Both the position numbers and the translations under genes were made by a program. This document shows, piece after piece, positions 1 to 50,701 of a stretch of 50,701 nt of DNA (position 1 is its first letter; each line of letters starts with the position of its first letter). This stretch comes from Verrucomicrobiota bacterium (GTDB lineage Bacteria; Verrucomicrobiota; Verrucomicrobiia; Opitutales; UBA2995): positions 1 to 50,701 of the forward strand of contig JAQBYJ010000033.1 in the NCBI GenBank assembly GCA_027622555.1, in the 5' to 3' direction. The notes beneath the pieces are model-generated. The model was not told the DNA's origin and ran no database searches. It was given only the letters and a program-made list of their open reading frames with translations.

Positions 1-741
1 CACCGTCAGCAAATCCTCCATTTAAATCGAAAAAGTCCGCCGCCCATACCTCCAATTAAATTGAAAACATTCCCGCCGATTTGCGTGAAAAATAACACCA
101 GTAACGGCCTCTACTACGACATCAAGCTGGAGGCTGGCTGGTGGAAACCCAAGGTCTTCGAGGAACTGAAACAAACTCTCCCCGATTACTTTTTGAAAAT
201 ACTCGAACCCTATCAAACTATCCTGGTGGTGGTGGAGAAGCAACTGCGGGAAGCCACCGCGCGCGAAGAACGCACGGCCAACCGTTTGCTGCCGGTGGGA
301 CTGGGAGCGCTCACCGCCTCGGTGTTGGACCGGGAGTTTGTTGATTATACACGCTTCACCAGCCGCGGCCAGGTAGCCAGTTTCACCGGCTTGTGTCCCA
401 GCGAAGCCTCCAGTGGCAATAAACGCATACAGGGCAGCATCAACAAACACGGCAACCCCCGCATCCGGCATATGATTATAGAAGCGGTCTGGCGCATGTT
501 TCAATTCCAGCCCGATTACCAACCCATCCTCTACTGGAAAGAGCGTATACAAAACGAACCCTTCAGTGCGGCTAAGAAAAAGAAGATGGTCGTGGCCATC
601 GCCAGGCAGTTCGCCGTGGACTGGTGGCGTATCCAGACCGGACGCATGAGTGCCGACACCGTAGGATTGCGACTCAACTATCCAACTGCCTACTCCACCC
701 GGGCCCTGCGTGAAGGACGCATCTCCAAAGTCTATGCCTGA
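1..741 (+). mobile_element. IS110-family transposase, C-terminal part (cut by window edge)
   Basis: The frame is open from base 1, so the gene probably begins before the window; the first in-frame alternative start is a TTG at 61. The visible part carries the C-terminal 'transposase 20' region of IS110 enzymes, with a helix-hairpin-helix-like stretch around RGQVASFTGLCPSE followed by GNKRIQGSINKHGNPRIRHM. IS110 enzymes carry an N-terminal RuvC-like DEDD nuclease and this C-terminal domain with a catalytic serine; the N-terminal domain is not visible here. It stops with TGA at 739-741. IS110 elements usually lack terminal inverted repeats, so the right end of the element cannot be placed. Whether it is intact depends on sequence upstream of the window. 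Confidence 0.8.
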
Positions 742-1264
742 ATGAAACTGTTCTTTTGAAATACTGTTATGAAACCTATTTGGAACGGAAGGCCTGCGCG
801 CAGTGACACATGAGTCCAAGATGACTCGATAAAAAGATTGCGCGGCCCTTGTTCCTCCAGCCCGATTGAATAGATCACCTTGCACTGTCTGTAGTCTGGG
901 CACGTGCGGATAGCAGTTTATGCACGGCAAAGAGCCGATTGCAACTGCGGGAGGAAACGTATCAGATAAACAATAACGGCCCACCGAAAGGTAGCAAAAA
1001 ACAAATACAATTTCACCAATGGATTAAACAATCGAAACCGTCTTGACAATATATCCCATAGCAGTGTCATTTCTTGAAAAATGATATGACAGGTAATGGA
1101 ACTATTAGATTCCCCTATTGCATTTCAGTAAATTGCCTAAAGTTTGGATAAGAGGTTTCCGATTCTTCTCTGACCGCAAGATTCCAGGAGTGACGATTTT
1201 CTGGTCCTCATAAGCTGCAATTTGGTAAAAGGGTCCTCATTTTAGCATTTTAGCCGACTCACTT
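742..1264. other. gene-free gap after the IS110 transposase
   Basis: No coding frame with recognisable protein features was seen in this ~520-base gap. It probably contains the right end of the IS110 element plus the region downstream of the convergent hydrolase gene. I see no convincing terminator, tRNA or long repeat in it. Confidence 0.4.
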
Positions 1265-2590
1265 TTATTGACCTGGAAATCGGTGTTCTAGCGTTAGGCC
1301 CATAGCGGTATTGAGTGGAAATCCTTTCCAGTAAGTATGCTCTCCAGTTTCGCGATCATTCTCTAAAGAGTAGATACCGTCCTTAGCATTTGGTACCAGG
1401 TCAAGATACGTTTTAGCCATTGTGTCACCTTTTAGTTTATAATCCAGAAAAGCGGTAACAAAGTGTGCTGTGATATTGTTCATGCGCAAGTTATCCCAAA
1501 CCGAATCGATATAGTGACGGGGATTGACCGTGTCTCCACTTTGCAGAATTTCAACAGGCACCGGCATCGGTGCAGCGGCGTTGTGACCGGCATTTTGAAA
1601 CGTTAATAAATAGCGGTCACTGCTTACAGCATTCTCAAAAATGGCGCGCGTACCGTTTTCATATCCCGCAACCACATCCACACTGCCTGAAATATATAAA
1701 ACGGGTACTTCAATGCCCTTAAGATCTTCCGGTTTCCAATACTTGGAAGTCATTCCCCAAGGGGCGATCGCAACCCCTGCTTTTATTCTAGAATCTAGCT
1801 GACTAAGATAGTCTGAGTTTCCCGTTGTGTGCCGATTAAGTAATCGTTTCAGCGATGGATTGTCGGATCCCATGTCGTCACTAAAGCCGCCACCAATGTT
1901 GTTAACCAGACCGTAACCTCCCATGGAGTATCCAATCACGGCTGTAGTATCCGCATTCAAAAAACCATTCAGAAAGCTGCTGGAGTTTTTCGATAACGTG
2001 GCCAGCTGACTTAAAATGAATCGTTGATCCAGAGGCCTGTTGTAAAGAGTACTGGGGAAGGCCTGAATATCATCATAAGTACTGTCTGTGTGATCTATCG
2101 AAGCGACTACATAACCCTTGCTGGCCAGATTTTCGCCAAGGTGGGCCATCAAAAAACGGTTTCCAGGATAGCCGTGGGAAATAATAACCAATGGAAATTT
2201 GCCTTCCTGTTTTAGAGCTGCCGCGTCGCGGACTCCTTTACCGTAAAGGGTGGCCGTAATCTTTGGATTACGCGTCATGGCGCTGTATTGGCCTCCAGGA
2301 AGTTGTCCTGGTGTTAATTGTGCCGGGTACCAGATTTCCACAGTGAGGCTTCGATCATAATGTTGTGGTTCATTGCCTTCTTTCATTTTTAAAACGTCGA
2401 GGCGACCCGGGTCGTTGAATGACAAAGTTCGAACTCCAACGTTATAGTCGCCGTAATGGGCAAGTTCAGGCGCATCTTGTCTTATTGCGTCGATGTGGTT
2501 GGGTTGGCCGTGTAAACAATTGACGGTAATTAACAGCTGTAGACCCAAAAAGCGTTTAATAATTTGCAATCTGTCTTTGATATTTTTCAT
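1265..2590 (-). CDS. secreted alpha/beta hydrolase, PAF-acetylhydrolase / dienelactone hydrolase-like
   Basis: A 441-residue protein with a hydrophobic N-terminal segment (about residues 12-28) that may be a signal peptide or anchor. An oxyanion-type stretch ISHGYPGNRF is followed by ASIDHTDSTY. The nucleophile elbow GYSMGGYG is clear, with an acid in YISGSVDVVAG and a histidine in FQNAGHNAAAP, giving a plausible Ser-Asp-His triad. The layout resembles large bacterial esterases related to platelet-activating-factor acetylhydrolase. The substrate cannot be predicted. It is a single gene transcribed towards the IS110 remnant, with no obvious partner. Confidence 0.75.
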   Translation of the reverse strand: MKNIKDRLQIIKRFLGLQLLITVNCLHGQPNHIDAIRQDAPELAHYGDYNVGVRTLSFNDPGRLDVLKMKEGNEPQHYDRSLTVEIWYPAQLTPGQLPGGQYSAMTRNPKITATLYGKGVRDAAALKQEGKFPLVIISHGYPGNRFLMAHLGENLASKGYVVASIDHTDSTYDDIQAFPSTLYNRPLDQRFILSQLATLSKNSSSFLNGFLNADTTAVIGYSMGGYGLVNNIGGGFSDDMGSDNPSLKRLLNRHTTGNSDYLSQLDSRIKAGVAIAPWGMTSKYWKPEDLKGIEVPVLYISGSVDVVAGYENGTRAIFENAVSSDRYLLTFQNAGHNAAAPMPVPVEILQSGDTVNPRHYIDSVWDNLRMNNITAHFVTAFLDYKLKGDTMAKTYLDLVPNAKDGIYSLENDRETGEHTYWKGFPLNTAMGLTLEHRFPGQ

Positions 2591-3014
2591 GCGGCTCGGT
2601 TGAGAAGATTACCTGATATTATTTTACTTCAAATTGGATTGTTAATGACAATGAATTTCTATTCCTGAGGTGAATATTTCCTGCGATTACCATTACGGGT
2701 AGCTGAATATCCACCTCGGCCTGTCTCTTTGCTGGAACTTTCTTAAACCTGGGATGATTTAGGGATTACTTTATGGATACTTACCAGTTCTACTTGAGTG
2801 ATCTGCCCCGGAGCTATGGGCTGTGGCAGTACTATTTAACCGATTTTCTTGTTAGTCGCGCAGTAGGTGATGGTCCACTTGTTGGCTTATAAAGAAAGCC
2901 GATGGGCTAAATTCCCAGACTCTTCCTGGCAAAAAACAAAATTTGGAACTAAAATTGGATTTAAGGCTTAAAATAAATTGATTCCTAATCCGACGAGTGT
3001 CATAGCCGATAACC
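2591..3014. other. intergenic region between divergent hydrolase genes
   Basis: About 420 bases between two divergently transcribed hydrolase genes, so both promoters should lie here. The only coding-like signal is the 39-codon frame at 2773-2892, listed separately. No repeat or strong hairpin was seen. Confidence 0.4.
2773..2892 (+). CDS. possible 39-residue small protein
   Basis: A short frame encodes a peptide beginning MDTYQFYLSDLPRSYG and ending in TAA. It is preceded by AGGGA seven bases before the ATG, a reasonable ribosome-binding site. The peptide is rich in tyrosine and leucine, with no clear membrane span or known motif. It could be a chance frame; the ribosome-binding site is the only positive signal. 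Confidence 0.2.
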   Translation: MDTYQFYLSDLPRSYGLWQYYLTDFLVSRAVGDGPLVGL

Positions 3015-3782
3015 ATGGTTTTAAATTTCAAAGAAATGGGGGATCCAGAAGCTCCTCCGGTAATAGCACTTCATGGGCTACTTGGCTCTATGCGGAATTG
3101 GACGAGTGCCGGGCGATTATTGGCTGAGAAGTATCGGGTATTATTAGTGGATGCCCGGAATCATGGTAGTTCGTTCCACGCACCCACCCATACCTTTGAT
3201 GACATGGTTCAGGACCTGGTTGAGTTGCTTGACCACGTAGGCCTGGACTCTGCGACTTTTATTGGGCATAGCATGGGGGGGAAGGTGGCAATGACTTTTG
3301 CTTGCCGGTATCCTGACAGGGTCAACCAACTTTTTGTTGTAGACACTGCGCCTAAAGATTATCCGCCTTTGCATGATGAAGAGTTTGAGGCCATGAATGC
3401 ATTGAAATTGTCCAAGCTTAAATCTCGTGCGGATGCCGATGTTGAACTGGCTGAATATATAGAAGACTGGGCCCTTCGTCAGTTTCTGATTTCGAATGTT
3501 GTGCGTGCTGAAGATTCGGAAGGTTTCAAGTGGCTGATTAATTTGCCAGTTATTGAGGACCACTTAGATGAACTGTCTTATAGCCCTTTGGATTCGGACG
3601 AAACGTTCGACGGTAAAACCCATTTTCTTATTGGAGGAAAGTCTCATTTCGTGGACACAGACGATTTCAAGGAAATTCGCCACCATTTTCCCCATGCCAC
3701 GATCGATACCTGGAACGACTCGGGGCACAATCCACATTTCGACCATAAGGAACGCTTTGTAAATTGGGTGATGGGAAAGTGA
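3015..3782 (+). CDS. alpha/beta fold hydrolase, YbfF-like esterase
   Basis: A 255-residue cytoplasmic protein without a signal peptide. It shows the alpha/beta-hydrolase order: HGLLGSMRNW (oxyanion loop), DARNHGSS, nucleophile elbow GHSMGGKV, and a late histidine in DSGHNPHFDHKE. The DARNHGxS and HGLxGS motifs are typical of the YbfF/abhydrolase-11 group of small esterases. It lies ~110 bases upstream of the purine operon on the same strand. It may share transcripts with that operon, but nothing in the protein ties it to purines. Substrate unknown. Confidence 0.8.
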   Translation: MVLNFKEMGDPEAPPVIALHGLLGSMRNWTSAGRLLAEKYRVLLVDARNHGSSFHAPTHTFDDMVQDLVELLDHVGLDSATFIGHSMGGKVAMTFACRYPDRVNQLFVVDTAPKDYPPLHDEEFEAMNALKLSKLKSRADADVELAEYIEDWALRQFLISNVVRAEDSEGFKWLINLPVIEDHLDELSYSPLDSDETFDGKTHFLIGGKSHFVDTDDFKEIRHHFPHATIDTWNDSGHNPHFDHKERFVNWVMGK

Positions 3783-3893
3783 AAATTGAATGGTGATTGT
3801 GGGAAAATAAAAATCCTGACGATAATCTATATCTTGGGATTTTGTGAAGCTTTCCGCTTGAATATTGGGTCATCCATCCACACCAACTAGTGA

Positions 3894-5216
3894 ATGCGCG
3901 ATGCCCAATCATCTTCTATTATCCGTGCTCTCCGTGGAACCTGGCTTAATCCTATTTCGGATGACCAGTGCGATTTTTTCAGTGATGGGATTCTACTGGC
4001 TGAGAAAAAGGAAAATTCCTGGGTTATCATTGAGTTAGGTGATACGGATGAATTGGTTAAAAAATACGGACTCGGGGAGCATCAGATTGAGAAACAGGCG
4101 GGATTATTGATGCCGCCATTTTTCGATATGCACTTTCACTGGGTGCAGGACGATGTGCGTGAAATGCCGAAAACGTCTCTGCTTGAATGGCTGAATAGAT
4201 ACACCTTTCCGCGAGAGGCTGAATTTGCTGACTATGCAATTGCCGAGGAGAAAGCGAAAATCTTTTGGAAACGTATTTTGGCTACCGGAACGATAGGTGG
4301 GCTTTGTTATAGTTCGATTCATCAAGTGGCCCTTGAAGCGGCGATGCGAAATGCGCCCGAGCATTTCAAAATTGGGAACGTCCTCATGACCATGAATTCC
4401 CCCCCGAATTTGACCCAGTCCGACGAGGAGGCTATTCAGCTTACCCAATGGGCGGCGAGCACCTTTGGCCAACGGCATGTCGCCAGTCCGCGATTTGCTC
4501 CAACTACAGGTCCTGAGGTCATAACAGCCTCAGCTGAGGCCGCTGCTTCCATCGAAGGCTATTCCCAGACCCATATGTGTGAAACCCATGAGGAGATCGA
4601 ATGGGTGAAGTCTATTTATCGGGAGTTGCACGGGTTTGAAGATATCGATTACTATATTCAGGTTTATGAACGGACAGGGTTCCTTGGGCCAAAAACCGTT
4701 CTGGGTCATTGTATTCATTTGACGGATGCCGAGTGGAAACTGATGGGGACGACTGATACGGTAATTGCAAGCTGTCCAACTTCGAATGGTCCGTTGGAAG
4801 AACGAGGATTGGGGTCTGGTTTGTTTGATTTTCAAAGAGCGGATGCGGAAAGGGTTCGTTGGGTGCTGGCTACAGATATTGGGGGTGGTCCTTATCTTTC
4901 CATGTTGGACGTGATGGCGTCCTTCGTGCGACAGAATCGCGCAAGTGGTGTAAACTCGGCTACATTCGTTAAGGCCCTGTTTCGATCTACCCAGGCTGGA
5001 GCAGATGTGTTGGGCTTAGGCCATCGAAAAGGGTCATTCAAGTCAGGAAAGGATTTAGATTTTATTGCCGTCAAAGTTCCGACTGATCAAATCCTTGGCA
5101 CATCCGCTGAAGTCGCTTTGGAATCTGCAATTATGCCTTTCGAAGGTTCTCGTGAGAAGTACGAATCCTTGATTTTAAAAACGGTAATCGAAGGAGACAC
5201 GGTGTTCGAATGTTGA
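3894..5216 (+). CDS. guaD: guanine deaminase
   Basis: A 440-residue amidohydrolase that would convert guanine to xanthine and ammonia. The metal-binding FDMHFHW motif is followed by LLEWLNRYTFPREAEF, a very characteristic guanine-deaminase segment. Further family landmarks are SPRFAPTTGPE, the substrate-site THMCETHEEIEWV, GHCIHLTDAEW, ASCPTSN, GSGLFDF and the metal-ligand aspartate in ATDIGGG. It is the first gene of a tightly packed purine operon; its end overlaps the xdhC start by 7 bases. This places xanthine production directly before xanthine oxidation. Confidence 0.9.
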   Translation: MRDAQSSSIIRALRGTWLNPISDDQCDFFSDGILLAEKKENSWVIIELGDTDELVKKYGLGEHQIEKQAGLLMPPFFDMHFHWVQDDVREMPKTSLLEWLNRYTFPREAEFADYAIAEEKAKIFWKRILATGTIGGLCYSSIHQVALEAAMRNAPEHFKIGNVLMTMNSPPNLTQSDEEAIQLTQWAASTFGQRHVASPRFAPTTGPEVITASAEAAASIEGYSQTHMCETHEEIEWVKSIYRELHGFEDIDYYIQVYERTGFLGPKTVLGHCIHLTDAEWKLMGTTDTVIASCPTSNGPLEERGLGSGLFDFQRADAERVRWVLATDIGGGPYLSMLDVMASFVRQNRASGVNSATFVKALFRSTQAGADVLGLGHRKGSFKSGKDLDFIAVKVPTDQILGTSAEVALESAIMPFEGSREKYESLILKTVIEGDTVFEC

Positions 5217-6172
5217 GTTTTTGGAGATCGGTGGCCGGTGAGGTGTTCGAGGGTAGGAGAGTGTTTCTGGCCTTTGTTGTTGGACATCAAAAAGGATCTC
5301 CCGGAACAGAGCAGGCACGTTTGCTTTTTACTGAGGATGGTCGACAACTTGGAACTATAGGAGGCGGTGCTATGGAAGCGCGCCTTCTTAACGATTCTAA
5401 AGTAGCTTTCAAAGAAGGACCCGTAGCTCCTCAACTAACCACTCTGATACATCGTCCATCGAAGGAATCGGCTTCTGGTTTATTTTGTGGCGGTACCCAG
5501 ACGCAAGTTACCCTCATTGTGGATGAGTCTCATAAAACTATCGTTGGTGAAATCCTGGAACGGCTTGAGTTGGGTAAATCCGGGACGGTGGTTTTTACTT
5601 CCAAAGGTATCTCACTCCGAGAGGAGGAATTGGAAAATCCTGCTGTGGGATTTGATAGGCCGGATGCTCGTTGGTCTGCATGGGTAGGATTATTCAATCG
5701 CCGTAGAATTCTCATTGTAGGTTGCGGTCATTGTGGAGCGGCTTTGGCCCGACAGATGGATTTGCTCGGTTTTCATGTGACCGTTGTGGATCCGCGGAAG
5801 GATCTATTTACTCAAAATGCTTTGCCGGCTGAAATTGTTATTGAAATTTGTGACTATGCGGGCGCTGCTGCTTTAATGGCGGTCAAGCATGCGATATTGA
5901 CCTTCGCAATTGTGATGACACCCTCTTTTATTGACGACGTTGCTGCCTTGGCCGGTTTGCTGACAAAGCCGTTTCCTTTTATAGGCGTTATGGGAAGTCC
6001 TGCAAAAATAAAAAAGATCCAAGATGAACTTCGTATCCGGAATTTCGGAGATGAGAGTTGGAGCCGAATTACCGCTCCAGTTGGGCTATCTATTGGCAGC
6101 GATACTCCTGAGGAAATTGCAGTGAGTGTTGCGGCGCAAATTCTGCAGAAATTAAACCAAGCGAGTTTTTAA
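5210..6172 (+). CDS. xdhC: XdhC/CoxI-family molybdenum cofactor insertion protein
   Basis: A 320-residue accessory factor that binds molybdenum cofactor, promotes its sulfuration and loads it into xanthine dehydrogenase. The N-terminal XdhC/CoxI domain shows GGGAMEARLL and FCGGTQTQVTL. The C-terminal Rossmann-like domain shows ILIVGCGHCGAALARQMD, then FHVTVVDPRKD and FIGVMGSPAKI. The start overlaps guaD, and the stop overlaps the xdhA start in TAATG, so translation is probably coupled. Many operons put xdhC after the structural genes; here it comes before them. Confidence 0.9.
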   Translation: MLSFWRSVAGEVFEGRRVFLAFVVGHQKGSPGTEQARLLFTEDGRQLGTIGGGAMEARLLNDSKVAFKEGPVAPQLTTLIHRPSKESASGLFCGGTQTQVTLIVDESHKTIVGEILERLELGKSGTVVFTSKGISLREEELENPAVGFDRPDARWSAWVGLFNRRRILIVGCGHCGAALARQMDLLGFHVTVVDPRKDLFTQNALPAEIVIEICDYAGAAALMAVKHAILTFAIVMTPSFIDDVAALAGLLTKPFPFIGVMGSPAKIKKIQDELRIRNFGDESWSRITAPVGLSIGSDTPEEIAVSVAAQILQKLNQASF

Positions 6173-7617
6173 TGAGTCTTAAAACTTCTATTCGATTTAT
6201 CCTGAACAATCGCGAATTCGTGGCCCTGGAATCTCCAGGTCGATTAGCTCTCGATTATTTGCGAAATTCGGAGCGACTTACCGGGACCAAAGAAGGGTGT
6301 AAAGAAGGTGATTGCGGAGCTTGTACGGTATTGATGGGGAGTTTGGAGAATGGAATTGTCCGTTATGTGCCAATGACCTCTTGCCTTATCCCCATGGGGG
6401 AGGTCGTGGGAAAACATTTAGTTACTATTGAAGGGCTTAACCTTGAAACGCTTTCTCATGTCCAGGAGGCCATGGTTGATACGGGTGGAACGCAGTGTGG
6501 TTACTGCACGCCTGGGTTTGTTGTGGCGATCACTGGATGGCTAATGGATAAAAACCGTCCCCTTAATTCAAAAGGTGCGAAAGAAGCCATTTCAGGGAAT
6601 TTATGTCGTTGCACGGGTTACCGTTCCATCAAGGAAGCCGGTGAGCAAGTGATTGAAAAACTTTCTTCTAAATTGTCGGGTGAAAATAGGATTTCCGAAC
6701 TTTGCGAAAACGGTGCTCTTCCGGCCTATTTCGAAACCATTCCTGCTCGATTGGCCAAACTTCAATTACCGGATTTTCCAAATAATGAAGGCGAAGGTGG
6801 GTGTCCGTTGATGATTGCCGGTGGCACTGATCTTTACGTGCAACGTGGGGAAGATATTCCGGATCAGAGTGTCATGCTTCTGAATATAAGCTCCCCCATC
6901 AATCCTATTAAGGAAGAAAACGGAAAGGTTGTGGTAGACGCTCGGATGTCTTTCCAGGAATTTGGAGATGATCCCTTGATTCAAGCTGCGATTCCTGATA
7001 TCCAGGCTTACAATGAGTTGATTGCCAGCTGGCCGATTCGGACTCGTGCGACTTTGGGTGGTAATATCTGCAATGCTTCGCCCATCGCAGACATGACGTG
7101 TTTGCTACTTGCGTTGAACGCGGACTTGCATCTCGAAAGCGAAGAAGAATCCAGGAGTGTTGCACTGAAAGATTTTTTCTTAGGCTACAAGCAATTGGCG
7201 AAGAAAGATGAGGAAATGGTTCGATCAGTTTCTTTTCTTAAAGCTGGTGTCCATACGAAAATCAATTGGGAAAAAGTTTCCAAGCGGGCGGTTTTAGATA
7301 TTGCCACGGTGAATTCGGCAGCCCGTTTTGAAATGGGAGAGAATGGGGTAATTACAGACGCTCATCTCGCGCTGGGTGGGGTTGCTGCTATTCCGCTTTA
7401 TCTTTCTAAAGCGAGTCAGCTTTTACGGAATCAACTTTTGACTGCTGATCTCGCCCTGGCAGCGATAGGCATCGCCCAAACAGAATTTACCCCTATTAGT
7501 GATGTAAGGGGATCAGCGGATTATAAACGCTTATTAGCACGACAGCTGTTGTTGGCCCATTTTTTAAAATGTTTTCCTGAAGTAGTTAGTGAGGAGGTGG
7601 TTTATGCGGCATTGTGA
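6172..7617 (+). CDS. xdhA: xanthine dehydrogenase small subunit ([2Fe-2S] and FAD domains)
   Basis: A 481-residue redox subunit that passes electrons from the molybdenum subunit through two [2Fe-2S] clusters to FAD. The N-terminal ferredoxin-like domain has ligands C43, C48, C51 and C71 (GCKEGDCGAC...SC). The second cluster domain has TQCGYCTPG and NLCRCTGYR. The FAD-binding domain follows, with IAGGTDLYVQ and TRATLGGNICNASPIAD. The fused FeS-FAD arrangement is that of two-subunit bacterial XdhAB enzymes. It overlaps the xdhB start by 14 bases. Confidence 0.92.
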   Translation: MSLKTSIRFILNNREFVALESPGRLALDYLRNSERLTGTKEGCKEGDCGACTVLMGSLENGIVRYVPMTSCLIPMGEVVGKHLVTIEGLNLETLSHVQEAMVDTGGTQCGYCTPGFVVAITGWLMDKNRPLNSKGAKEAISGNLCRCTGYRSIKEAGEQVIEKLSSKLSGENRISELCENGALPAYFETIPARLAKLQLPDFPNNEGEGGCPLMIAGGTDLYVQRGEDIPDQSVMLLNISSPINPIKEENGKVVVDARMSFQEFGDDPLIQAAIPDIQAYNELIASWPIRTRATLGGNICNASPIADMTCLLLALNADLHLESEEESRSVALKDFFLGYKQLAKKDEEMVRSVSFLKAGVHTKINWEKVSKRAVLDIATVNSAARFEMGENGVITDAHLALGGVAAIPLYLSKASQLLRNQLLTADLALAAIGIAQTEFTPISDVRGSADYKRLLARQLLLAHFLKCFPEVVSEEVVYAAL

Positions 7618-9889
7618 TAGTGAGTTGCATGTAACGGGTCGCTCGGAATACACGGACGATGTTGCTCCGCCTCATGGTTTATTGCATGGAGTTGTCTTCG
7701 GTTCTCCGATTGCTCATGGAAATATCCAAAAGCTGGATACGACAGCTGCCTTGGCTATGGAAGGCGTGCGAGGTGTCTATAGTTACGATGATATCCCTGC
7801 CACAAAGATCATTGGTGCCGTCGTTGCAGACGAACCTCTTTTTGCGCATGATAAGGTTATGTATATTGGTCATCCGTTAGCATTGATCGTTGCAGATACG
7901 GTTGAGAATGCGCGTAAGGCCCTGAAGGTATGCAAGGTGAAAATTGATCCATTACCTGTGACGGTTTGTCCGAGGGAGGCCTATGCCACTGGAGAGCTTC
8001 ATCAACCAGTGCGCGTGTTTCAAAAAGGAGATGTCGATGCTGTCTGGGATCAGTGCGATTTTGTTGTCGAAGGCAAGGTGGACCTGGCTGGACAGGATCA
8101 CCTTTATCTTGAAACGAACCGGGCTCGATCGGTGCCTGGTGAAGATGGCCTGGTGAAAGTCTATTCATCGACTCAAAGTCCATCCGCAGCGCAAAAATGG
8201 GTTGCGGCCGTCCTCGGCATTCCCATGCACAAGGTAGAGATTGATGTGAAACGTCTTGGTGGTGGCTTCGGCGGCAAAGAAGATCAAGCGACTCATTGGG
8301 CCTGTATGGCTTCGATCGCTGCAGTGGCATTGAATACTCCCGTGCAAATTGTTCTTAACCGCGTTGAGGATATGAGAATGACGGGGAAGCGTCATCCCTA
8401 CAAACAGGATTTCAAAATGGGATTAACCAAAGACGGCAAAATTCTGGCTTTGGATCTGGCTCACTACCAAAATTCTGGTGCATACGTGGATCTTTCGCCT
8501 CCGGTTTTGGAACGAACGGTCCTCCATTCGACGAATTGTTACGCGATTCCTAATGTGAAGATTTTGGCGGCTGCGTGTCGAACCCACTTGGTGCCTAATA
8601 CTGCTTTCCGTGGATTTGGTGGACCACAGGGAATGTTTCCAACGGAGGCAGCTATTTACAAAGCGGCAATCGTGATGGGTGTTACTCCAGAGTGGATTCA
8701 AGCGAAGAATCTCATTGAGGACGGGTATCAGTTTCACTATGGTCAGGTGGTTGAGGCGTCTACCATGAAGCGTACTTGGCTTGAGGCTACGGAGTTATTC
8801 GATCTTGAGGGAATGAAACAACGAATAGCTAGTTATAATGATTCCCATCGCGGTTCGAAAAAAGGCTATGCGGTCATGCCAGTGTGCTTTGGTATCAGTT
8901 TTACGAAGACATTTTTGAATCAAGGCAGTAGTTTAGTGCATGTCTACACGGACGGTTCGGTCAGTGTGACGACAGGTGGTATCGAAATGGGGCAGGGCGT
9001 AAGTTCCAACATGATTGCCATTGTTTCGCGATTATTCGGCATCAGCCATAAGCGTGTTCGATGTAATAGTACCAACACAAGTCGTATTGCGAATATTTCT
9101 CCCAGTGCCGCCAGCGCAACTTCAGACCTTAATGGTAATGCGACCATTCTGGCCTGCGAAGAAATATTGGTTGGACTAAAAGACGTGGCGGCAAAGGAGC
9201 TGGGCGGGGAACCTGACGATATCTCAATCCAGGACGGTTTGGTTTACCTCAAAGGGGAAGCGTCGAAATTGGATTGGGATCAACTCGTGCTGAAAACTTA
9301 TTTTGCCCGGGTTAAGCTTATGGCTCATGGGTTTTACACACCACCTGGCCTGCATTACGATTTCACAAAGGATAATAACCACCCTTTCCATTATTATACC
9401 TATGGAACCTGCTATATTGAATCGACCGTGGATTGCCTCCGTGGGACCTACACGATTGACTCTGCCAAGTTGGTCCATGATCTCGGGCGAGGAATTATTC
9501 GTTCGGTTGATCTTGGTCAGATTGAGGGTGGGTTGGCTCAAGGAATAGGTTGGGTCACGCTTGAGGAACTAGCCTTCAATGATGAGGGACGATTGCTTTC
9601 GCACGCCTTGTCAACTTACAAGGCGCCGGACGGAGATTTTCTTCCAGACGATATTCAAGTTAAGTTTTTGGAAAATGCTGACAATCCTGGTGGCCCGTTA
9701 GGAAGTAAGGCGGTAGGCGAGCCTCCGTTCATGTATGGAATTGCTGCCTATTTCGCTCTTCAACGAGCAATTGATGCGTTTAAAATTAAAATTTCCGATG
9801 AAGTAATTTCTCCTATGACACCGGAGCGGGTTCTTTTGTCACTGTATGACAAAGATAATATTCATCTAAAACAACCGACATCTGTTTAA
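7604..9889 (+). CDS. xdhB: xanthine dehydrogenase molybdenum-binding large subunit
   Basis: The catalytic subunit that hydroxylates hypoxanthine and xanthine to urate at the molybdopterin site. I chose the ATG at 7604 because GAGGAGG lies six bases upstream; the GTG at 7589 is less likely. Motifs include GRSEYTDD, QDHLYLETNRA, the cofactor loop GGGFGGKE, AFRGFGGPQG (with the arginine that orients purines in xanthine dehydrogenases), EMGQGVSSNM and GSKAVGEPP (catalytic glutamate). About 761 residues, normal for the family. These residues and the guaD/puuD context favour purines over CO or nicotinate as substrate. Confidence 0.92.
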   Translation: MRHCDSELHVTGRSEYTDDVAPPHGLLHGVVFGSPIAHGNIQKLDTTAALAMEGVRGVYSYDDIPATKIIGAVVADEPLFAHDKVMYIGHPLALIVADTVENARKALKVCKVKIDPLPVTVCPREAYATGELHQPVRVFQKGDVDAVWDQCDFVVEGKVDLAGQDHLYLETNRARSVPGEDGLVKVYSSTQSPSAAQKWVAAVLGIPMHKVEIDVKRLGGGFGGKEDQATHWACMASIAAVALNTPVQIVLNRVEDMRMTGKRHPYKQDFKMGLTKDGKILALDLAHYQNSGAYVDLSPPVLERTVLHSTNCYAIPNVKILAAACRTHLVPNTAFRGFGGPQGMFPTEAAIYKAAIVMGVTPEWIQAKNLIEDGYQFHYGQVVEASTMKRTWLEATELFDLEGMKQRIASYNDSHRGSKKGYAVMPVCFGISFTKTFLNQGSSLVHVYTDGSVSVTTGGIEMGQGVSSNMIAIVSRLFGISHKRVRCNSTNTSRIANISPSAASATSDLNGNATILACEEILVGLKDVAAKELGGEPDDISIQDGLVYLKGEASKLDWDQLVLKTYFARVKLMAHGFYTPPGLHYDFTKDNNHPFHYYTYGTCYIESTVDCLRGTYTIDSAKLVHDLGRGIIRSVDLGQIEGGLAQGIGWVTLEELAFNDEGRLLSHALSTYKAPDGDFLPDDIQVKFLENADNPGGPLGSKAVGEPPFMYGIAAYFALQRAIDAFKIKISDEVISPMTPERVLLSLYDKDNIHLKQPTSV

Positions 9890-9927
9890 TGAGTTTGCTG
9901 AAATTTATTCATGTTTCGCAGGTCAAA

Positions 9928-10173
9928 TGTAGGAGCCACCTTGGTGGCGAAATCGGAAAATCGTCAAACGTTCGGGTCGCGAGCAAGCTTGCTCCTACGC
10001 AACATTTATTGATTGGTTTACTTTCTAATGTAGGAGCTGCTTTAGCTGCGATTAGCAACGTCATTAAATCGCAGCTGAAGCAGCTACTCCTACATTTCTA
10101 TAGAGGCGTTGGCGCATCTCAGTCGTGTATTACAGCTTTAATGAAATCGCGGCATTAAGCCGCTCCTACAAAT
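9928..10173. repeat. cluster of five REP-like palindromes
   Basis: Five copies of a short palindrome with GTAGGAGC at one end and GCGA/GCGATT at the other lie between xdhB and puuD: forward at ~9928-9955, reverse at ~9973-10000, forward at ~10029-10056, reverse at ~10066-10095 and reverse at ~10144-10173. Each has complementary inner arms that differ in sequence (GCCACC/GGTGGC, GAGCAAGC/GCTTGCTC, GCTGC/GCAGC, GCGGC/GCCGC). Arm covariation with a fixed GTAGGAGC head is typical of REP/BIME elements. Forward-reverse pairs could fold into larger stem-loops in the transcript. Confidence 0.8.
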
Positions 10174-10198
10174 CATGTACCAATTCGCTAACTAAACT

Positions 10199-11425
10199 AT
10201 GGAAGCCGGTCTGATTGAATTTTTTAATATCGTTTTTCGATTTATCCATATTGTAGCTGCGATTATGTGGATAGGTAATTCCCTCCTTTTTACCTGGATG
10301 GAAATTAACCTGCTTGAAGGGAAAGAAGACGAGGAATCCTTGGGGTATCTGAACATGCTTCATGGAGGAGGAATCTTTCATTTGCAGAAGCGTGTAATCA
10401 AGCCGGATGAAATTCCTGCCCGCTTGCACATATTTAAATGGCAGTCTTATACCACCTGGATCAGCGGATTTATTCTTCTGGTATCGGTTTTCTACACACG
10501 CGGTGGGACTTTACTGCTCGACCCATCGAAATCGGATCTGCCATCCTACATGGGTTGGGTAATAAGTCTTGGTTCTCTGATTCTGGGATGGTTTATTTAT
10601 GACCTTTTGTGGCGGAGCCCCATTGGGAACTATGCGTGGCTTGGACTGTTGATAACATTTGCCGCCATTTTATTTTATGCTTCCTGGTTGGAGACGGTTT
10701 TTAATGGGCGGGCAGTTTATCTGCAAATGGGGGCGATGATGGGCACTTGGATGAGTGCCAATGTTCGTTTCCATATCATAGTAAATCAGGACAAGATGAT
10801 GGCTGCACTGCGTGATGGAAAACCACACGATCTGAAGACCGGCAAGCAGGCCAAGATTCGATCCTGGCACAACCACTATATTACTTTTCCTGTTATATTC
10901 CTAATGCTGAGTGCTCACTTCCCATCGACCTATGGGAGTGAGAGAAATATTGCTATAGCTGCCGTTGTGATTGTCTGCCTCATAATCATCAAACACATGA
11001 TGAACAGTTACCAGACGATTGTTCGTTGGAAGGAGATCATCTACGCCACCTTCATCGCTGGAACTGCCTCCGTCTATGGCTTGATGACGGTACCCCCGAT
11101 TTTCGGTGACCCGGTTGAAATCGTTCAATTGAGTCCTGAAGCCGAGGCTGGTAAACAATTTTTCAGTGCGATGGGTTGCCAGGCCTGCCATTTGCCTCAG
11201 GCAGGAACCATTGCACCCAGTCTCCATGGACTGATAGGCAGTGAGCGCGAATTTGTAGATGGAACGAAACTTATAGCCGACGAAGCCTACATTCGAGATT
11301 CGATCATGAACTCTACGGCTAAGGTAGTTAAAGGTTTTGCGCCAACAATGCCTCCCTACGCCAGTGTCATTCAGGAAGAGCAATTGAATCAACTAGTGGC
11401 GTATATTCTATCGCTAAGTGAGTGA
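10199..11425 (+). CDS. puuD: membrane-bound urate oxidase with C-terminal cytochrome c domain (PuuD family)
   Basis: A 408-residue protein of the PuuD type, which oxidises urate to 5-hydroxyisourate and passes electrons to its own cytochrome c domain. The N-terminal ~300 residues have about eight hydrophobic segments, with histidines in FRFIHIVAAIMWIGNSL, MLHGGGIFH and SWHNHYITFPV. The C-terminal domain has a haem-c site C327-Q-A-C330-H331 and a candidate axial methionine in PTMPPY (Met384). It follows xdhB after the REP cluster and takes the product of that enzyme. Unlike soluble uricase it should need no O2 as direct co-substrate and make no H2O2. Confidence 0.88.
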   Translation: MEAGLIEFFNIVFRFIHIVAAIMWIGNSLLFTWMEINLLEGKEDEESLGYLNMLHGGGIFHLQKRVIKPDEIPARLHIFKWQSYTTWISGFILLVSVFYTRGGTLLLDPSKSDLPSYMGWVISLGSLILGWFIYDLLWRSPIGNYAWLGLLITFAAILFYASWLETVFNGRAVYLQMGAMMGTWMSANVRFHIIVNQDKMMAALRDGKPHDLKTGKQAKIRSWHNHYITFPVIFLMLSAHFPSTYGSERNIAIAAVVIVCLIIIKHMMNSYQTIVRWKEIIYATFIAGTASVYGLMTVPPIFGDPVEIVQLSPEAEAGKQFFSAMGCQACHLPQAGTIAPSLHGLIGSEREFVDGTKLIADEAYIRDSIMNSTAKVVKGFAPTMPPYASVIQEEQLNQLVAYILSLSE

Positions 11426-11509
11426 TTTTAAACTCAACCACAGATGAACCTAAATACTTGATTAGGATGAAATGGGAGGAAGAGATAAATTAAGAGGACG
11501 AAGAAGATT
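11426..11509. other. intergenic spacer between convergent puuD and holB
   Basis: A short spacer between converging genes containing ACCACAGATGAACC, a degenerate repeat word seen often in intergenic DNA of this kind of genome. No clear terminator hairpin was found. Confidence 0.35.
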
Positions 11510-12493
11510 TTATCTCGTCCAAATACGCATGCAGGAAAGGAAGTAATCCTCCAATGCAGTTTCTTCTTTTAGGTTAACATTCAAGAGGCCAATAACTTCC
11601 TCAAACTGTTGGACGCTATCTGTGAATTTTAAAGTGATATCGCCTTCTTTTTCTCCACGGAGGTAGGGTGCGGCTGTTTCTCTGGTTTGATGTTCAATCT
11701 CTTTAAGCAACTTGGCGCGAATGCCTTTGGCCGATCCTTCACGGGTAGCATCTTTTTCTTCATCAGGCAAATCTTCGGGAAGATTTTCACGTTCCTCTTT
11801 CCAGTTCTCGGTGACCAATCCCTCCAAGATACCATTAAAACGAGCAATCAATCCATAAAGCATCATGAAACTCGCAGTGATCTTTTTCTTATCCGATGTC
11901 ATTTCGGCCATGCCGTTGAGGAAGGTGGAATAATCTTTTAGCCAACGATGCCAGTCTTCGTTGTCTGTGGGCTCAAAGGGGGCTGGAATTCGAAAGTTGA
12001 AACAGCGACTGCGAATAGTATCCAGGAGTGCATATGGCCGAGTCGTGACCAAGATGATCGTGGTATTCAGTGGAGGTTCTTCCAGGGTTTTCAGGATTAT
12101 ATTGGCACTCGCAGCTTTGGATGAAGCTCCCAGCCGATCGGCCTCATAAATGACTGAGACCTTGCGTTCACCCTGGTTAGGAGATTGTTGGATTTGTCTT
12201 ACAATTTCCCGGGTATCTTCGGCTCGAATAGAGCGAGCCTTTTTGGAAGGACGAAGTGGAAAGAAATCCGGATGTTTCTCTACGCGCTCAAATCGCGCCT
12301 CGTCCAACGAACCATCTACCACGATATTAAGAAGCACTGAAGCTAAGCCGAGAGCTACTTCTTCTAAAAATGGATAGTGGTCCCCGTGGAAAAGCATGGC
12401 ATGTGGAAGGCGTCCCTTTTCAATCGAACGTTCAAGCACCTCCACCGGGTTGGTGGATTTCAATGGCTCATTTAATACGGTTTTTAATCCCAT
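11510..12493 (-). CDS. holB: DNA polymerase III delta' subunit
   Basis: A clamp-loader subunit of about 327 residues from the preferred start (ATG at 12493; an upstream ATG at 12535 lacks a ribosome-binding site). AAA+ landmarks are RLPHAMLFHGD, VIYEADRLGASSKAASANIILKTLEEPP, LVTTRPYALLDTIRSRC (the SRC motif) and a C-terminal helical region. The Walker A position reads FHGDHYPFLEE rather than GxxGxGKT, as expected for a non-hydrolysing delta'. The four-cysteine zinc module is not visible. Its start overlaps tmk, matching the common tmk-holB pairing. Confidence 0.85.
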   Translation of the reverse strand: MGLKTVLNEPLKSTNPVEVLERSIEKGRLPHAMLFHGDHYPFLEEVALGLASVLLNIVVDGSLDEARFERVEKHPDFFPLRPSKKARSIRAEDTREIVRQIQQSPNQGERKVSVIYEADRLGASSKAASANIILKTLEEPPLNTTIILVTTRPYALLDTIRSRCFNFRIPAPFEPTDNEDWHRWLKDYSTFLNGMAEMTSDKKKITASFMMLYGLIARFNGILEGLVTENWKEERENLPEDLPDEEKDATREGSAKGIRAKLLKEIEHQTRETAAPYLRGEKEGDITLKFTDSVQQFEEVIGLLNVNLKEETALEDYFLSCMRIWTR

Positions 12494-13109
12494 CCCAAAT
12501 TGCCTGTTCGACGGCGTCGATTGTTTGATGTCCATCTATTACGAGAAAACGATCCCGGTTGTTTTCTGCCAGATCGAGATACCCTCGTCGAACCGCTTTA
12601 TAGAAATCTAAATGCTCCTGCTCCATACGGTCGGGGGTTTCCGTTTTACGGGTCAAAATACGGCGAAATCCTTCTTCTGGATCGAGGTCTATGAGGATGG
12701 TGATATCGGGTAGGGTCGAGGCTATCGCAATTTGATTAATCGATTCAACTATAGCTCCATCGATTGCGCGCGCGATTCCCTGATAGACGGTGGTCGAATC
12801 GTGGAAGCGATCACAAATGACTACGTTGCCTGCTTTCAGGTTTGGTAGAATCAGTTCATCAACATGCTGTGCTCGACTCGCGGCGAAAAGCAGAAGTTCG
12901 GTGCGAGGAACCATATTTTTTCCACTGACGGCATGTTTTAATAAATGACGGATCTCTTCACCTAGCGCAGTGCCTCCAGGTTCTCTGCTCACTGTCACGT
13001 TTCGCCCCAATCCTTCCAATTTGGAAGTCAGTCGTTGGATCTGAGTTGTTTTCCCCGTTCCTTCGGAACCTTCAAATGTAATGAACAATCCTTTTTTGGC
13101 GTCTGCCAT
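12468..13109 (-). CDS. tmk: thymidylate kinase
   Basis: Phosphorylates dTMP to dTDP. About 213 residues from the ATG at 13107-13109, preceded by GGAAAG; a longer frame to 13214 lies inside the upstream gene and is unlikely. The P-loop is ITFEGSEGTGKTTQ, followed by VSREPGGTALGEEIR, the substrate motif CDRFHDSTTVYQG and the lid region RKTETPDRME. The start codon overlaps the stop of the upstream PfkB-type gene in TGATG, and its end overlaps holB, so the three genes are probably translated from one mRNA. Confidence 0.92.
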   Translation of the reverse strand: MADAKKGLFITFEGSEGTGKTTQIQRLTSKLEGLGRNVTVSREPGGTALGEEIRHLLKHAVSGKNMVPRTELLLFAASRAQHVDELILPNLKAGNVVICDRFHDSTTVYQGIARAIDGAIVESINQIAIASTLPDITILIDLDPEEGFRRILTRKTETPDRMEQEHLDFYKAVRRGYLDLAENNRDRFLVIDGHQTIDAVEQAIWDGIKNRIK

Positions 13110-14227
13110 CAAACGTCTTTCCAGTTTTGAATAAAGTTTTTGATATCCTCGAGACTCGGGCTTTCTCCGGTGCGAACATAATGACCGCTGAAGCATACTC
13201 CAATGGTAAGGCAAACTAGCGGTGGAAAACCCAACAGCTGGGCCGTTGAGAATCCTGCGTTGAAATGGTCACCCGCTCCAGTTGTTATCTTGGGTTTGTC
13301 CGTGTAAGGTCCAGGAATCCAGAATGTGTCTTCCTTGGTTGCGCAAGCGGCGGATTCTTTCGGATGAACAACCACGCAACCGAGGTTGAGTTCATTACGA
13401 ATAGAACTAGCCATTGTTTTCAGGCCTTGGGCATCTGCCTCGATTTCCGACTGACCTAAAATTCCGTAGACTTGTTTTGCTTCGGCCAGATTGAGTCCCA
13501 ATGTAACTTGTCCGTGATTTTGGAAACGGGAAATAGTTCTGAGTACTTCCTCAATTTCGTTAGCCGGACGTTTTTCTGGATCCGCCAAATCGAAATAATA
13601 GTGTTTGATATCGCGAGGTGGTAGGTTGGGAATGACCTTATCCAATAAATCAACGAATAGTTGAGTCATGTTGGGAATCATCGTCCAGTTGACCATACTG
13701 ATGAGGTCCTGACGGGAGAGTAGGTCGAAAAATTCGCCCTCACTGATGTGCTTCAAAATGGAATCATAACTGATTTCGTCGAGAGAAGACATGGTACCAA
13801 GCATGATTTTGCCATCCGTGAACTCCAGCGCATGCGTAATTCCTGGATTGACGATCGATATTGCACCCGTGTTTTTGGCAAATTCTTCGAAAACAGGACG
13901 AATCGTTTTATCACCCAGTGCCCCGATGTAACGGGTATTGACCCCGGCATTCAATAGTGCATTTGCCATGATAGGTCCATTGCCGCCCAGCTTTTCGAAA
14001 TTAACAAACAGCTCAATATTTGCGCTCTGGCCCGCAGCAGCCAGAACACGGTTTCCGAACACCTCGATGGTATCCATGCGTTCGAATTGGTCGCCTTGTC
14101 CATATCGTTTGTCCACGACGGAGGTGATTCGGTCGATAAAACCGTCAAATCCAACGAGGGCATTTTTTTGTGACACATCTGATCCGTGCTTACTGAGGTG
14201 TTCTACTGTAAGGGCCTTATAATCCAT
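13109..14227 (-). CDS. PfkB-family carbohydrate/nucleoside kinase
   Basis: About 372 residues from the ATG at 14227 (MDYKALTVEHLSKHG), which has AGAG just upstream; the longer frame to 14302 adds an unlikely leader. It has the ribokinase fold: GFDGFIDRI near the N-terminus, GGNGPIMANALLNAGVNTRYIGALGDK as substrate and dimer region, and the catalytic signature TTGAGDHFNAGFSTA with the base aspartate near the C-terminus. Long inserts in the middle make it larger than ribokinase (~310). The sugar or nucleoside substrate cannot be read from the sequence. It is the first gene of the tmk-holB operon. Confidence 0.8.
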   Translation of the reverse strand: MDYKALTVEHLSKHGSDVSQKNALVGFDGFIDRITSVVDKRYGQGDQFERMDTIEVFGNRVLAAAGQSANIELFVNFEKLGGNGPIMANALLNAGVNTRYIGALGDKTIRPVFEEFAKNTGAISIVNPGITHALEFTDGKIMLGTMSSLDEISYDSILKHISEGEFFDLLSRQDLISMVNWTMIPNMTQLFVDLLDKVIPNLPPRDIKHYYFDLADPEKRPANEIEEVLRTISRFQNHGQVTLGLNLAEAKQVYGILGQSEIEADAQGLKTMASSIRNELNLGCVVVHPKESAACATKEDTFWIPGPYTDKPKITTGAGDHFNAGFSTAQLLGFPPLVCLTIGVCFSGHYVRTGESPSLEDIKNFIQNWKDV

Positions 14228-14412
14228 AAATCTCTGTGTTTCTGTAGTTTTGTTCTGTGCTAAATAAGTAGTTAAATGCAGAACATGCTTAGGCAGAAAC
14301 AATTCTTAAAGAAAAAACTACGCCCAATATTCATTTTAACTTTGAAGCTCAGGAAGAAACGGTAAAAGGATATTGCAACATCCAATCCTAACAACGGTCA
14401 TCCCAACCGACT

Positions 14413-15108
14413 ATGCTTTTAATCCTCGCTCAATCCAATGAATCTGGGCTGCTCACCTATTTCTTCCAGTCCAACGCGGCTGGCAAGCTGATCATTCTGG
14501 CGCTCGGAGTCTTTAGCGCTGTGGCGTGGACCGTCATGATTGGTAAAGCTATGGAGCTGAACCAGCTGTTTAAACTTAATGGACGATTTGAAGCAACCCT
14601 GAACAACGCTCCTTCGTTGTTAGAGTTAGCCAGCAAAAAGGCTTTTAGTGAATCGATTCCCTTTGCGGCCCTGGTTAAAACGGCCACTCAGTGTTACTTT
14701 CGAGCCGTTGAAATAGAGGCCGATCAAGGTAACGCCGTTTCTCATGCCGAAAATGCTTTGCAACGGGCGGTGGCCAACCAGAGCATGAACTACGAGCGCA
14801 AGATGGTCCTCCTTGCTTCCATCGTGACCGGTGCTCCGTTTATGGGGCTCTTGGGAACCGTGTGGGGAGTGATGGATGCTTTTGGTGCGATCGGCCTGGG
14901 AAATAGCGCGAGTATCGCGAGCTTGGCACCAGGTGTTTCCGGTGCCTTGCTAACAACCGTTGCAGGGCTGCTGGTTGCTATACCTTCCGTGTTCGGGTAC
15001 AATTTCCTACTTTCCCTCACCAAGAAACGGGTCATCGAGCTTGAGAATTTTGCCAGCACCATTGCTGACCGAATAGAACTCGAGGATACTGCTTCCCGTC
15101 GATTCTAA
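14413..15108 (+). CDS. tolQ: MotA/TolQ/ExbB proton channel protein
   Basis: A 231-residue inner-membrane protein that forms the proton-channel pentamer with TolR/ExbD. One N-terminal membrane segment (LIILALGVFSAVAWTVMIG) is followed by a cytoplasmic stretch and two more segments around VTGAPFMGLLGTVWGVMDAFGAIG and APGVSGALLTTVAGLLVAIPSVFGYNFLL. GLLGTVWGVMDAF and ALLTTVAGLLVAIP are hallmarks of the family. It heads a three-gene operon with a 2-base gap to the TolR-like gene. TolQ versus ExbB cannot be settled from sequence alone; the order resembles a Tol system. Confidence 0.85.
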   Translation: MLLILAQSNESGLLTYFFQSNAAGKLIILALGVFSAVAWTVMIGKAMELNQLFKLNGRFEATLNNAPSLLELASKKAFSESIPFAALVKTATQCYFRAVEIEADQGNAVSHAENALQRAVANQSMNYERKMVLLASIVTGAPFMGLLGTVWGVMDAFGAIGLGNSASIASLAPGVSGALLTTVAGLLVAIPSVFGYNFLLSLTKKRVIELENFASTIADRIELEDTASRRF

Positions 15109-15110
15109 TC

Positions 15111-15527
15111 ATGGCCAGGAGTTTTCATAAGAGCGGACGAATGACTGCCTTGTCGGAGATCAACGTGACTCCCATGATCGACATGGCATTTGCGCTTTTA
15201 ATTATTTTCATGATAACCACCCCGTTGCTGGAGCAAACCATTCAGGTGAATTTGCCGATTGAATCAGCTACCCGTACACCGGCGGCTCCGGAAACTCGAT
15301 TTCAAATAATCTCGATCGACAAGGAGGGAACTTACTTCTGGACCCAGGAGCAGGTGACCTTTGTTGAACTAGAGAGTCGGATTAAACTCATGGCTCAGCA
15401 AAATGACCCACCCGTTATTCATTTACGCGGTGATATGGATCTGCAGTATCAAAAAATAATAGATGTGATGGATTTGTTGAAACAAAACAATCTTTCACGA
15501 ATCAGCTTAGATACTCGAGTGAAGTGA
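15111..15527 (+). CDS. tolR: ExbD/TolR-family biopolymer transport protein
   Basis: A 138-residue protein with one N-terminal transmembrane helix carrying the conserved aspartate (INVTPMIDMAFALLIIFMITTP) that takes part in proton movement. A periplasmic domain follows, ending near VMDLLKQNNLSRISLDT. It directly follows the TolQ-like gene and is one base from the TonB-like gene. Together they should couple proton-motive force to the outer membrane. Confidence 0.88.
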   Translation: MARSFHKSGRMTALSEINVTPMIDMAFALLIIFMITTPLLEQTIQVNLPIESATRTPAAPETRFQIISIDKEGTYFWTQEQVTFVELESRIKLMAQQNDPPVIHLRGDMDLQYQKIIDVMDLLKQNNLSRISLDTRVK

Positions 15528-15528
15528 G

Positions 15529-16371
15529 ATGACTGTCGACCCAACCACCAAGAAAGCCGCCTTGTTTTCAGGAATACTACACCTGACGACTCTGCTTATA
15601 TTGGTGCTCGGGGTAGTTTTTAGCAGCCTCTTTGCCAAGAAGGAAGATCCATACGTGTTTGAAATGGTGGACCTTCCTGAATCCGTTCAGACCTTTCAAC
15701 CAGAGTCGGTGGAACCGATACCTGATATACAGATCGAGTTGCCCGAATTTCCTCCCATTGAGATTCCTGAACCAGAGCCTGAGCCAGTTCGGGAAGAAAC
15801 ACCCCCGCCGGAACCTCAACCTGAAGTTCAGCGACCGGTTGTTCAGCGACCAGTTGTTCAGCCACCCCCGGTCCCAGTTGAAAAACCAAAACCGGTAGAA
15901 GAAAAACCCAAGTTGGAAATTATAAATAAAGCGGAATTTGATAAAAAATACCCACGACCAGATCCCGTGAAAGTTACTCCAAAACCACCGGTCCGACAGC
16001 CTCGTAAAATTGATACTTCCAAGATCGAAGAAAACTTACGTGAATCTCTAATGAGTTTGCCCAATTTGACGCTTACATCTCAGACCACTATTGCCGATAC
16101 GGATGCGATGAAACAGTGGCGGTCCTTATTGGCCCGTCGCCTGGACCAATTGTGGAAACAATCCAAGACGGAAGGTACATCAGGCAAAAGCGTCCGAGTT
16201 TCATTTATTGTTTCTGCCGGTGGCGCTATTTCCTCTGTTAAGATAGTTGAAAGCTCCGGGCTGCCTGATCTTGACTCCGTAGGTTTGAACACCGTTCGCC
16301 AAATAAGTAGTTTCCAACCACCGCCAACAGGAAAAGCAGAGACAATTACCGTCACTCTTAAGGTGGAGTAG
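15529..16371 (+). CDS. TonB/TolA-like energy transducer
   Basis: A 280-residue protein with a hydrophobic N-terminal segment (about 14-34), a long proline/glutamate-rich linker (about 55-160, with repeated RPVVQ units) and a C-terminal TonB/TolA-type domain. That domain has MKQWRSLLARRLDQLW followed by VRVSFIVSAGGAISSVKIVESSG and ends in VTLKVE. It would be anchored by TolQ/TolR and span the periplasm. The C-terminus reads more like TolA of non-proteobacterial Tol systems than a classic siderophore TonB. No pal or tolB gene follows; the operon ends in a decayed region. Confidence 0.78.
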   Translation: MTVDPTTKKAALFSGILHLTTLLILVLGVVFSSLFAKKEDPYVFEMVDLPESVQTFQPESVEPIPDIQIELPEFPPIEIPEPEPEPVREETPPPEPQPEVQRPVVQRPVVQPPPVPVEKPKPVEEKPKLEIINKAEFDKKYPRPDPVKVTPKPPVRQPRKIDTSKIEENLRESLMSLPNLTLTSQTTIADTDAMKQWRSLLARRLDQLWKQSKTEGTSGKSVRVSFIVSAGGAISSVKIVESSGLPDLDSVGLNTVRQISSFQPPPTGKAETITVTLKVE

Positions 16372-16535
16372 GGGGATGGTTGAGCTAAACGGGGCCATCC
16401 GCTTAGCAAATATTCGGTTGTGAGTTCCTTTCCCAACTCCCCAAACCGATAATTTCCCTCAAGAAACCAGTCTTGAGTCCCCGCAGCTTATTTGATGTAA
16501 ATGAATGAGCATAACGCATCTTCTCTCATTACCCC

Positions 16536-17419
16536 ATGGATCAAGAAACTCCTCCCAGTCCAGATCACGGATCTCAGGCTCCTAAGGCTGAGACTACGGG
16601 GGTAGAGAAGTTCTGGTCTGAGTTGAAAGCAGGAAGGTTGTGAGAGTGGGGATCGCTTACTGCGTAGTTGGCTGGGGTATTATGGAAGTGGGAGATCTGT
16701 TGTTTCCAAACCTGGGCATTCCTCAGTGGGTGTTGACCGCTCTCATTCTCGTGGTAATCGCTGGTTTCCCCATCGCTCTCGTCCTTGCTTGGGTCTATGA
16801 ATTGACGCCTCAGGGTATTCGTAACACTGACGAGATTAGAGAGGAGCAAGGTGAATCTACCAAGATTAAACCCTACCGACCAAGTCAGCACGCTCTGTTG
16901 CTGTTCATCACGGCAGCCGTTCCGACTTTGATTTTCGGAGCCGCTGCGCTATATTTCTTTCTCCGTGCCAAAAGCGTCTCAGACCAACTCACTTTTGTCA
17001 CTCAAACAGAATTCGAGGAGCTAACGCAAAAATCCTTTGCTGTTATGCCGATGGAAAATCTTAGCCCTGATCCCAACAACGACCACTTGGCCTTAGCTGT
17101 TCATGAAGAAATCTCAAATACTCTAGCAGAGGTTAACGATCTTAGATTAATCGCTCGGCCCTCCATTCTAAGCCTTCGTGGAACAACGATGAGCTTAGAA
17201 GAAATCGGAAACGAATTAGGGGCTAGATATATTCTTGAAGGTTCAGTTCAAAGGTTGGGAAATCAGCTTAAGGTGTTTTCCAAACTTATCGATGTTCAAA
17301 CTAATACTTACATATGGAGTGGGAATTTCGACGGAGTCCTTGAAGATATTTTCGACATACAAAGCAACGTGGCGCAGGAGGTGGCAAAACAACTTCAGAT
17401 TAACCCAAACGTTTCATAA
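16536..17419 (+). pseudogene. frameshifted and 3'-truncated membrane protein with FlgO/TolB-like domain
   Basis: The first frame from ATG 16536 gives MDQETPPSPDHG... FWSELKAGRL and stops at 16641-16643. The protein continues in another frame from ~16634 as RKVVRVGIAYCVVGWGIMEVGDLLFP, two membrane spans, then SFAVMPMENLSPDPNNDHLA and GARYILEGSVQRLGNQLKV. Intact relatives read FW-x-ELK-RR-x-VVRV-x-IAY without a break, so a one-base change near 16630 split the gene. Relatives also continue into TPR repeats after the last residues seen here, so the 3' part is lost at the adjoining transposase remnant. Relatives are membrane-bound signalling-type proteins of poorly known role. Confidence 0.75.
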
Positions 17420-17425
17420 ATCTCC

Positions 17426-17980
17426 TCAAGCAGCGAGGCAGTTCTTCATATATTGCTCAAACATCGGATTGGCATTGAGGGTAAGAGTGGGCTTTCCGGC
17501 GGGTTGAGTGAAACGACCTGCTTTGCAGATAAAGGCATTGCGCAGTGTCTGGATTTTTTCAAATATCCACAGCGGCGAACGTTTTTCGGTGGTGCCACGC
17601 ATCCTGTCCCAGGTTCTCATTTGCAACTCGCGACTGAGATTGTGCGCCAGGATTGCGCAAAGCATGTAACATTGATTGGCTGCCTGACGGCGGCACGGAA
17701 CATAGGCAAGCGCTCCCTGGCTTTTCAATTCGGCAAATACATTTTCCTGTTGGCCGCGTCCTTCGAGAAAGCGAACCACCTTCTTCACGGAACATTTCTT
17801 GTTTGTAATGACACACTTATAATCGTATCCATAATCCAGGGGTTCGAACAGGTCCAGTTGAAGAGCTCCTTTGGTTTGCCTGGGGTTTTCAGTGCGCACA
17901 AACAGGAAGCGGGATTTTAGTTTCCACGACTTGGGCTTCCATCTTTTTTCAAAGGCCGAGCTGTTTTGCGCGCTTCCCAT
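17426..17980 (-). mobile_element. IS1380-type transposase remnant (C-terminal third)
   Basis: The frame gives 184 residues matching the C-terminal part of IS1380-type DDE transposases: KGALQLDLFEPLDYGYDYK, VITNKK, then GRGQQENVFAELKSQ with the catalytic glutamate region, then ILAHNLSRELQM. Full enzymes are roughly 450 residues, so the N-terminal two-thirds, including the first catalytic aspartates, is missing. It abuts the truncated gene at 16536-17419, suggesting this insertion or its decay destroyed that gene. It is not mobile on its own. Confidence 0.75.
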
Positions 17981-18097
17981 GGATGACCATTCTGCTCACC
18001 GCCTAATATTTTTTCCATAACTGCCAGGAGCCTTCCAGTTCCTTCGTAATTTGAGAAGTTGCGGATGGCTGCATAATCTTCTATGACATGTCTTGGA
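17981..18097 (-). other. short unexplained open stretch next to the IS1380 remnant
   Basis: On the minus strand one frame reads HVIEDYAAIRNFSNYEGTG and RLLAVMEKILGGEQNG, then runs into the transposase remnant in a different frame. It looks protein-like, but has no start within the region and I do not recognise it. It could be the tail of a gene interrupted by the transposon or a shifted part of the remnant. Confidence 0.3.
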
Positions 18098-19246
18098 TTA
18101 CAATGTATCCAGTAGATCTGGAAGCGTAACGGCGGAAATTTGTTCTGTTAGTTCGAAACTATGCTGGCCCGGATGGACGATGTAGAGGTGCTCCAACCCC
18201 AGGTCAGTTAAGGAGCTTTGCATGGATTTGGTGGTACTGGGTTGTTCCGAATATTTGAACTCAATTCCTAAACGTTTCCCTTTATGAAAGATGAGCAGGT
18301 CCAGTTCCGCCCCGGCATGGGTTGCCCAGAAATAGGCCTCCCGGTCACCGGTAACAGCCAGTACCTGTTCGATTCCAAATCCCTCCCAGGAAGCACCCAG
18401 TTTTGGGTGGGACTCCAGGGCGGTCGGGTCGGGAATTCCGAGCAGGGCATGGAGTATACCTGAATCGCGGATGTAGACTTTTGGTGATTTAACCTGACGC
18501 TTCTTCAGATTTTCAAACCAGGGTGGAAGTTGACGGACGACGTAAGTTCCGGAAAGAATGTCGAGGTAGCGACGGGCGGTGGGTTCGGAGCTTCCAAGTG
18601 AGCGGGCCAACTCTGAGACCTTTAGTATCTGGCCATGATAGTGTGCCACCATCGTCCAGAAGCGTCGCAGGGTGGAAGCGGGAACATGGATGCCCAACTG
18701 TGGAATATCTCTTTCCAGAAACGTTCGAAAAAAGTCTTCATGCCATTGTCGCACGGCCTGATTGCTTCGAGCCAAATAAGCTCTGGGAAAACCTCCTCGC
18801 CACCAGCTTTTGGAAAGGTGTTCTGTTCCCAGTTCGCTCAATGAAAATCCTGAAACGTCAATAAAGGAAACTCGACCCGCAAGGCTTTCACTGGCCCCCT
18901 TAATTAGATCGGGTGAAGCGCTTCCAAGTACAAGAAAACGTGCGGGAGATTTTGGGCGATCCGCCAACACACGCAGGAGTGGAAACAGCTCAGGCATGCG
19001 TTGGATCTCATCGAGAATTATGAGCCCTTTCAACTTGGACAATACCAGTTCGGGATTAGCCAAGCGGGCGATGTCAGATGGAGATTCCAGGTCAAAATGG
19101 TGGATCTCCTCATTGGATATCGATTGGGCCAGAAGTTGAGCCAATGTAGTTTTCCCAGCCTGACGGGGCCCAGGCAGTGCAACGACCGGATAATCCTGCA
19201 ACCGATCCCGAATTGTCTTAATATATGCCTTTCGATCGATTATCAT
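18098..19246 (-). CDS. AAA ATPase with DUF4143 domain
   Basis: A 382-residue P-loop protein of the AAA_14/DUF4143 group. Walker A is LPGPRQAGKTTLAQ, Walker B is GLIILDEIQRMPELF, and VLGSASPDLIKGASESLAGR follows as a sensor-type segment. The C-terminal half contains a winged-helix-like region (KVSELARSLGSSEPTARRYLDIL) and a DUF4143 nuclease-fold-like end (GAELDLLIFHKGKRLGIEFKYS). The function of the family is not settled. An inverted repeat sits directly before the start codon, suggesting self-regulation. It stands alone next to decayed transposon DNA, consistent with an accessory gene. Confidence 0.85.
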   Translation of the reverse strand: MIIDRKAYIKTIRDRLQDYPVVALPGPRQAGKTTLAQLLAQSISNEEIHHFDLESPSDIARLANPELVLSKLKGLIILDEIQRMPELFPLLRVLADRPKSPARFLVLGSASPDLIKGASESLAGRVSFIDVSGFSLSELGTEHLSKSWWRGGFPRAYLARSNQAVRQWHEDFFRTFLERDIPQLGIHVPASTLRRFWTMVAHYHGQILKVSELARSLGSSEPTARRYLDILSGTYVVRQLPPWFENLKKRQVKSPKVYIRDSGILHALLGIPDPTALESHPKLGASWEGFGIEQVLAVTGDREAYFWATHAGAELDLLIFHKGKRLGIEFKYSEQPSTTKSMQSSLTDLGLEHLYIVHPGQHSFELTEQISAVTLPDLLDTL

Positions 19247-19288
19247 ATCCTTGAAAATCTAACGTATATATTTAGGATTTCAAGGATA
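19246..19288 (-). promoter_or_regulatory. inverted repeat at the start of the AAA/DUF4143 gene
   Basis: TATCCTTGAAA at 19246-19256 and TTTCAAGGATA at 19278-19288 form a perfect 11-base inverted repeat separated by 21 mostly AT bases that include TATATA. On the minus strand the proximal arm ends at the ATG, so it covers the ribosome-binding position (AAGGA one base before the start). It could be an operator, or a hairpin that hides the translation start. Confidence 0.55.
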
Positions 19289-19636
19289 AATATCGAGCTG
19301 CATCCTTTAAACCACTGATGATAAAGCTAATAACTAATAGATATACATTTTAGTTTGGTTCGCTTGGGAACTATGAACTTCCCTGAATGAAACGTGAGCA
19401 GTAAGAATTCTAAAATGGAAAACATCAGTGTGAATCAGTGCCATCAGTGGTTGGTAATAAATACTCTGCCGAACAAAAGGATTTATGAAAAACCGTATTT
19501 ATTCTCCGTTATCTCGGTTTCCTCATGTTCAAAAAAACAGAATTCTGAACAGAATATAACAGAGGAAACAGAGAGGTTGAACAAACGACTCCTTGTAAAC
19601 CTTTGCCGCCTAATTCCCTTTTTGAGAATCGGCTTT
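19289..19636. repeat. intergenic region with degenerate ATCAGTG / CACTGAT repeats
   Basis: AACCACTGATG at 19310-19320 is the exact inverse of CATCAGTGGTT at 19442-19452. The latter is the end of three ATCAGTG words at 19424, 19434 and 19443, spaced 9-10 bases. A further CAGAGGAAACAGAGAGG lies at about 19560. This resembles decayed short-period intergenic repeats. The 90-codon frame across the region has no protein-like character. Confidence 0.4.
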
Positions 19637-20749
19637 TTAAGCGACTTGTTGAAAGCGAATTTTTAGTTCTTTTTCAATAAGATGCATTTGTTGAGCGTCC
19701 CGGCCAGCTATCAGTGCGAACGAGGTGCCGGTTCTGCCGGCACGTGCGGTTCTTCCACTCCGGTGGATATAATACTCCGAAGTCTCAGGTAGTTGGTGGT
19801 GGATGACAAATGATAGTCCTTCGATATCGATACCCCGTGCGGCAACATCGGTGGCGACGACGTATTGAATTCTCTCTTTGATAAAGGCGCGCATTATTTT
19901 TTCTCTCTCTTTCTGAGACAGGTTGCCTTGGAGAACGCCGGTCTTGAACCCTTTCTCATTGAGAATGGCTCCCAGGGTAATTGCTCCTGCTTTTGAGCGG
20001 CAAAAGATAAGTCCTCTTTCTGTGCCTCGTCTCTCGAGAAATTTGGCTATGCGGGCTGGCTTGTCTTCAATTTTGCATCGAAGGAACTGATGGGTGATCG
20101 CACTCTCCATGATGTCCTTACTCTCAAGAAGCAGATGCTTGGCATCGTGTTTCATGTAGATCTTGACCAGCTTTTGAATATCCTCGGGAATCGTCGCTGA
20201 AAACAGCCAGATGCTTTCGCGATCGGTGGTCAGGTTGATGATTTTGGTTAGGTGCTCCCGGAAGCCCATGGTCAACATTTCGTCGGCCTCGTCCAGAACA
20301 ACGCGCTTAACTGTGGAGAGATCCACTGCTTTCAGATTCAACAGGTCGATCAAGCGGCCGGGAGTTGCCACGATGATGTGTGTTGTGCGATCGAGGGCTT
20401 TGACCTGAACCTCAATCTTATCCCCACCATAGACAGCTTCGGTAAAAATCTTGTAGGTATACTTTGTGTATTTGAATAAATGCTTTGCTACTTGTTGCGC
20501 CAATTCACGTGTTGGGACCAGGATCAATCCTTGAACCTTGTCGGATTTGTGATTGATGCGCTCGAGAAGTGGTAGGCCGAATGCCGCAGTTTTTCCTGTG
20601 CCTGTCTGAGCACGGCATACGAAATCCGTCCCTTCCTTCATGAGGAATGGTATGGCCTTTTCCTGGACTTCGGTGGGTTGCTTGATACCTAGTTCATCCA
20701 GGCCTTGAACCAGGTATTTGTTTATTCCGAGTGTTTTAAAATCGCTCAT
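19637..20749 (-). CDS. DEAD-box ATP-dependent RNA helicase
   Basis: A 370-residue helicase with all standard motifs in order: Q motif (GIKQPTEVQEKAIPF), motif I AQTGTGKT, Ia PTRELAQQ, Ib TPGRLIDL, II LDEADEML, III FSAT, IV LIFCRSK, V ATDVAARGIDI and VI HRSGRTARAGRTG. It ends soon after the helicase core, without the basic tail or RNA-binding domain of DeaD/CsdA or DbpA, so it resembles the minimal RhlE/CshA type. The likely role is RNA unwinding in ribosome assembly, RNA decay or cold growth. It is a single gene with no apparent partner. Confidence 0.92.
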   Translation of the reverse strand: MSDFKTLGINKYLVQGLDELGIKQPTEVQEKAIPFLMKEGTDFVCRAQTGTGKTAAFGLPLLERINHKSDKVQGLILVPTRELAQQVAKHLFKYTKYTYKIFTEAVYGGDKIEVQVKALDRTTHIIVATPGRLIDLLNLKAVDLSTVKRVVLDEADEMLTMGFREHLTKIINLTTDRESIWLFSATIPEDIQKLVKIYMKHDAKHLLLESKDIMESAITHQFLRCKIEDKPARIAKFLERRGTERGLIFCRSKAGAITLGAILNEKGFKTGVLQGNLSQKEREKIMRAFIKERIQYVVATDVAARGIDIEGLSFVIHHQLPETSEYYIHRSGRTARAGRTGTSFALIAGRDAQQMHLIEKELKIRFQQVA

Positions 20750-20823
20750 AGCTTATTTATTCAAGCATGCGAAAAGCCAGAGAAACTCCCCTCAAGCAAT
20801 CAAAAAGGACCGTAGCTGTTTAA

Positions 20824-23232
20824 CTAGTTGAAATCTCCTAGAGCGAGATCCTTCATTCCAAGTTCACCTCGGAAGAGGGGACTGGTGCAAATATTGACGA
20901 TCAAGTCTTTGAAGCCGTCTTTGTTTTCGCTGTTTGCTTTAGCAATATCATCAGCGGCAATTTTTTCCGAGAAAGTGAGAGGATGTCCGAGTGCGTAAGT
21001 GAACAATTTTTCGGTGAGTGCTTGGCTGAATTGATCGGAGCGATCCAGCAGGACTTGTTTCATTTCTTCAACTCCATCGAAGCTGCTTCCCCTGACCTGC
21101 CCCTTCGCATCAATGGGCTGGAGATTGCGGTAAACGTCACGGAATGCTCCGACAGCATCGAAGTGTTCCAAGCCAAGTCCCCAAGGGTCGATTTTCTGAT
21201 GGCAATCGTAGCACGTTTCAATTTCGCGGTGTTTCGCCAACATTTCGGGAATGGTTTTCGTTCCGCGAACATCCGGCTCGATAGGTTCGACATCGGGTGG
21301 CGGCGGAGAAGGCGGAGCTCCTAGAAGATTTTCAAGTACCCACACGCCTCTTACAACGGGGGAAGTGCGCGTCCCATTGGAGGTGAGTTTTAAAATACTG
21401 GCTTGACCCAAAAGTCCTCCGCGCGGGCTGTCTTGTGATAAGTTTACTTTGCGAAACTGATTCCCCTCAACCCCAGCTATCCCATAATGGGCGGCCAGAC
21501 GGTCGTTCACCATGACGAATTCAGAATCGAGAAACGTTTTCAGTGGTAGGTTTTTCGTAAGCACCTGTTCAAAGAAAAGTTCACTCTCTTTGCGCATAAG
21601 CTCCTCCAGTAAGGGATCGTAGTCCTTGTAGAGTTTTGGGTCCGGTTTCATGAGCTCGATGTTTTTAAGCCCAAGCCATTGCGCAGTGAAATCCAGAACG
21701 AAGCGTTTCGCTTTAGTATCCTTCAGCATTCTAATGACTTGCTTTCGAACAACCTTCGGATTGAGCAGTTGTTCGTTTTCGGCCAGACGAAGCAGCTCTT
21801 CGTCAGGCATGGAATTCCATAAGAAGTACGAAAGTCTGCTAGCCAAAGCCCAGGCGTCTTTGCCGTCTCCTTTGTCATGATTGAAGAGAAAGCGTGGCGA
21901 ACAAAGAACACCTTCAACCACATTGCGCATCGATGCTTCCTCGCTAAGCCCCTGATTTAACCCCACCTGATAAAGTTGAATAAAATTGTGTACCGTTGAT
22001 TCAGGTACGGGACGACGAAAGGCCCTGAATAAAAATTCCTCGATGCGTTTTTCGGCAGCCTTTTTTTGTCCCAGTAGCTGTTGATGAACGGTGGGCGGCC
22101 ATGATTCGATGTGCGGACCTATTACTTTGATTTCCTTAACGCGAAGTAGATCGGCCACGAGCATTTCCTCTCCTTCAACGACGGCGGTCGGTGATTGATT
22201 CAATATGGCTGCGGAAGCGTAGTGGACCATGATATTCTCACCTTCCTTTAGGCGGACATCCACCTCGTTTGTCTGCAATTGGTCGCTCGTATAAAAATAA
22301 CCGACTCTTCTACCTGGAACCGATGCCGCATCCATGTGACGTGCTTCGGAAGCCTGAATGGCAATGATGGAAACCAGCCGCGGTTCGCCGTTTGGGCGAC
22401 GCTCACGCGTCTTCATGTTTTTTGCATAACTCTCATCCACATACTCGTAATCAATGCCTTTTGCTTCCAGCACCGTACGATAATCTTCAGCCAAAGCACT
22501 GACTTGAATACGGTAGCTTCCGTCCTGAGGTGCCACAAATCCCTGAGGCCACATGACATGTTTACGATCCCGACTGGAAGAAGTGATAACCAGGCCATCA
22601 CGTTCCTCCACGTTGTTTCCGTGACCGATGGTACCGATTTGGTATCTGCGTTCGTCGCGAATATCTTCGCCCTCAACAATGGCTAGTTTAGCAATTTTCT
22701 GCGCGTTGTTTTGAAGCTTCAAAACCATTTCCGGATTTGCTTCCAGTGTGATGGCCATGTTTTCAAATCCATCCAATTCCGGGTCGGCTGGAAGATGTTC
22801 AGACAGTTGCAGATTAATGCCTAATAAGTCTTCGACGGTATTGTCTAACGCTGAATGGCTAAGTCGGCGAATTGAAATGCGGCCACCACCACTTTGCTGT
22901 TCAGCTGCGGAGCGAAGTTCTTTATCAATGGCATTTATGACTTGGGTAAGAAGATCAGCTGGTGGTCTTGGCTCATCCTCAGGCGGCATATCGCCGATAA
23001 CCAGCATGTCTGATACATCCTGCCAGGAGATTGCGTTTGAGGCATGAGTGAAGTCAGTGCTTAAGGTATCAAGCCGAATATCCCCCTTTTGCTTTTTTTC
23101 ACCATGGCACTGAACACAGTGTTCTTTTATAAAAGGCGTGATCAAAGCATGAAATTCTTCATCAGCGAATAGAGATATTCCACTTAGAATAACCGCGAGG
23201 CTTACCAAGGCTATTTTTCTTCCTTTTAGCAT
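20824..23232 (-). CDS. secreted di-haem cytochrome c protein of the DUF1587/1592/1588/1585 type
   Basis: An 802-residue exported protein typical of Planctomycetota and Verrucomicrobiota. A signal peptide (about 1-23) is followed by a cytochrome-like N-terminus with haem site C39-V-Q-C-H43, and then the DUF1587, DUF1595, DUF1592, DUF1588 and DUF1585 modules in the usual order. Examples are FRRPVPESTVHNFIQLY, SRLSYFLWNSMPDEEL, DSEFVMVNDRLAAHYGI and SNGTRTSPVVRGVWVLENLLG. A second CxxCH lies in CYDCHQKIDPWGLGLEHFD. It is 23 bases downstream of the DUF1552 gene, its standard partner. A role in periplasmic oxidation is inferred from the haems; no substrate is established. Confidence 0.88.
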   Translation of the reverse strand: MLKGRKIALVSLAVILSGISLFADEEFHALITPFIKEHCVQCHGEKKQKGDIRLDTLSTDFTHASNAISWQDVSDMLVIGDMPPEDEPRPPADLLTQVINAIDKELRSAAEQQSGGGRISIRRLSHSALDNTVEDLLGINLQLSEHLPADPELDGFENMAITLEANPEMVLKLQNNAQKIAKLAIVEGEDIRDERRYQIGTIGHGNNVEERDGLVITSSSRDRKHVMWPQGFVAPQDGSYRIQVSALAEDYRTVLEAKGIDYEYVDESYAKNMKTRERRPNGEPRLVSIIAIQASEARHMDAASVPGRRVGYFYTSDQLQTNEVDVRLKEGENIMVHYASAAILNQSPTAVVEGEEMLVADLLRVKEIKVIGPHIESWPPTVHQQLLGQKKAAEKRIEEFLFRAFRRPVPESTVHNFIQLYQVGLNQGLSEEASMRNVVEGVLCSPRFLFNHDKGDGKDAWALASRLSYFLWNSMPDEELLRLAENEQLLNPKVVRKQVIRMLKDTKAKRFVLDFTAQWLGLKNIELMKPDPKLYKDYDPLLEELMRKESELFFEQVLTKNLPLKTFLDSEFVMVNDRLAAHYGIAGVEGNQFRKVNLSQDSPRGGLLGQASILKLTSNGTRTSPVVRGVWVLENLLGAPPSPPPPDVEPIEPDVRGTKTIPEMLAKHREIETCYDCHQKIDPWGLGLEHFDAVGAFRDVYRNLQPIDAKGQVRGSSFDGVEEMKQVLLDRSDQFSQALTEKLFTYALGHPLTFSEKIAADDIAKANSENKDGFKDLIVNICTSPLFRGELGMKDLALGDFN

Positions 23233-23255
23233 TCTTAAAAGTGACTGAAAAATGT

Positions 23256-24521
23256 TTAAGCCAACTCGTTGTTGATATTACCCGTGCTTGCTGCAAACGT
23301 TTCGGCTTCAATTCCGAGTCCCTGCAACATGGTAACAAATACATTGGATAGCGGCGTACTTCCTTCTTCAAATATTATATCTTTTCCGTGATTCAAACTA
23401 CCTCCAGCGATCATAACCGGGAGGTTTTTATTGGAATGAGAACTACCGTTGCCCAAGCCGCTTCCGAACAAGACCTGGGTGTGGTCGAGTAAGTTGCCTT
23501 CATCGTCCTGAATCTCCTTCAAACGGGAAAGGAATTTTGAAATCGACCGAGTGTGCATCTGCTCAATTCTCACAAGTTCGTCCACCACTTCGGGATCTTT
23601 TCCGTGATGCGATTGACCATGGTAACCGGACATTTGATTTCCGTCCAAAATGATGGGTAATCCGCCCGCAGGAAGTTCGACAGATATTACTCGTGTGGAA
23701 TCGTGCTGTAAGGCCAGGGCGCTCAGTTCGAGCATTAAATCCAAGTTTCCATGAAAGGAGATTGGTCGCTCCAAGAGGGGTGGAATTCCAGGCTTGGGTG
23801 TGTTGACCCACTGTTGTTGGCGTTCGATGCGTTTTTCAACATCGCGAATCGAAGTAAAGTAGGCGTCCACTTTTTCACGATCTTCAAAGCCGATTTCCTT
23901 TTGAAGCGATTTGGCATCTTCAGCCACCATATCCAGGACACTGCGTTTGAATTCCATGGCCTTGCTGGCAGCTCGAGGATTCAGGTCATTTACAAAGAGT
24001 CTTTGAAAGACCTTCATCGGATCAGCTTCAGGGAGTAGGGGAACGCCATTTTCATCCCAGGACAGGGTCTGGCTGGGTTTACCCTCCGATGCTCCAAGCT
24101 GGAGTGAATGATAGCGGCTGTTCCGGCTCAAATGTTTGGCTGCCAATTGGTCCAGGGTGATCTGGTTTTTTACCATGATCGATTCACCAATATACTCGGG
24201 TTGATATACTCCGGACAAAAACGACGGTGTGCCTTTGTGCCCCCCGTTGATGCCATGATCGACGCCCGAGACGATGGTGAAGTTCTGACGGTGGAGCATC
24301 AACGGTTCAAGCAAACGTGGAATTCGATCGCTGCCCTTGGTGGGGTGCCATTCTTCCGGGTACATACCCAGAAACGTTCCAATGGTTACAAGTCTCTTCC
24401 GGGCTTCAACGATGGGTTTAGCGTAAAGGGGAAGGGGCAGGGAATTTAAGAAAGGCAGGGCAATTAATCCACCGGTGCTTCTTAGGAATTGGCGACGATT
24501 GCAATAGACTATGTTTTTCAT
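23256..24521 (-). CDS. Tat-exported DUF1552 protein
   Basis: About 421 residues from MKNIVYCNRRQFLRSTGG; a start four codons earlier (24533) is also possible. The twin-arginine signal RRQFLRSTGG and hydrophobic stretch LIALPFLNSLPLPLYA predict Tat export, which suggests folding, perhaps with a cofactor, before secretion. DUF1552 landmarks include VSGVDHGINGGHKGTPSFLSG, GNQMSGYHGQSHHGKD and FGSGLGNGSSHSNKNLPVM. It is co-transcribed with the di-haem protein. The biochemical function of DUF1552 is not established. Confidence 0.88.
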   Translation of the reverse strand: MKNIVYCNRRQFLRSTGGLIALPFLNSLPLPLYAKPIVEARKRLVTIGTFLGMYPEEWHPTKGSDRIPRLLEPLMLHRQNFTIVSGVDHGINGGHKGTPSFLSGVYQPEYIGESIMVKNQITLDQLAAKHLSRNSRYHSLQLGASEGKPSQTLSWDENGVPLLPEADPMKVFQRLFVNDLNPRAASKAMEFKRSVLDMVAEDAKSLQKEIGFEDREKVDAYFTSIRDVEKRIERQQQWVNTPKPGIPPLLERPISFHGNLDLMLELSALALQHDSTRVISVELPAGGLPIILDGNQMSGYHGQSHHGKDPEVVDELVRIEQMHTRSISKFLSRLKEIQDDEGNLLDHTQVLFGSGLGNGSSHSNKNLPVMIAGGSLNHGKDIIFEEGSTPLSNVFVTMLQGLGIEAETFAASTGNINNELA

Positions 24522-24605
24522 CAGGGGAATCATTGGGGGAAGATGGTTAAATGGTCAATGGTTCAATAAACCTCCAAAATTGAAAGTAAAGGAGCGTTTT
24601 ATGGA

Positions 24606-25718
24606 TTAGCGGGGTGCGGCCGCCATCAGGTATTTCCAGAATTGGTTGTTGAAATCGTTCGTCTTTGGTTGGTTGCCCAAACGGGTGATAACCAGGTTCA
24701 TTGACGGGACGACATAAAGTTTTCGTTGCAGGGCACCTTGAGCGGCAAAGAGGTCGGCTGGGGCTTCCAGGATGAGCGGACCGTCCCTTGCGTTCGCTCC
24801 GTCGCCTGCACCGACTTTGGATTGTCCGTTGAGCCACCAGAGATAACCGTAGGAAGGATTCATTTCCTGAGAGGGGTGCGACATGTCATGTAGGTAATTT
24901 TTATCGGTTATGATGGTTTTGCCTGCCCACTTGCCACCGTTAAGAACCATGAGGCCGACTCGTGCGAGATCGCGATTGGAGGTACTGAGGCCAAAGATAT
25001 TCGTGTCCTTGATGTTCGCGTCTTCCATCCCGTTTCTAAAAATCCACTCCGAATCGTTCATGCCGAGCGGATCAAAAAGCCATTTCTTGACCAGGTCCTT
25101 GGGCTCAATGCCTGAGGCGGCGGCGGCGACATGCATGGAGTGGGAGTAGGCGGTGGTGTTGTAACGCCAGCGCGTTCCGGCGGGTGCTTCGAAAGTGAGG
25201 TCGTCTTTCAGGCCAGAGCTCATGCTGATCAGGTGTTTCACTGTGATTTTCGCTTCCTGTTCGGGCGTAGCGCGCGACCAGCCTTTACCCAAGTGCTTGT
25301 GGACGGGATCGTTTATCGAAAGAAGTCCCTTTTGTTGAGCAATGCCAACGATGATGGCGGAAATACTTTTCTGGGCGGATGCCACATCCTCGATGCTATG
25401 ACCGTCCTTGGTTTTACCCAGCATCATACGGACGCCCCTTAACCCATCGATTTTGTAGTTCTCTTCGGGCCAGTGTTTTTCGGCGAGGATTTTGCCATTT
25501 AACAGAATAAGTAAACCGGACGATTTCTGTTCGCCGACAGCGGTAATCAACTCTTCCAGTTTGTCAGTATCCCATCCCGCTTTAGCAGGGTCTATGGTTT
25601 CCCATGCCTCGTTCTTAGTTGGGAAATATATGGATTCTTTCGCCAGAAGAAACGGAGCAGATAGCAATAGTGCTGTGAATAGTTGAATGGGAGTAGATAA
25701 TTTTAATGAGAAGTGCAT
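24606..25718 (-). CDS. secreted serine hydrolase of the beta-lactamase / penicillin-binding-protein-like family
   Basis: A 370-residue protein with an N-terminal signal peptide (LFTALLLSAPFLLA). The active-site SxxK motif lies in ASAQKSISAIIVG, the second motif in YNTTAYSHSMH (Tyr-x-Thr/Asn type), and a C-terminal GDGANARDGPLI occupies the place of the third motif. The fold is that of class C beta-lactamase-like esterases, with substrates ranging from peptides to esters. It lies 72 bases upstream of the DUF1552 gene on the same strand and may be in one operon. Confidence 0.8.
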   Translation of the reverse strand: MHFSLKLSTPIQLFTALLLSAPFLLAKESIYFPTKNEAWETIDPAKAGWDTDKLEELITAVGEQKSSGLLILLNGKILAEKHWPEENYKIDGLRGVRMMLGKTKDGHSIEDVASAQKSISAIIVGIAQQKGLLSINDPVHKHLGKGWSRATPEQEAKITVKHLISMSSGLKDDLTFEAPAGTRWRYNTTAYSHSMHVAAAASGIEPKDLVKKWLFDPLGMNDSEWIFRNGMEDANIKDTNIFGLSTSNRDLARVGLMVLNGGKWAGKTIITDKNYLHDMSHPSQEMNPSYGYLWWLNGQSKVGAGDGANARDGPLILEAPADLFAAQGALQRKLYVVPSMNLVITRLGNQPKTNDFNNQFWKYLMAAAPR

Positions 25719-25869
25719 CTTTTAGGGTAATGGTTGCGTATTAGTAGACCAATGAAATTTGAACAGAGAGCTGTTGGAATGATCGTGTGGTTATATCGGT
25801 GTATTTCAAGAGATAAGCGGTTTAAAGATTGAGCCAATTGAGAACTAGAACTAAACAACAATAAATCCG

Positions 25870-26376
25870 ATGAAACGTATACTGCTTTTAGGAATCCTGA
25901 TTTTCATTTCTCAAACTTTGAGTGCGGAAGTGATTCTTAATTTTGGTGACCCGGAAGAGTTTAAGGACTTTGAGTATGCTCAGACCCGACGAACCATTTC
26001 GACCGAGTTTTTTAGTAAGGAGATTATTCGAGAGCTTCAGCGTTCGCTTGAGAAATCGTTTTCTGAGGGAGCTGTCCTTACGCTGGATTTTCAGGATATA
26101 GATTTAGCCGGTCACTTCGAGCCTTGGCAGCCTACTCCTCTCGATGATGTGCGGATATTTAAAGACCGTTATCCTCCCAGCGCCCAGTTTTCTTATCGGC
26201 TGGTTGATAAGAACGGTGTTGTTTTAGCTGAAGGAAATAAAGAGCTTCGCTATCTGGGCTTCCAGGATGGAGGTTCCAGGCGAACCGGAGCAACGGATAC
26301 GTTTTATTACGAACGGCGGATGCTGGAACGGTGGATTAGGTCGGAGCTGAAGAAGGAAGTTGAAGGCGACTATTGA
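25870..26376 (+). CDS. DUF3016 exported protein
   Basis: A 168-residue protein with a clear signal peptide (MKRILLLGILIFISQTLSA). DUF3016 landmarks are VRIFKDRYPPSAQFSYRLVDKNGVVLAEGNKELR and the C-terminal FYYERRMLERWI. Family function is unknown. It converges on, and overlaps by seven bases, the end of the EamA transporter gene, so the two may limit each other by antisense transcription. Confidence 0.75.
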   Translation: MKRILLLGILIFISQTLSAEVILNFGDPEEFKDFEYAQTRRTISTEFFSKEIIRELQRSLEKSFSEGAVLTLDFQDIDLAGHFEPWQPTPLDDVRIFKDRYPPSAQFSYRLVDKNGVVLAEGNKELRYLGFQDGGSRRTGATDTFYYERRMLERWIRSELKKEVEGDY

Positions 26377-27242
26377 GTTTTTGATGCGACCACTTTGCGG
26401 CCCAAGACCACAGTGAGAATTCCACCGAGAATGAGAATCGACGCGATAAGGAGTCGGGACGTGATAATCTCAGAGATAAAGACTACACCTCCCAAGGCTG
26501 CAATAACCGGTACGAGGAGTTGAACGACTCCGGCTTGAGTTGGTGATAGTCCACGTAAAGCGGTGTACCAAATCGTATAGCCGACTCCAGATGCAATACC
26601 ACCCGACAAACAGGCCAGTAAAATTCCTTGAGCAGTGAAACTCAGCAATTGAAGTGAAAGCAGTCCCACGACCAGTATCATGGGTAAGGTCCGGATAAAA
26701 TTGTAGCCTGTATCCTGGAGTGGATTTTTCGATCCTCTTCCGTTTAAGGTATAGAGCCCCCAGGCGACACCCGCCAGGGTCATGAGTATAAAGCCCGGTA
26801 GAGAGGGCGACGCGATGTTTGGGAGCACCAAATAAACAAATCCGAAAAATGAAACGACGACCCCTACCCATTCCGTTGGATGTAACCGGCTTCCTGATAC
26901 AAGAGAAACGAAGATAATTGTAATCTGAGTCCACCCAAAGAGAATGAGAGCTCCAGTACCGGTTTCCAGGCGAATGTAAGCAAAGGAGAAGGTGATAGCG
27001 TAAAGAAACAGCATAGACGCTCCCCACCAGGAACCTTTCGAAGTTAGGGATTGGTAGTCGTTTCTTTGGAATTGTAAAATGAGGAACAACGTCAACGCGC
27101 CCGATGCTAAGCGGACAATCGTGAAACCAGATGCGTCGATCGCTTCGGCACCCAGGGCCATACGACATAGCACGGAGTTGGCAGCGAATGCGATGAGTGC
27201 CAGGGCTGTGCAAGTGAAGGTTTTTAGAACTCCTTGTGACAT
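26370..27242 (-). CDS. EamA/DMT-family transporter
   Basis: An integral membrane protein of about 290 residues from ATG 27242 (a start seven codons earlier at 27263 is also possible). Around ten hydrophobic segments are arranged as two EamA repeats; landmarks are FAANSVLCRMALG, RLASGALTLFLIL, GVAWGLYTLNGRG and a late PVIAALGGVVFISE followed by ILILGGILTVVLGRK. The family exports or imports small metabolites such as amino acids, amines or nucleosides; the substrate cannot be told here. Confidence 0.85.
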   Translation of the reverse strand: MSQGVLKTFTCTALALIAFAANSVLCRMALGAEAIDASGFTIVRLASGALTLFLILQFQRNDYQSLTSKGSWWGASMLFLYAITFSFAYIRLETGTGALILFGWTQITIIFVSLVSGSRLHPTEWVGVVVSFFGFVYLVLPNIASPSLPGFILMTLAGVAWGLYTLNGRGSKNPLQDTGYNFIRTLPMILVVGLLSLQLLSFTAQGILLACLSGGIASGVGYTIWYTALRGLSPTQAGVVQLLVPVIAALGGVVFISEIITSRLLIASILILGGILTVVLGRKVVASKTQ

Positions 27243-27283
27243 GGGGTCGAATGGGGTGGGCATCGGCTAGGTCAAAATGTACC

Positions 27284-28234
27284 CTATTTCATGTATTTGT
27301 CCACAAAGGGTAGCACGGCAGCATAGGCCCTAGCAATTTCTTCAGGGTCGCCATCCTTTAGGCCGTGTTCGGCGTTCTGAATACTGATGAGCTTGTGATC
27401 TACGCTGTGTTGCCTGAATTGCTCGGCCATCATGACGGACTGCTCGTAAGGAACGTCGGTGTCGTTGGTGCCATGGATGAGTAGGGTAGGCGGATAGTTA
27501 CTGGTCACGTTCTTGACTGCCATGAATGGATAAAACTTCTCTGGTTCTGTGTGAGGATCCCATCCGGATACCAGTTTGGGCCATAGACCTTGTTGGCGTG
27601 AATATTGATAAAAGCGTCCTCCGTTTCCTTCACGATCCTCGGAGTTGGCAACTACCGGACCATGGGGAATATCTGCTACTTCTCCCCAGGAAATCTTCTC
27701 GCGGTTATGGCGGGCATGCGGACTCGGCGTACTGTACCAATCGCCAATCAAATCCCCGTAGCCGTAGAAGCTGACAAGCACGGTTGGTGGTGGATCGACG
27801 CGAAAACCGGATGTAAGTGTGAGGCATCCGCCAGCAGAACCTCCTGCCACAGCGATCTTGGAGGTATCTACATGGAAGAGTCGTGGTCCATCCTTGCGTA
27901 GCCATTTAAAAGCATCCTCCAGATCTTCAATGATGTGGGGCAGCTTGGTTTCCGGGGCCAGCCTGTAGTCAATTGACACAATGGCGTACCCGGCACCAAG
28001 AAAAGTTTCCAAAACGGGCTTGCTGACACTTTGTCGACCACCATTAATTATAGCACCACCGTGAATCCAAACGAGCACCGGTCGAATGACCTCGTCGTCC
28101 TCTCGATGCACATCGGCTTTGATTTCAAGGTCTCCTACCGTCTTGTAAGTGTAGGTTTCTGTTTTGATGTTTGCTACTACACTTCCAGCCATCGTAAGCA
28201 TGGTTAGAAATAGACTGAGTGTGGTGAATTTCAC
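27284..28234 (-). CDS. secreted alpha/beta hydrolase (BD-FAE / lipase-like)
   Basis: A 316-residue protein with a signal peptide (MKFTTLSLFLTMLTMAGSVVA). The oxyanion motif HGGAIINGGR, then IVSIDYRLAPETKLP, the nucleophile elbow AGGSAGG, an acid in HGTNDTDVP and the histidine in AEHGLKDG form a complete catalytic triad of the hormone-sensitive-lipase/BD-FAE type. It probably acts on esters in the periplasm, such as acetyl or feruloyl groups on polysaccharides. It sits among other secreted esterases on the same strand. Confidence 0.82.
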   Translation of the reverse strand: MKFTTLSLFLTMLTMAGSVVANIKTETYTYKTVGDLEIKADVHREDDEVIRPVLVWIHGGAIINGGRQSVSKPVLETFLGAGYAIVSIDYRLAPETKLPHIIEDLEDAFKWLRKDGPRLFHVDTSKIAVAGGSAGGCLTLTSGFRVDPPPTVLVSFYGYGDLIGDWYSTPSPHARHNREKISWGEVADIPHGPVVANSEDREGNGGRFYQYSRQQGLWPKLVSGWDPHTEPEKFYPFMAVKNVTSNYPPTLLIHGTNDTDVPYEQSVMMAEQFRQHSVDHKLISIQNAEHGLKDGDPEEIARAYAAVLPFVDKYMK

Positions 28235-28269
28235 GGTAATTTGTTGATGGAGTCTAGAGGTTCAGACAG

Positions 28270-28632
28270 TCACCGGCGGAAGCCGTACTCGAGTGTATAA
28301 TACTCGATCTCCAAATGAGAAAGGGGCTCTTTGAGTTTGGCCAGTTCCTCAGCCGGACCATGGATTTCCAGTTTGGTTAGTTCTGCAAACCCCAGCACTT
28401 CACCGAGAAGTTCACCCACATTGCCGAAGTGCGCCAGCACACCTTCGGCATCGGCATAACCTTCGCGGCAGTGCGCTTGGTTTCCTTTGAATGAAAATCC
28501 ATAATGAAGCACCTTCTCCTCAGTTTGAGTCATTTCCACGAACCGGTCGCAGTATCCTTTGAACCGTGGAAGGGTTTCGTCGCTAAGTTGAAAGTAGGGG
28601 ACGATAGTGCAACAAGTGTCTGTTGTGGCCAT
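28270..28632 (-). CDS. small ABM-like (dimeric alpha-beta barrel) protein
   Basis: A 120-residue cytoplasmic protein. The spacing IVPYFQLSDETLPRFKGYCDRFVEMTQTEEKVLHYGFSF and a later EGVLAHFGNVGELLGEVLGFAELTKLEIHGP match the antibiotic-biosynthesis-monooxygenase-like fold found in many putative quinol or small-molecule oxygenases. No catalytic residue can be assigned. It follows the broken esterase gene by 11 bases. Confidence 0.6.
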   Translation of the reverse strand: MATTDTCCTIVPYFQLSDETLPRFKGYCDRFVEMTQTEEKVLHYGFSFKGNQAHCREGYADAEGVLAHFGNVGELLGEVLGFAELTKLEIHGPAEELAKLKEPLSHLEIEYYTLEYGFRR

Positions 28633-28643
28633 AGGTATTGTTT

Positions 28644-29549
28644 CTATTTTTGGGTTAAACCGTTGTTAATGAAATTGTAGATGCGGTTGCCGGTGTTTTC
28701 TATTTCCCAGTCGATGCCGTGACCCGCGCCGGGCACCACTACCAGCTCGTGGGGGATCCCCAATTCTCTCAAGTGAATGGACCATTGAAGATTGCCCACG
28801 TAATTGTCGTCTTTGTTTCCAATCACTACCATGAGGTTCACGGGAGGGGCATTCCGACTTGCTGCTTAAACTCGGGCGATATTGAAGGCATTGTTTTCTC
28901 CATCAGGAATGGTGAGGTATTCGCTTTCTACCCCGTTGTTTTCGTCGATGACTTTTTCGTATTGGTGGCCCGATGCCATGGCTACTGCTGTACCGAATAG
29001 CTCGGGATGACTAAAAATATACCGGCTTGTACCGCGACCACCTTGGGAACTGCCCATGATCACTCGCCCGGATCGGTCGGCTATGGTCGGGTAGGTTTTG
29101 TCCAGGTGCTCGATTAGCTCCATGAACGCAGACACGCCTTTGTACTCATGAAATTCGTAGTGGCTGAGTTTGCCTCCGTTCACACCGATCATAAATGCTG
29201 CCGGATAGTCCTCCGATTTAAGGAAGCCCATCATATTGTTGAAGCCACCTTTTGACTTTACTTCACTTCCTGGCCGACCTCCGTGTAAAAAGTAAATGAC
29301 CGGGTAGCGCTTGCCTCTGTTCTCCGGCGCATCATAGCCGCGAGGAAGGCGCATATAAAATCCCACATCCGCATGGTTCGCCTTCGAATGAAAAGTCATG
29401 TGGATCAGCGTAGGATGCATTTGCTCCGGCGCTTCGTTGATCCACTGAAAGGATTCGAACCCTTTCCACCAACTGGGTTCTTCTTGTGCGAAAAGGTTCA
29501 GCGTTGAAAAGAGGCTGAGGAAAATTTGGGCAACGTATTTGGATTTCAT
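28644..29549 (-). pseudogene. esterase gene interrupted by one in-frame stop codon
   Basis: Start taken at MKSKYVAQIFLSLFSTLNLFA, a signal peptide. The first 227 codons encode an esterase-D-like domain with YFLHGGRPGSEVKSKGG and nucleophile motif MGSSQGGRG, ending ...NAFNIARV. A TAA at 28866-28868 follows, and the same frame then continues AASRNAPPVNLMVVIGNKDDNY to GAGHGIDWE and a stop at 28644. The acid (NKDD) and histidine (GAGHG) of the triad lie after the stop, so the shortened product would be inactive. One substitution would restore a 301-residue enzyme; stop-codon readthrough or a sequence error remain possible. Confidence 0.8.
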
Positions 29550-29565
29550 ATGGGATAGAGTGAGG

Positions 29566-29760
29566 CTAAGCAAACAGCGCTATCAGGGTGCAAACGATGA
29601 CAACCAGGATGATAAATAGAAAATGTATGCGCATCAGTCCCGACTTGCGGTGGGCTTCCAGGTCTTTCACCTGACCGCCGAAACCTGTCCAGGCATAGCG
29701 TAACCAGAAAAGCGCACCGAGGGCCATGAAGGCGCAGAAGATTTTTACTCCAATAGGCAT
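29566..29760 (-). CDS. small two-helix membrane protein
   Basis: A 64-residue protein with two hydrophobic segments, IFCAFMALGALFWLRYAW and FLFIILVVIVCTLIALFA, joined by a short charged loop (KDLEAHRKSGLMRIH). Its clear helical-hairpin pattern supports it as real. It ends 16 bases before the start of the broken esterase and may be its operon partner. No function can be assigned. Confidence 0.6.
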   Translation of the reverse strand: MPIGVKIFCAFMALGALFWLRYAWTGFGGQVKDLEAHRKSGLMRIHFLFIILVVIVCTLIALFA

Positions 29761-29807
29761 TAAGGGAAGGCTGAAGGTTGGAGGAAGTTTTGTGAAGGTT
29801 TAATTCA

Positions 29808-29916
29808 GGCTGCTAAACGGATGAGTGCAATGGAGGGTATATTTTTTCTTGGATGTAATTCGAAGGAGAGGAGAGATGCTTCCGGATTGTGGATTGCACC
29901 CATCCGTTTAGCAGCC
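29808..29916. repeat. 109-bp element bounded by 24-base inverted repeats
   Basis: The left arm at 29808-29831 starts GGCTGCTAAACGGATG and the right arm at 29893-29916 ends CATCCGTTTAGCAGCC. The arms match at 23 of 24 positions and enclose 61 bases. I see no target-site duplication in the flanks. It could be a miniature inverted-repeat element, or encode a long hairpin in RNA. Confidence 0.7.
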
Positions 29917-29970
29917 CGAAGTATGAACAGGTCGAAAGTCGTAGGTGCTCTGTTCGTGGAGTGTATTAAC

Positions 29971-30045
29971 TGTAGGAGAGGAGCTTGCTCCCGAATCGCC
30001 TTGTCCAAGAAATATCAAATCTGGAGCAAGCTCCCTTCCTACATT
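29971..30045. repeat. facing pair of REP-like palindromes
   Basis: TGTAGGAGAGGAGCTTGCTC at 29971-29990 and GGAGCAAGCTCCCTTCCTAC at about 30023-30042 are inverted copies sharing the GTAGGAG head of the palindromes near 9928-10173. The inner arms (GAGCTTGCTC / GAGCAAGCTC) are palindromic, and the pair can fold as one long stem. Confidence 0.7.
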
Positions 30046-30251
30046 TAGATTTCTCAATTGTAGCCAAGGTCGTAAGACTATGGAAGCATAGAAGGCAGGA
30101 ATGAGAAATTCAATGGTGTCATCCGCCTTCGGAGACTACGGCGAGACATGCTCACCATTGCTACATTCCTTAGAAGTCCGTTTTCCTTTAAATGGAAAGT
30201 TGTGTATAAGGCTCTGGCTTTACGCCCCCATTTATTGAGAGATTTTTGAGT

Positions 30252-30277
30252 GATCGCGGGATTAACCCGCTCCGGCA
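30252..30277 (-). repeat. single divergent REP-like palindrome
   Basis: GATCGCGGGATTAACCCGCTCCGGCAA is the reverse-orientation form of the same family, with arms GCGGG/CCCGC, but its usual CTCCTACA end reads CTCCGGCA. It lies ~45 bases before the start of the SMP-30 gene. Confidence 0.5.
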
Positions 30278-30322
30278 ATTTCTCTATTGAGGCGCCTCGA
30301 TTCTTCGCCCAATGATTTTAGT

Positions 30323-31330
30323 ATGAAGAAACTTTTACCCCTGTTGGTTGCCCTTTGTTCAATTTCAGCACTGTCCGCTCAGGATACGCTGAATTTTTCC
30401 ACTATTGGCGAGGTGAAGCGAATGGATCCGCGGTTTGATAAGTTGGTGCCAAAAGGGGCAAAGATTGAAGTGCTCAGTTCTGGTTTCTTTTGGTCTGAAG
30501 GTCCTGCCTGGGATAGGGAAAACGACCGTCTTCTGTTTTCAGATGTACATCGAAACCGTATTATTCAATGGAAAGAGGGAGTGGGTCAGAGTATATTTAT
30601 GGAGCCTTCTGGCTACACGGGAGTCGTGCCTCATCCTGGTGGCAAGGGTAGTAATGGGCTCACTTACGATAACGATGGAAATCTACTGATCTGTGAGCAT
30701 GGCGACAGGCGTATTTCCATGCTAACCAAGGGCGGGGGAAAGCGGACGGTAGTTGATAATTATCAGGGTAAACGATTGAATAGTCCCAACGACTTGTGTG
30801 TAGCCTCGAATGGGGATATCTACTTTACAGATCCTGCTTACGGGTTGCCCAAAGGGTGGGATGATCCGATGAAGGAATTGGACTTTAGCGGCGTTTATCT
30901 GCTTCGAAAATCCGGTGAGCTGGTGCTCTTGGTGAGTAATTTGCGGGCGCCTAATGGCGTTTGTCTTTCTCCGGATGAGAAGACCCTGTACATTGGCAAT
31001 GCCAATATTGAATGGATGGGTTACATGGCGTACCCGGTCCGGGAAGACGGAACCGTTGGAACCGGAAGGAAATTATACGATGCTACTGCGGATGGCAAAA
31101 AACAGAAGGGCGGTCCCGATGGCATGCGTGTCGACACGCATGGAAATTTATGGGCAACCGGTCCAGGTGGTGTCTATGTTTTTTCACCCGAAGGCGATGT
31201 TCTGGGTAAGATCGAAACCGGAGAAAGAATTGGCAATTGCACCTTTGGTGAAGATGGCAGCGTGTTGTATATGACCAGCGATATGTATCTGTGCCGTATT
31301 CAGACTTCTGTGGCAGGATCCGGGTTCTAG
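30323..31330 (+). CDS. secreted SMP-30/gluconolactonase/LRE-family beta-propeller
   Basis: About 335 residues from MKKLLPLLVALCSISALSA, a clean signal peptide; an upstream ATG at 30287 is in the repeat region and unlikely. Six-blade propeller landmarks are FFWSEGPAWDRENDRLLFSDV, NGLTYDNDGNLLICEHGDRRI, LNSPNDLCVASNGDIYFTDPAYG and GPDGMRVDTHGNLWATGPGGV, giving the divalent-metal Glu/Asn/Asp ligands of sugar lactonases. The likely reaction is hydrolysis of a sugar lactone in the periplasm. It ends before a strong shared terminator. Confidence 0.85.
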   Translation: MKKLLPLLVALCSISALSAQDTLNFSTIGEVKRMDPRFDKLVPKGAKIEVLSSGFFWSEGPAWDRENDRLLFSDVHRNRIIQWKEGVGQSIFMEPSGYTGVVPHPGGKGSNGLTYDNDGNLLICEHGDRRISMLTKGGGKRTVVDNYQGKRLNSPNDLCVASNGDIYFTDPAYGLPKGWDDPMKELDFSGVYLLRKSGELVLLVSNLRAPNGVCLSPDEKTLYIGNANIEWMGYMAYPVREDGTVGTGRKLYDATADGKKQKGGPDGMRVDTHGNLWATGPGGVYVFSPEGDVLGKIETGERIGNCTFGEDGSVLYMTSDMYLCRIQTSVAGSGF

Positions 31331-31350
31331 TTTTCACTTCAAATTAATAA

Positions 31351-31379
31351 AAAAGCCTCCCCGGAATGGGGAGGCTTTT
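31351..31379. terminator. bidirectional rho-independent terminator
   Basis: AAAAGCCTCCCC, loop GGAAT, GGGGAGGCTTTT: a perfect 12-base-pair stem with A- and T-runs on both sides. It lies between the converging SMP-30 and Gfo/Idh/MocA genes and should terminate both. Confidence 0.92.
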
Positions 31380-31399
31380 TCGTGAAAAATATTGAACTT

Positions 31400-32842
31400 T
31401 TAAACAACCGCAGGAACAGAAAATTTGCTCCGGTAATTGTCTTTGATCATTGAGTTGGCCGCTTTGGCCAAGTCGTTGTTTCCTTTGAACATTTCTTTGT
31501 TGGCATCGAAACGAAGTTTGCGACCCATGGTCCATTTTTCGGAATTGAAATTCACTTTCCAGTCACCGAGGTGTTTGTTAAACCGCTCGTAGGTTTCCTG
31601 CAATGTGTCGTCCTTACTTGCGAAGGTTTCGACGCGTTTTGCTGCTACTTCCTCGCCTGCACGGTAAGAAATGTTGCACATGTGAGGTAGAACACTCGAT
31701 CTGTAACCTGTTTCAATGGGGCAACGTAGTGAATCCTGTTTCCGAGAATTTACGGCCCGAATGAAATTTGGATAGTGGTCGAACCCAGCATCACCTTTCC
31801 ATGTTTTGACCTTTTTGTTATCCGCGTCGTAGATGGATCCTCCACCTCGTCCTCCGCGGAATTCTCCACCTTCACAAGTGACAATGATCCCGATTCGGTG
31901 ACCTTTGTAACTAGTGGCCGCCGGAGTCTCCGGGTTGATGTAAAGATCGCGCACTTCGAAGAGCACTGGAACATCATCAAACTTAAGAGAAGCGATTTGC
32001 ATGTTTGGCGTTTGGCCAGCATCCTGCCAACCCCAACGTCCGCCGAAGCTGGTAACTTCACTTGGATGATCGGGATCACCGAGTACCCAACGAATCAAAT
32101 CGAATTCATGGGGTCCCTGGTTGCCGATGTCACCGTTTCCGGTGTTCCAGCTCCAGTGCCAGTCATAATGCAGATTGTCGCGGTAAATAGGTTCGTCCTT
32201 GGCTGGGCCAAGCCATAGATCGTAGTCAACATTCTTGCCAGGAACCAGCGGGGTGCTGCGTTTGCCAATTCCCGTCCGGTTTTTGTAGCATAGGCCTCGG
32301 ACTAATTGGATTTTCCCAAAATTACCGGCCATGATTTCCGGAAATGCTTCCACCAGACCGTCGTCAGAGCGGTTTTGTAGTCCGGATTGGACAATGCGAC
32401 CGTATTTCTTTTGTGCCTCAATGATGCGTCGACCTTCCCAGATATTGTGACAAACCGGTTTTTCGCAATAGACATCTTTTCCAGCCTGGCAGCCTTGGAT
32501 GGCCATGAGTGAGTGCCAATGGTTGGGAGTGGTGATAGTGATGGCATCGATATTTGGATCGTCCAGCACTTTGCGGTAGTCCTGCACTTGCTGGACCTTC
32601 ACGCCATGTTTTTCTTCGATTTCAGCTGCGCGCTTGGCCATCACTTCGGTATCAACGTCGCAGATGGTTACCAGGCGGGCGCCATCGGTGCGGAATACGT
32701 CTTCGATGCCGGATTTTCCTTTTCCGTTAAGTCCGATTACGGCGACACGAATATCTTCACTGGCTGCATAAGCTCTTGAGGAACCAATGTAGAATGCGCT
32801 CGCTGCGAGTGCGGATGTTTTGATGAAGGTTCTTCTTTTCAT
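31400..32842 (-). CDS. exported Gfo/Idh/MocA-family oxidoreductase
   Basis: A 480-residue protein with a Tat-like signal (KRRTFIKTSALAASAFYIGSSRAYA). The Rossmann domain has VIGLNGKGKSGI and ITITTPNHWHSLMAIQ, followed by KDVYCEKPVCHN, the catalytic-lysine motif of the family, and LHYDWHWSWNTGNGDIGNQGPHEFDLIRW in the second domain. Export of such NAD(P)-type enzymes is common in Verrucomicrobiota and Planctomycetota; the cofactor would be loaded before Tat export. It probably acts on a sugar or sugar derivative. It is a single gene. Confidence 0.88.
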   Translation of the reverse strand: MKRRTFIKTSALAASAFYIGSSRAYAASEDIRVAVIGLNGKGKSGIEDVFRTDGARLVTICDVDTEVMAKRAAEIEEKHGVKVQQVQDYRKVLDDPNIDAITITTPNHWHSLMAIQGCQAGKDVYCEKPVCHNIWEGRRIIEAQKKYGRIVQSGLQNRSDDGLVEAFPEIMAGNFGKIQLVRGLCYKNRTGIGKRSTPLVPGKNVDYDLWLGPAKDEPIYRDNLHYDWHWSWNTGNGDIGNQGPHEFDLIRWVLGDPDHPSEVTSFGGRWGWQDAGQTPNMQIASLKFDDVPVLFEVRDLYINPETPAATSYKGHRIGIIVTCEGGEFRGGRGGGSIYDADNKKVKTWKGDAGFDHYPNFIRAVNSRKQDSLRCPIETGYRSSVLPHMCNISYRAGEEVAAKRVETFASKDDTLQETYERFNKHLGDWKVNFNSEKWTMGRKLRFDANKEMFKGNNDLAKAANSMIKDNYRSKFSVPAVV

Positions 32843-33171
32843 TGGGTAATTGATATAGGGTTAAACTAATTGTGGAACCGCGAATGCTTTGCGGAGGTTG
32901 TTTTAATTGTTAATAGTTCTTTGTTACAAGGAGTATAGTAATTGAGAAAAACTTAGAACAGCACTCTGATGTAAGTTTTGCAAAATATAAAGCCAATTTC
33001 AAACACGAGTAAGATTATTTCCCAAATATGTCTTAAATAGGGTGAACATTTCGGGTTAGGCTTGATGATGATTATTTTGTGTGAACTGTTGTTTTCTTCG
33101 TTGATGACCACATTCGCACCTTAATATTTTCCGGTTTTTAGTTTATCGGCATCCTATTCAAGCAATTCCTC
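32843..33171. other. promoter region between divergent oxidoreductase and phosphatase genes
   Basis: About 330 AT-rich bases without a gene. It must hold promoters for both divergent genes, but I see no box pair, palindrome or repeat worth naming. Confidence 0.4.
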
Positions 33172-34959
33172 ATGGATACTCACAACTTGCTGCTCAGCGA
33201 GCTAAAAGCTATTGGTTTGGCCACACTTAATGTTGATTTAGAGGAAGAAGTGGGTCCGGTAAGCTTGACTGCAGCGCAGCTCAAGAGCGCGTTGAAAGCT
33301 GCTTATGAAGCCGGAGCAAATAACGATAATCCAAAATCGATGATGCAGGATCAACAGTTTGATTCCTCTCAATTGTTCTGGCGATTGATGGAGTCGCTTC
33401 CGGATCACGTCTATTTTAAGGATCTGCAGAGCCGCTTCGTTTGTATTAATCGAGCTTTGGCCGAGTTCTTCGGGTTAGATAGTCCTGAAGATGCGGTGGG
33501 CATGTCCGATTTTGACATGTTTCAAGAACGCTTTGCTCAGGTAAAATTTGATGGTGAGCAGGAAATTATCCATTCTGGGGAAGGTTGGAATTTTCGCGAG
33601 GAGCGGGATCTTCAAAGTGACGGAAGTGAAAAGTGGGTTATTACAACCAAGCTTCCGCTTAAGGATGTATCTGGAACCATCATCGGGACTTTCGGGCTTT
33701 CCCGGGACATCACTGAAAGTAAATACGTCGAACTTGAACTGGATCGGCAACGCCTGCTACTGCAGACGATTGTGCAGATTCTGCCCTGTCGGGTTTTTGT
33801 CCGCGATCGAGATCAACGTTTCCTGATGGTGAATGAAGAATATCGGAAAGGACTGGGCATTCAGGAAAATGAAGCGCTTATAGGAAAGACCGTCACCGAA
33901 CTGCGACCTGGCCCAAAAGCTGAGGCGCTTGAGGCTTCTGACAGAAAGATCGTTGAGACCGGGTCGCCGATTTACAATCAGATCGATTATGATCAGAGCC
34001 TTATGGCCGATAAACGATGGATACTTAGTTCTAAAGTTCCCTTGTTAAGCGCTGATGGTGAGGTTGAAGGAATTGTTGGAATGACTTTGGATATTTCCGA
34101 GCAAAAAGAAGCTGAAGAAAAAGCCCGTCAGGCGAATGCTCGACTTCAAGAGCAAAACAAGCAGTTTGAATCAGAGCTCCTCGTTGCCCGCCAATTGCAA
34201 GAAGCACTTATGTCGACCGGGTTTGATGATGAAGGAATGTTTCTGGCTTCAGGTGACAAATGGTCCATGGAGGCCAGTTATATTTATTCACCCAGTCATC
34301 ACCTGGCGGGAGATTTCTTTTACATAATCCCAATCGCTGACGATAAAATTGGTATACTTGTGTGTGATGTGTTGGGCCATGGGGTGAGGGCTTCTCTTGT
34401 TACAATGCTTATTCGAGGATTACTGTTGGAAATCCCAACCTCCTTGTCGAATCCAGCCCGTGTGCTAAGTCACTTAAATAAAAAAATTATTCCCTTGGCC
34501 GAAAGCAAAGACTTCCCGCGCTTTGTTACGGCGGTTTACACGGTGTTCAATCTGAAAAAGGGGGTAATTTCCATTGCCAATGCCGGTCATCCGGAGCCTC
34601 TATGGTATGTTCGGGATGAGAATGGTAACCATTTTGAAGGGTGCCCTGTTCGCGAAATGGGACCGGCTCTGGGAATGTTTGCTGATGAGAAGTATATGAG
34701 TACGCGGCATAAACTGGATCAGATGACTGAGCTTCTTTTTTACACGGACGGACTCACAGAGCAGAAGCAGTGTGATGGTGAGGATTGGGGAGTTGAGAAT
34801 CTTGTGAAAACGGTTGAGCGGGTTAAGGACCTTCCGCTGAATGAACAATTAAAGCAAGTGACCGAAGAAGTGCACTCGGTTTGCGAATCAGAACATTTCG
34901 ATGATGATGTGTGTTTGGTGGCTGTGAGGATAGAACCAGCTCAACAAAATAGATCCTGA
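33172..34959 (+). CDS. PAS-PAS-PP2C (SpoIIE-type) signalling phosphatase
   Basis: A 595-residue cytoplasmic protein. After ~60 variable residues it has PAS domain 1 (about 70-190; SLPDHVYFKDLQSRFVCIN, ending FGLSRDITESK), PAS domain 2 (about 200-310; VFVRDRDQRFLMVNEEY, ending GMTLDISEQKEAEE), a coiled-coil linker and a PP2C/SpoIIE phosphatase (about 360-590). Metal-site motifs are AGDFFY, CDVLGHGVRASLV and FDDDVCLVAV. Such proteins dephosphorylate anti-sigma-factor antagonists in partner-switching. No kinase or STAS antagonist lies nearby, so its partner is elsewhere. No membrane segment was seen. Confidence 0.88.
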   Translation: MDTHNLLLSELKAIGLATLNVDLEEEVGPVSLTAAQLKSALKAAYEAGANNDNPKSMMQDQQFDSSQLFWRLMESLPDHVYFKDLQSRFVCINRALAEFFGLDSPEDAVGMSDFDMFQERFAQVKFDGEQEIIHSGEGWNFREERDLQSDGSEKWVITTKLPLKDVSGTIIGTFGLSRDITESKYVELELDRQRLLLQTIVQILPCRVFVRDRDQRFLMVNEEYRKGLGIQENEALIGKTVTELRPGPKAEALEASDRKIVETGSPIYNQIDYDQSLMADKRWILSSKVPLLSADGEVEGIVGMTLDISEQKEAEEKARQANARLQEQNKQFESELLVARQLQEALMSTGFDDEGMFLASGDKWSMEASYIYSPSHHLAGDFFYIIPIADDKIGILVCDVLGHGVRASLVTMLIRGLLLEIPTSLSNPARVLSHLNKKIIPLAESKDFPRFVTAVYTVFNLKKGVISIANAGHPEPLWYVRDENGNHFEGCPVREMGPALGMFADEKYMSTRHKLDQMTELLFYTDGLTEQKQCDGEDWGVENLVKTVERVKDLPLNEQLKQVTEEVHSVCESEHFDDDVCLVAVRIEPAQQNRS

Positions 34960-34960
34960 C

Positions 34961-35878
34961 CTAACGATTAACGTCAGAAAGGTTGCCCAGGGTGCAGATG
35001 GCTGAGGTGTAATCGCCCAGGTAATCAAAATCCTTAAAAGTCCAAACTACTTTTTTGTCGCGCGTTACCTCGAGGAGTTGTGGGTAATCTTCCGTGCCGT
35101 AGGTATTTCCAATGATGAAGTTTCCTTTGGGTAGCTCCTCCAATTGCTTAGTCATCGCGAAAACCATGTTGGGGAGATCGCCCGGCATAATGGACCATAC
35201 AATTTCTCCTGCCGGGTTCACCTCGATCACAGAATGTTGATCCCCTGTAGCGATGAGGGTATTTCCGTTCCTTAAGCGAATGGCATTATTGATCTTGTTT
35301 CCCCACGCCTCGGGGCCGTGGCCACCGCGTGGCGGTTTCCCCTGCATGGATAACTCGTAGGTCCAAATGACCTTTCCTTTCGGAGTATACTCCCGGACCT
35401 TGCCGTCGCCTTCATGTGCGACTAAATAGTTTCCGTTGTCCAGTTTGTGAACCCGCCGCGTGTCGCGATGAAAATCGGGTTTATCGAGTTTGAGTTTTAT
35501 CTCCTGTTTAATGCGTCCTTGTTTATCGACTTCTATGATACGGCCAGAGCCACACTCTGCGATCATGGTCAAACCATTGGATAAACGGAGAGCGGCGTGC
35601 ACTTCTATCTCCTTCCCCTCATTGCCATTCATTTTGGCTGTGTCATAGGACCACACGATGTTTCCGCTTTGGTTCAATTCGATGATGTTTGTCCAGGAGT
35701 CTTGTGTCAGGATGTTCCCGTCCGGGATTCCTTTGTAGGTCCATTCAACGTTTCCGTGTGGGTCGAAGCTGGCAAGCGTCCCACGTTGAACTCCAATCAC
35801 GCGATGACGGGGTGAGGAGACTTCCGCCGCATTCGCTGCTTGAATAAGCAGAATAGCAAAGAGAACGATATATTTCAT
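34961..35878 (-). CDS. secreted PQQ-like / aryl-sulfotransferase-like beta-propeller protein
   Basis: A 305-residue protein with a signal peptide (MKYIVLFAILLIQAANA). Repeated units of the type G-x-V-x-W-x-Y (GNVEWTYKG, GNIVWSYD, GKVIWTYEL, GEIVWSI, KKVVWTFKD) alternate with LDNGNYLVAHEGDG-like strands, forming a propeller with histidines in EIEVHAALRL and RDTRRVHKLDNG. It resembles small propellers related to arylsulfotransferases, though catalytic residues are not certain. It converges on the phosphatase gene with a one-base gap. Confidence 0.65.
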   Translation of the reverse strand: MKYIVLFAILLIQAANAAEVSSPRHRVIGVQRGTLASFDPHGNVEWTYKGIPDGNILTQDSWTNIIELNQSGNIVWSYDTAKMNGNEGKEIEVHAALRLSNGLTMIAECGSGRIIEVDKQGRIKQEIKLKLDKPDFHRDTRRVHKLDNGNYLVAHEGDGKVREYTPKGKVIWTYELSMQGKPPRGGHGPEAWGNKINNAIRLRNGNTLIATGDQHSVIEVNPAGEIVWSIMPGDLPNMVFAMTKQLEELPKGNFIIGNTYGTEDYPQLLEVTRDKKVVWTFKDFDYLGDYTSAICTLGNLSDVNR

Positions 35879-36018
35879 TTGGGGAAATGTAGGGGCGGAT
35901 AAATGGTCACCTTGGGTTAAATTATTAAATAAATCGAGTCCCGTATCTCATTACTCGTCAAACCGAAATCACTGACTTGCCTTTTTACCTGGTCCATCAA
36001 ACCTTGTGCTTTAAAATT

Positions 36019-37509
36019 ATGAGCGTAATTGAGCAATTTTCGAAACTGGAAGCCGGGATGCCTGTATTTCTGGGAGGAGACAAATGGGTGCGTGTGGACG
36101 AAACCTTGGCCGCTGCTTTTCAGCCCGGTGACTCTTTGGCCGTATCTTCTCAAACGAGTCAGTTATTGCATATACCTGCAGCGGAGCAAAAAATTGCCTC
36201 CCAAGCTGTGACAAACGCCATAAATGCGTTTGAAAAAATGGAAGCAGTTTCCGACGAGCAGATCGCCCAATTTTTTGCTAACTTCGCAGAAGCATTGGCG
36301 GATGAATCCACCTGGTCAAAAATTCAAGAGATCAATGCAGCGGATGTAGCCAATGCCAAGGCTCGTGGAAGATCTACTACCCGTCTTGAAGCGAACGACA
36401 AGTTGCGCGATGGAATGATTGCAGGATTGCGCGGTTGGATGGATGCTGCATCTCGTCGAGGGCAAATTCTTGAAACGGTACAGCATGACGGTTTTCGTGT
36501 GGAACTGGTAGGTGCGGCTTTAGGCGTGGTAGCCTTTGTATTCGAAGGTCGACCCAATGTGCTGGCCGATGCTTGCGGAGTATTGCGTGGCGGAAATACG
36601 GTCGTTTTTCGAATTGGGAGTGATGCGTTGCAAACCGCCAAGGCGATTATGGACCTGGCTTTGAATCCTGCGCTCGAAAAAGCGGGACTTCCTCTGGGAG
36701 CAGCGTCTTTGGTTGAGAGTACCTCCCATGCTGCTGGTTGGGCAATGTTTTCGGATGATCGACTGGCTCTCGCTGTTGCTCGAGGTTCTGGGCAGGCTGT
36801 TGATACCTTGGGTAGCTTGGCGCGACGTGCGGGAGTAGCGACCAGTTTACATGGAACGGGTGGAGCTTGGATTGTCGCTTCAGAGCAGGCCGATCTGGAA
36901 AAATTTGGAGAAGCAGTCTACGACTCTCTGGACCGGAAAGTGTGTAACACCTTAAACACTTGTTGTATTCAGCGCAGCCGCGCAGATGAGTTGGTGCCCG
37001 TCTTTCTTGAAAGTATGGAAAGAGCAGGCCAGCGAAGAAATCATAATTTTAAACTCCATGTGGTGGAAGGGGATGAATCTAATGTGCCTGCCGCCTTATT
37101 TGAGAATCAAGTTTCTATTGGCCGGACCGAAGGCTTGAATGAAGAACAGCAAGCGGAGTCCATTGCTCGCGATCAGTTAGGACATGAATGGGAGTGGGAA
37201 GATTCGCCTGAGGTTACGTTGGTCATTGTTGATTCCATGGATGAAGCGGTATCTTTATTCAATGAATACAGCCCACAGCTAGTCGGATCACTCGTCAGCG
37301 AAAGCGCCGAAGAGCACAAACGTTTTTACTCCAGTTTAAATGCCCCCTTCATCGGAAATGATTTTACGCGATGGGTGGATGGGCAATACGCACTTAAGAA
37401 ACCCGAGCTCGGATTATCCAACTGGGAGAATGGACGTCTCTTTGGCCGGGGATCTATTTTGAGTGGAGATAGTGTCTATACCGTTCGGACACGGTATGTA
37501 CGCGAGTAG
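36019..37509 (+). CDS. proA: ProA-like glutamate-5-semialdehyde dehydrogenase with N-terminal extension
   Basis: About 496 residues from MSVIEQFSKLEAGMPVFLGGD; an ATG at 35977 is less likely. The aldehyde-dehydrogenase fold is clear: GVVAFVFEGRPNVLADACGVLRGGNTVVFRIG corresponds to the ProA segment E-x-RPNV...GN-x-V, and the catalytic cysteine is in RKVCNTLNTCCIQ, matching the ProA C-N-x-x-x-T pattern. A late LGLSNWENGRLFGRG resembles IGISTxxxxARGP. The protein is ~70 residues longer than typical ProA, with an added N-terminal region. No proB lies nearby. Proline biosynthesis is the best guess; a related aldehyde dehydrogenase role is possible. Confidence 0.68.
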   Translation: MSVIEQFSKLEAGMPVFLGGDKWVRVDETLAAAFQPGDSLAVSSQTSQLLHIPAAEQKIASQAVTNAINAFEKMEAVSDEQIAQFFANFAEALADESTWSKIQEINAADVANAKARGRSTTRLEANDKLRDGMIAGLRGWMDAASRRGQILETVQHDGFRVELVGAALGVVAFVFEGRPNVLADACGVLRGGNTVVFRIGSDALQTAKAIMDLALNPALEKAGLPLGAASLVESTSHAAGWAMFSDDRLALAVARGSGQAVDTLGSLARRAGVATSLHGTGGAWIVASEQADLEKFGEAVYDSLDRKVCNTLNTCCIQRSRADELVPVFLESMERAGQRRNHNFKLHVVEGDESNVPAALFENQVSIGRTEGLNEEQQAESIARDQLGHEWEWEDSPEVTLVIVDSMDEAVSLFNEYSPQLVGSLVSESAEEHKRFYSSLNAPFIGNDFTRWVDGQYALKKPELGLSNWENGRLFGRGSILSGDSVYTVRTRYVRE

Positions 37510-37546
37510 ATTAGATTCCAGGTATTTGATATCTCCTGACAGGCCC

Positions 37547-39925
37547 TCAGTTTTTATAGAGATTTTCAATAAACTGCCAATGAAATGTTTCGTCCGGAAT
37601 TGTGTTTTCTTGTAATTTGGAAGAGTAAGTATCTGACAGGATGAAATCCTCATCGCTGGCTTTTCCCGCTATCAGTTCCAGTTCGTAATTATCGCCCAGA
37701 CGACTTGTTGGTGCGAATATCACCAGACGGTAGTTATCGCCGGGGATAGGGATGAAATGAAAGTATTTGTCGTCGCAGCGGGCGGTTGCAGTATGGACGG
37801 TTTCCTGGGTTGTCATATTGTAGACGCCGTAGGCTGGGTAGTAAGTGTCATAGCCGGTCAGTTTGGTGGTAACACCTTCAGGGATAGTCAGATTTACTAA
37901 ATCAATTTCTTCGAGATGATAGGTGTTTCCGTTTATCTCTGTACGTCTGTCTGTTGTATTGATGAATCCAATCGTTTTTTCTCCTGGTCTAATAGAAGAC
38001 ACTTCTGAAAAGTGGCTTAATTGGATAACGTATTCACCTGTGTCGTTTTTGTTGAAGGATGCGACGGATACCGTAAGGAGTCTATTTTTGTCAAACCGAA
38101 CCAACACGGACTCCGTTTCACCCGCAGGTTTCTGATCAACTTCATGAATGAGTTCCCCGGTATTCGCGTCATGAATAAATAGGATCTGATCAAGTTCATC
38201 CGTTCTTACTTCAACTTTTAAGTTGGTGTCGGCGGAGAGTTCAGTGAGGAAAGTATCGGCAAAATGATTTCTGCGTTTGTAGCTATGGTCTTCCGTGGTC
38301 AGATAGCCGATGTGGGGATCAAATGTATTTAGATCAATGAGGTCGCCAACATGATCCACACGAATCTCGAAGCGTTGGGGCAGAGTCCAGTCGAGTGACG
38401 AAACTCTGAGCAGGTATTGTTTTCCTTCCTCGGGCCAAAATGTATGACTGAAGGGATAAGTTTGGCTGTCCGGATGTCCGGATTCAGAACAAGCAAAAAT
38501 TTGTTTTCCTGTTTCGAGTTCCACCACCTCGATGGAAAATGGCTGTTGAATGTTTGACTCCGCCGTTATTCGTATGGGCCTCAGCGAGTCCAACATATCG
38601 ATTATGTAATCGTAGCGGGTAAGTCCGTATGCTTCTATTCCATGGTTAAAAAGCCCCTTCACTGTGGAGCCTACGCGGATAGTATGTGGCCCATGGATGA
38701 TTCCACGATTGTCTTCATGCCCAATCCTGTAAAAGCCTTTCTCATCATTGCGCGATGCTATCGGAATATGGTACTCACTCAGGTTTGAATCGGGAATTAT
38801 CTCTTTTGTAATGCCGTCGTGTTCCACTTCGACATTGGACCATTCATTCAAATCCCTGGACCATTCCCGTCGCAAATTGATAGGTGGAACACTTGTTCGC
38901 AGGCGAAGTTTTCCCCGGACCGTACTATCTTCACTGGAGTTGCTACTTGCCAATTGAGCTTGTTGGTGGTCGATGACTGTCGGGTCTAGTCCCAGTATGT
39001 ATTCCATGAGTGGTCTGTGCTCGTCTCCTTCGTTGTAGATGAGGTCGGGTAGGTCGTATTCTTTAGCCCAACTTAAGAAGTCGTTCTGCAAGATGTCATT
39101 TATCCATTTGAGGTGAGTTGATACTCGTGCGTAAGCCGAAATGGGATTTTCCGGTTTGTCACATCCTGCTCCGAAATTGGATATCCCAATCTGCTCCCAC
39201 CGGTCTAGCTCGTAATTGTAGGAAAGTAAGGGGCCACCACTGTCACCTGAGCCACTGGAATAATAGGGTTCAAAATTTCCGGCTGTAATCATATTGTCGT
39301 GGACTCTTCCGTCGTAGTATTCTGGCAAATTGGCAAACTCCAGGCTAACGATGTTCATATCTACCTGCTGGAGTTTTAAGGTATCCCGTGGGACACGGAA
39401 GTCCGTGTTTGTTAATCCCCATCCAACAAGGCGTGCTGTGGTTCCGGGTAATTCGAGTTGCGGATCGGAAGACAAATGGATCTTGGTAATTGAATCGGGA
39501 AGTGGTTCTCTTAGTTGAACCAAAGCAATGTCGTTATCCTTGGTGTAATTATTGATATAGTCTGGATGGATGAGGATAGTTTTGGGGTAAAATACCAGGG
39601 CGGTTGCCTCGTTCTCGAGGTCGGCAGTTCCGAATACAATTTTAAAATTCTCGGGTGTAATCGTATCGTCCACACAATGACCTGCTGTCATTATCCAATA
39701 GGGCGAAATTGCGGTAGCGCCGCAAAATTGCCGAGTATTTCCTTCGGAGCTGCTAAAAACAAGCGCCCCCATCCATGGGTATTCTGCTATGGCTGCATCA
39801 ACCCCACCTACCACCTCTTTAGTAGCGTCGCCTGGTCCAGACGAAGGTGACTCAATGCCTCCTAACGGGCTAAGCAGTAATACCATTGGCAAGGTTGCCA
39901 GGACGGTAAAAAATCGGTTTTTCAT
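37547..39925 (-). CDS. secreted trypsin-like serine protease with long C-terminal region
   Basis: About 792 residues from MKNRFFTVLATLPMVLLLSP (signal peptide); an upstream ATG at 40048 would add an unlikely leader. The S1 protease domain (about 35-300) has VGGVDAAIAEYPWM, TAGHCVDD (His), DNDIALVQL (Asp) and GSGDSGGPLLSY (Ser). A linker of the type LMEYILGLDP...REWSRDLNEWSNV...GFYRIGHE follows, as seen in many Verrucomicrobiota secreted proteins. About 350 residues of beta-rich repeats resembling bacterial pre-peptidase C-terminal domains come last. Probably a secreted or surface protease. Confidence 0.85.
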   Translation of the reverse strand: MKNRFFTVLATLPMVLLLSPLGGIESPSSGPGDATKEVVGGVDAAIAEYPWMGALVFSSSEGNTRQFCGATAISPYWIMTAGHCVDDTITPENFKIVFGTADLENEATALVFYPKTILIHPDYINNYTKDNDIALVQLREPLPDSITKIHLSSDPQLELPGTTARLVGWGLTNTDFRVPRDTLKLQQVDMNIVSLEFANLPEYYDGRVHDNMITAGNFEPYYSSGSGDSGGPLLSYNYELDRWEQIGISNFGAGCDKPENPISAYARVSTHLKWINDILQNDFLSWAKEYDLPDLIYNEGDEHRPLMEYILGLDPTVIDHQQAQLASSNSSEDSTVRGKLRLRTSVPPINLRREWSRDLNEWSNVEVEHDGITKEIIPDSNLSEYHIPIASRNDEKGFYRIGHEDNRGIIHGPHTIRVGSTVKGLFNHGIEAYGLTRYDYIIDMLDSLRPIRITAESNIQQPFSIEVVELETGKQIFACSESGHPDSQTYPFSHTFWPEEGKQYLLRVSSLDWTLPQRFEIRVDHVGDLIDLNTFDPHIGYLTTEDHSYKRRNHFADTFLTELSADTNLKVEVRTDELDQILFIHDANTGELIHEVDQKPAGETESVLVRFDKNRLLTVSVASFNKNDTGEYVIQLSHFSEVSSIRPGEKTIGFINTTDRRTEINGNTYHLEEIDLVNLTIPEGVTTKLTGYDTYYPAYGVYNMTTQETVHTATARCDDKYFHFIPIPGDNYRLVIFAPTSRLGDNYELELIAGKASDEDFILSDTYSSKLQENTIPDETFHWQFIENLYKN

Positions 39926-40091
39926 TCGAGGGGTAGGGTAGTTGGAACGTTCATGGGAAATCGGAAATCCTTCAAGGCAATTCAATTTATAAAATGTATC
40001 CAAGACAATCGGACCAAGAATCACTGGATCGCCCGAATAAAGCTGCAATCACATTTTGACTTTGGTTATCAGAACTTGCACAAATCCAGTT

Positions 40092-41831
40092 ATGCAAATC
40101 TTACCTTTGGTCTCGCGGATATGTCTCTTAACCCTGGTTTGTTCTATTTTTCTAAAGGCCGCCGACGACTATGTCCTGGGTCCCGATTCCATGAAACAGG
40201 CCGGCGTTCCCGAAGGGTCAATTGAAAAGCTGTTTTTCAACGACAGTAAGATTTATCCCGGAACCGAACGGGATTGGTGGATTTATGTGCCGGCGCAGTA
40301 TGACCCGTCAAAACCGGCTTGTTTAATGGTTTGGCAAGATGGGGGCAGTCGAGTTACTCGCGACGGACAATGGCGAGTGCCGGTGGTGTTCGATAATTTG
40401 ATTCACAAGGGCGATATGCCGGTAACTATTGGTGTCTTTATTAATCCCGGCGTTGTTCCAGCACCTCACGAGAATGCTGAGGCTCGGTACAACCGAAGTT
40501 TTGAGTACGACGGGATGGGAGATCGTTACGCACGTTTCTTGATTGAGGAAATGATTCCTCAAGTCGAAGCGAAATATAACATTAGCAAAGATCCGAACGA
40601 TCGCGGTATCGCCGGGTCTAGCTCCGGAGCAATTGCTGCCTTCGGAGTCGCCTGGAACAGACCGGATGCCTTTCGTCGTGTTTTTAGTACTGTTGGGACT
40701 TACGTCGGTCTTAGAGGTGGGGATGAGTACGCGACACTAATAAGAAAGACGGAGCCGAAGCCGTTACGTATATTTCTGCAGGACGGAAGTAATGATCTGA
40801 ATATCTACGCTGGCGGCTGGTGGGAGGCCAATCTGGATATGTTAGCTTCTTTGAAATTCTCAGGATACGAAGTGACTAATGCCTGGGGCGACGGAGGCCA
40901 CAACTCCAAGCACGGTGGTTCCATTCTTCCCGATGCATTGCGGTGGCTTTGGAAAAATTATCCCAGCCCGATTAAAGCCGGAAACACAGAGAACCGCCGC
41001 ACCCATATTTTGATTGAAGGAGAGGACTGGGAACTCGTCAGCGAGGGCCATCAATTCACGGAGGGGCCCGCAACAAATACCAAGGGTGAAGTCTTTTTTA
41101 CGGATCTGCGTACGAGCGAAATATTTAAGGTCGATCTGGAGGGCAAAGTATCCCTGTTTGCATCGGAAACAGGTAATGCCAATGGCCTCATGTTTGGTGC
41201 AGACGGCAGACTCTATGCATGCGCCAATGGCAAAAAGGAGATTGTGGCCTACACCATGGACGGTAAAGCAACCACCATTGTAAAGGGATACCCGAGCAAT
41301 GACATCGTTGTTTTGCCCAATGGCGGATATTTTACATCACCTGGCGAAAAGAAAGTTTACCACTTCACCTTTGATGGAGAGGTTAAAGTCGTAGACGAGG
41401 GGATCGAGCAGCCGAACGGCATTATGGTTTCACCGGATCACACCCTGTTGACAGTCGTTGATACAGCAGGTCGTTTTGGTTTTTCCTTTCAAATTCAGGC
41501 TGATGGTTCATTGGCTTATAAACAACCGTATCATCACCTTCATCGTCATGACAGCCAAAGCAAAAGCGGAGGCGATGGCCTGGCTGTGGATGTCGAAGGT
41601 CGTTCCTATATTACGACGCATGTCGGTTTGCAAATTGTTGATCAACCGGGGCGAGTTCATTTGATTTTGGAGAAACCCCAAGAAGGTTGGTTATCCAATG
41701 CTGTTTTTGGCGGACCGGACTTGAATTATATCTACGTCACTATCACCGATAAAGTGTATCGTCGTAAAACCTCAACCCGTGGTTTTCTTCCTTTTCTTGA
41801 TCCGATTAAACCTCCTAAACCACGCCTTTAA
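40092..41831 (+). CDS. secreted fusion of an esterase and an SMP-30/gluconolactonase domain
   Basis: About 579 residues from MQILPLVSRICLLTLVCSIFLKA (signal peptide); the ATG at 40056 is less likely. The N-terminal esterase-D/feruloyl-esterase-like domain (about 25-290) has RDWWIYVPAQYDPSKPACLMVWQDGG, nucleophile GSSSGAIAAFG, acid region DGSNDLN and histidine GGHNSKHG. The C-terminal SMP-30 domain (about 305-575) has GHQFTEGPATNTKGEVFFTD, GNANGLMFGADGRLYAC and SGGDGLAVDVEGRSYIT. One chain could therefore remove an ester group and then open a sugar lactone, or act on linked substrates. Substrates are unknown. Confidence 0.85.
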   Translation: MQILPLVSRICLLTLVCSIFLKAADDYVLGPDSMKQAGVPEGSIEKLFFNDSKIYPGTERDWWIYVPAQYDPSKPACLMVWQDGGSRVTRDGQWRVPVVFDNLIHKGDMPVTIGVFINPGVVPAPHENAEARYNRSFEYDGMGDRYARFLIEEMIPQVEAKYNISKDPNDRGIAGSSSGAIAAFGVAWNRPDAFRRVFSTVGTYVGLRGGDEYATLIRKTEPKPLRIFLQDGSNDLNIYAGGWWEANLDMLASLKFSGYEVTNAWGDGGHNSKHGGSILPDALRWLWKNYPSPIKAGNTENRRTHILIEGEDWELVSEGHQFTEGPATNTKGEVFFTDLRTSEIFKVDLEGKVSLFASETGNANGLMFGADGRLYACANGKKEIVAYTMDGKATTIVKGYPSNDIVVLPNGGYFTSPGEKKVYHFTFDGEVKVVDEGIEQPNGIMVSPDHTLLTVVDTAGRFGFSFQIQADGSLAYKQPYHHLHRHDSQSKSGGDGLAVDVEGRSYITTHVGLQIVDQPGRVHLILEKPQEGWLSNAVFGGPDLNYIYVTITDKVYRRKTSTRGFLPFLDPIKPPKPRL

Positions 41832-41851
41832 TCTCTAGCAGAATCTAAACT

Positions 41852-42820
41852 ATGAAACACCAATTATTGCGTGGAACGGGAGCTACTGTTTCCCGGGTTT
41901 GTCTCGGAACTATGACTTTTGGTCAGCAAGTTGATGAGGCCGAAGCTGGCCGGATCCTCGGAGCAGCTATGGATGGAGGAGTCAATTTTATCGATACGGC
42001 TGATGTATATGTGAATGGCGAATCGGAAATAATCACGGGAAATATTCTGAAAGGAAAGCGCGACCAGGTTGTCCTTGCCAGCAAGGTTGGATCGCCTAGT
42101 GAGGATGGGAATCCGCGAACGAGTGGTTTACATAAGTGGCACATTCTCAAAGGTGTGGAGGCATCGCTTAAGCGACTACAAACCGACTGCCTCGACATCC
42201 TGTATCTCCATCGGCCTGATCGAAACACGCCGGTTGAAGAAACCCTTGAAGCCTGCGACCAACTAACCCGGCAAGGGAAGGCTCTCTACATTGGTACTTC
42301 CAATCATTCTTCCTGGAAGATGATGGAGCTGGAGTTGAAAAGTAAGAACAGCGGCTATTCTCCACCCTGTGTGACTCAACTACCGTATAATTTAATAACC
42401 CGGGGCATCGAAGACGAGTGTCTCGAATATTGCGAAACACATAATATCGGCCTCGTTGTTTATAACGCTTTGGCTGGTGGACTTCTTACGGGAAAACATA
42501 CCCCGGACAAGCCGGTGGTAGGATCACGTTTCGACTATTCGAAAATGTATTTTGACCGCTACTTCAATGGGTCCAATTTTCAGACAGTGGATGCTCTTCA
42601 ACAAGTGGCGGCACACGCTGGAATCAGTTTAATCGAATTGTCTCTGCAATGGCTTTACTCACAAGCTCAGGTAGATTCAATTCTCCTCGGAGCCAGTCGA
42701 GTTGAGCAACTGGAGCAGAGTATCCATGCGCTGGATGGTAAGCTCGATCAGGAAGTCCTCGATGCCTGCGATCATGTCTGGAAGCAGGTCCGGGGGAATC
42801 ATTTTAAATACTACCGATAG
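41852..42820 (+). CDS. aldo/keto reductase
   Basis: A 322-residue TIM-barrel oxidoreductase using NADPH. The family tetrad is visible: Asp and Tyr in NFIDTADVYVNGESE, Lys in VVLASKVGSP and His in ILYLHRPD. The cofactor region includes LLGASRVEQLEQS near the end. Residues QLPYNLITRGIEDECLEYCETHNIGLVVYNALAGGLLTGK match the YajO/tas-type subgroup. It follows the fusion gene by 20 bases on the same strand, which suggests a shared sugar-related role. Confidence 0.88.
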   Translation: MKHQLLRGTGATVSRVCLGTMTFGQQVDEAEAGRILGAAMDGGVNFIDTADVYVNGESEIITGNILKGKRDQVVLASKVGSPSEDGNPRTSGLHKWHILKGVEASLKRLQTDCLDILYLHRPDRNTPVEETLEACDQLTRQGKALYIGTSNHSSWKMMELELKSKNSGYSPPCVTQLPYNLITRGIEDECLEYCETHNIGLVVYNALAGGLLTGKHTPDKPVVGSRFDYSKMYFDRYFNGSNFQTVDALQQVAAHAGISLIELSLQWLYSQAQVDSILLGASRVEQLEQSIHALDGKLDQEVLDACDHVWKQVRGNHFKYYR

Positions 42821-42853
42821 GTTTAAAGGCTTCGGACTCCCTTGGGAAATGGG

Positions 42854-43936
42854 TCAGTTTAACTTTTCGCAAACGGCATTCACAAACTCATCTGTACCTG
42901 CAGTTCCACCCAAGTCGCTTGTGATGGTCGATCCCTCGTGTAGTATTTCGGCGATAGCCTTGCGGATATTCAACGCGGCGGAGGTGAGTGCTGGATCGTT
43001 ATTTTGGAGGCTCAGCCATTCGAGCATGCTGGCTCCGGATAAAATGGTGGCGATAGGGTTTGCCAGGTTTTTGCCAGCGATGTCAGGAGCGGAACCGTGG
43101 GATGCCTGGAAAAGAGCATGGTGATCTCCAATCTCTGAGGAGTCGGCTATGCCCAGGCCGCCGATGGTTGCGGCACCCAGGTCGGAAATGATATCGCCCA
43201 AAAGATTTTCGCTGACTATTACGTCGTAATAGCTCGGTCGCGTAACCAAATACATCGTAAGCGCATCAACCAAAGCATAGTCGACTTCGATTTCCGGATA
43301 GTCGGCCAGCACTTCATCGGCCACAGCGCGAAAGAAAGCGAATGATCGAAGTACATTGGACTTATCGCAAATGGTGACACGGTGCTTGCCATCTACCGGA
43401 GCTCCGTTGCGTATCATGCAGATTTCTGCCGCTTTTCGGACGATTCGCTCAACGCCTTTGCGCGTTATTTCCATGGTGTCCGATGCGCGAACTCCTGCTT
43501 CAACGATTCCCTTTCCACGTGAAGCGTACAGGCCTTCGGTGTTTTCGCGTACGATTACGTAGTCGATTTTTGGATCTCCTTTAAGAGGGCCATTGATTCC
43601 ATCATACAGTTTAATGGGACGAATATTGGCGTATAGATCCAATTCGAATCGAAGTTTAAGGGTCGTATCCTGTCCCGCTTCCGTTCCGTCATTGTAAAGC
43701 ACGTTGGGCAGTCCGGCTGCACCCAGAAGTATGGCATGGGCATTGCGGCAAGCTTCGATGGTTGTATCCGGCAGGGCGATTCCCGTTTTTAAGAAGTGAT
43801 TTGCTCCAGCGGGATGGTCTTTGAAAACCATCTGACAACCTGCGGGAAGAGCATCTCGGATCACCTGGATCGTTGCTTGACAAACTTCCGGTCCGATACC
43901 GTCGCCGGGTACTACTGCGATATGGTAGGATTTCAT
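42854..43936 (-). CDS. isocitrate/isopropylmalate dehydrogenase-family protein
   Basis: A 360-residue decarboxylating dehydrogenase. Landmarks are VVPGDGIGPEVC, LRFELDLYANIRPIK (substrate arginines), DYVIVRENTEGLYASRG, CDKSNVLR, the metal-binding NLLGDIISDLGAATIGGLGIADS and HGSAPDIAGKNLANPIAT. LeuB normally lies with leuCD, and none is seen here. The gene is coupled by a four-base overlap to an amidohydrolase, which points to a catabolic role on a tartrate- or sugar-acid-like compound rather than leucine synthesis. Exact substrate unknown. Confidence 0.85.
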   Translation of the reverse strand: MKSYHIAVVPGDGIGPEVCQATIQVIRDALPAGCQMVFKDHPAGANHFLKTGIALPDTTIEACRNAHAILLGAAGLPNVLYNDGTEAGQDTTLKLRFELDLYANIRPIKLYDGINGPLKGDPKIDYVIVRENTEGLYASRGKGIVEAGVRASDTMEITRKGVERIVRKAAEICMIRNGAPVDGKHRVTICDKSNVLRSFAFFRAVADEVLADYPEIEVDYALVDALTMYLVTRPSYYDVIVSENLLGDIISDLGAATIGGLGIADSSEIGDHHALFQASHGSAPDIAGKNLANPIATILSGASMLEWLSLQNNDPALTSAALNIRKAIAEILHEGSTITSDLGGTAGTDEFVNAVCEKLN

Positions 43937-44850
43937 TTAGGAGAGGCGATAAAACCGGTTAGCGTTTTGGGAAAAAGTTTGTTTCTTTCGTCGATCGAGA
44001 AACCTTTGGTGACTTCGAAGAACTGGGTCCAAATATCGAGGTAACTACAAGCCAGTCCATCGACGGGATAGTTGCTTGCGAACATGCAACGGTCGATGCC
44101 GAACGCTGCCAGGGTATCTTCAATGAGCGGCCGGACTGAGTCGACTGTCCAGTTTCTTTCAAACATACCGTAACCGGATAGCTTCACATACAGGTTGGGA
44201 TGTGCGGCCAACCGACTCATCGCCGTTCGCCAGCCTTCCAAATGATCCGGTGTTCTTAATGCAGGGCATCCGTTATGGGTAAGAATGATGGGGAGGTCTG
44301 GATGTAGCTTGAGTAGCTCAATGGCCTCTTCGACTTGTTGGTAGTAAATCTGCAGTTCGAAGTGGATTCCGAATTTTTGGCAAAGCCCGACAGCTTCACG
44401 CCAAGCGGAGTTTTGAAGCTTCGTCGGCTTTGGGTTCAGAGGGTCAATCCAACCTTCGTGGACCACATCGCGAATTGCGCGAAAGTTAGCAAACTGACTG
44501 TGTTCGTCGAGGATGCGTTCGATGTGGTCTTCAGCGAAGTCAGCTTGAGCGACGATTCCGTGTGGAATACCCTGGCTGGATTCCGAATCGGATATGTTTT
44601 GTAGCCAGGCTGTTTCATCAACCGCCTGACAAGGATCGATGACCGCTTCAATATGAACTGTCCTTGTGACGTTTAAATCAACGATATCCTTTTGAAAGTC
44701 TTCAAGCAGGTAATTTTTTCGGATGGCAGCGTAGTCGCCGCAAACGCGTTCACCAAAGGAGTCCGTTAACCAGGGATAGTAATGTGCTTCCAGATCCCAT
44801 AGGTGGTGGTGAGGATCTGTGATTTCCAGATCATGAATGGTGTTTGCCAT
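43933..44850 (-). CDS. amidohydrolase-2 family protein, L-fuconolactonase-like
   Basis: A 305-residue TIM-barrel hydrolase. Metal-site motifs include DPHHHLWD near the N-terminus, HIEAVID, a histidine in ILTHNGCPAL and the late aspartate/asparagine region MFASNYPVDGL. The pattern is that of sugar lactonases and related enzymes (fuconolactonase, rhamnonolactonase). Its stop overlaps the dehydrogenase start by four bases, so the two products probably act in one pathway, such as lactone opening followed by oxidation of the acid. Confidence 0.85.
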   Translation of the reverse strand: MANTIHDLEITDPHHHLWDLEAHYYPWLTDSFGERVCGDYAAIRKNYLLEDFQKDIVDLNVTRTVHIEAVIDPCQAVDETAWLQNISDSESSQGIPHGIVAQADFAEDHIERILDEHSQFANFRAIRDVVHEGWIDPLNPKPTKLQNSAWREAVGLCQKFGIHFELQIYYQQVEEAIELLKLHPDLPIILTHNGCPALRTPDHLEGWRTAMSRLAAHPNLYVKLSGYGMFERNWTVDSVRPLIEDTLAAFGIDRCMFASNYPVDGLACSYLDIWTQFFEVTKGFSIDERNKLFPKTLTGFIASPK

Positions 44851-45008
44851 ACTGGAGCAGGGGAAGATTGAGGAAAATCGAGTTTTTGATCGCGGATTAT
44901 GGAGGATAAAATTTTTTAACTAGAGTTTTAGCCCGTATCCCGATTTAACAAACGTTTTTTAGCATTCATTCTCAACCAATTGAAAACTTCATACCCAAAA
45001 GAACTACT
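44851..45008. other. promoter region between divergent amidohydrolase and sulfatase genes
   Basis: About 160 AT-rich bases between two divergent genes. It must carry both promoters, but no box pair or palindrome is clear enough to name. Confidence 0.35.
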
Positions 45009-46562
45009 ATGATACATCGTATATCCTTGTTATTGTTACTTGCTATCATTCCGGCCTATGTCTTCGGAGGTGTATTTCCAACTTCGGTTGAAGTGGAAAA
45101 GAAAAAGGGAGCCAAGCCCAGAAATGTTATCTTCATTCTCACGGATGACCATCGTTTCGATGCCATGGGTTTCATGGGACACCCGTTCCTGAAAACGCCA
45201 GGGCTCGACCGCATCGCGGCTGAGGGTGTGCATTTGAAAAACGCTTTTGTAACAACCTCTCTTTGTTCACCGAGTAGGGCATCCATTCTTACGGGTCTTT
45301 ACACCCATAAGCATCGTGTGATCGATAATTCTCGTGATGCTCCCGGCGACATCGTTTATTTTTCAGAATACCTCCAGAAAGCCGGATACAGTACCGCATT
45401 CTTGGGGAAGTGGCATATGGGAGGGGGCAATGATGAGCCTCGGCCTGGCTTTGACCATTGGATCAGCTTTAAAGGACAGGGGAACTATCTGCCACCCTCT
45501 CCGGATTATACGCTCAACATGAATGGCAAGCGAGTGAAGCAGAAAGGCTACATAACCGATGAGCTTAACGATTATGCACTCGATTGGTTAAAAGAGCAGA
45601 AGCCTGACAAAAAACCCTTCTTTCTTTACCTGTCCCACAAGGCTGTTCACGCAAACTTCACCCCAGCCGAACGGCACGAGGGATCCTACCGGGATGAACC
45701 TTGGGAAGTGCCTGACAGTGGGAATCTTTCCCGGGAGCTGGCTGAGAAATCACCCCGTTGGGTCAGGGATCAACGCAACAGCTGGCATGGCATTGATTTT
45801 CCCTACCACAGCGAGCTGGATGTGGAACTTTACTACAAACGCTATTGCGAAGCCTTTCGCGCCGTGGATGAGGGCGTGGTTAAAATAATGGATCAGCTCA
45901 AAGAAATGGGCATTTATGACGAAACGCTGATTGTTTACATGGGCGACAACGGATTTATGTTTGGAGAGCATGGTCTTATCGATAAACGTGTGGCCTACGA
46001 TACGTCGATCCGTGTGCCGATGCTCATGCAATGTCCTGAACTTTTTAAGGGCGGAACAGTGGTTGAAGAAGTGGTGGCCAATATCGATATCGGACCCACG
46101 GTGTTGGATGCCATGGGCCTGGAGACGCCAGAGCACATGGACGGAAAAAGTTTCATTCAATTGGCTCAGAAAAAGGAAGTTCAGTGGCGCGACTATTTTC
46201 TCTATGTATATTATTGGGAAAAAGCCTATCCACAGTCACCCACCGTGTTTGCCCTGCGTGGAGACCGATATAAATACATAACCTACTACGGCCTTTGGGA
46301 CACGGATGAACTTTACGATCTTCAAGTGGACTCGGGTGAAACGAATAACCTGATCAATAGTCCGGAGCATAAGGCTATCGTGAAGGAGATGGACGATCGA
46401 TTGTATGCCATGTTGAATGATGCGGGTGGTATGGCAATCCCGCTTAATCAACCTCCTCCTTATTCAGCCAATTTGCGTTATAGTCACAGGAGTGGATGGA
46501 ATGCCGCGGATTTTCCCGAGTCTATGATTGTGGATGAGCCACCCAATAAAAACGCCCATTAA
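45009..46562 (+). CDS. secreted type I sulfatase
   Basis: A 517-residue exported enzyme (signal peptide MIHRISLLLLLAIIPAYVFG) that removes sulfate esters, probably from algal polysaccharides. The calcium-site aspartates lie in FILTDDHRFD and the catalytic cysteine Cys86 in CSPSRASILTG, the C-x-P-S-R motif converted to formylglycine. Further landmarks are FLGKWHMGG and a second metal site in VYMGDNGFMFGEHGL. Formylglycine formation needs a maturase, and none is present in this window. It is followed 15 bases later by a methyltransferase gene. Confidence 0.93.
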   Translation: MIHRISLLLLLAIIPAYVFGGVFPTSVEVEKKKGAKPRNVIFILTDDHRFDAMGFMGHPFLKTPGLDRIAAEGVHLKNAFVTTSLCSPSRASILTGLYTHKHRVIDNSRDAPGDIVYFSEYLQKAGYSTAFLGKWHMGGGNDEPRPGFDHWISFKGQGNYLPPSPDYTLNMNGKRVKQKGYITDELNDYALDWLKEQKPDKKPFFLYLSHKAVHANFTPAERHEGSYRDEPWEVPDSGNLSRELAEKSPRWVRDQRNSWHGIDFPYHSELDVELYYKRYCEAFRAVDEGVVKIMDQLKEMGIYDETLIVYMGDNGFMFGEHGLIDKRVAYDTSIRVPMLMQCPELFKGGTVVEEVVANIDIGPTVLDAMGLETPEHMDGKSFIQLAQKKEVQWRDYFLYVYYWEKAYPQSPTVFALRGDRYKYITYYGLWDTDELYDLQVDSGETNNLINSPEHKAIVKEMDDRLYAMLNDAGGMAIPLNQPPPYSANLRYSHRSGWNAADFPESMIVDEPPNKNAH

Positions 46563-46577
46563 TTTTCACCTCCAGTC

Positions 46578-47360
46578 ATGAATTACCATGACGCCAACCG
46601 ACTTGCCTGGAATGCGGGCGAGAAGTATCACCGAGAGGCTGTATTTGATTTGGTTCTTCATAAACTGAAGACACCAGGGTTGTTGTGTTTGGATGAGTAT
46701 GCAGTAGATGCTTTAAAAAGAATCGATGTTACTGGAAAATCGGTTGCCCAACTGTGTTGCAATAATGGCCGCGAGCTCATGTCGGTCCTTAAATTGGGTG
46801 CCTGCCGAGGAGTGGGTTTCGATATTTCAGATGAGTTTATCAAACAAGGACAGGAACTCGCACAAAAAAGTGGAATCGCCTGTGAGTTGATTGCCTGTGA
46901 TATTTTCGATATCGAGGAGCGTTTTCATGGGCAGTTTGATTTGGTAATGATAACCGTGGGTGCCCTAGGCTGGTTTCAGGATCTGACCGCTTACTTTGGG
47001 AAAGTGTCAGATTTGTTAAAACCGGGAGGAGAGTTGTTTATTTACGAACAGCATCCGTTCACTGAAATGCTCGATCTTCATGCGAGCGTTGAGGCGCCCC
47101 GGCTGACCTGCGATTATTTCCGGACTGAACCTTACCGGGATTTAGACGGCCTGGATTATTACTCGGGAGTTTTGTACGACTCTCCTCCATCGTATTGGTT
47201 CGTCCATACTTTTTCAAACATCCTGCAGGCGTGCATTGATCAGGGGTTGATTATCAGCTTTGTCGAAGAATTCGAGCACGACATCAGCAACAATTGGCCG
47301 GAGCTGGATGAAGCAGAACTTCGTCTACCCCTATGTTACCTGTTAACGGCAACGAAGTAG
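46578..47360 (+). CDS. class I SAM-dependent methyltransferase
   Basis: A 260-residue enzyme with the Rossmann SAM-binding order: motif I AQLCCNNGRELMSVLKLG, motif II GVGFDISDEFIKQGQELA, ACDIFDIEERFHGQFDLVMITVGALGWF and LLKPGGELFIYEQHP. LCCNNGRE replaces the usual GxGxG; this variant is common in a small-molecule methyltransferase subgroup. Substrate unknown. It lies close behind the sulfatase, probably on the same transcript. Confidence 0.85.
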   Translation: MNYHDANRLAWNAGEKYHREAVFDLVLHKLKTPGLLCLDEYAVDALKRIDVTGKSVAQLCCNNGRELMSVLKLGACRGVGFDISDEFIKQGQELAQKSGIACELIACDIFDIEERFHGQFDLVMITVGALGWFQDLTAYFGKVSDLLKPGGELFIYEQHPFTEMLDLHASVEAPRLTCDYFRTEPYRDLDGLDYYSGVLYDSPPSYWFVHTFSNILQACIDQGLIISFVEEFEHDISNNWPELDEAELRLPLCYLLTATK

Positions 47361-47451
47361 GGCTCGATGCTTGCATCGATGCCAGTCGTAAGGATCACAA
47401 TCACCAACCGTTGAGGCCGAGTTGGGAGCAAGCGACCCTACCGCGCGGTAG
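47358..47451. repeat. facing REP-like palindromes ending in a 14-base perfect palindrome
   Basis: GTAGGGCTCGATGCTTGCAT at 47358 and its near-inverse ending GCAAGCGACCCTAC at about 47428-47441 face each other between two converging genes. CTACCGCGCGGTAG at 47438-47451 is a perfect palindrome that includes the stop codon of the DUF4197 gene. They may serve as a shared transcription barrier. Confidence 0.55.
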
Positions 47452-48226
47452 CTTCCATGACCTTTTTGAAAAGTTCAGCGGAGCGTCCCTTTGGATCCTC
47501 GCGGAAAAGCTTTTCCTGGTTGGCCATCACACCGAAAAACTTGCCCATGAGCTCATCGGTTAAATATCCTTCAATATCGAAATTGGTGGGAAGATTAACT
47601 CCTGTCATCGCAGAAACTTGTCCGAGGAGTCCACCCGTGTCTTCAGGGAGTGCCCCTTTGATTTTGTCGATCCATTCCTGGGCACCGTAATCCTTAACAG
47701 CCGTTTTCACATAGGGGATCAAACTATCCTTGAGTTTGGAGCTGGCTGCTGATTCCAAATAACGGGTCATCGAATCGTCGCCACCTTTGATGATTGATTC
47801 CACATCTGGGAGGTTCAAAGAGCTGATTGTGTCACTAATGGTGTCTTTATAACCTCCTAGCGCATCTGCTGCAGAGTCATTTAAAGAAGAAGTGAATCCT
47901 TTAAATAAATCCGAATTTCCAGTAGCCGCTAGAGCACCCTGGACTTTTTCGAAAGATTCTGGAATCTCAATAGCTTTCTCGGTTTTCGCTAAGTTGGTGA
48001 TTTCAGCAACCGTGTTTTTGGAAATGACCTGAATTGCATCAACGACAGCGGCCTGCATATTCTCCATGGTTGGTTCGGCGGAAGGCGCTTCCTTTTTCCC
48101 TTCACTACTTGCCGAGCTGGCCGAATCCTTTGATCCGCCGCATCCATGGAATAACAAAGATGCTGCAATGAAAACGAAGGTAGAAACGCTTACTAATTCT
48201 CTGAAGTTGCTGATAATTTTATTCAT
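47438..48226 (-). CDS. DUF4197 lipoprotein-like protein
   Basis: A 262-residue protein. The N-terminus has a hydrophobic stretch with ASLLFHGCGGSKDSASSASS: a cysteine at a lipobox-like position followed by a serine-rich linker, so it is probably a lipoprotein, though the lipobox is not perfect. The DUF4197 domain follows: DAADALGG-like, SLIPYVKTAVKDYGAQEWIDKI, GYLTDELMGKFFGVMANQEKLFREDP. Family function unknown. It is a single gene. Confidence 0.75.
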   Translation of the reverse strand: MNKIISNFRELVSVSTFVFIAASLLFHGCGGSKDSASSASSEGKKEAPSAEPTMENMQAAVVDAIQVISKNTVAEITNLAKTEKAIEIPESFEKVQGALAATGNSDLFKGFTSSLNDSAADALGGYKDTISDTISSLNLPDVESIIKGGDDSMTRYLESAASSKLKDSLIPYVKTAVKDYGAQEWIDKIKGALPEDTGGLLGQVSAMTGVNLPTNFDIEGYLTDELMGKFFGVMANQEKLFREDPKGRSAELFKKVMEATAR

Positions 48227-48301
48227 TAATTATGGTGTGTTTAAAATGTAAGTGTGGTCTAGGTGCGTTAGCCGACAAAGTCAAAGCTTCCAAAGTTCCT
48301 C

Positions 48302-49102
48302 TTAGAGATTAATTGTCACGTCTTCCTCGCATTTGGCAAGCCAATCGGTGTGTAGATTCAATAGTCGGTCGACCACTTTGGCATTGGCTTTGGCTAAATC
48401 GTTTGTCTCGGTGCGATCCTTGTAGGTGTCGAAAAGTTCCACAGTCTTTCCGCCGTCAGAGGACACAAGTTTCCATGGACCGTCTGTAACTGCCCAGCCC
48501 TTGGACCATTTCCAGAATAAGGGTTCCTTTCGAGGTGTTGTGCTTCCATGCAATACAGGGGTTAAGGAAACGCCTTCCATGGGAATTATTTTTTTGCCGT
48601 CAAATATTCTTGGGTACGTGGCTCCTGAGATATCGACCAGGGTTGTCATGATGTCGATCATATGTCCGCGAAATGTGCTTATACGACCTGGCGGTTTAAT
48701 TGCTTCCGGCCAGTAGGCGATTAAGGGTGTGCAAATCCCTCCCTCATGGCTATTGTTTTTAAAAAGGCGATAAGGGGTATTGGAGACGTTGGCCCAGTCA
48801 CGACCCAGTGAAGCCCAATATCCAAATGAACCCAGGGGCCCTGATTGCACTTGTGCTCCACGTTCGGCATCTTCTCCTGAGGATCCGTTGTCTGATGCAA
48901 AGAGAATAAGTGTATTTTCACGTTCCCCCATGGCCTCTATTTTTTCGAGCACGCGTCCTATGTTTTGGTCTACCCGATCGATCATGGCTGCATAGATGGC
49001 CATGCGTTTAATTTCCTTCTCTTTTTCTTCAGGAGTTACCTCACTCCAGGGAACATGTGAAGGCTCGGATCTTGGAAACGTTTCATCGGGGTGTAATTGC
49101 AA
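48302..49102 (-). pseudogene. sulfatase C-terminal half, truncated by transposon DNA
   Basis: The frame (266 residues from a TTG that is probably not a true start) matches the C-terminal half of a type I sulfatase: AIYAAMIDRVDQNIGRVLEKIEAMG, LILFASDNGSSGEDAERG (metal site), YRLFKNNSHEGGICTPLIAYWP and a C-terminal AVTDGPWKLVSS...ELFDTYKDRTETNDLA. The catalytic CxPSR motif and signal peptide are missing. Upstream, at 49109-49111, a stop is met and the ISKra4-type remnant begins. It cannot act as a sulfatase. Confidence 0.85.
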
Positions 49103-49112
49103 AAGTTGTCAC

Positions 49113-49480
49113 TCACGCAGCTACTTTTAGTTTCTCCCAGTATGCCTCCTCCTCTTGATTGGCTCTGCAGACTCTGAGGTGTGCCATGGAATGAACGTTT
49201 TGTTCGGTCCACCATGCACCCGATATCTTGAGCCGTTTTTGTAGCACATGCCGGTGTCCCGCCTCGATGAGCCCGGAACCAATTGGCAGCTCTTTTTCGA
49301 TGGCGCTCTTGTAATCGAGTTGGTTGATGCGGTTTTCGAGGTAGCGATAGGCGGTTCGAACAGGAGCTTGCTCCCCGGGAATGGAATCAGCTTCGATATG
49401 GGGTTTGAGAGCTTCAAGAACGCGTTCGGGATGGCCCGACTTCAGACGCTGCTTTTGGACGTCCAGCCAGCGCTTCGTGC
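49113..49480 (-). mobile_element. ISKra4-type transposase C-terminal remnant
   Basis: The frame matches the C-terminal part of ISKra4-type transposases: TAYRYLENRINQLDYKSAIEKELPIGSGLIEAGHRHVLQKRLKISGAWW and HLRVCRANQEEEAYW. The N-terminal parts, including most of the catalytic core, are absent; protein-like sequence ends about 49480, where a GC-rich fragment of another gene begins in the opposite direction. Insertion of this element explains the truncated sulfatase. Confidence 0.75.
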
Positions 49481-49482
49481 CG

Positions 49483-49953
49483 GACATTATCAAACTGCGC
49501 AACGAACTGCCGCAGCTCGGCGAGGTGCATCTCGCCACCGTCGCCTGCGGCAATGACCTCGTCTATTACGGCATCCACGCGCTCTCGATGGCCTGCGCCG
49601 TGCTCGGCAAGGGAGCCGTGAGCGCCATCAACGTCGGCAAGCCCGGCGCAAACATTGCGCGCATCCGTTTCGGCGGGAATCGCGATGTCGTCCTCATCGT
49701 CGGCGAAAGGGAAACCATGAGCGCGGGCTACCAGATCAATCTCTACGGCGAGAAGGGCTGGCGCAGCGTCACGCCTGACTTGACGAACCTTTACGCCTAC
49801 TTGCTGGAGGCATTCCTGGATCTCGTCATCACCGGCAAAGAGACCGTGCCCGTCGAGGAGGAAGTCGAACTCATCGCCGCGCTCGAGGCTGCAAAGCGCT
49901 CCCTCGAGCTCGGACGCGAGGTGCAGCTCAGCGAGGTGATGGAGGACGCATGA
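49483..49953 (+). pseudogene. GC-rich C-terminal fragment of a Gfo/Idh/MocA-family oxidoreductase
   Basis: Recognisable sequence begins PDIIKLRNELPQLGEVHLA and continues GKGAVSAINVGKPGANIARI, RDVVLIVGERETMSAGYQIN and YGEKGWRSVTPDLTNLYAYL, ending in EVMEDA: the C-terminal half of an oxidoreductase of the family. The NAD-binding N-terminal domain is missing. GC content is about two-thirds in a 60-base sample (49501-49560), far above the rest of the window, which suggests foreign origin or an assembly join. It starts where the ISKra4 remnant loses identity. Confidence 0.7.
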
Positions 49954-50041
49954 TCCGGTTTTTTCAGCAGCCGAACACAAAACAGCAACAGCCAGTAAAA
50001 CCCCCACCTCTGCGGCTTCGCCGCTGAAAAGCAAATTCCTA

Positions 50042-50623
50042 TCAGCAAAATTTTGTGGAATTCTCGAAATCTTCAGAGTTGGCATAACAAAAGCCAAGTG
50101 CGATATTTGCTTTGTATTCAACTTCAGCATCAGTCAGAAAAGCCTTAATTCTCTGAATAGCATCAGTTTTGCCTGCAGTATGAGAGAATTTTAAATAAAG
50201 TATTTCATCTTTCTTTCGAGACACTGGATCAGCGTTTAATTCCTGCATTTTTTGAAAAGCTTCATCTGCTCGTGTTTGATTTTTATCAAATGTAGAGAAA
50301 ATCATTTCCATTCGCCATTCTTCAAGCGTTTTCGGCTCTTCTACTTTTTGAGCTTCGGTTTGTTCTTCCTCTTTTACTTCTTCTTTTGCAAGCTCTTCTT
50401 TTTTTGGTAGTTCCTCCTCCTGTTTTCCATGATTTTCGGGATATAAATCAAAATTCTTACCCTTAAGACGAAAATTTCTAAGAAAATGTGAAATATCGCT
50501 TTTGTGTCTAATAACAATAATTATCAAGATAACAAGTACAGCAAGACCCAGCCAAAACCAAAAAGATGTTAGTATCTCCTTTAAAAAATTCAAAATAAGT
50601 TCTAGTTTCTTGTTATCGTCCAT
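50042..50623 (-). CDS. AT-rich membrane protein with acidic linker, probably truncated
   Basis: A frame of 193 residues: an N-terminal transmembrane helix (about 21-41, SFWFWLGLAVLVILIIIVI), a basic stretch, a Lys/Glu-rich coiled-coil-like linker (KQEEELPKKEELAKEEVKEEE) and a helical region with TPR-like alternation (ALGFCYANSEDFENS). The stop comes at the junction with the GC-rich fragment, so the C-terminus is probably lost. One 60-base sample (50461-50520) is about 27% GC. No strong ribosome-binding site precedes the ATG. The family is not recognised. Confidence 0.6.
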   Translation of the reverse strand: MDDNKKLELILNFLKEILTSFWFWLGLAVLVILIIIVIRHKSDISHFLRNFRLKGKNFDLYPENHGKQEEELPKKEELAKEEVKEEEQTEAQKVEEPKTLEEWRMEMIFSTFDKNQTRADEAFQKMQELNADPVSRKKDEILYLKFSHTAGKTDAIQRIKAFLTDAEVEYKANIALGFCYANSEDFENSTKFC

Positions 50624-50701
50624 AAATTTATTCTAAAGGGCACTTTGATAAATTAACTCATTGACAGTCAGTTGCTTATATACAATAAGAAGGTTATATA
50701 T

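Follow-up and report, generated by a model that had tools for sequence, protein, structure and literature searches.

The stretch of DNA analyzed here (hereafter the window; 50,701 nucleotides) is the whole of contig C33 of a 6.0-Mb draft genome of a Verrucomicrobiota bacterium (order Opitutales) that is 95.8% complete and has same-genus relatives including "Opitutales bacterium UBA2995". The first-pass annotation had described five genes on one strand, the first four overlapping, and all five open reading frames (guaD, xdhC, xdhA, xdhB, and puuD) are indeed found on the + strand at the coordinates claimed. The features are:

3894..5216, + strand: guaD, guanine deaminase-like amidohydrolase, 440 aa
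5210..6172, + strand: xdhC, molybdenum cofactor loading factor, 320 aa
6172..7617, + strand: xdhA, FeS/FAD subunit of xanthine dehydrogenase, 481 aa
7604..9889, + strand: xdhB, molybdopterin subunit of xanthine dehydrogenase, with an ATG start at 7604
9890..10198, no strand: xdhB-puuD gap, with ~2.5 REP-type (GTAG-tagged) inverted pairs
10199..11056, + strand: predicted membrane urate oxidase domain of puuD, residues 1 to ~286, eight helices
11129..11425, + strand: C-terminal cytochrome c domain of puuD, caa3/COX2-like ("type B")

The guaD and xdhC genes overlap by 7 nt, xdhC and xdhA by 1 nt (TAATG), and xdhA and xdhB by 14 nt, counted from the xdhB ATG at 7604. This start has GAGGAGG just upstream, and an alternative GTG start is possible at 7589. 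The puuD gene (10199-11425) starts 309 nt past the end of xdhB. Scans for promoters and terminators gave matches no more frequent than expected by chance.

The identities proposed for all five products are borne out by Pfam and NCBIfam, which agree in each case. GuaD matches Amidohydro_1 (1.6e-26), and TIGR02967 (guan_deamin; 1.2e-76, 258 bits, below the curated cut-off of 375) is among its two best NCBIfam family matches. Its best PDB matches are guanine deaminases, the top one being 6ohb (6.8e-52), and the metal-ligand motifs DMHFH, THMCETH, GHCIH, and ATDIGG are present. XdhC matches the Pfam models XdhC_C (2.7e-32) and XdhC_CoxI; its best and second-best NCBIfam matches, XdhC_rel_AOR (144.6 bits; cut-off 350) and TIGR02964 (xdhC; 97.9 bits; cut-off 162), both fall short of their cut-offs. 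XdhA matches TIGR02963 (2.6e-101, 339.6 bits), under the NCBIfam equivalog cut-off of 467, and has eight of eight FeS cysteines (C43, C48, C51, and C71, and C109, C112, C145, and C147). The XdhB match to TIGR02965 (3.8e-220) is likewise under the equivalog cut-off (733 vs. 849.5 bits), and in this it differs from known bacterial XdhAB enzymes. Such sub-cut-off scores of the cluster enzymes are as expected for a divergent phylum.

A CO or aldehyde dehydrogenase function for XdhB was rejected on the basis of its scores and active-site residues. CO dehydrogenase models score 162-214 bits, against 733 for TIGR02965, and direct comparison gives 529 bits to human xanthine oxidoreductase, 406 to aldehyde oxidase, and 143-148 to CO dehydrogenase. 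The best PDB matches are the xanthine oxidoreductases 2ckj, 1fo4, and 1jro. The motifs GGGFGGKE, NTAFRGFGG, and KAVGEPP carry E231, R341, and E711 (numbered from the GTG), which we take to be the Glu/Arg/Glu of the xanthine dehydrogenase active site. The earlier reading of a two-subunit xanthine dehydrogenase thus stands, and the proteins resemble bacterial XdhAB with XdhC in domain order, FeS cysteines, catalytic motifs, and the presence of a maturation factor.

The gene order guaD-xdhC-xdhA-xdhB-puuD is shared with at least eight other loci in Opitutales and related genomes. It is full in six (L006, L007, L008, L009, L029, and L067) and kept as far as the contig allows in L004/L030 and L011. 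Because the same order recurs in relatives, the cluster is not a chance arrangement, and together the coordinates, families, and recurring order support a compact gene set encoding the steps from guanine through xanthine and urate to 5-hydroxyisourate. In itself, the five-gene cluster is ordinary, already known biology. In Pelagicoccus and its relatives (L007, L008, and L067), guaD, xdhC, xdhA, xdhB, puuD, uraD, hiuH, and allB all lie inside 20 kb, so the genome studied here represents a dispersed version of the arrangement.

The xdhB-puuD gap is ~30-80 nt in L006-L009 and L067; within the window's genus it is ~120 nt (L004 and L029), 309 nt (window), or ~500 nt (L011). Each of the four genus members has GTAG-tagged palindromes in this gap; those that fill it in the window form inverted pairs at 9928-9998, 10029-10093, and 10147-10170. 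The palindrome motif has 42 copies in the genome (none for the reversed control), and the predicted RNA fold of the gap is -109.5 kcal/mol (z = -5.9 relative to shuffled sequences). GTAG-tagged REP repeats are known, and an abundance of them has been reported for O. terrae, a verrucomicrobium (PMC3733652). The repeats in the window are like these in their GTAG-ended palindromes, head-to-head pairing, and location between genes, and differ in occupying the xdhB-puuD position in four genus members. Because REP hairpins occupy the gap, it is uncertain whether puuD and xdhB are transcribed together, and the hairpins may tune or separate puuD expression.

The first-pass annotation also held that hiuH, uraD, and allB are absent from the window. 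This is correct, but the genome does have them: a whole-genome search placed hiuH and uraD next to each other on contig C9. There they are part of a run comprising a nucleosidase, a 541-aa putative permease, a xanthine permease, uraD, hiuH, and an allantoinase (allB). Contig C75 encodes a two-repeat allantoicase, with ureidoglycolate lyase directly after it. The presence of hiuH, uraD, allB, allantoicase, and ureidoglycolate lyase rules out a pathway that stops at hydroxyisourate; the window genes with those of contigs C9 and C75 encode a route from guanine to glyoxylate and urea. Neither a urease alpha subunit nor an above-cut-off allantoate/hydantoin amidohydrolase was found in the genome. 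With urea as the end product and no urease detected, the amino group of guanine would be the only ammonia released, barring another urea-using enzyme, and the earlier suggestion that purines serve as a nitrogen source is accordingly weakened.

PuuD is the membrane-bound cytochrome c urate oxidase (COG3748/DUF989), in which an eight-helix membrane domain is followed by a C-terminal cytochrome c; published invariants of the protein are two Cys, a His, a Met 41 residues on, and Arg398 (Doniselli et al. 2015, PMC4562309). In Agrobacterium, deletion of puuD abolished urate degradation, a soluble uricase restored urate consumption, catalase did not rise, and cytochrome c was proposed as the destination of the electrons (PMC4562309). 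The same study left open whether the PuuD cytochrome is a respiratory electron carrier or a superoxide scavenger, and also what its docking partner is (PMC4562309).

The membrane domain of the window protein fits this description. It matches Pfam Urate_ox_N (DUF989) with 286 bits (4.9e-85; profile positions 3-281 of 295; cut-off 26.9), is ~31-39% identical to proteobacterial PuuD, and has eight long helices, seen within residues 3-297 of an AlphaFold model of low confidence (pLDDT 62) and in the family alignment. A Foldseek search with this model (pLDDT 62) returned no fold relative of the membrane domain. Across 32 homologues covering all three architectures described below (types A, B, and C), 28 residues of the domain are invariant, including H17, H55, H240, R14, R171, and R221. 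The protein also shares with canonical PuuD a C-terminal heme c (CxxCH, Met), a purine-catabolic context, and the expected company of hiuH and uraD in the genome. With Urate_ox_N and Cytochrom_C (2.8e-8) in one open reading frame, the annotation as a cytochrome-c-fused, putative membrane urate oxidase is upheld. It should be noted that the fusion is not an assembly artifact: the same architecture occurs in 12 sequences, and isolates that have it include Roseibacillus persicicus KCTC 12988 and Pelagicoccus sp. SDUM812002.

It is in the cytochrome tail that the window protein departs from canonical PuuD. Its heme ligands are C327-x-x-C330-H331 and M384, and the CxxCH-to-Met spacing is 53 in 12 of 12 tails of this kind (type B), as opposed to 41 in 16 of 18 canonical (type A) tails by a naive motif count; the remaining two are 46 and 49, the latter probably miscounted. 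The Arg that follows the Met is conserved in type A and missing from type B, including the window protein, which lacks Arg398. None of three canonical tails (Sinorhizobium, Vibrio, and Azospirillum) matches any Pfam cytochrome model at 1e-3.

By both sequence and predicted fold, the closest known counterpart of the window tail is the cytochrome c domain of caa3 oxidase subunit II (1w2l; coxB), which in that enzyme sits on COX2 rather than on a urate oxidase membrane domain. In sequence comparisons with the PDB, 1w2l is matched at 3.9e-15 by the window tail and at 1.9e-26 by a type B tail profile; a type A tail profile has no match below 0.3. Foldseek with the AlphaFold model, which is of low confidence, gives 1w2l as the sole match below 0.001 (9.8e-5; TM 0.80 to the target). 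The type B profile scores 90 bits against coxB of Paraburkholderia (L042) and 63-82 bits against cytochromes of the window's own genome, and matched no canonical PuuD. Conversely, the type A profile scores no higher than 7.4 bits (E 4) against type B, and alignment of the two profiles gives 24% probability over 28 columns, around the Met-Pro. Overall, the two tail types have no detectable homology at the profile level, and yet both are short (~80-95 residues) and each has CxxCH and Met, which leaves a residual chance that they share a very distant ancestor. The best own-genome relatives of the window tail lie in other multi-domain proteins; the genome's own aa3-type COX2 was considered as the tail donor and rejected, as it has no cytochrome domain.

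Within a sample of the phylum, the membrane domain is matched in 21 of 387 genomes, 20 of them above the curated cut-off. Type A occurs in order-mates of family f13 and in families f30, f50, and f75. Type B, whose distribution we state within Verrucomicrobiota (the scan of relatives reaches close relatives), occurs in the window's genus, Pelagicoccus and its relatives, Roseibacillus, and Akkermansiaceae. A third architecture, type C, is a full-length membrane domain of 269 residues without the cytochrome, found in two genomes of family f54; one of the two genes adjoins an adenosine deaminase gene.

A maximum likelihood tree was built from the membrane domain alone, with the tail left out. In it, type B forms a single clade (100/99) that is sister to the type A sequences of f50 (93/91). 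When long-branch rows were dropped, type B, f50, and f75 together formed one clade (100/99), with type B still sister to f50 (93/92). Type C joins the tree elsewhere, on a long branch. The canonical tail is thus the older, unless the root lies on the branch to type B, and this gives the direction from A to B and a single replacement. Inside type B, Roseibacillus, which belongs to another order, adjoins the window's genus (96/94 and 96/96), and this position suggests transfer between orders.

The explanation that we consider probable is that the PuuD-family membrane domain was inherited and that its cytochrome c gave way, on one occasion in a verrucomicrobial lineage, to a caa3/COX2-like domain that would serve urate oxidation as an electron outlet. 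The membrane domain most likely oxidizes urate at the cytoplasmic face, from which electrons would pass to the periplasmic heme c and onward to the respiratory chain, and the new tail would provide another exit for electrons, one matched to another partner. The urate oxidase activity, the partner, and which way the electrons move are our inferences. Both aa3-type and cbb3-type heme-copper oxidases are encoded in the genome (types assigned from gene neighborhood), and these could be the electron acceptors of PuuD. The replacement itself appears to be new and, on sequence and phylogeny, is well supported; it was not described in the literature searched, the coverage of which was incomplete.

The reading that best survives alongside this replacement, although we regard it as rather unlikely, is that the cluster is a plain, known purine operon and that the tail difference is real but functionally without consequence. 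Every enzyme in the cluster comes from a known family, and shuffling of cytochrome c domains among proteins is common. On the other hand, 12 sequences from several families all have this one tail type and have lost the conserved Arg for which a role in partner docking was suggested, which makes a change of partner plausible, if unproven.

Two independent fusions are a good deal less probable. In that scenario, a cytochrome-free ancestor resembling type C of f54 gained the type A tail once and the type B tail once. Type C does exist, has a full-length membrane domain, and retains the 28 residues that do not vary in A and B. However, because type B lies inside type A with f50 and f75 (100/99), a loss of the tail would be needed before the second fusion, and type C attaches elsewhere, on its long branch.

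We give slightly less credence still to the idea that there was no swap and that a canonical tail has strongly diverged in Verrucomicrobiota. Both tails have the CxxCH and Met-Pro ligand motif, with a helix after it, in equivalent positions of the protein, and the profile alignment does span its 28 columns around the Met-Pro. The present data nevertheless weigh heavily against divergence: type B scores only 7 bits with type A and is far nearer to unrelated cytochromes (90 bits for coxB), the spacing is 53 instead of 41, the neighboring membrane domains can be aligned from end to end, and f50 and f75, verrucomicrobial sister lineages of type B, retain the canonical tail. Finally, it is very improbable that PuuD oxidizes another purine-pathway intermediate or is a cytochrome partner of xanthine dehydrogenase: puuD directly follows xdhB, its urate activity is predicted from sequence, and membrane-domain identity to proteobacterial PuuD is only ~31-39%, but the Urate_ox_N match is strong, and hiuH and uraD, whose products work on what urate oxidase makes, are in the genome and in several relatives lie within the same cluster.

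Under the preferred reading, that of a replaced cytochrome, it is possible, and we propose it tentatively, that PuuD is modular and that, in one lineage of Verrucomicrobiota, the gain of an oxidase-type cytochrome in place of the old one redirected urate oxidation to another respiratory partner. If true, the membrane domain would be the catalyst and the cytochrome a mere interchangeable electron outlet. Replacement of the heme domain by evolution, rather than its loss, speaks for electron transfer and not scavenging as its role; this argument is tempered by type C, which indicates that the membrane domain can exist without a fused heme. The natural tail swap and the cytochrome-free type C offer comparisons able to separate the electron-carrier from the scavenger idea, and the residues invariant in all three types narrow down the site at which urate would be oxidized.

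The puuD gene of Roseibacillus (L005:10001-11203) is closer to that of the window (67% identity) than is the puuD of Pelagicoccus (55%), and its flanks, examined for 10 kb in each direction, showed none of the other pathway genes. Together, these observations suggest that puuD was transferred between orders. Within the genome of the window organism, three proteins (L034:140-1906, L035:61-1797 and L036:835-1788) have cytochrome c domains fused to other domains. With 37-46% identity to the cytochrome c tail of the window PuuD, these domains are possible donors of that tail. Two genomes of family f54 encode a full-length urate oxidase membrane domain that lacks a cytochrome domain altogether (an adenosine deaminase gene adjoins one of the two genes):

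L063:9561-10370, cytochrome-less urate oxidase membrane domain, 269 aa
L064:9477-10286, cytochrome-less urate oxidase membrane domain, 269 aa

The gap between xdhB and puuD (9890-10198) contains about 2.5 pairs of REP-type, GTAG-tagged palindromes. Each of the four genus members has such repeats in this gap, and across the genome of the window organism the motif occurs in 42 copies. At the contig start, an ORF (61-741) resembles the end of an IS110-type transposase, as judged by eye only.

Elsewhere in the genome, the uraD-hiuH-allB cluster (contig C9) includes a putative multi-pass transporter of 541 aa (L014:12020-13645), with no significant match in Pfam or NCBIfam and no relative in the PDB by sequence. 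Genes for homologues are found close to guaD or puuD in a window-genus relative (L004) and in Pelagicoccus and relatives (L008, L067). On contig C75 (L028:3930-5444), a ureidoglycolate lyase gene adjoins an allantoicase gene. Because both enzymes are encoded and urease was not found in the genome, urea may be an end product of the purine pathway in this organism.
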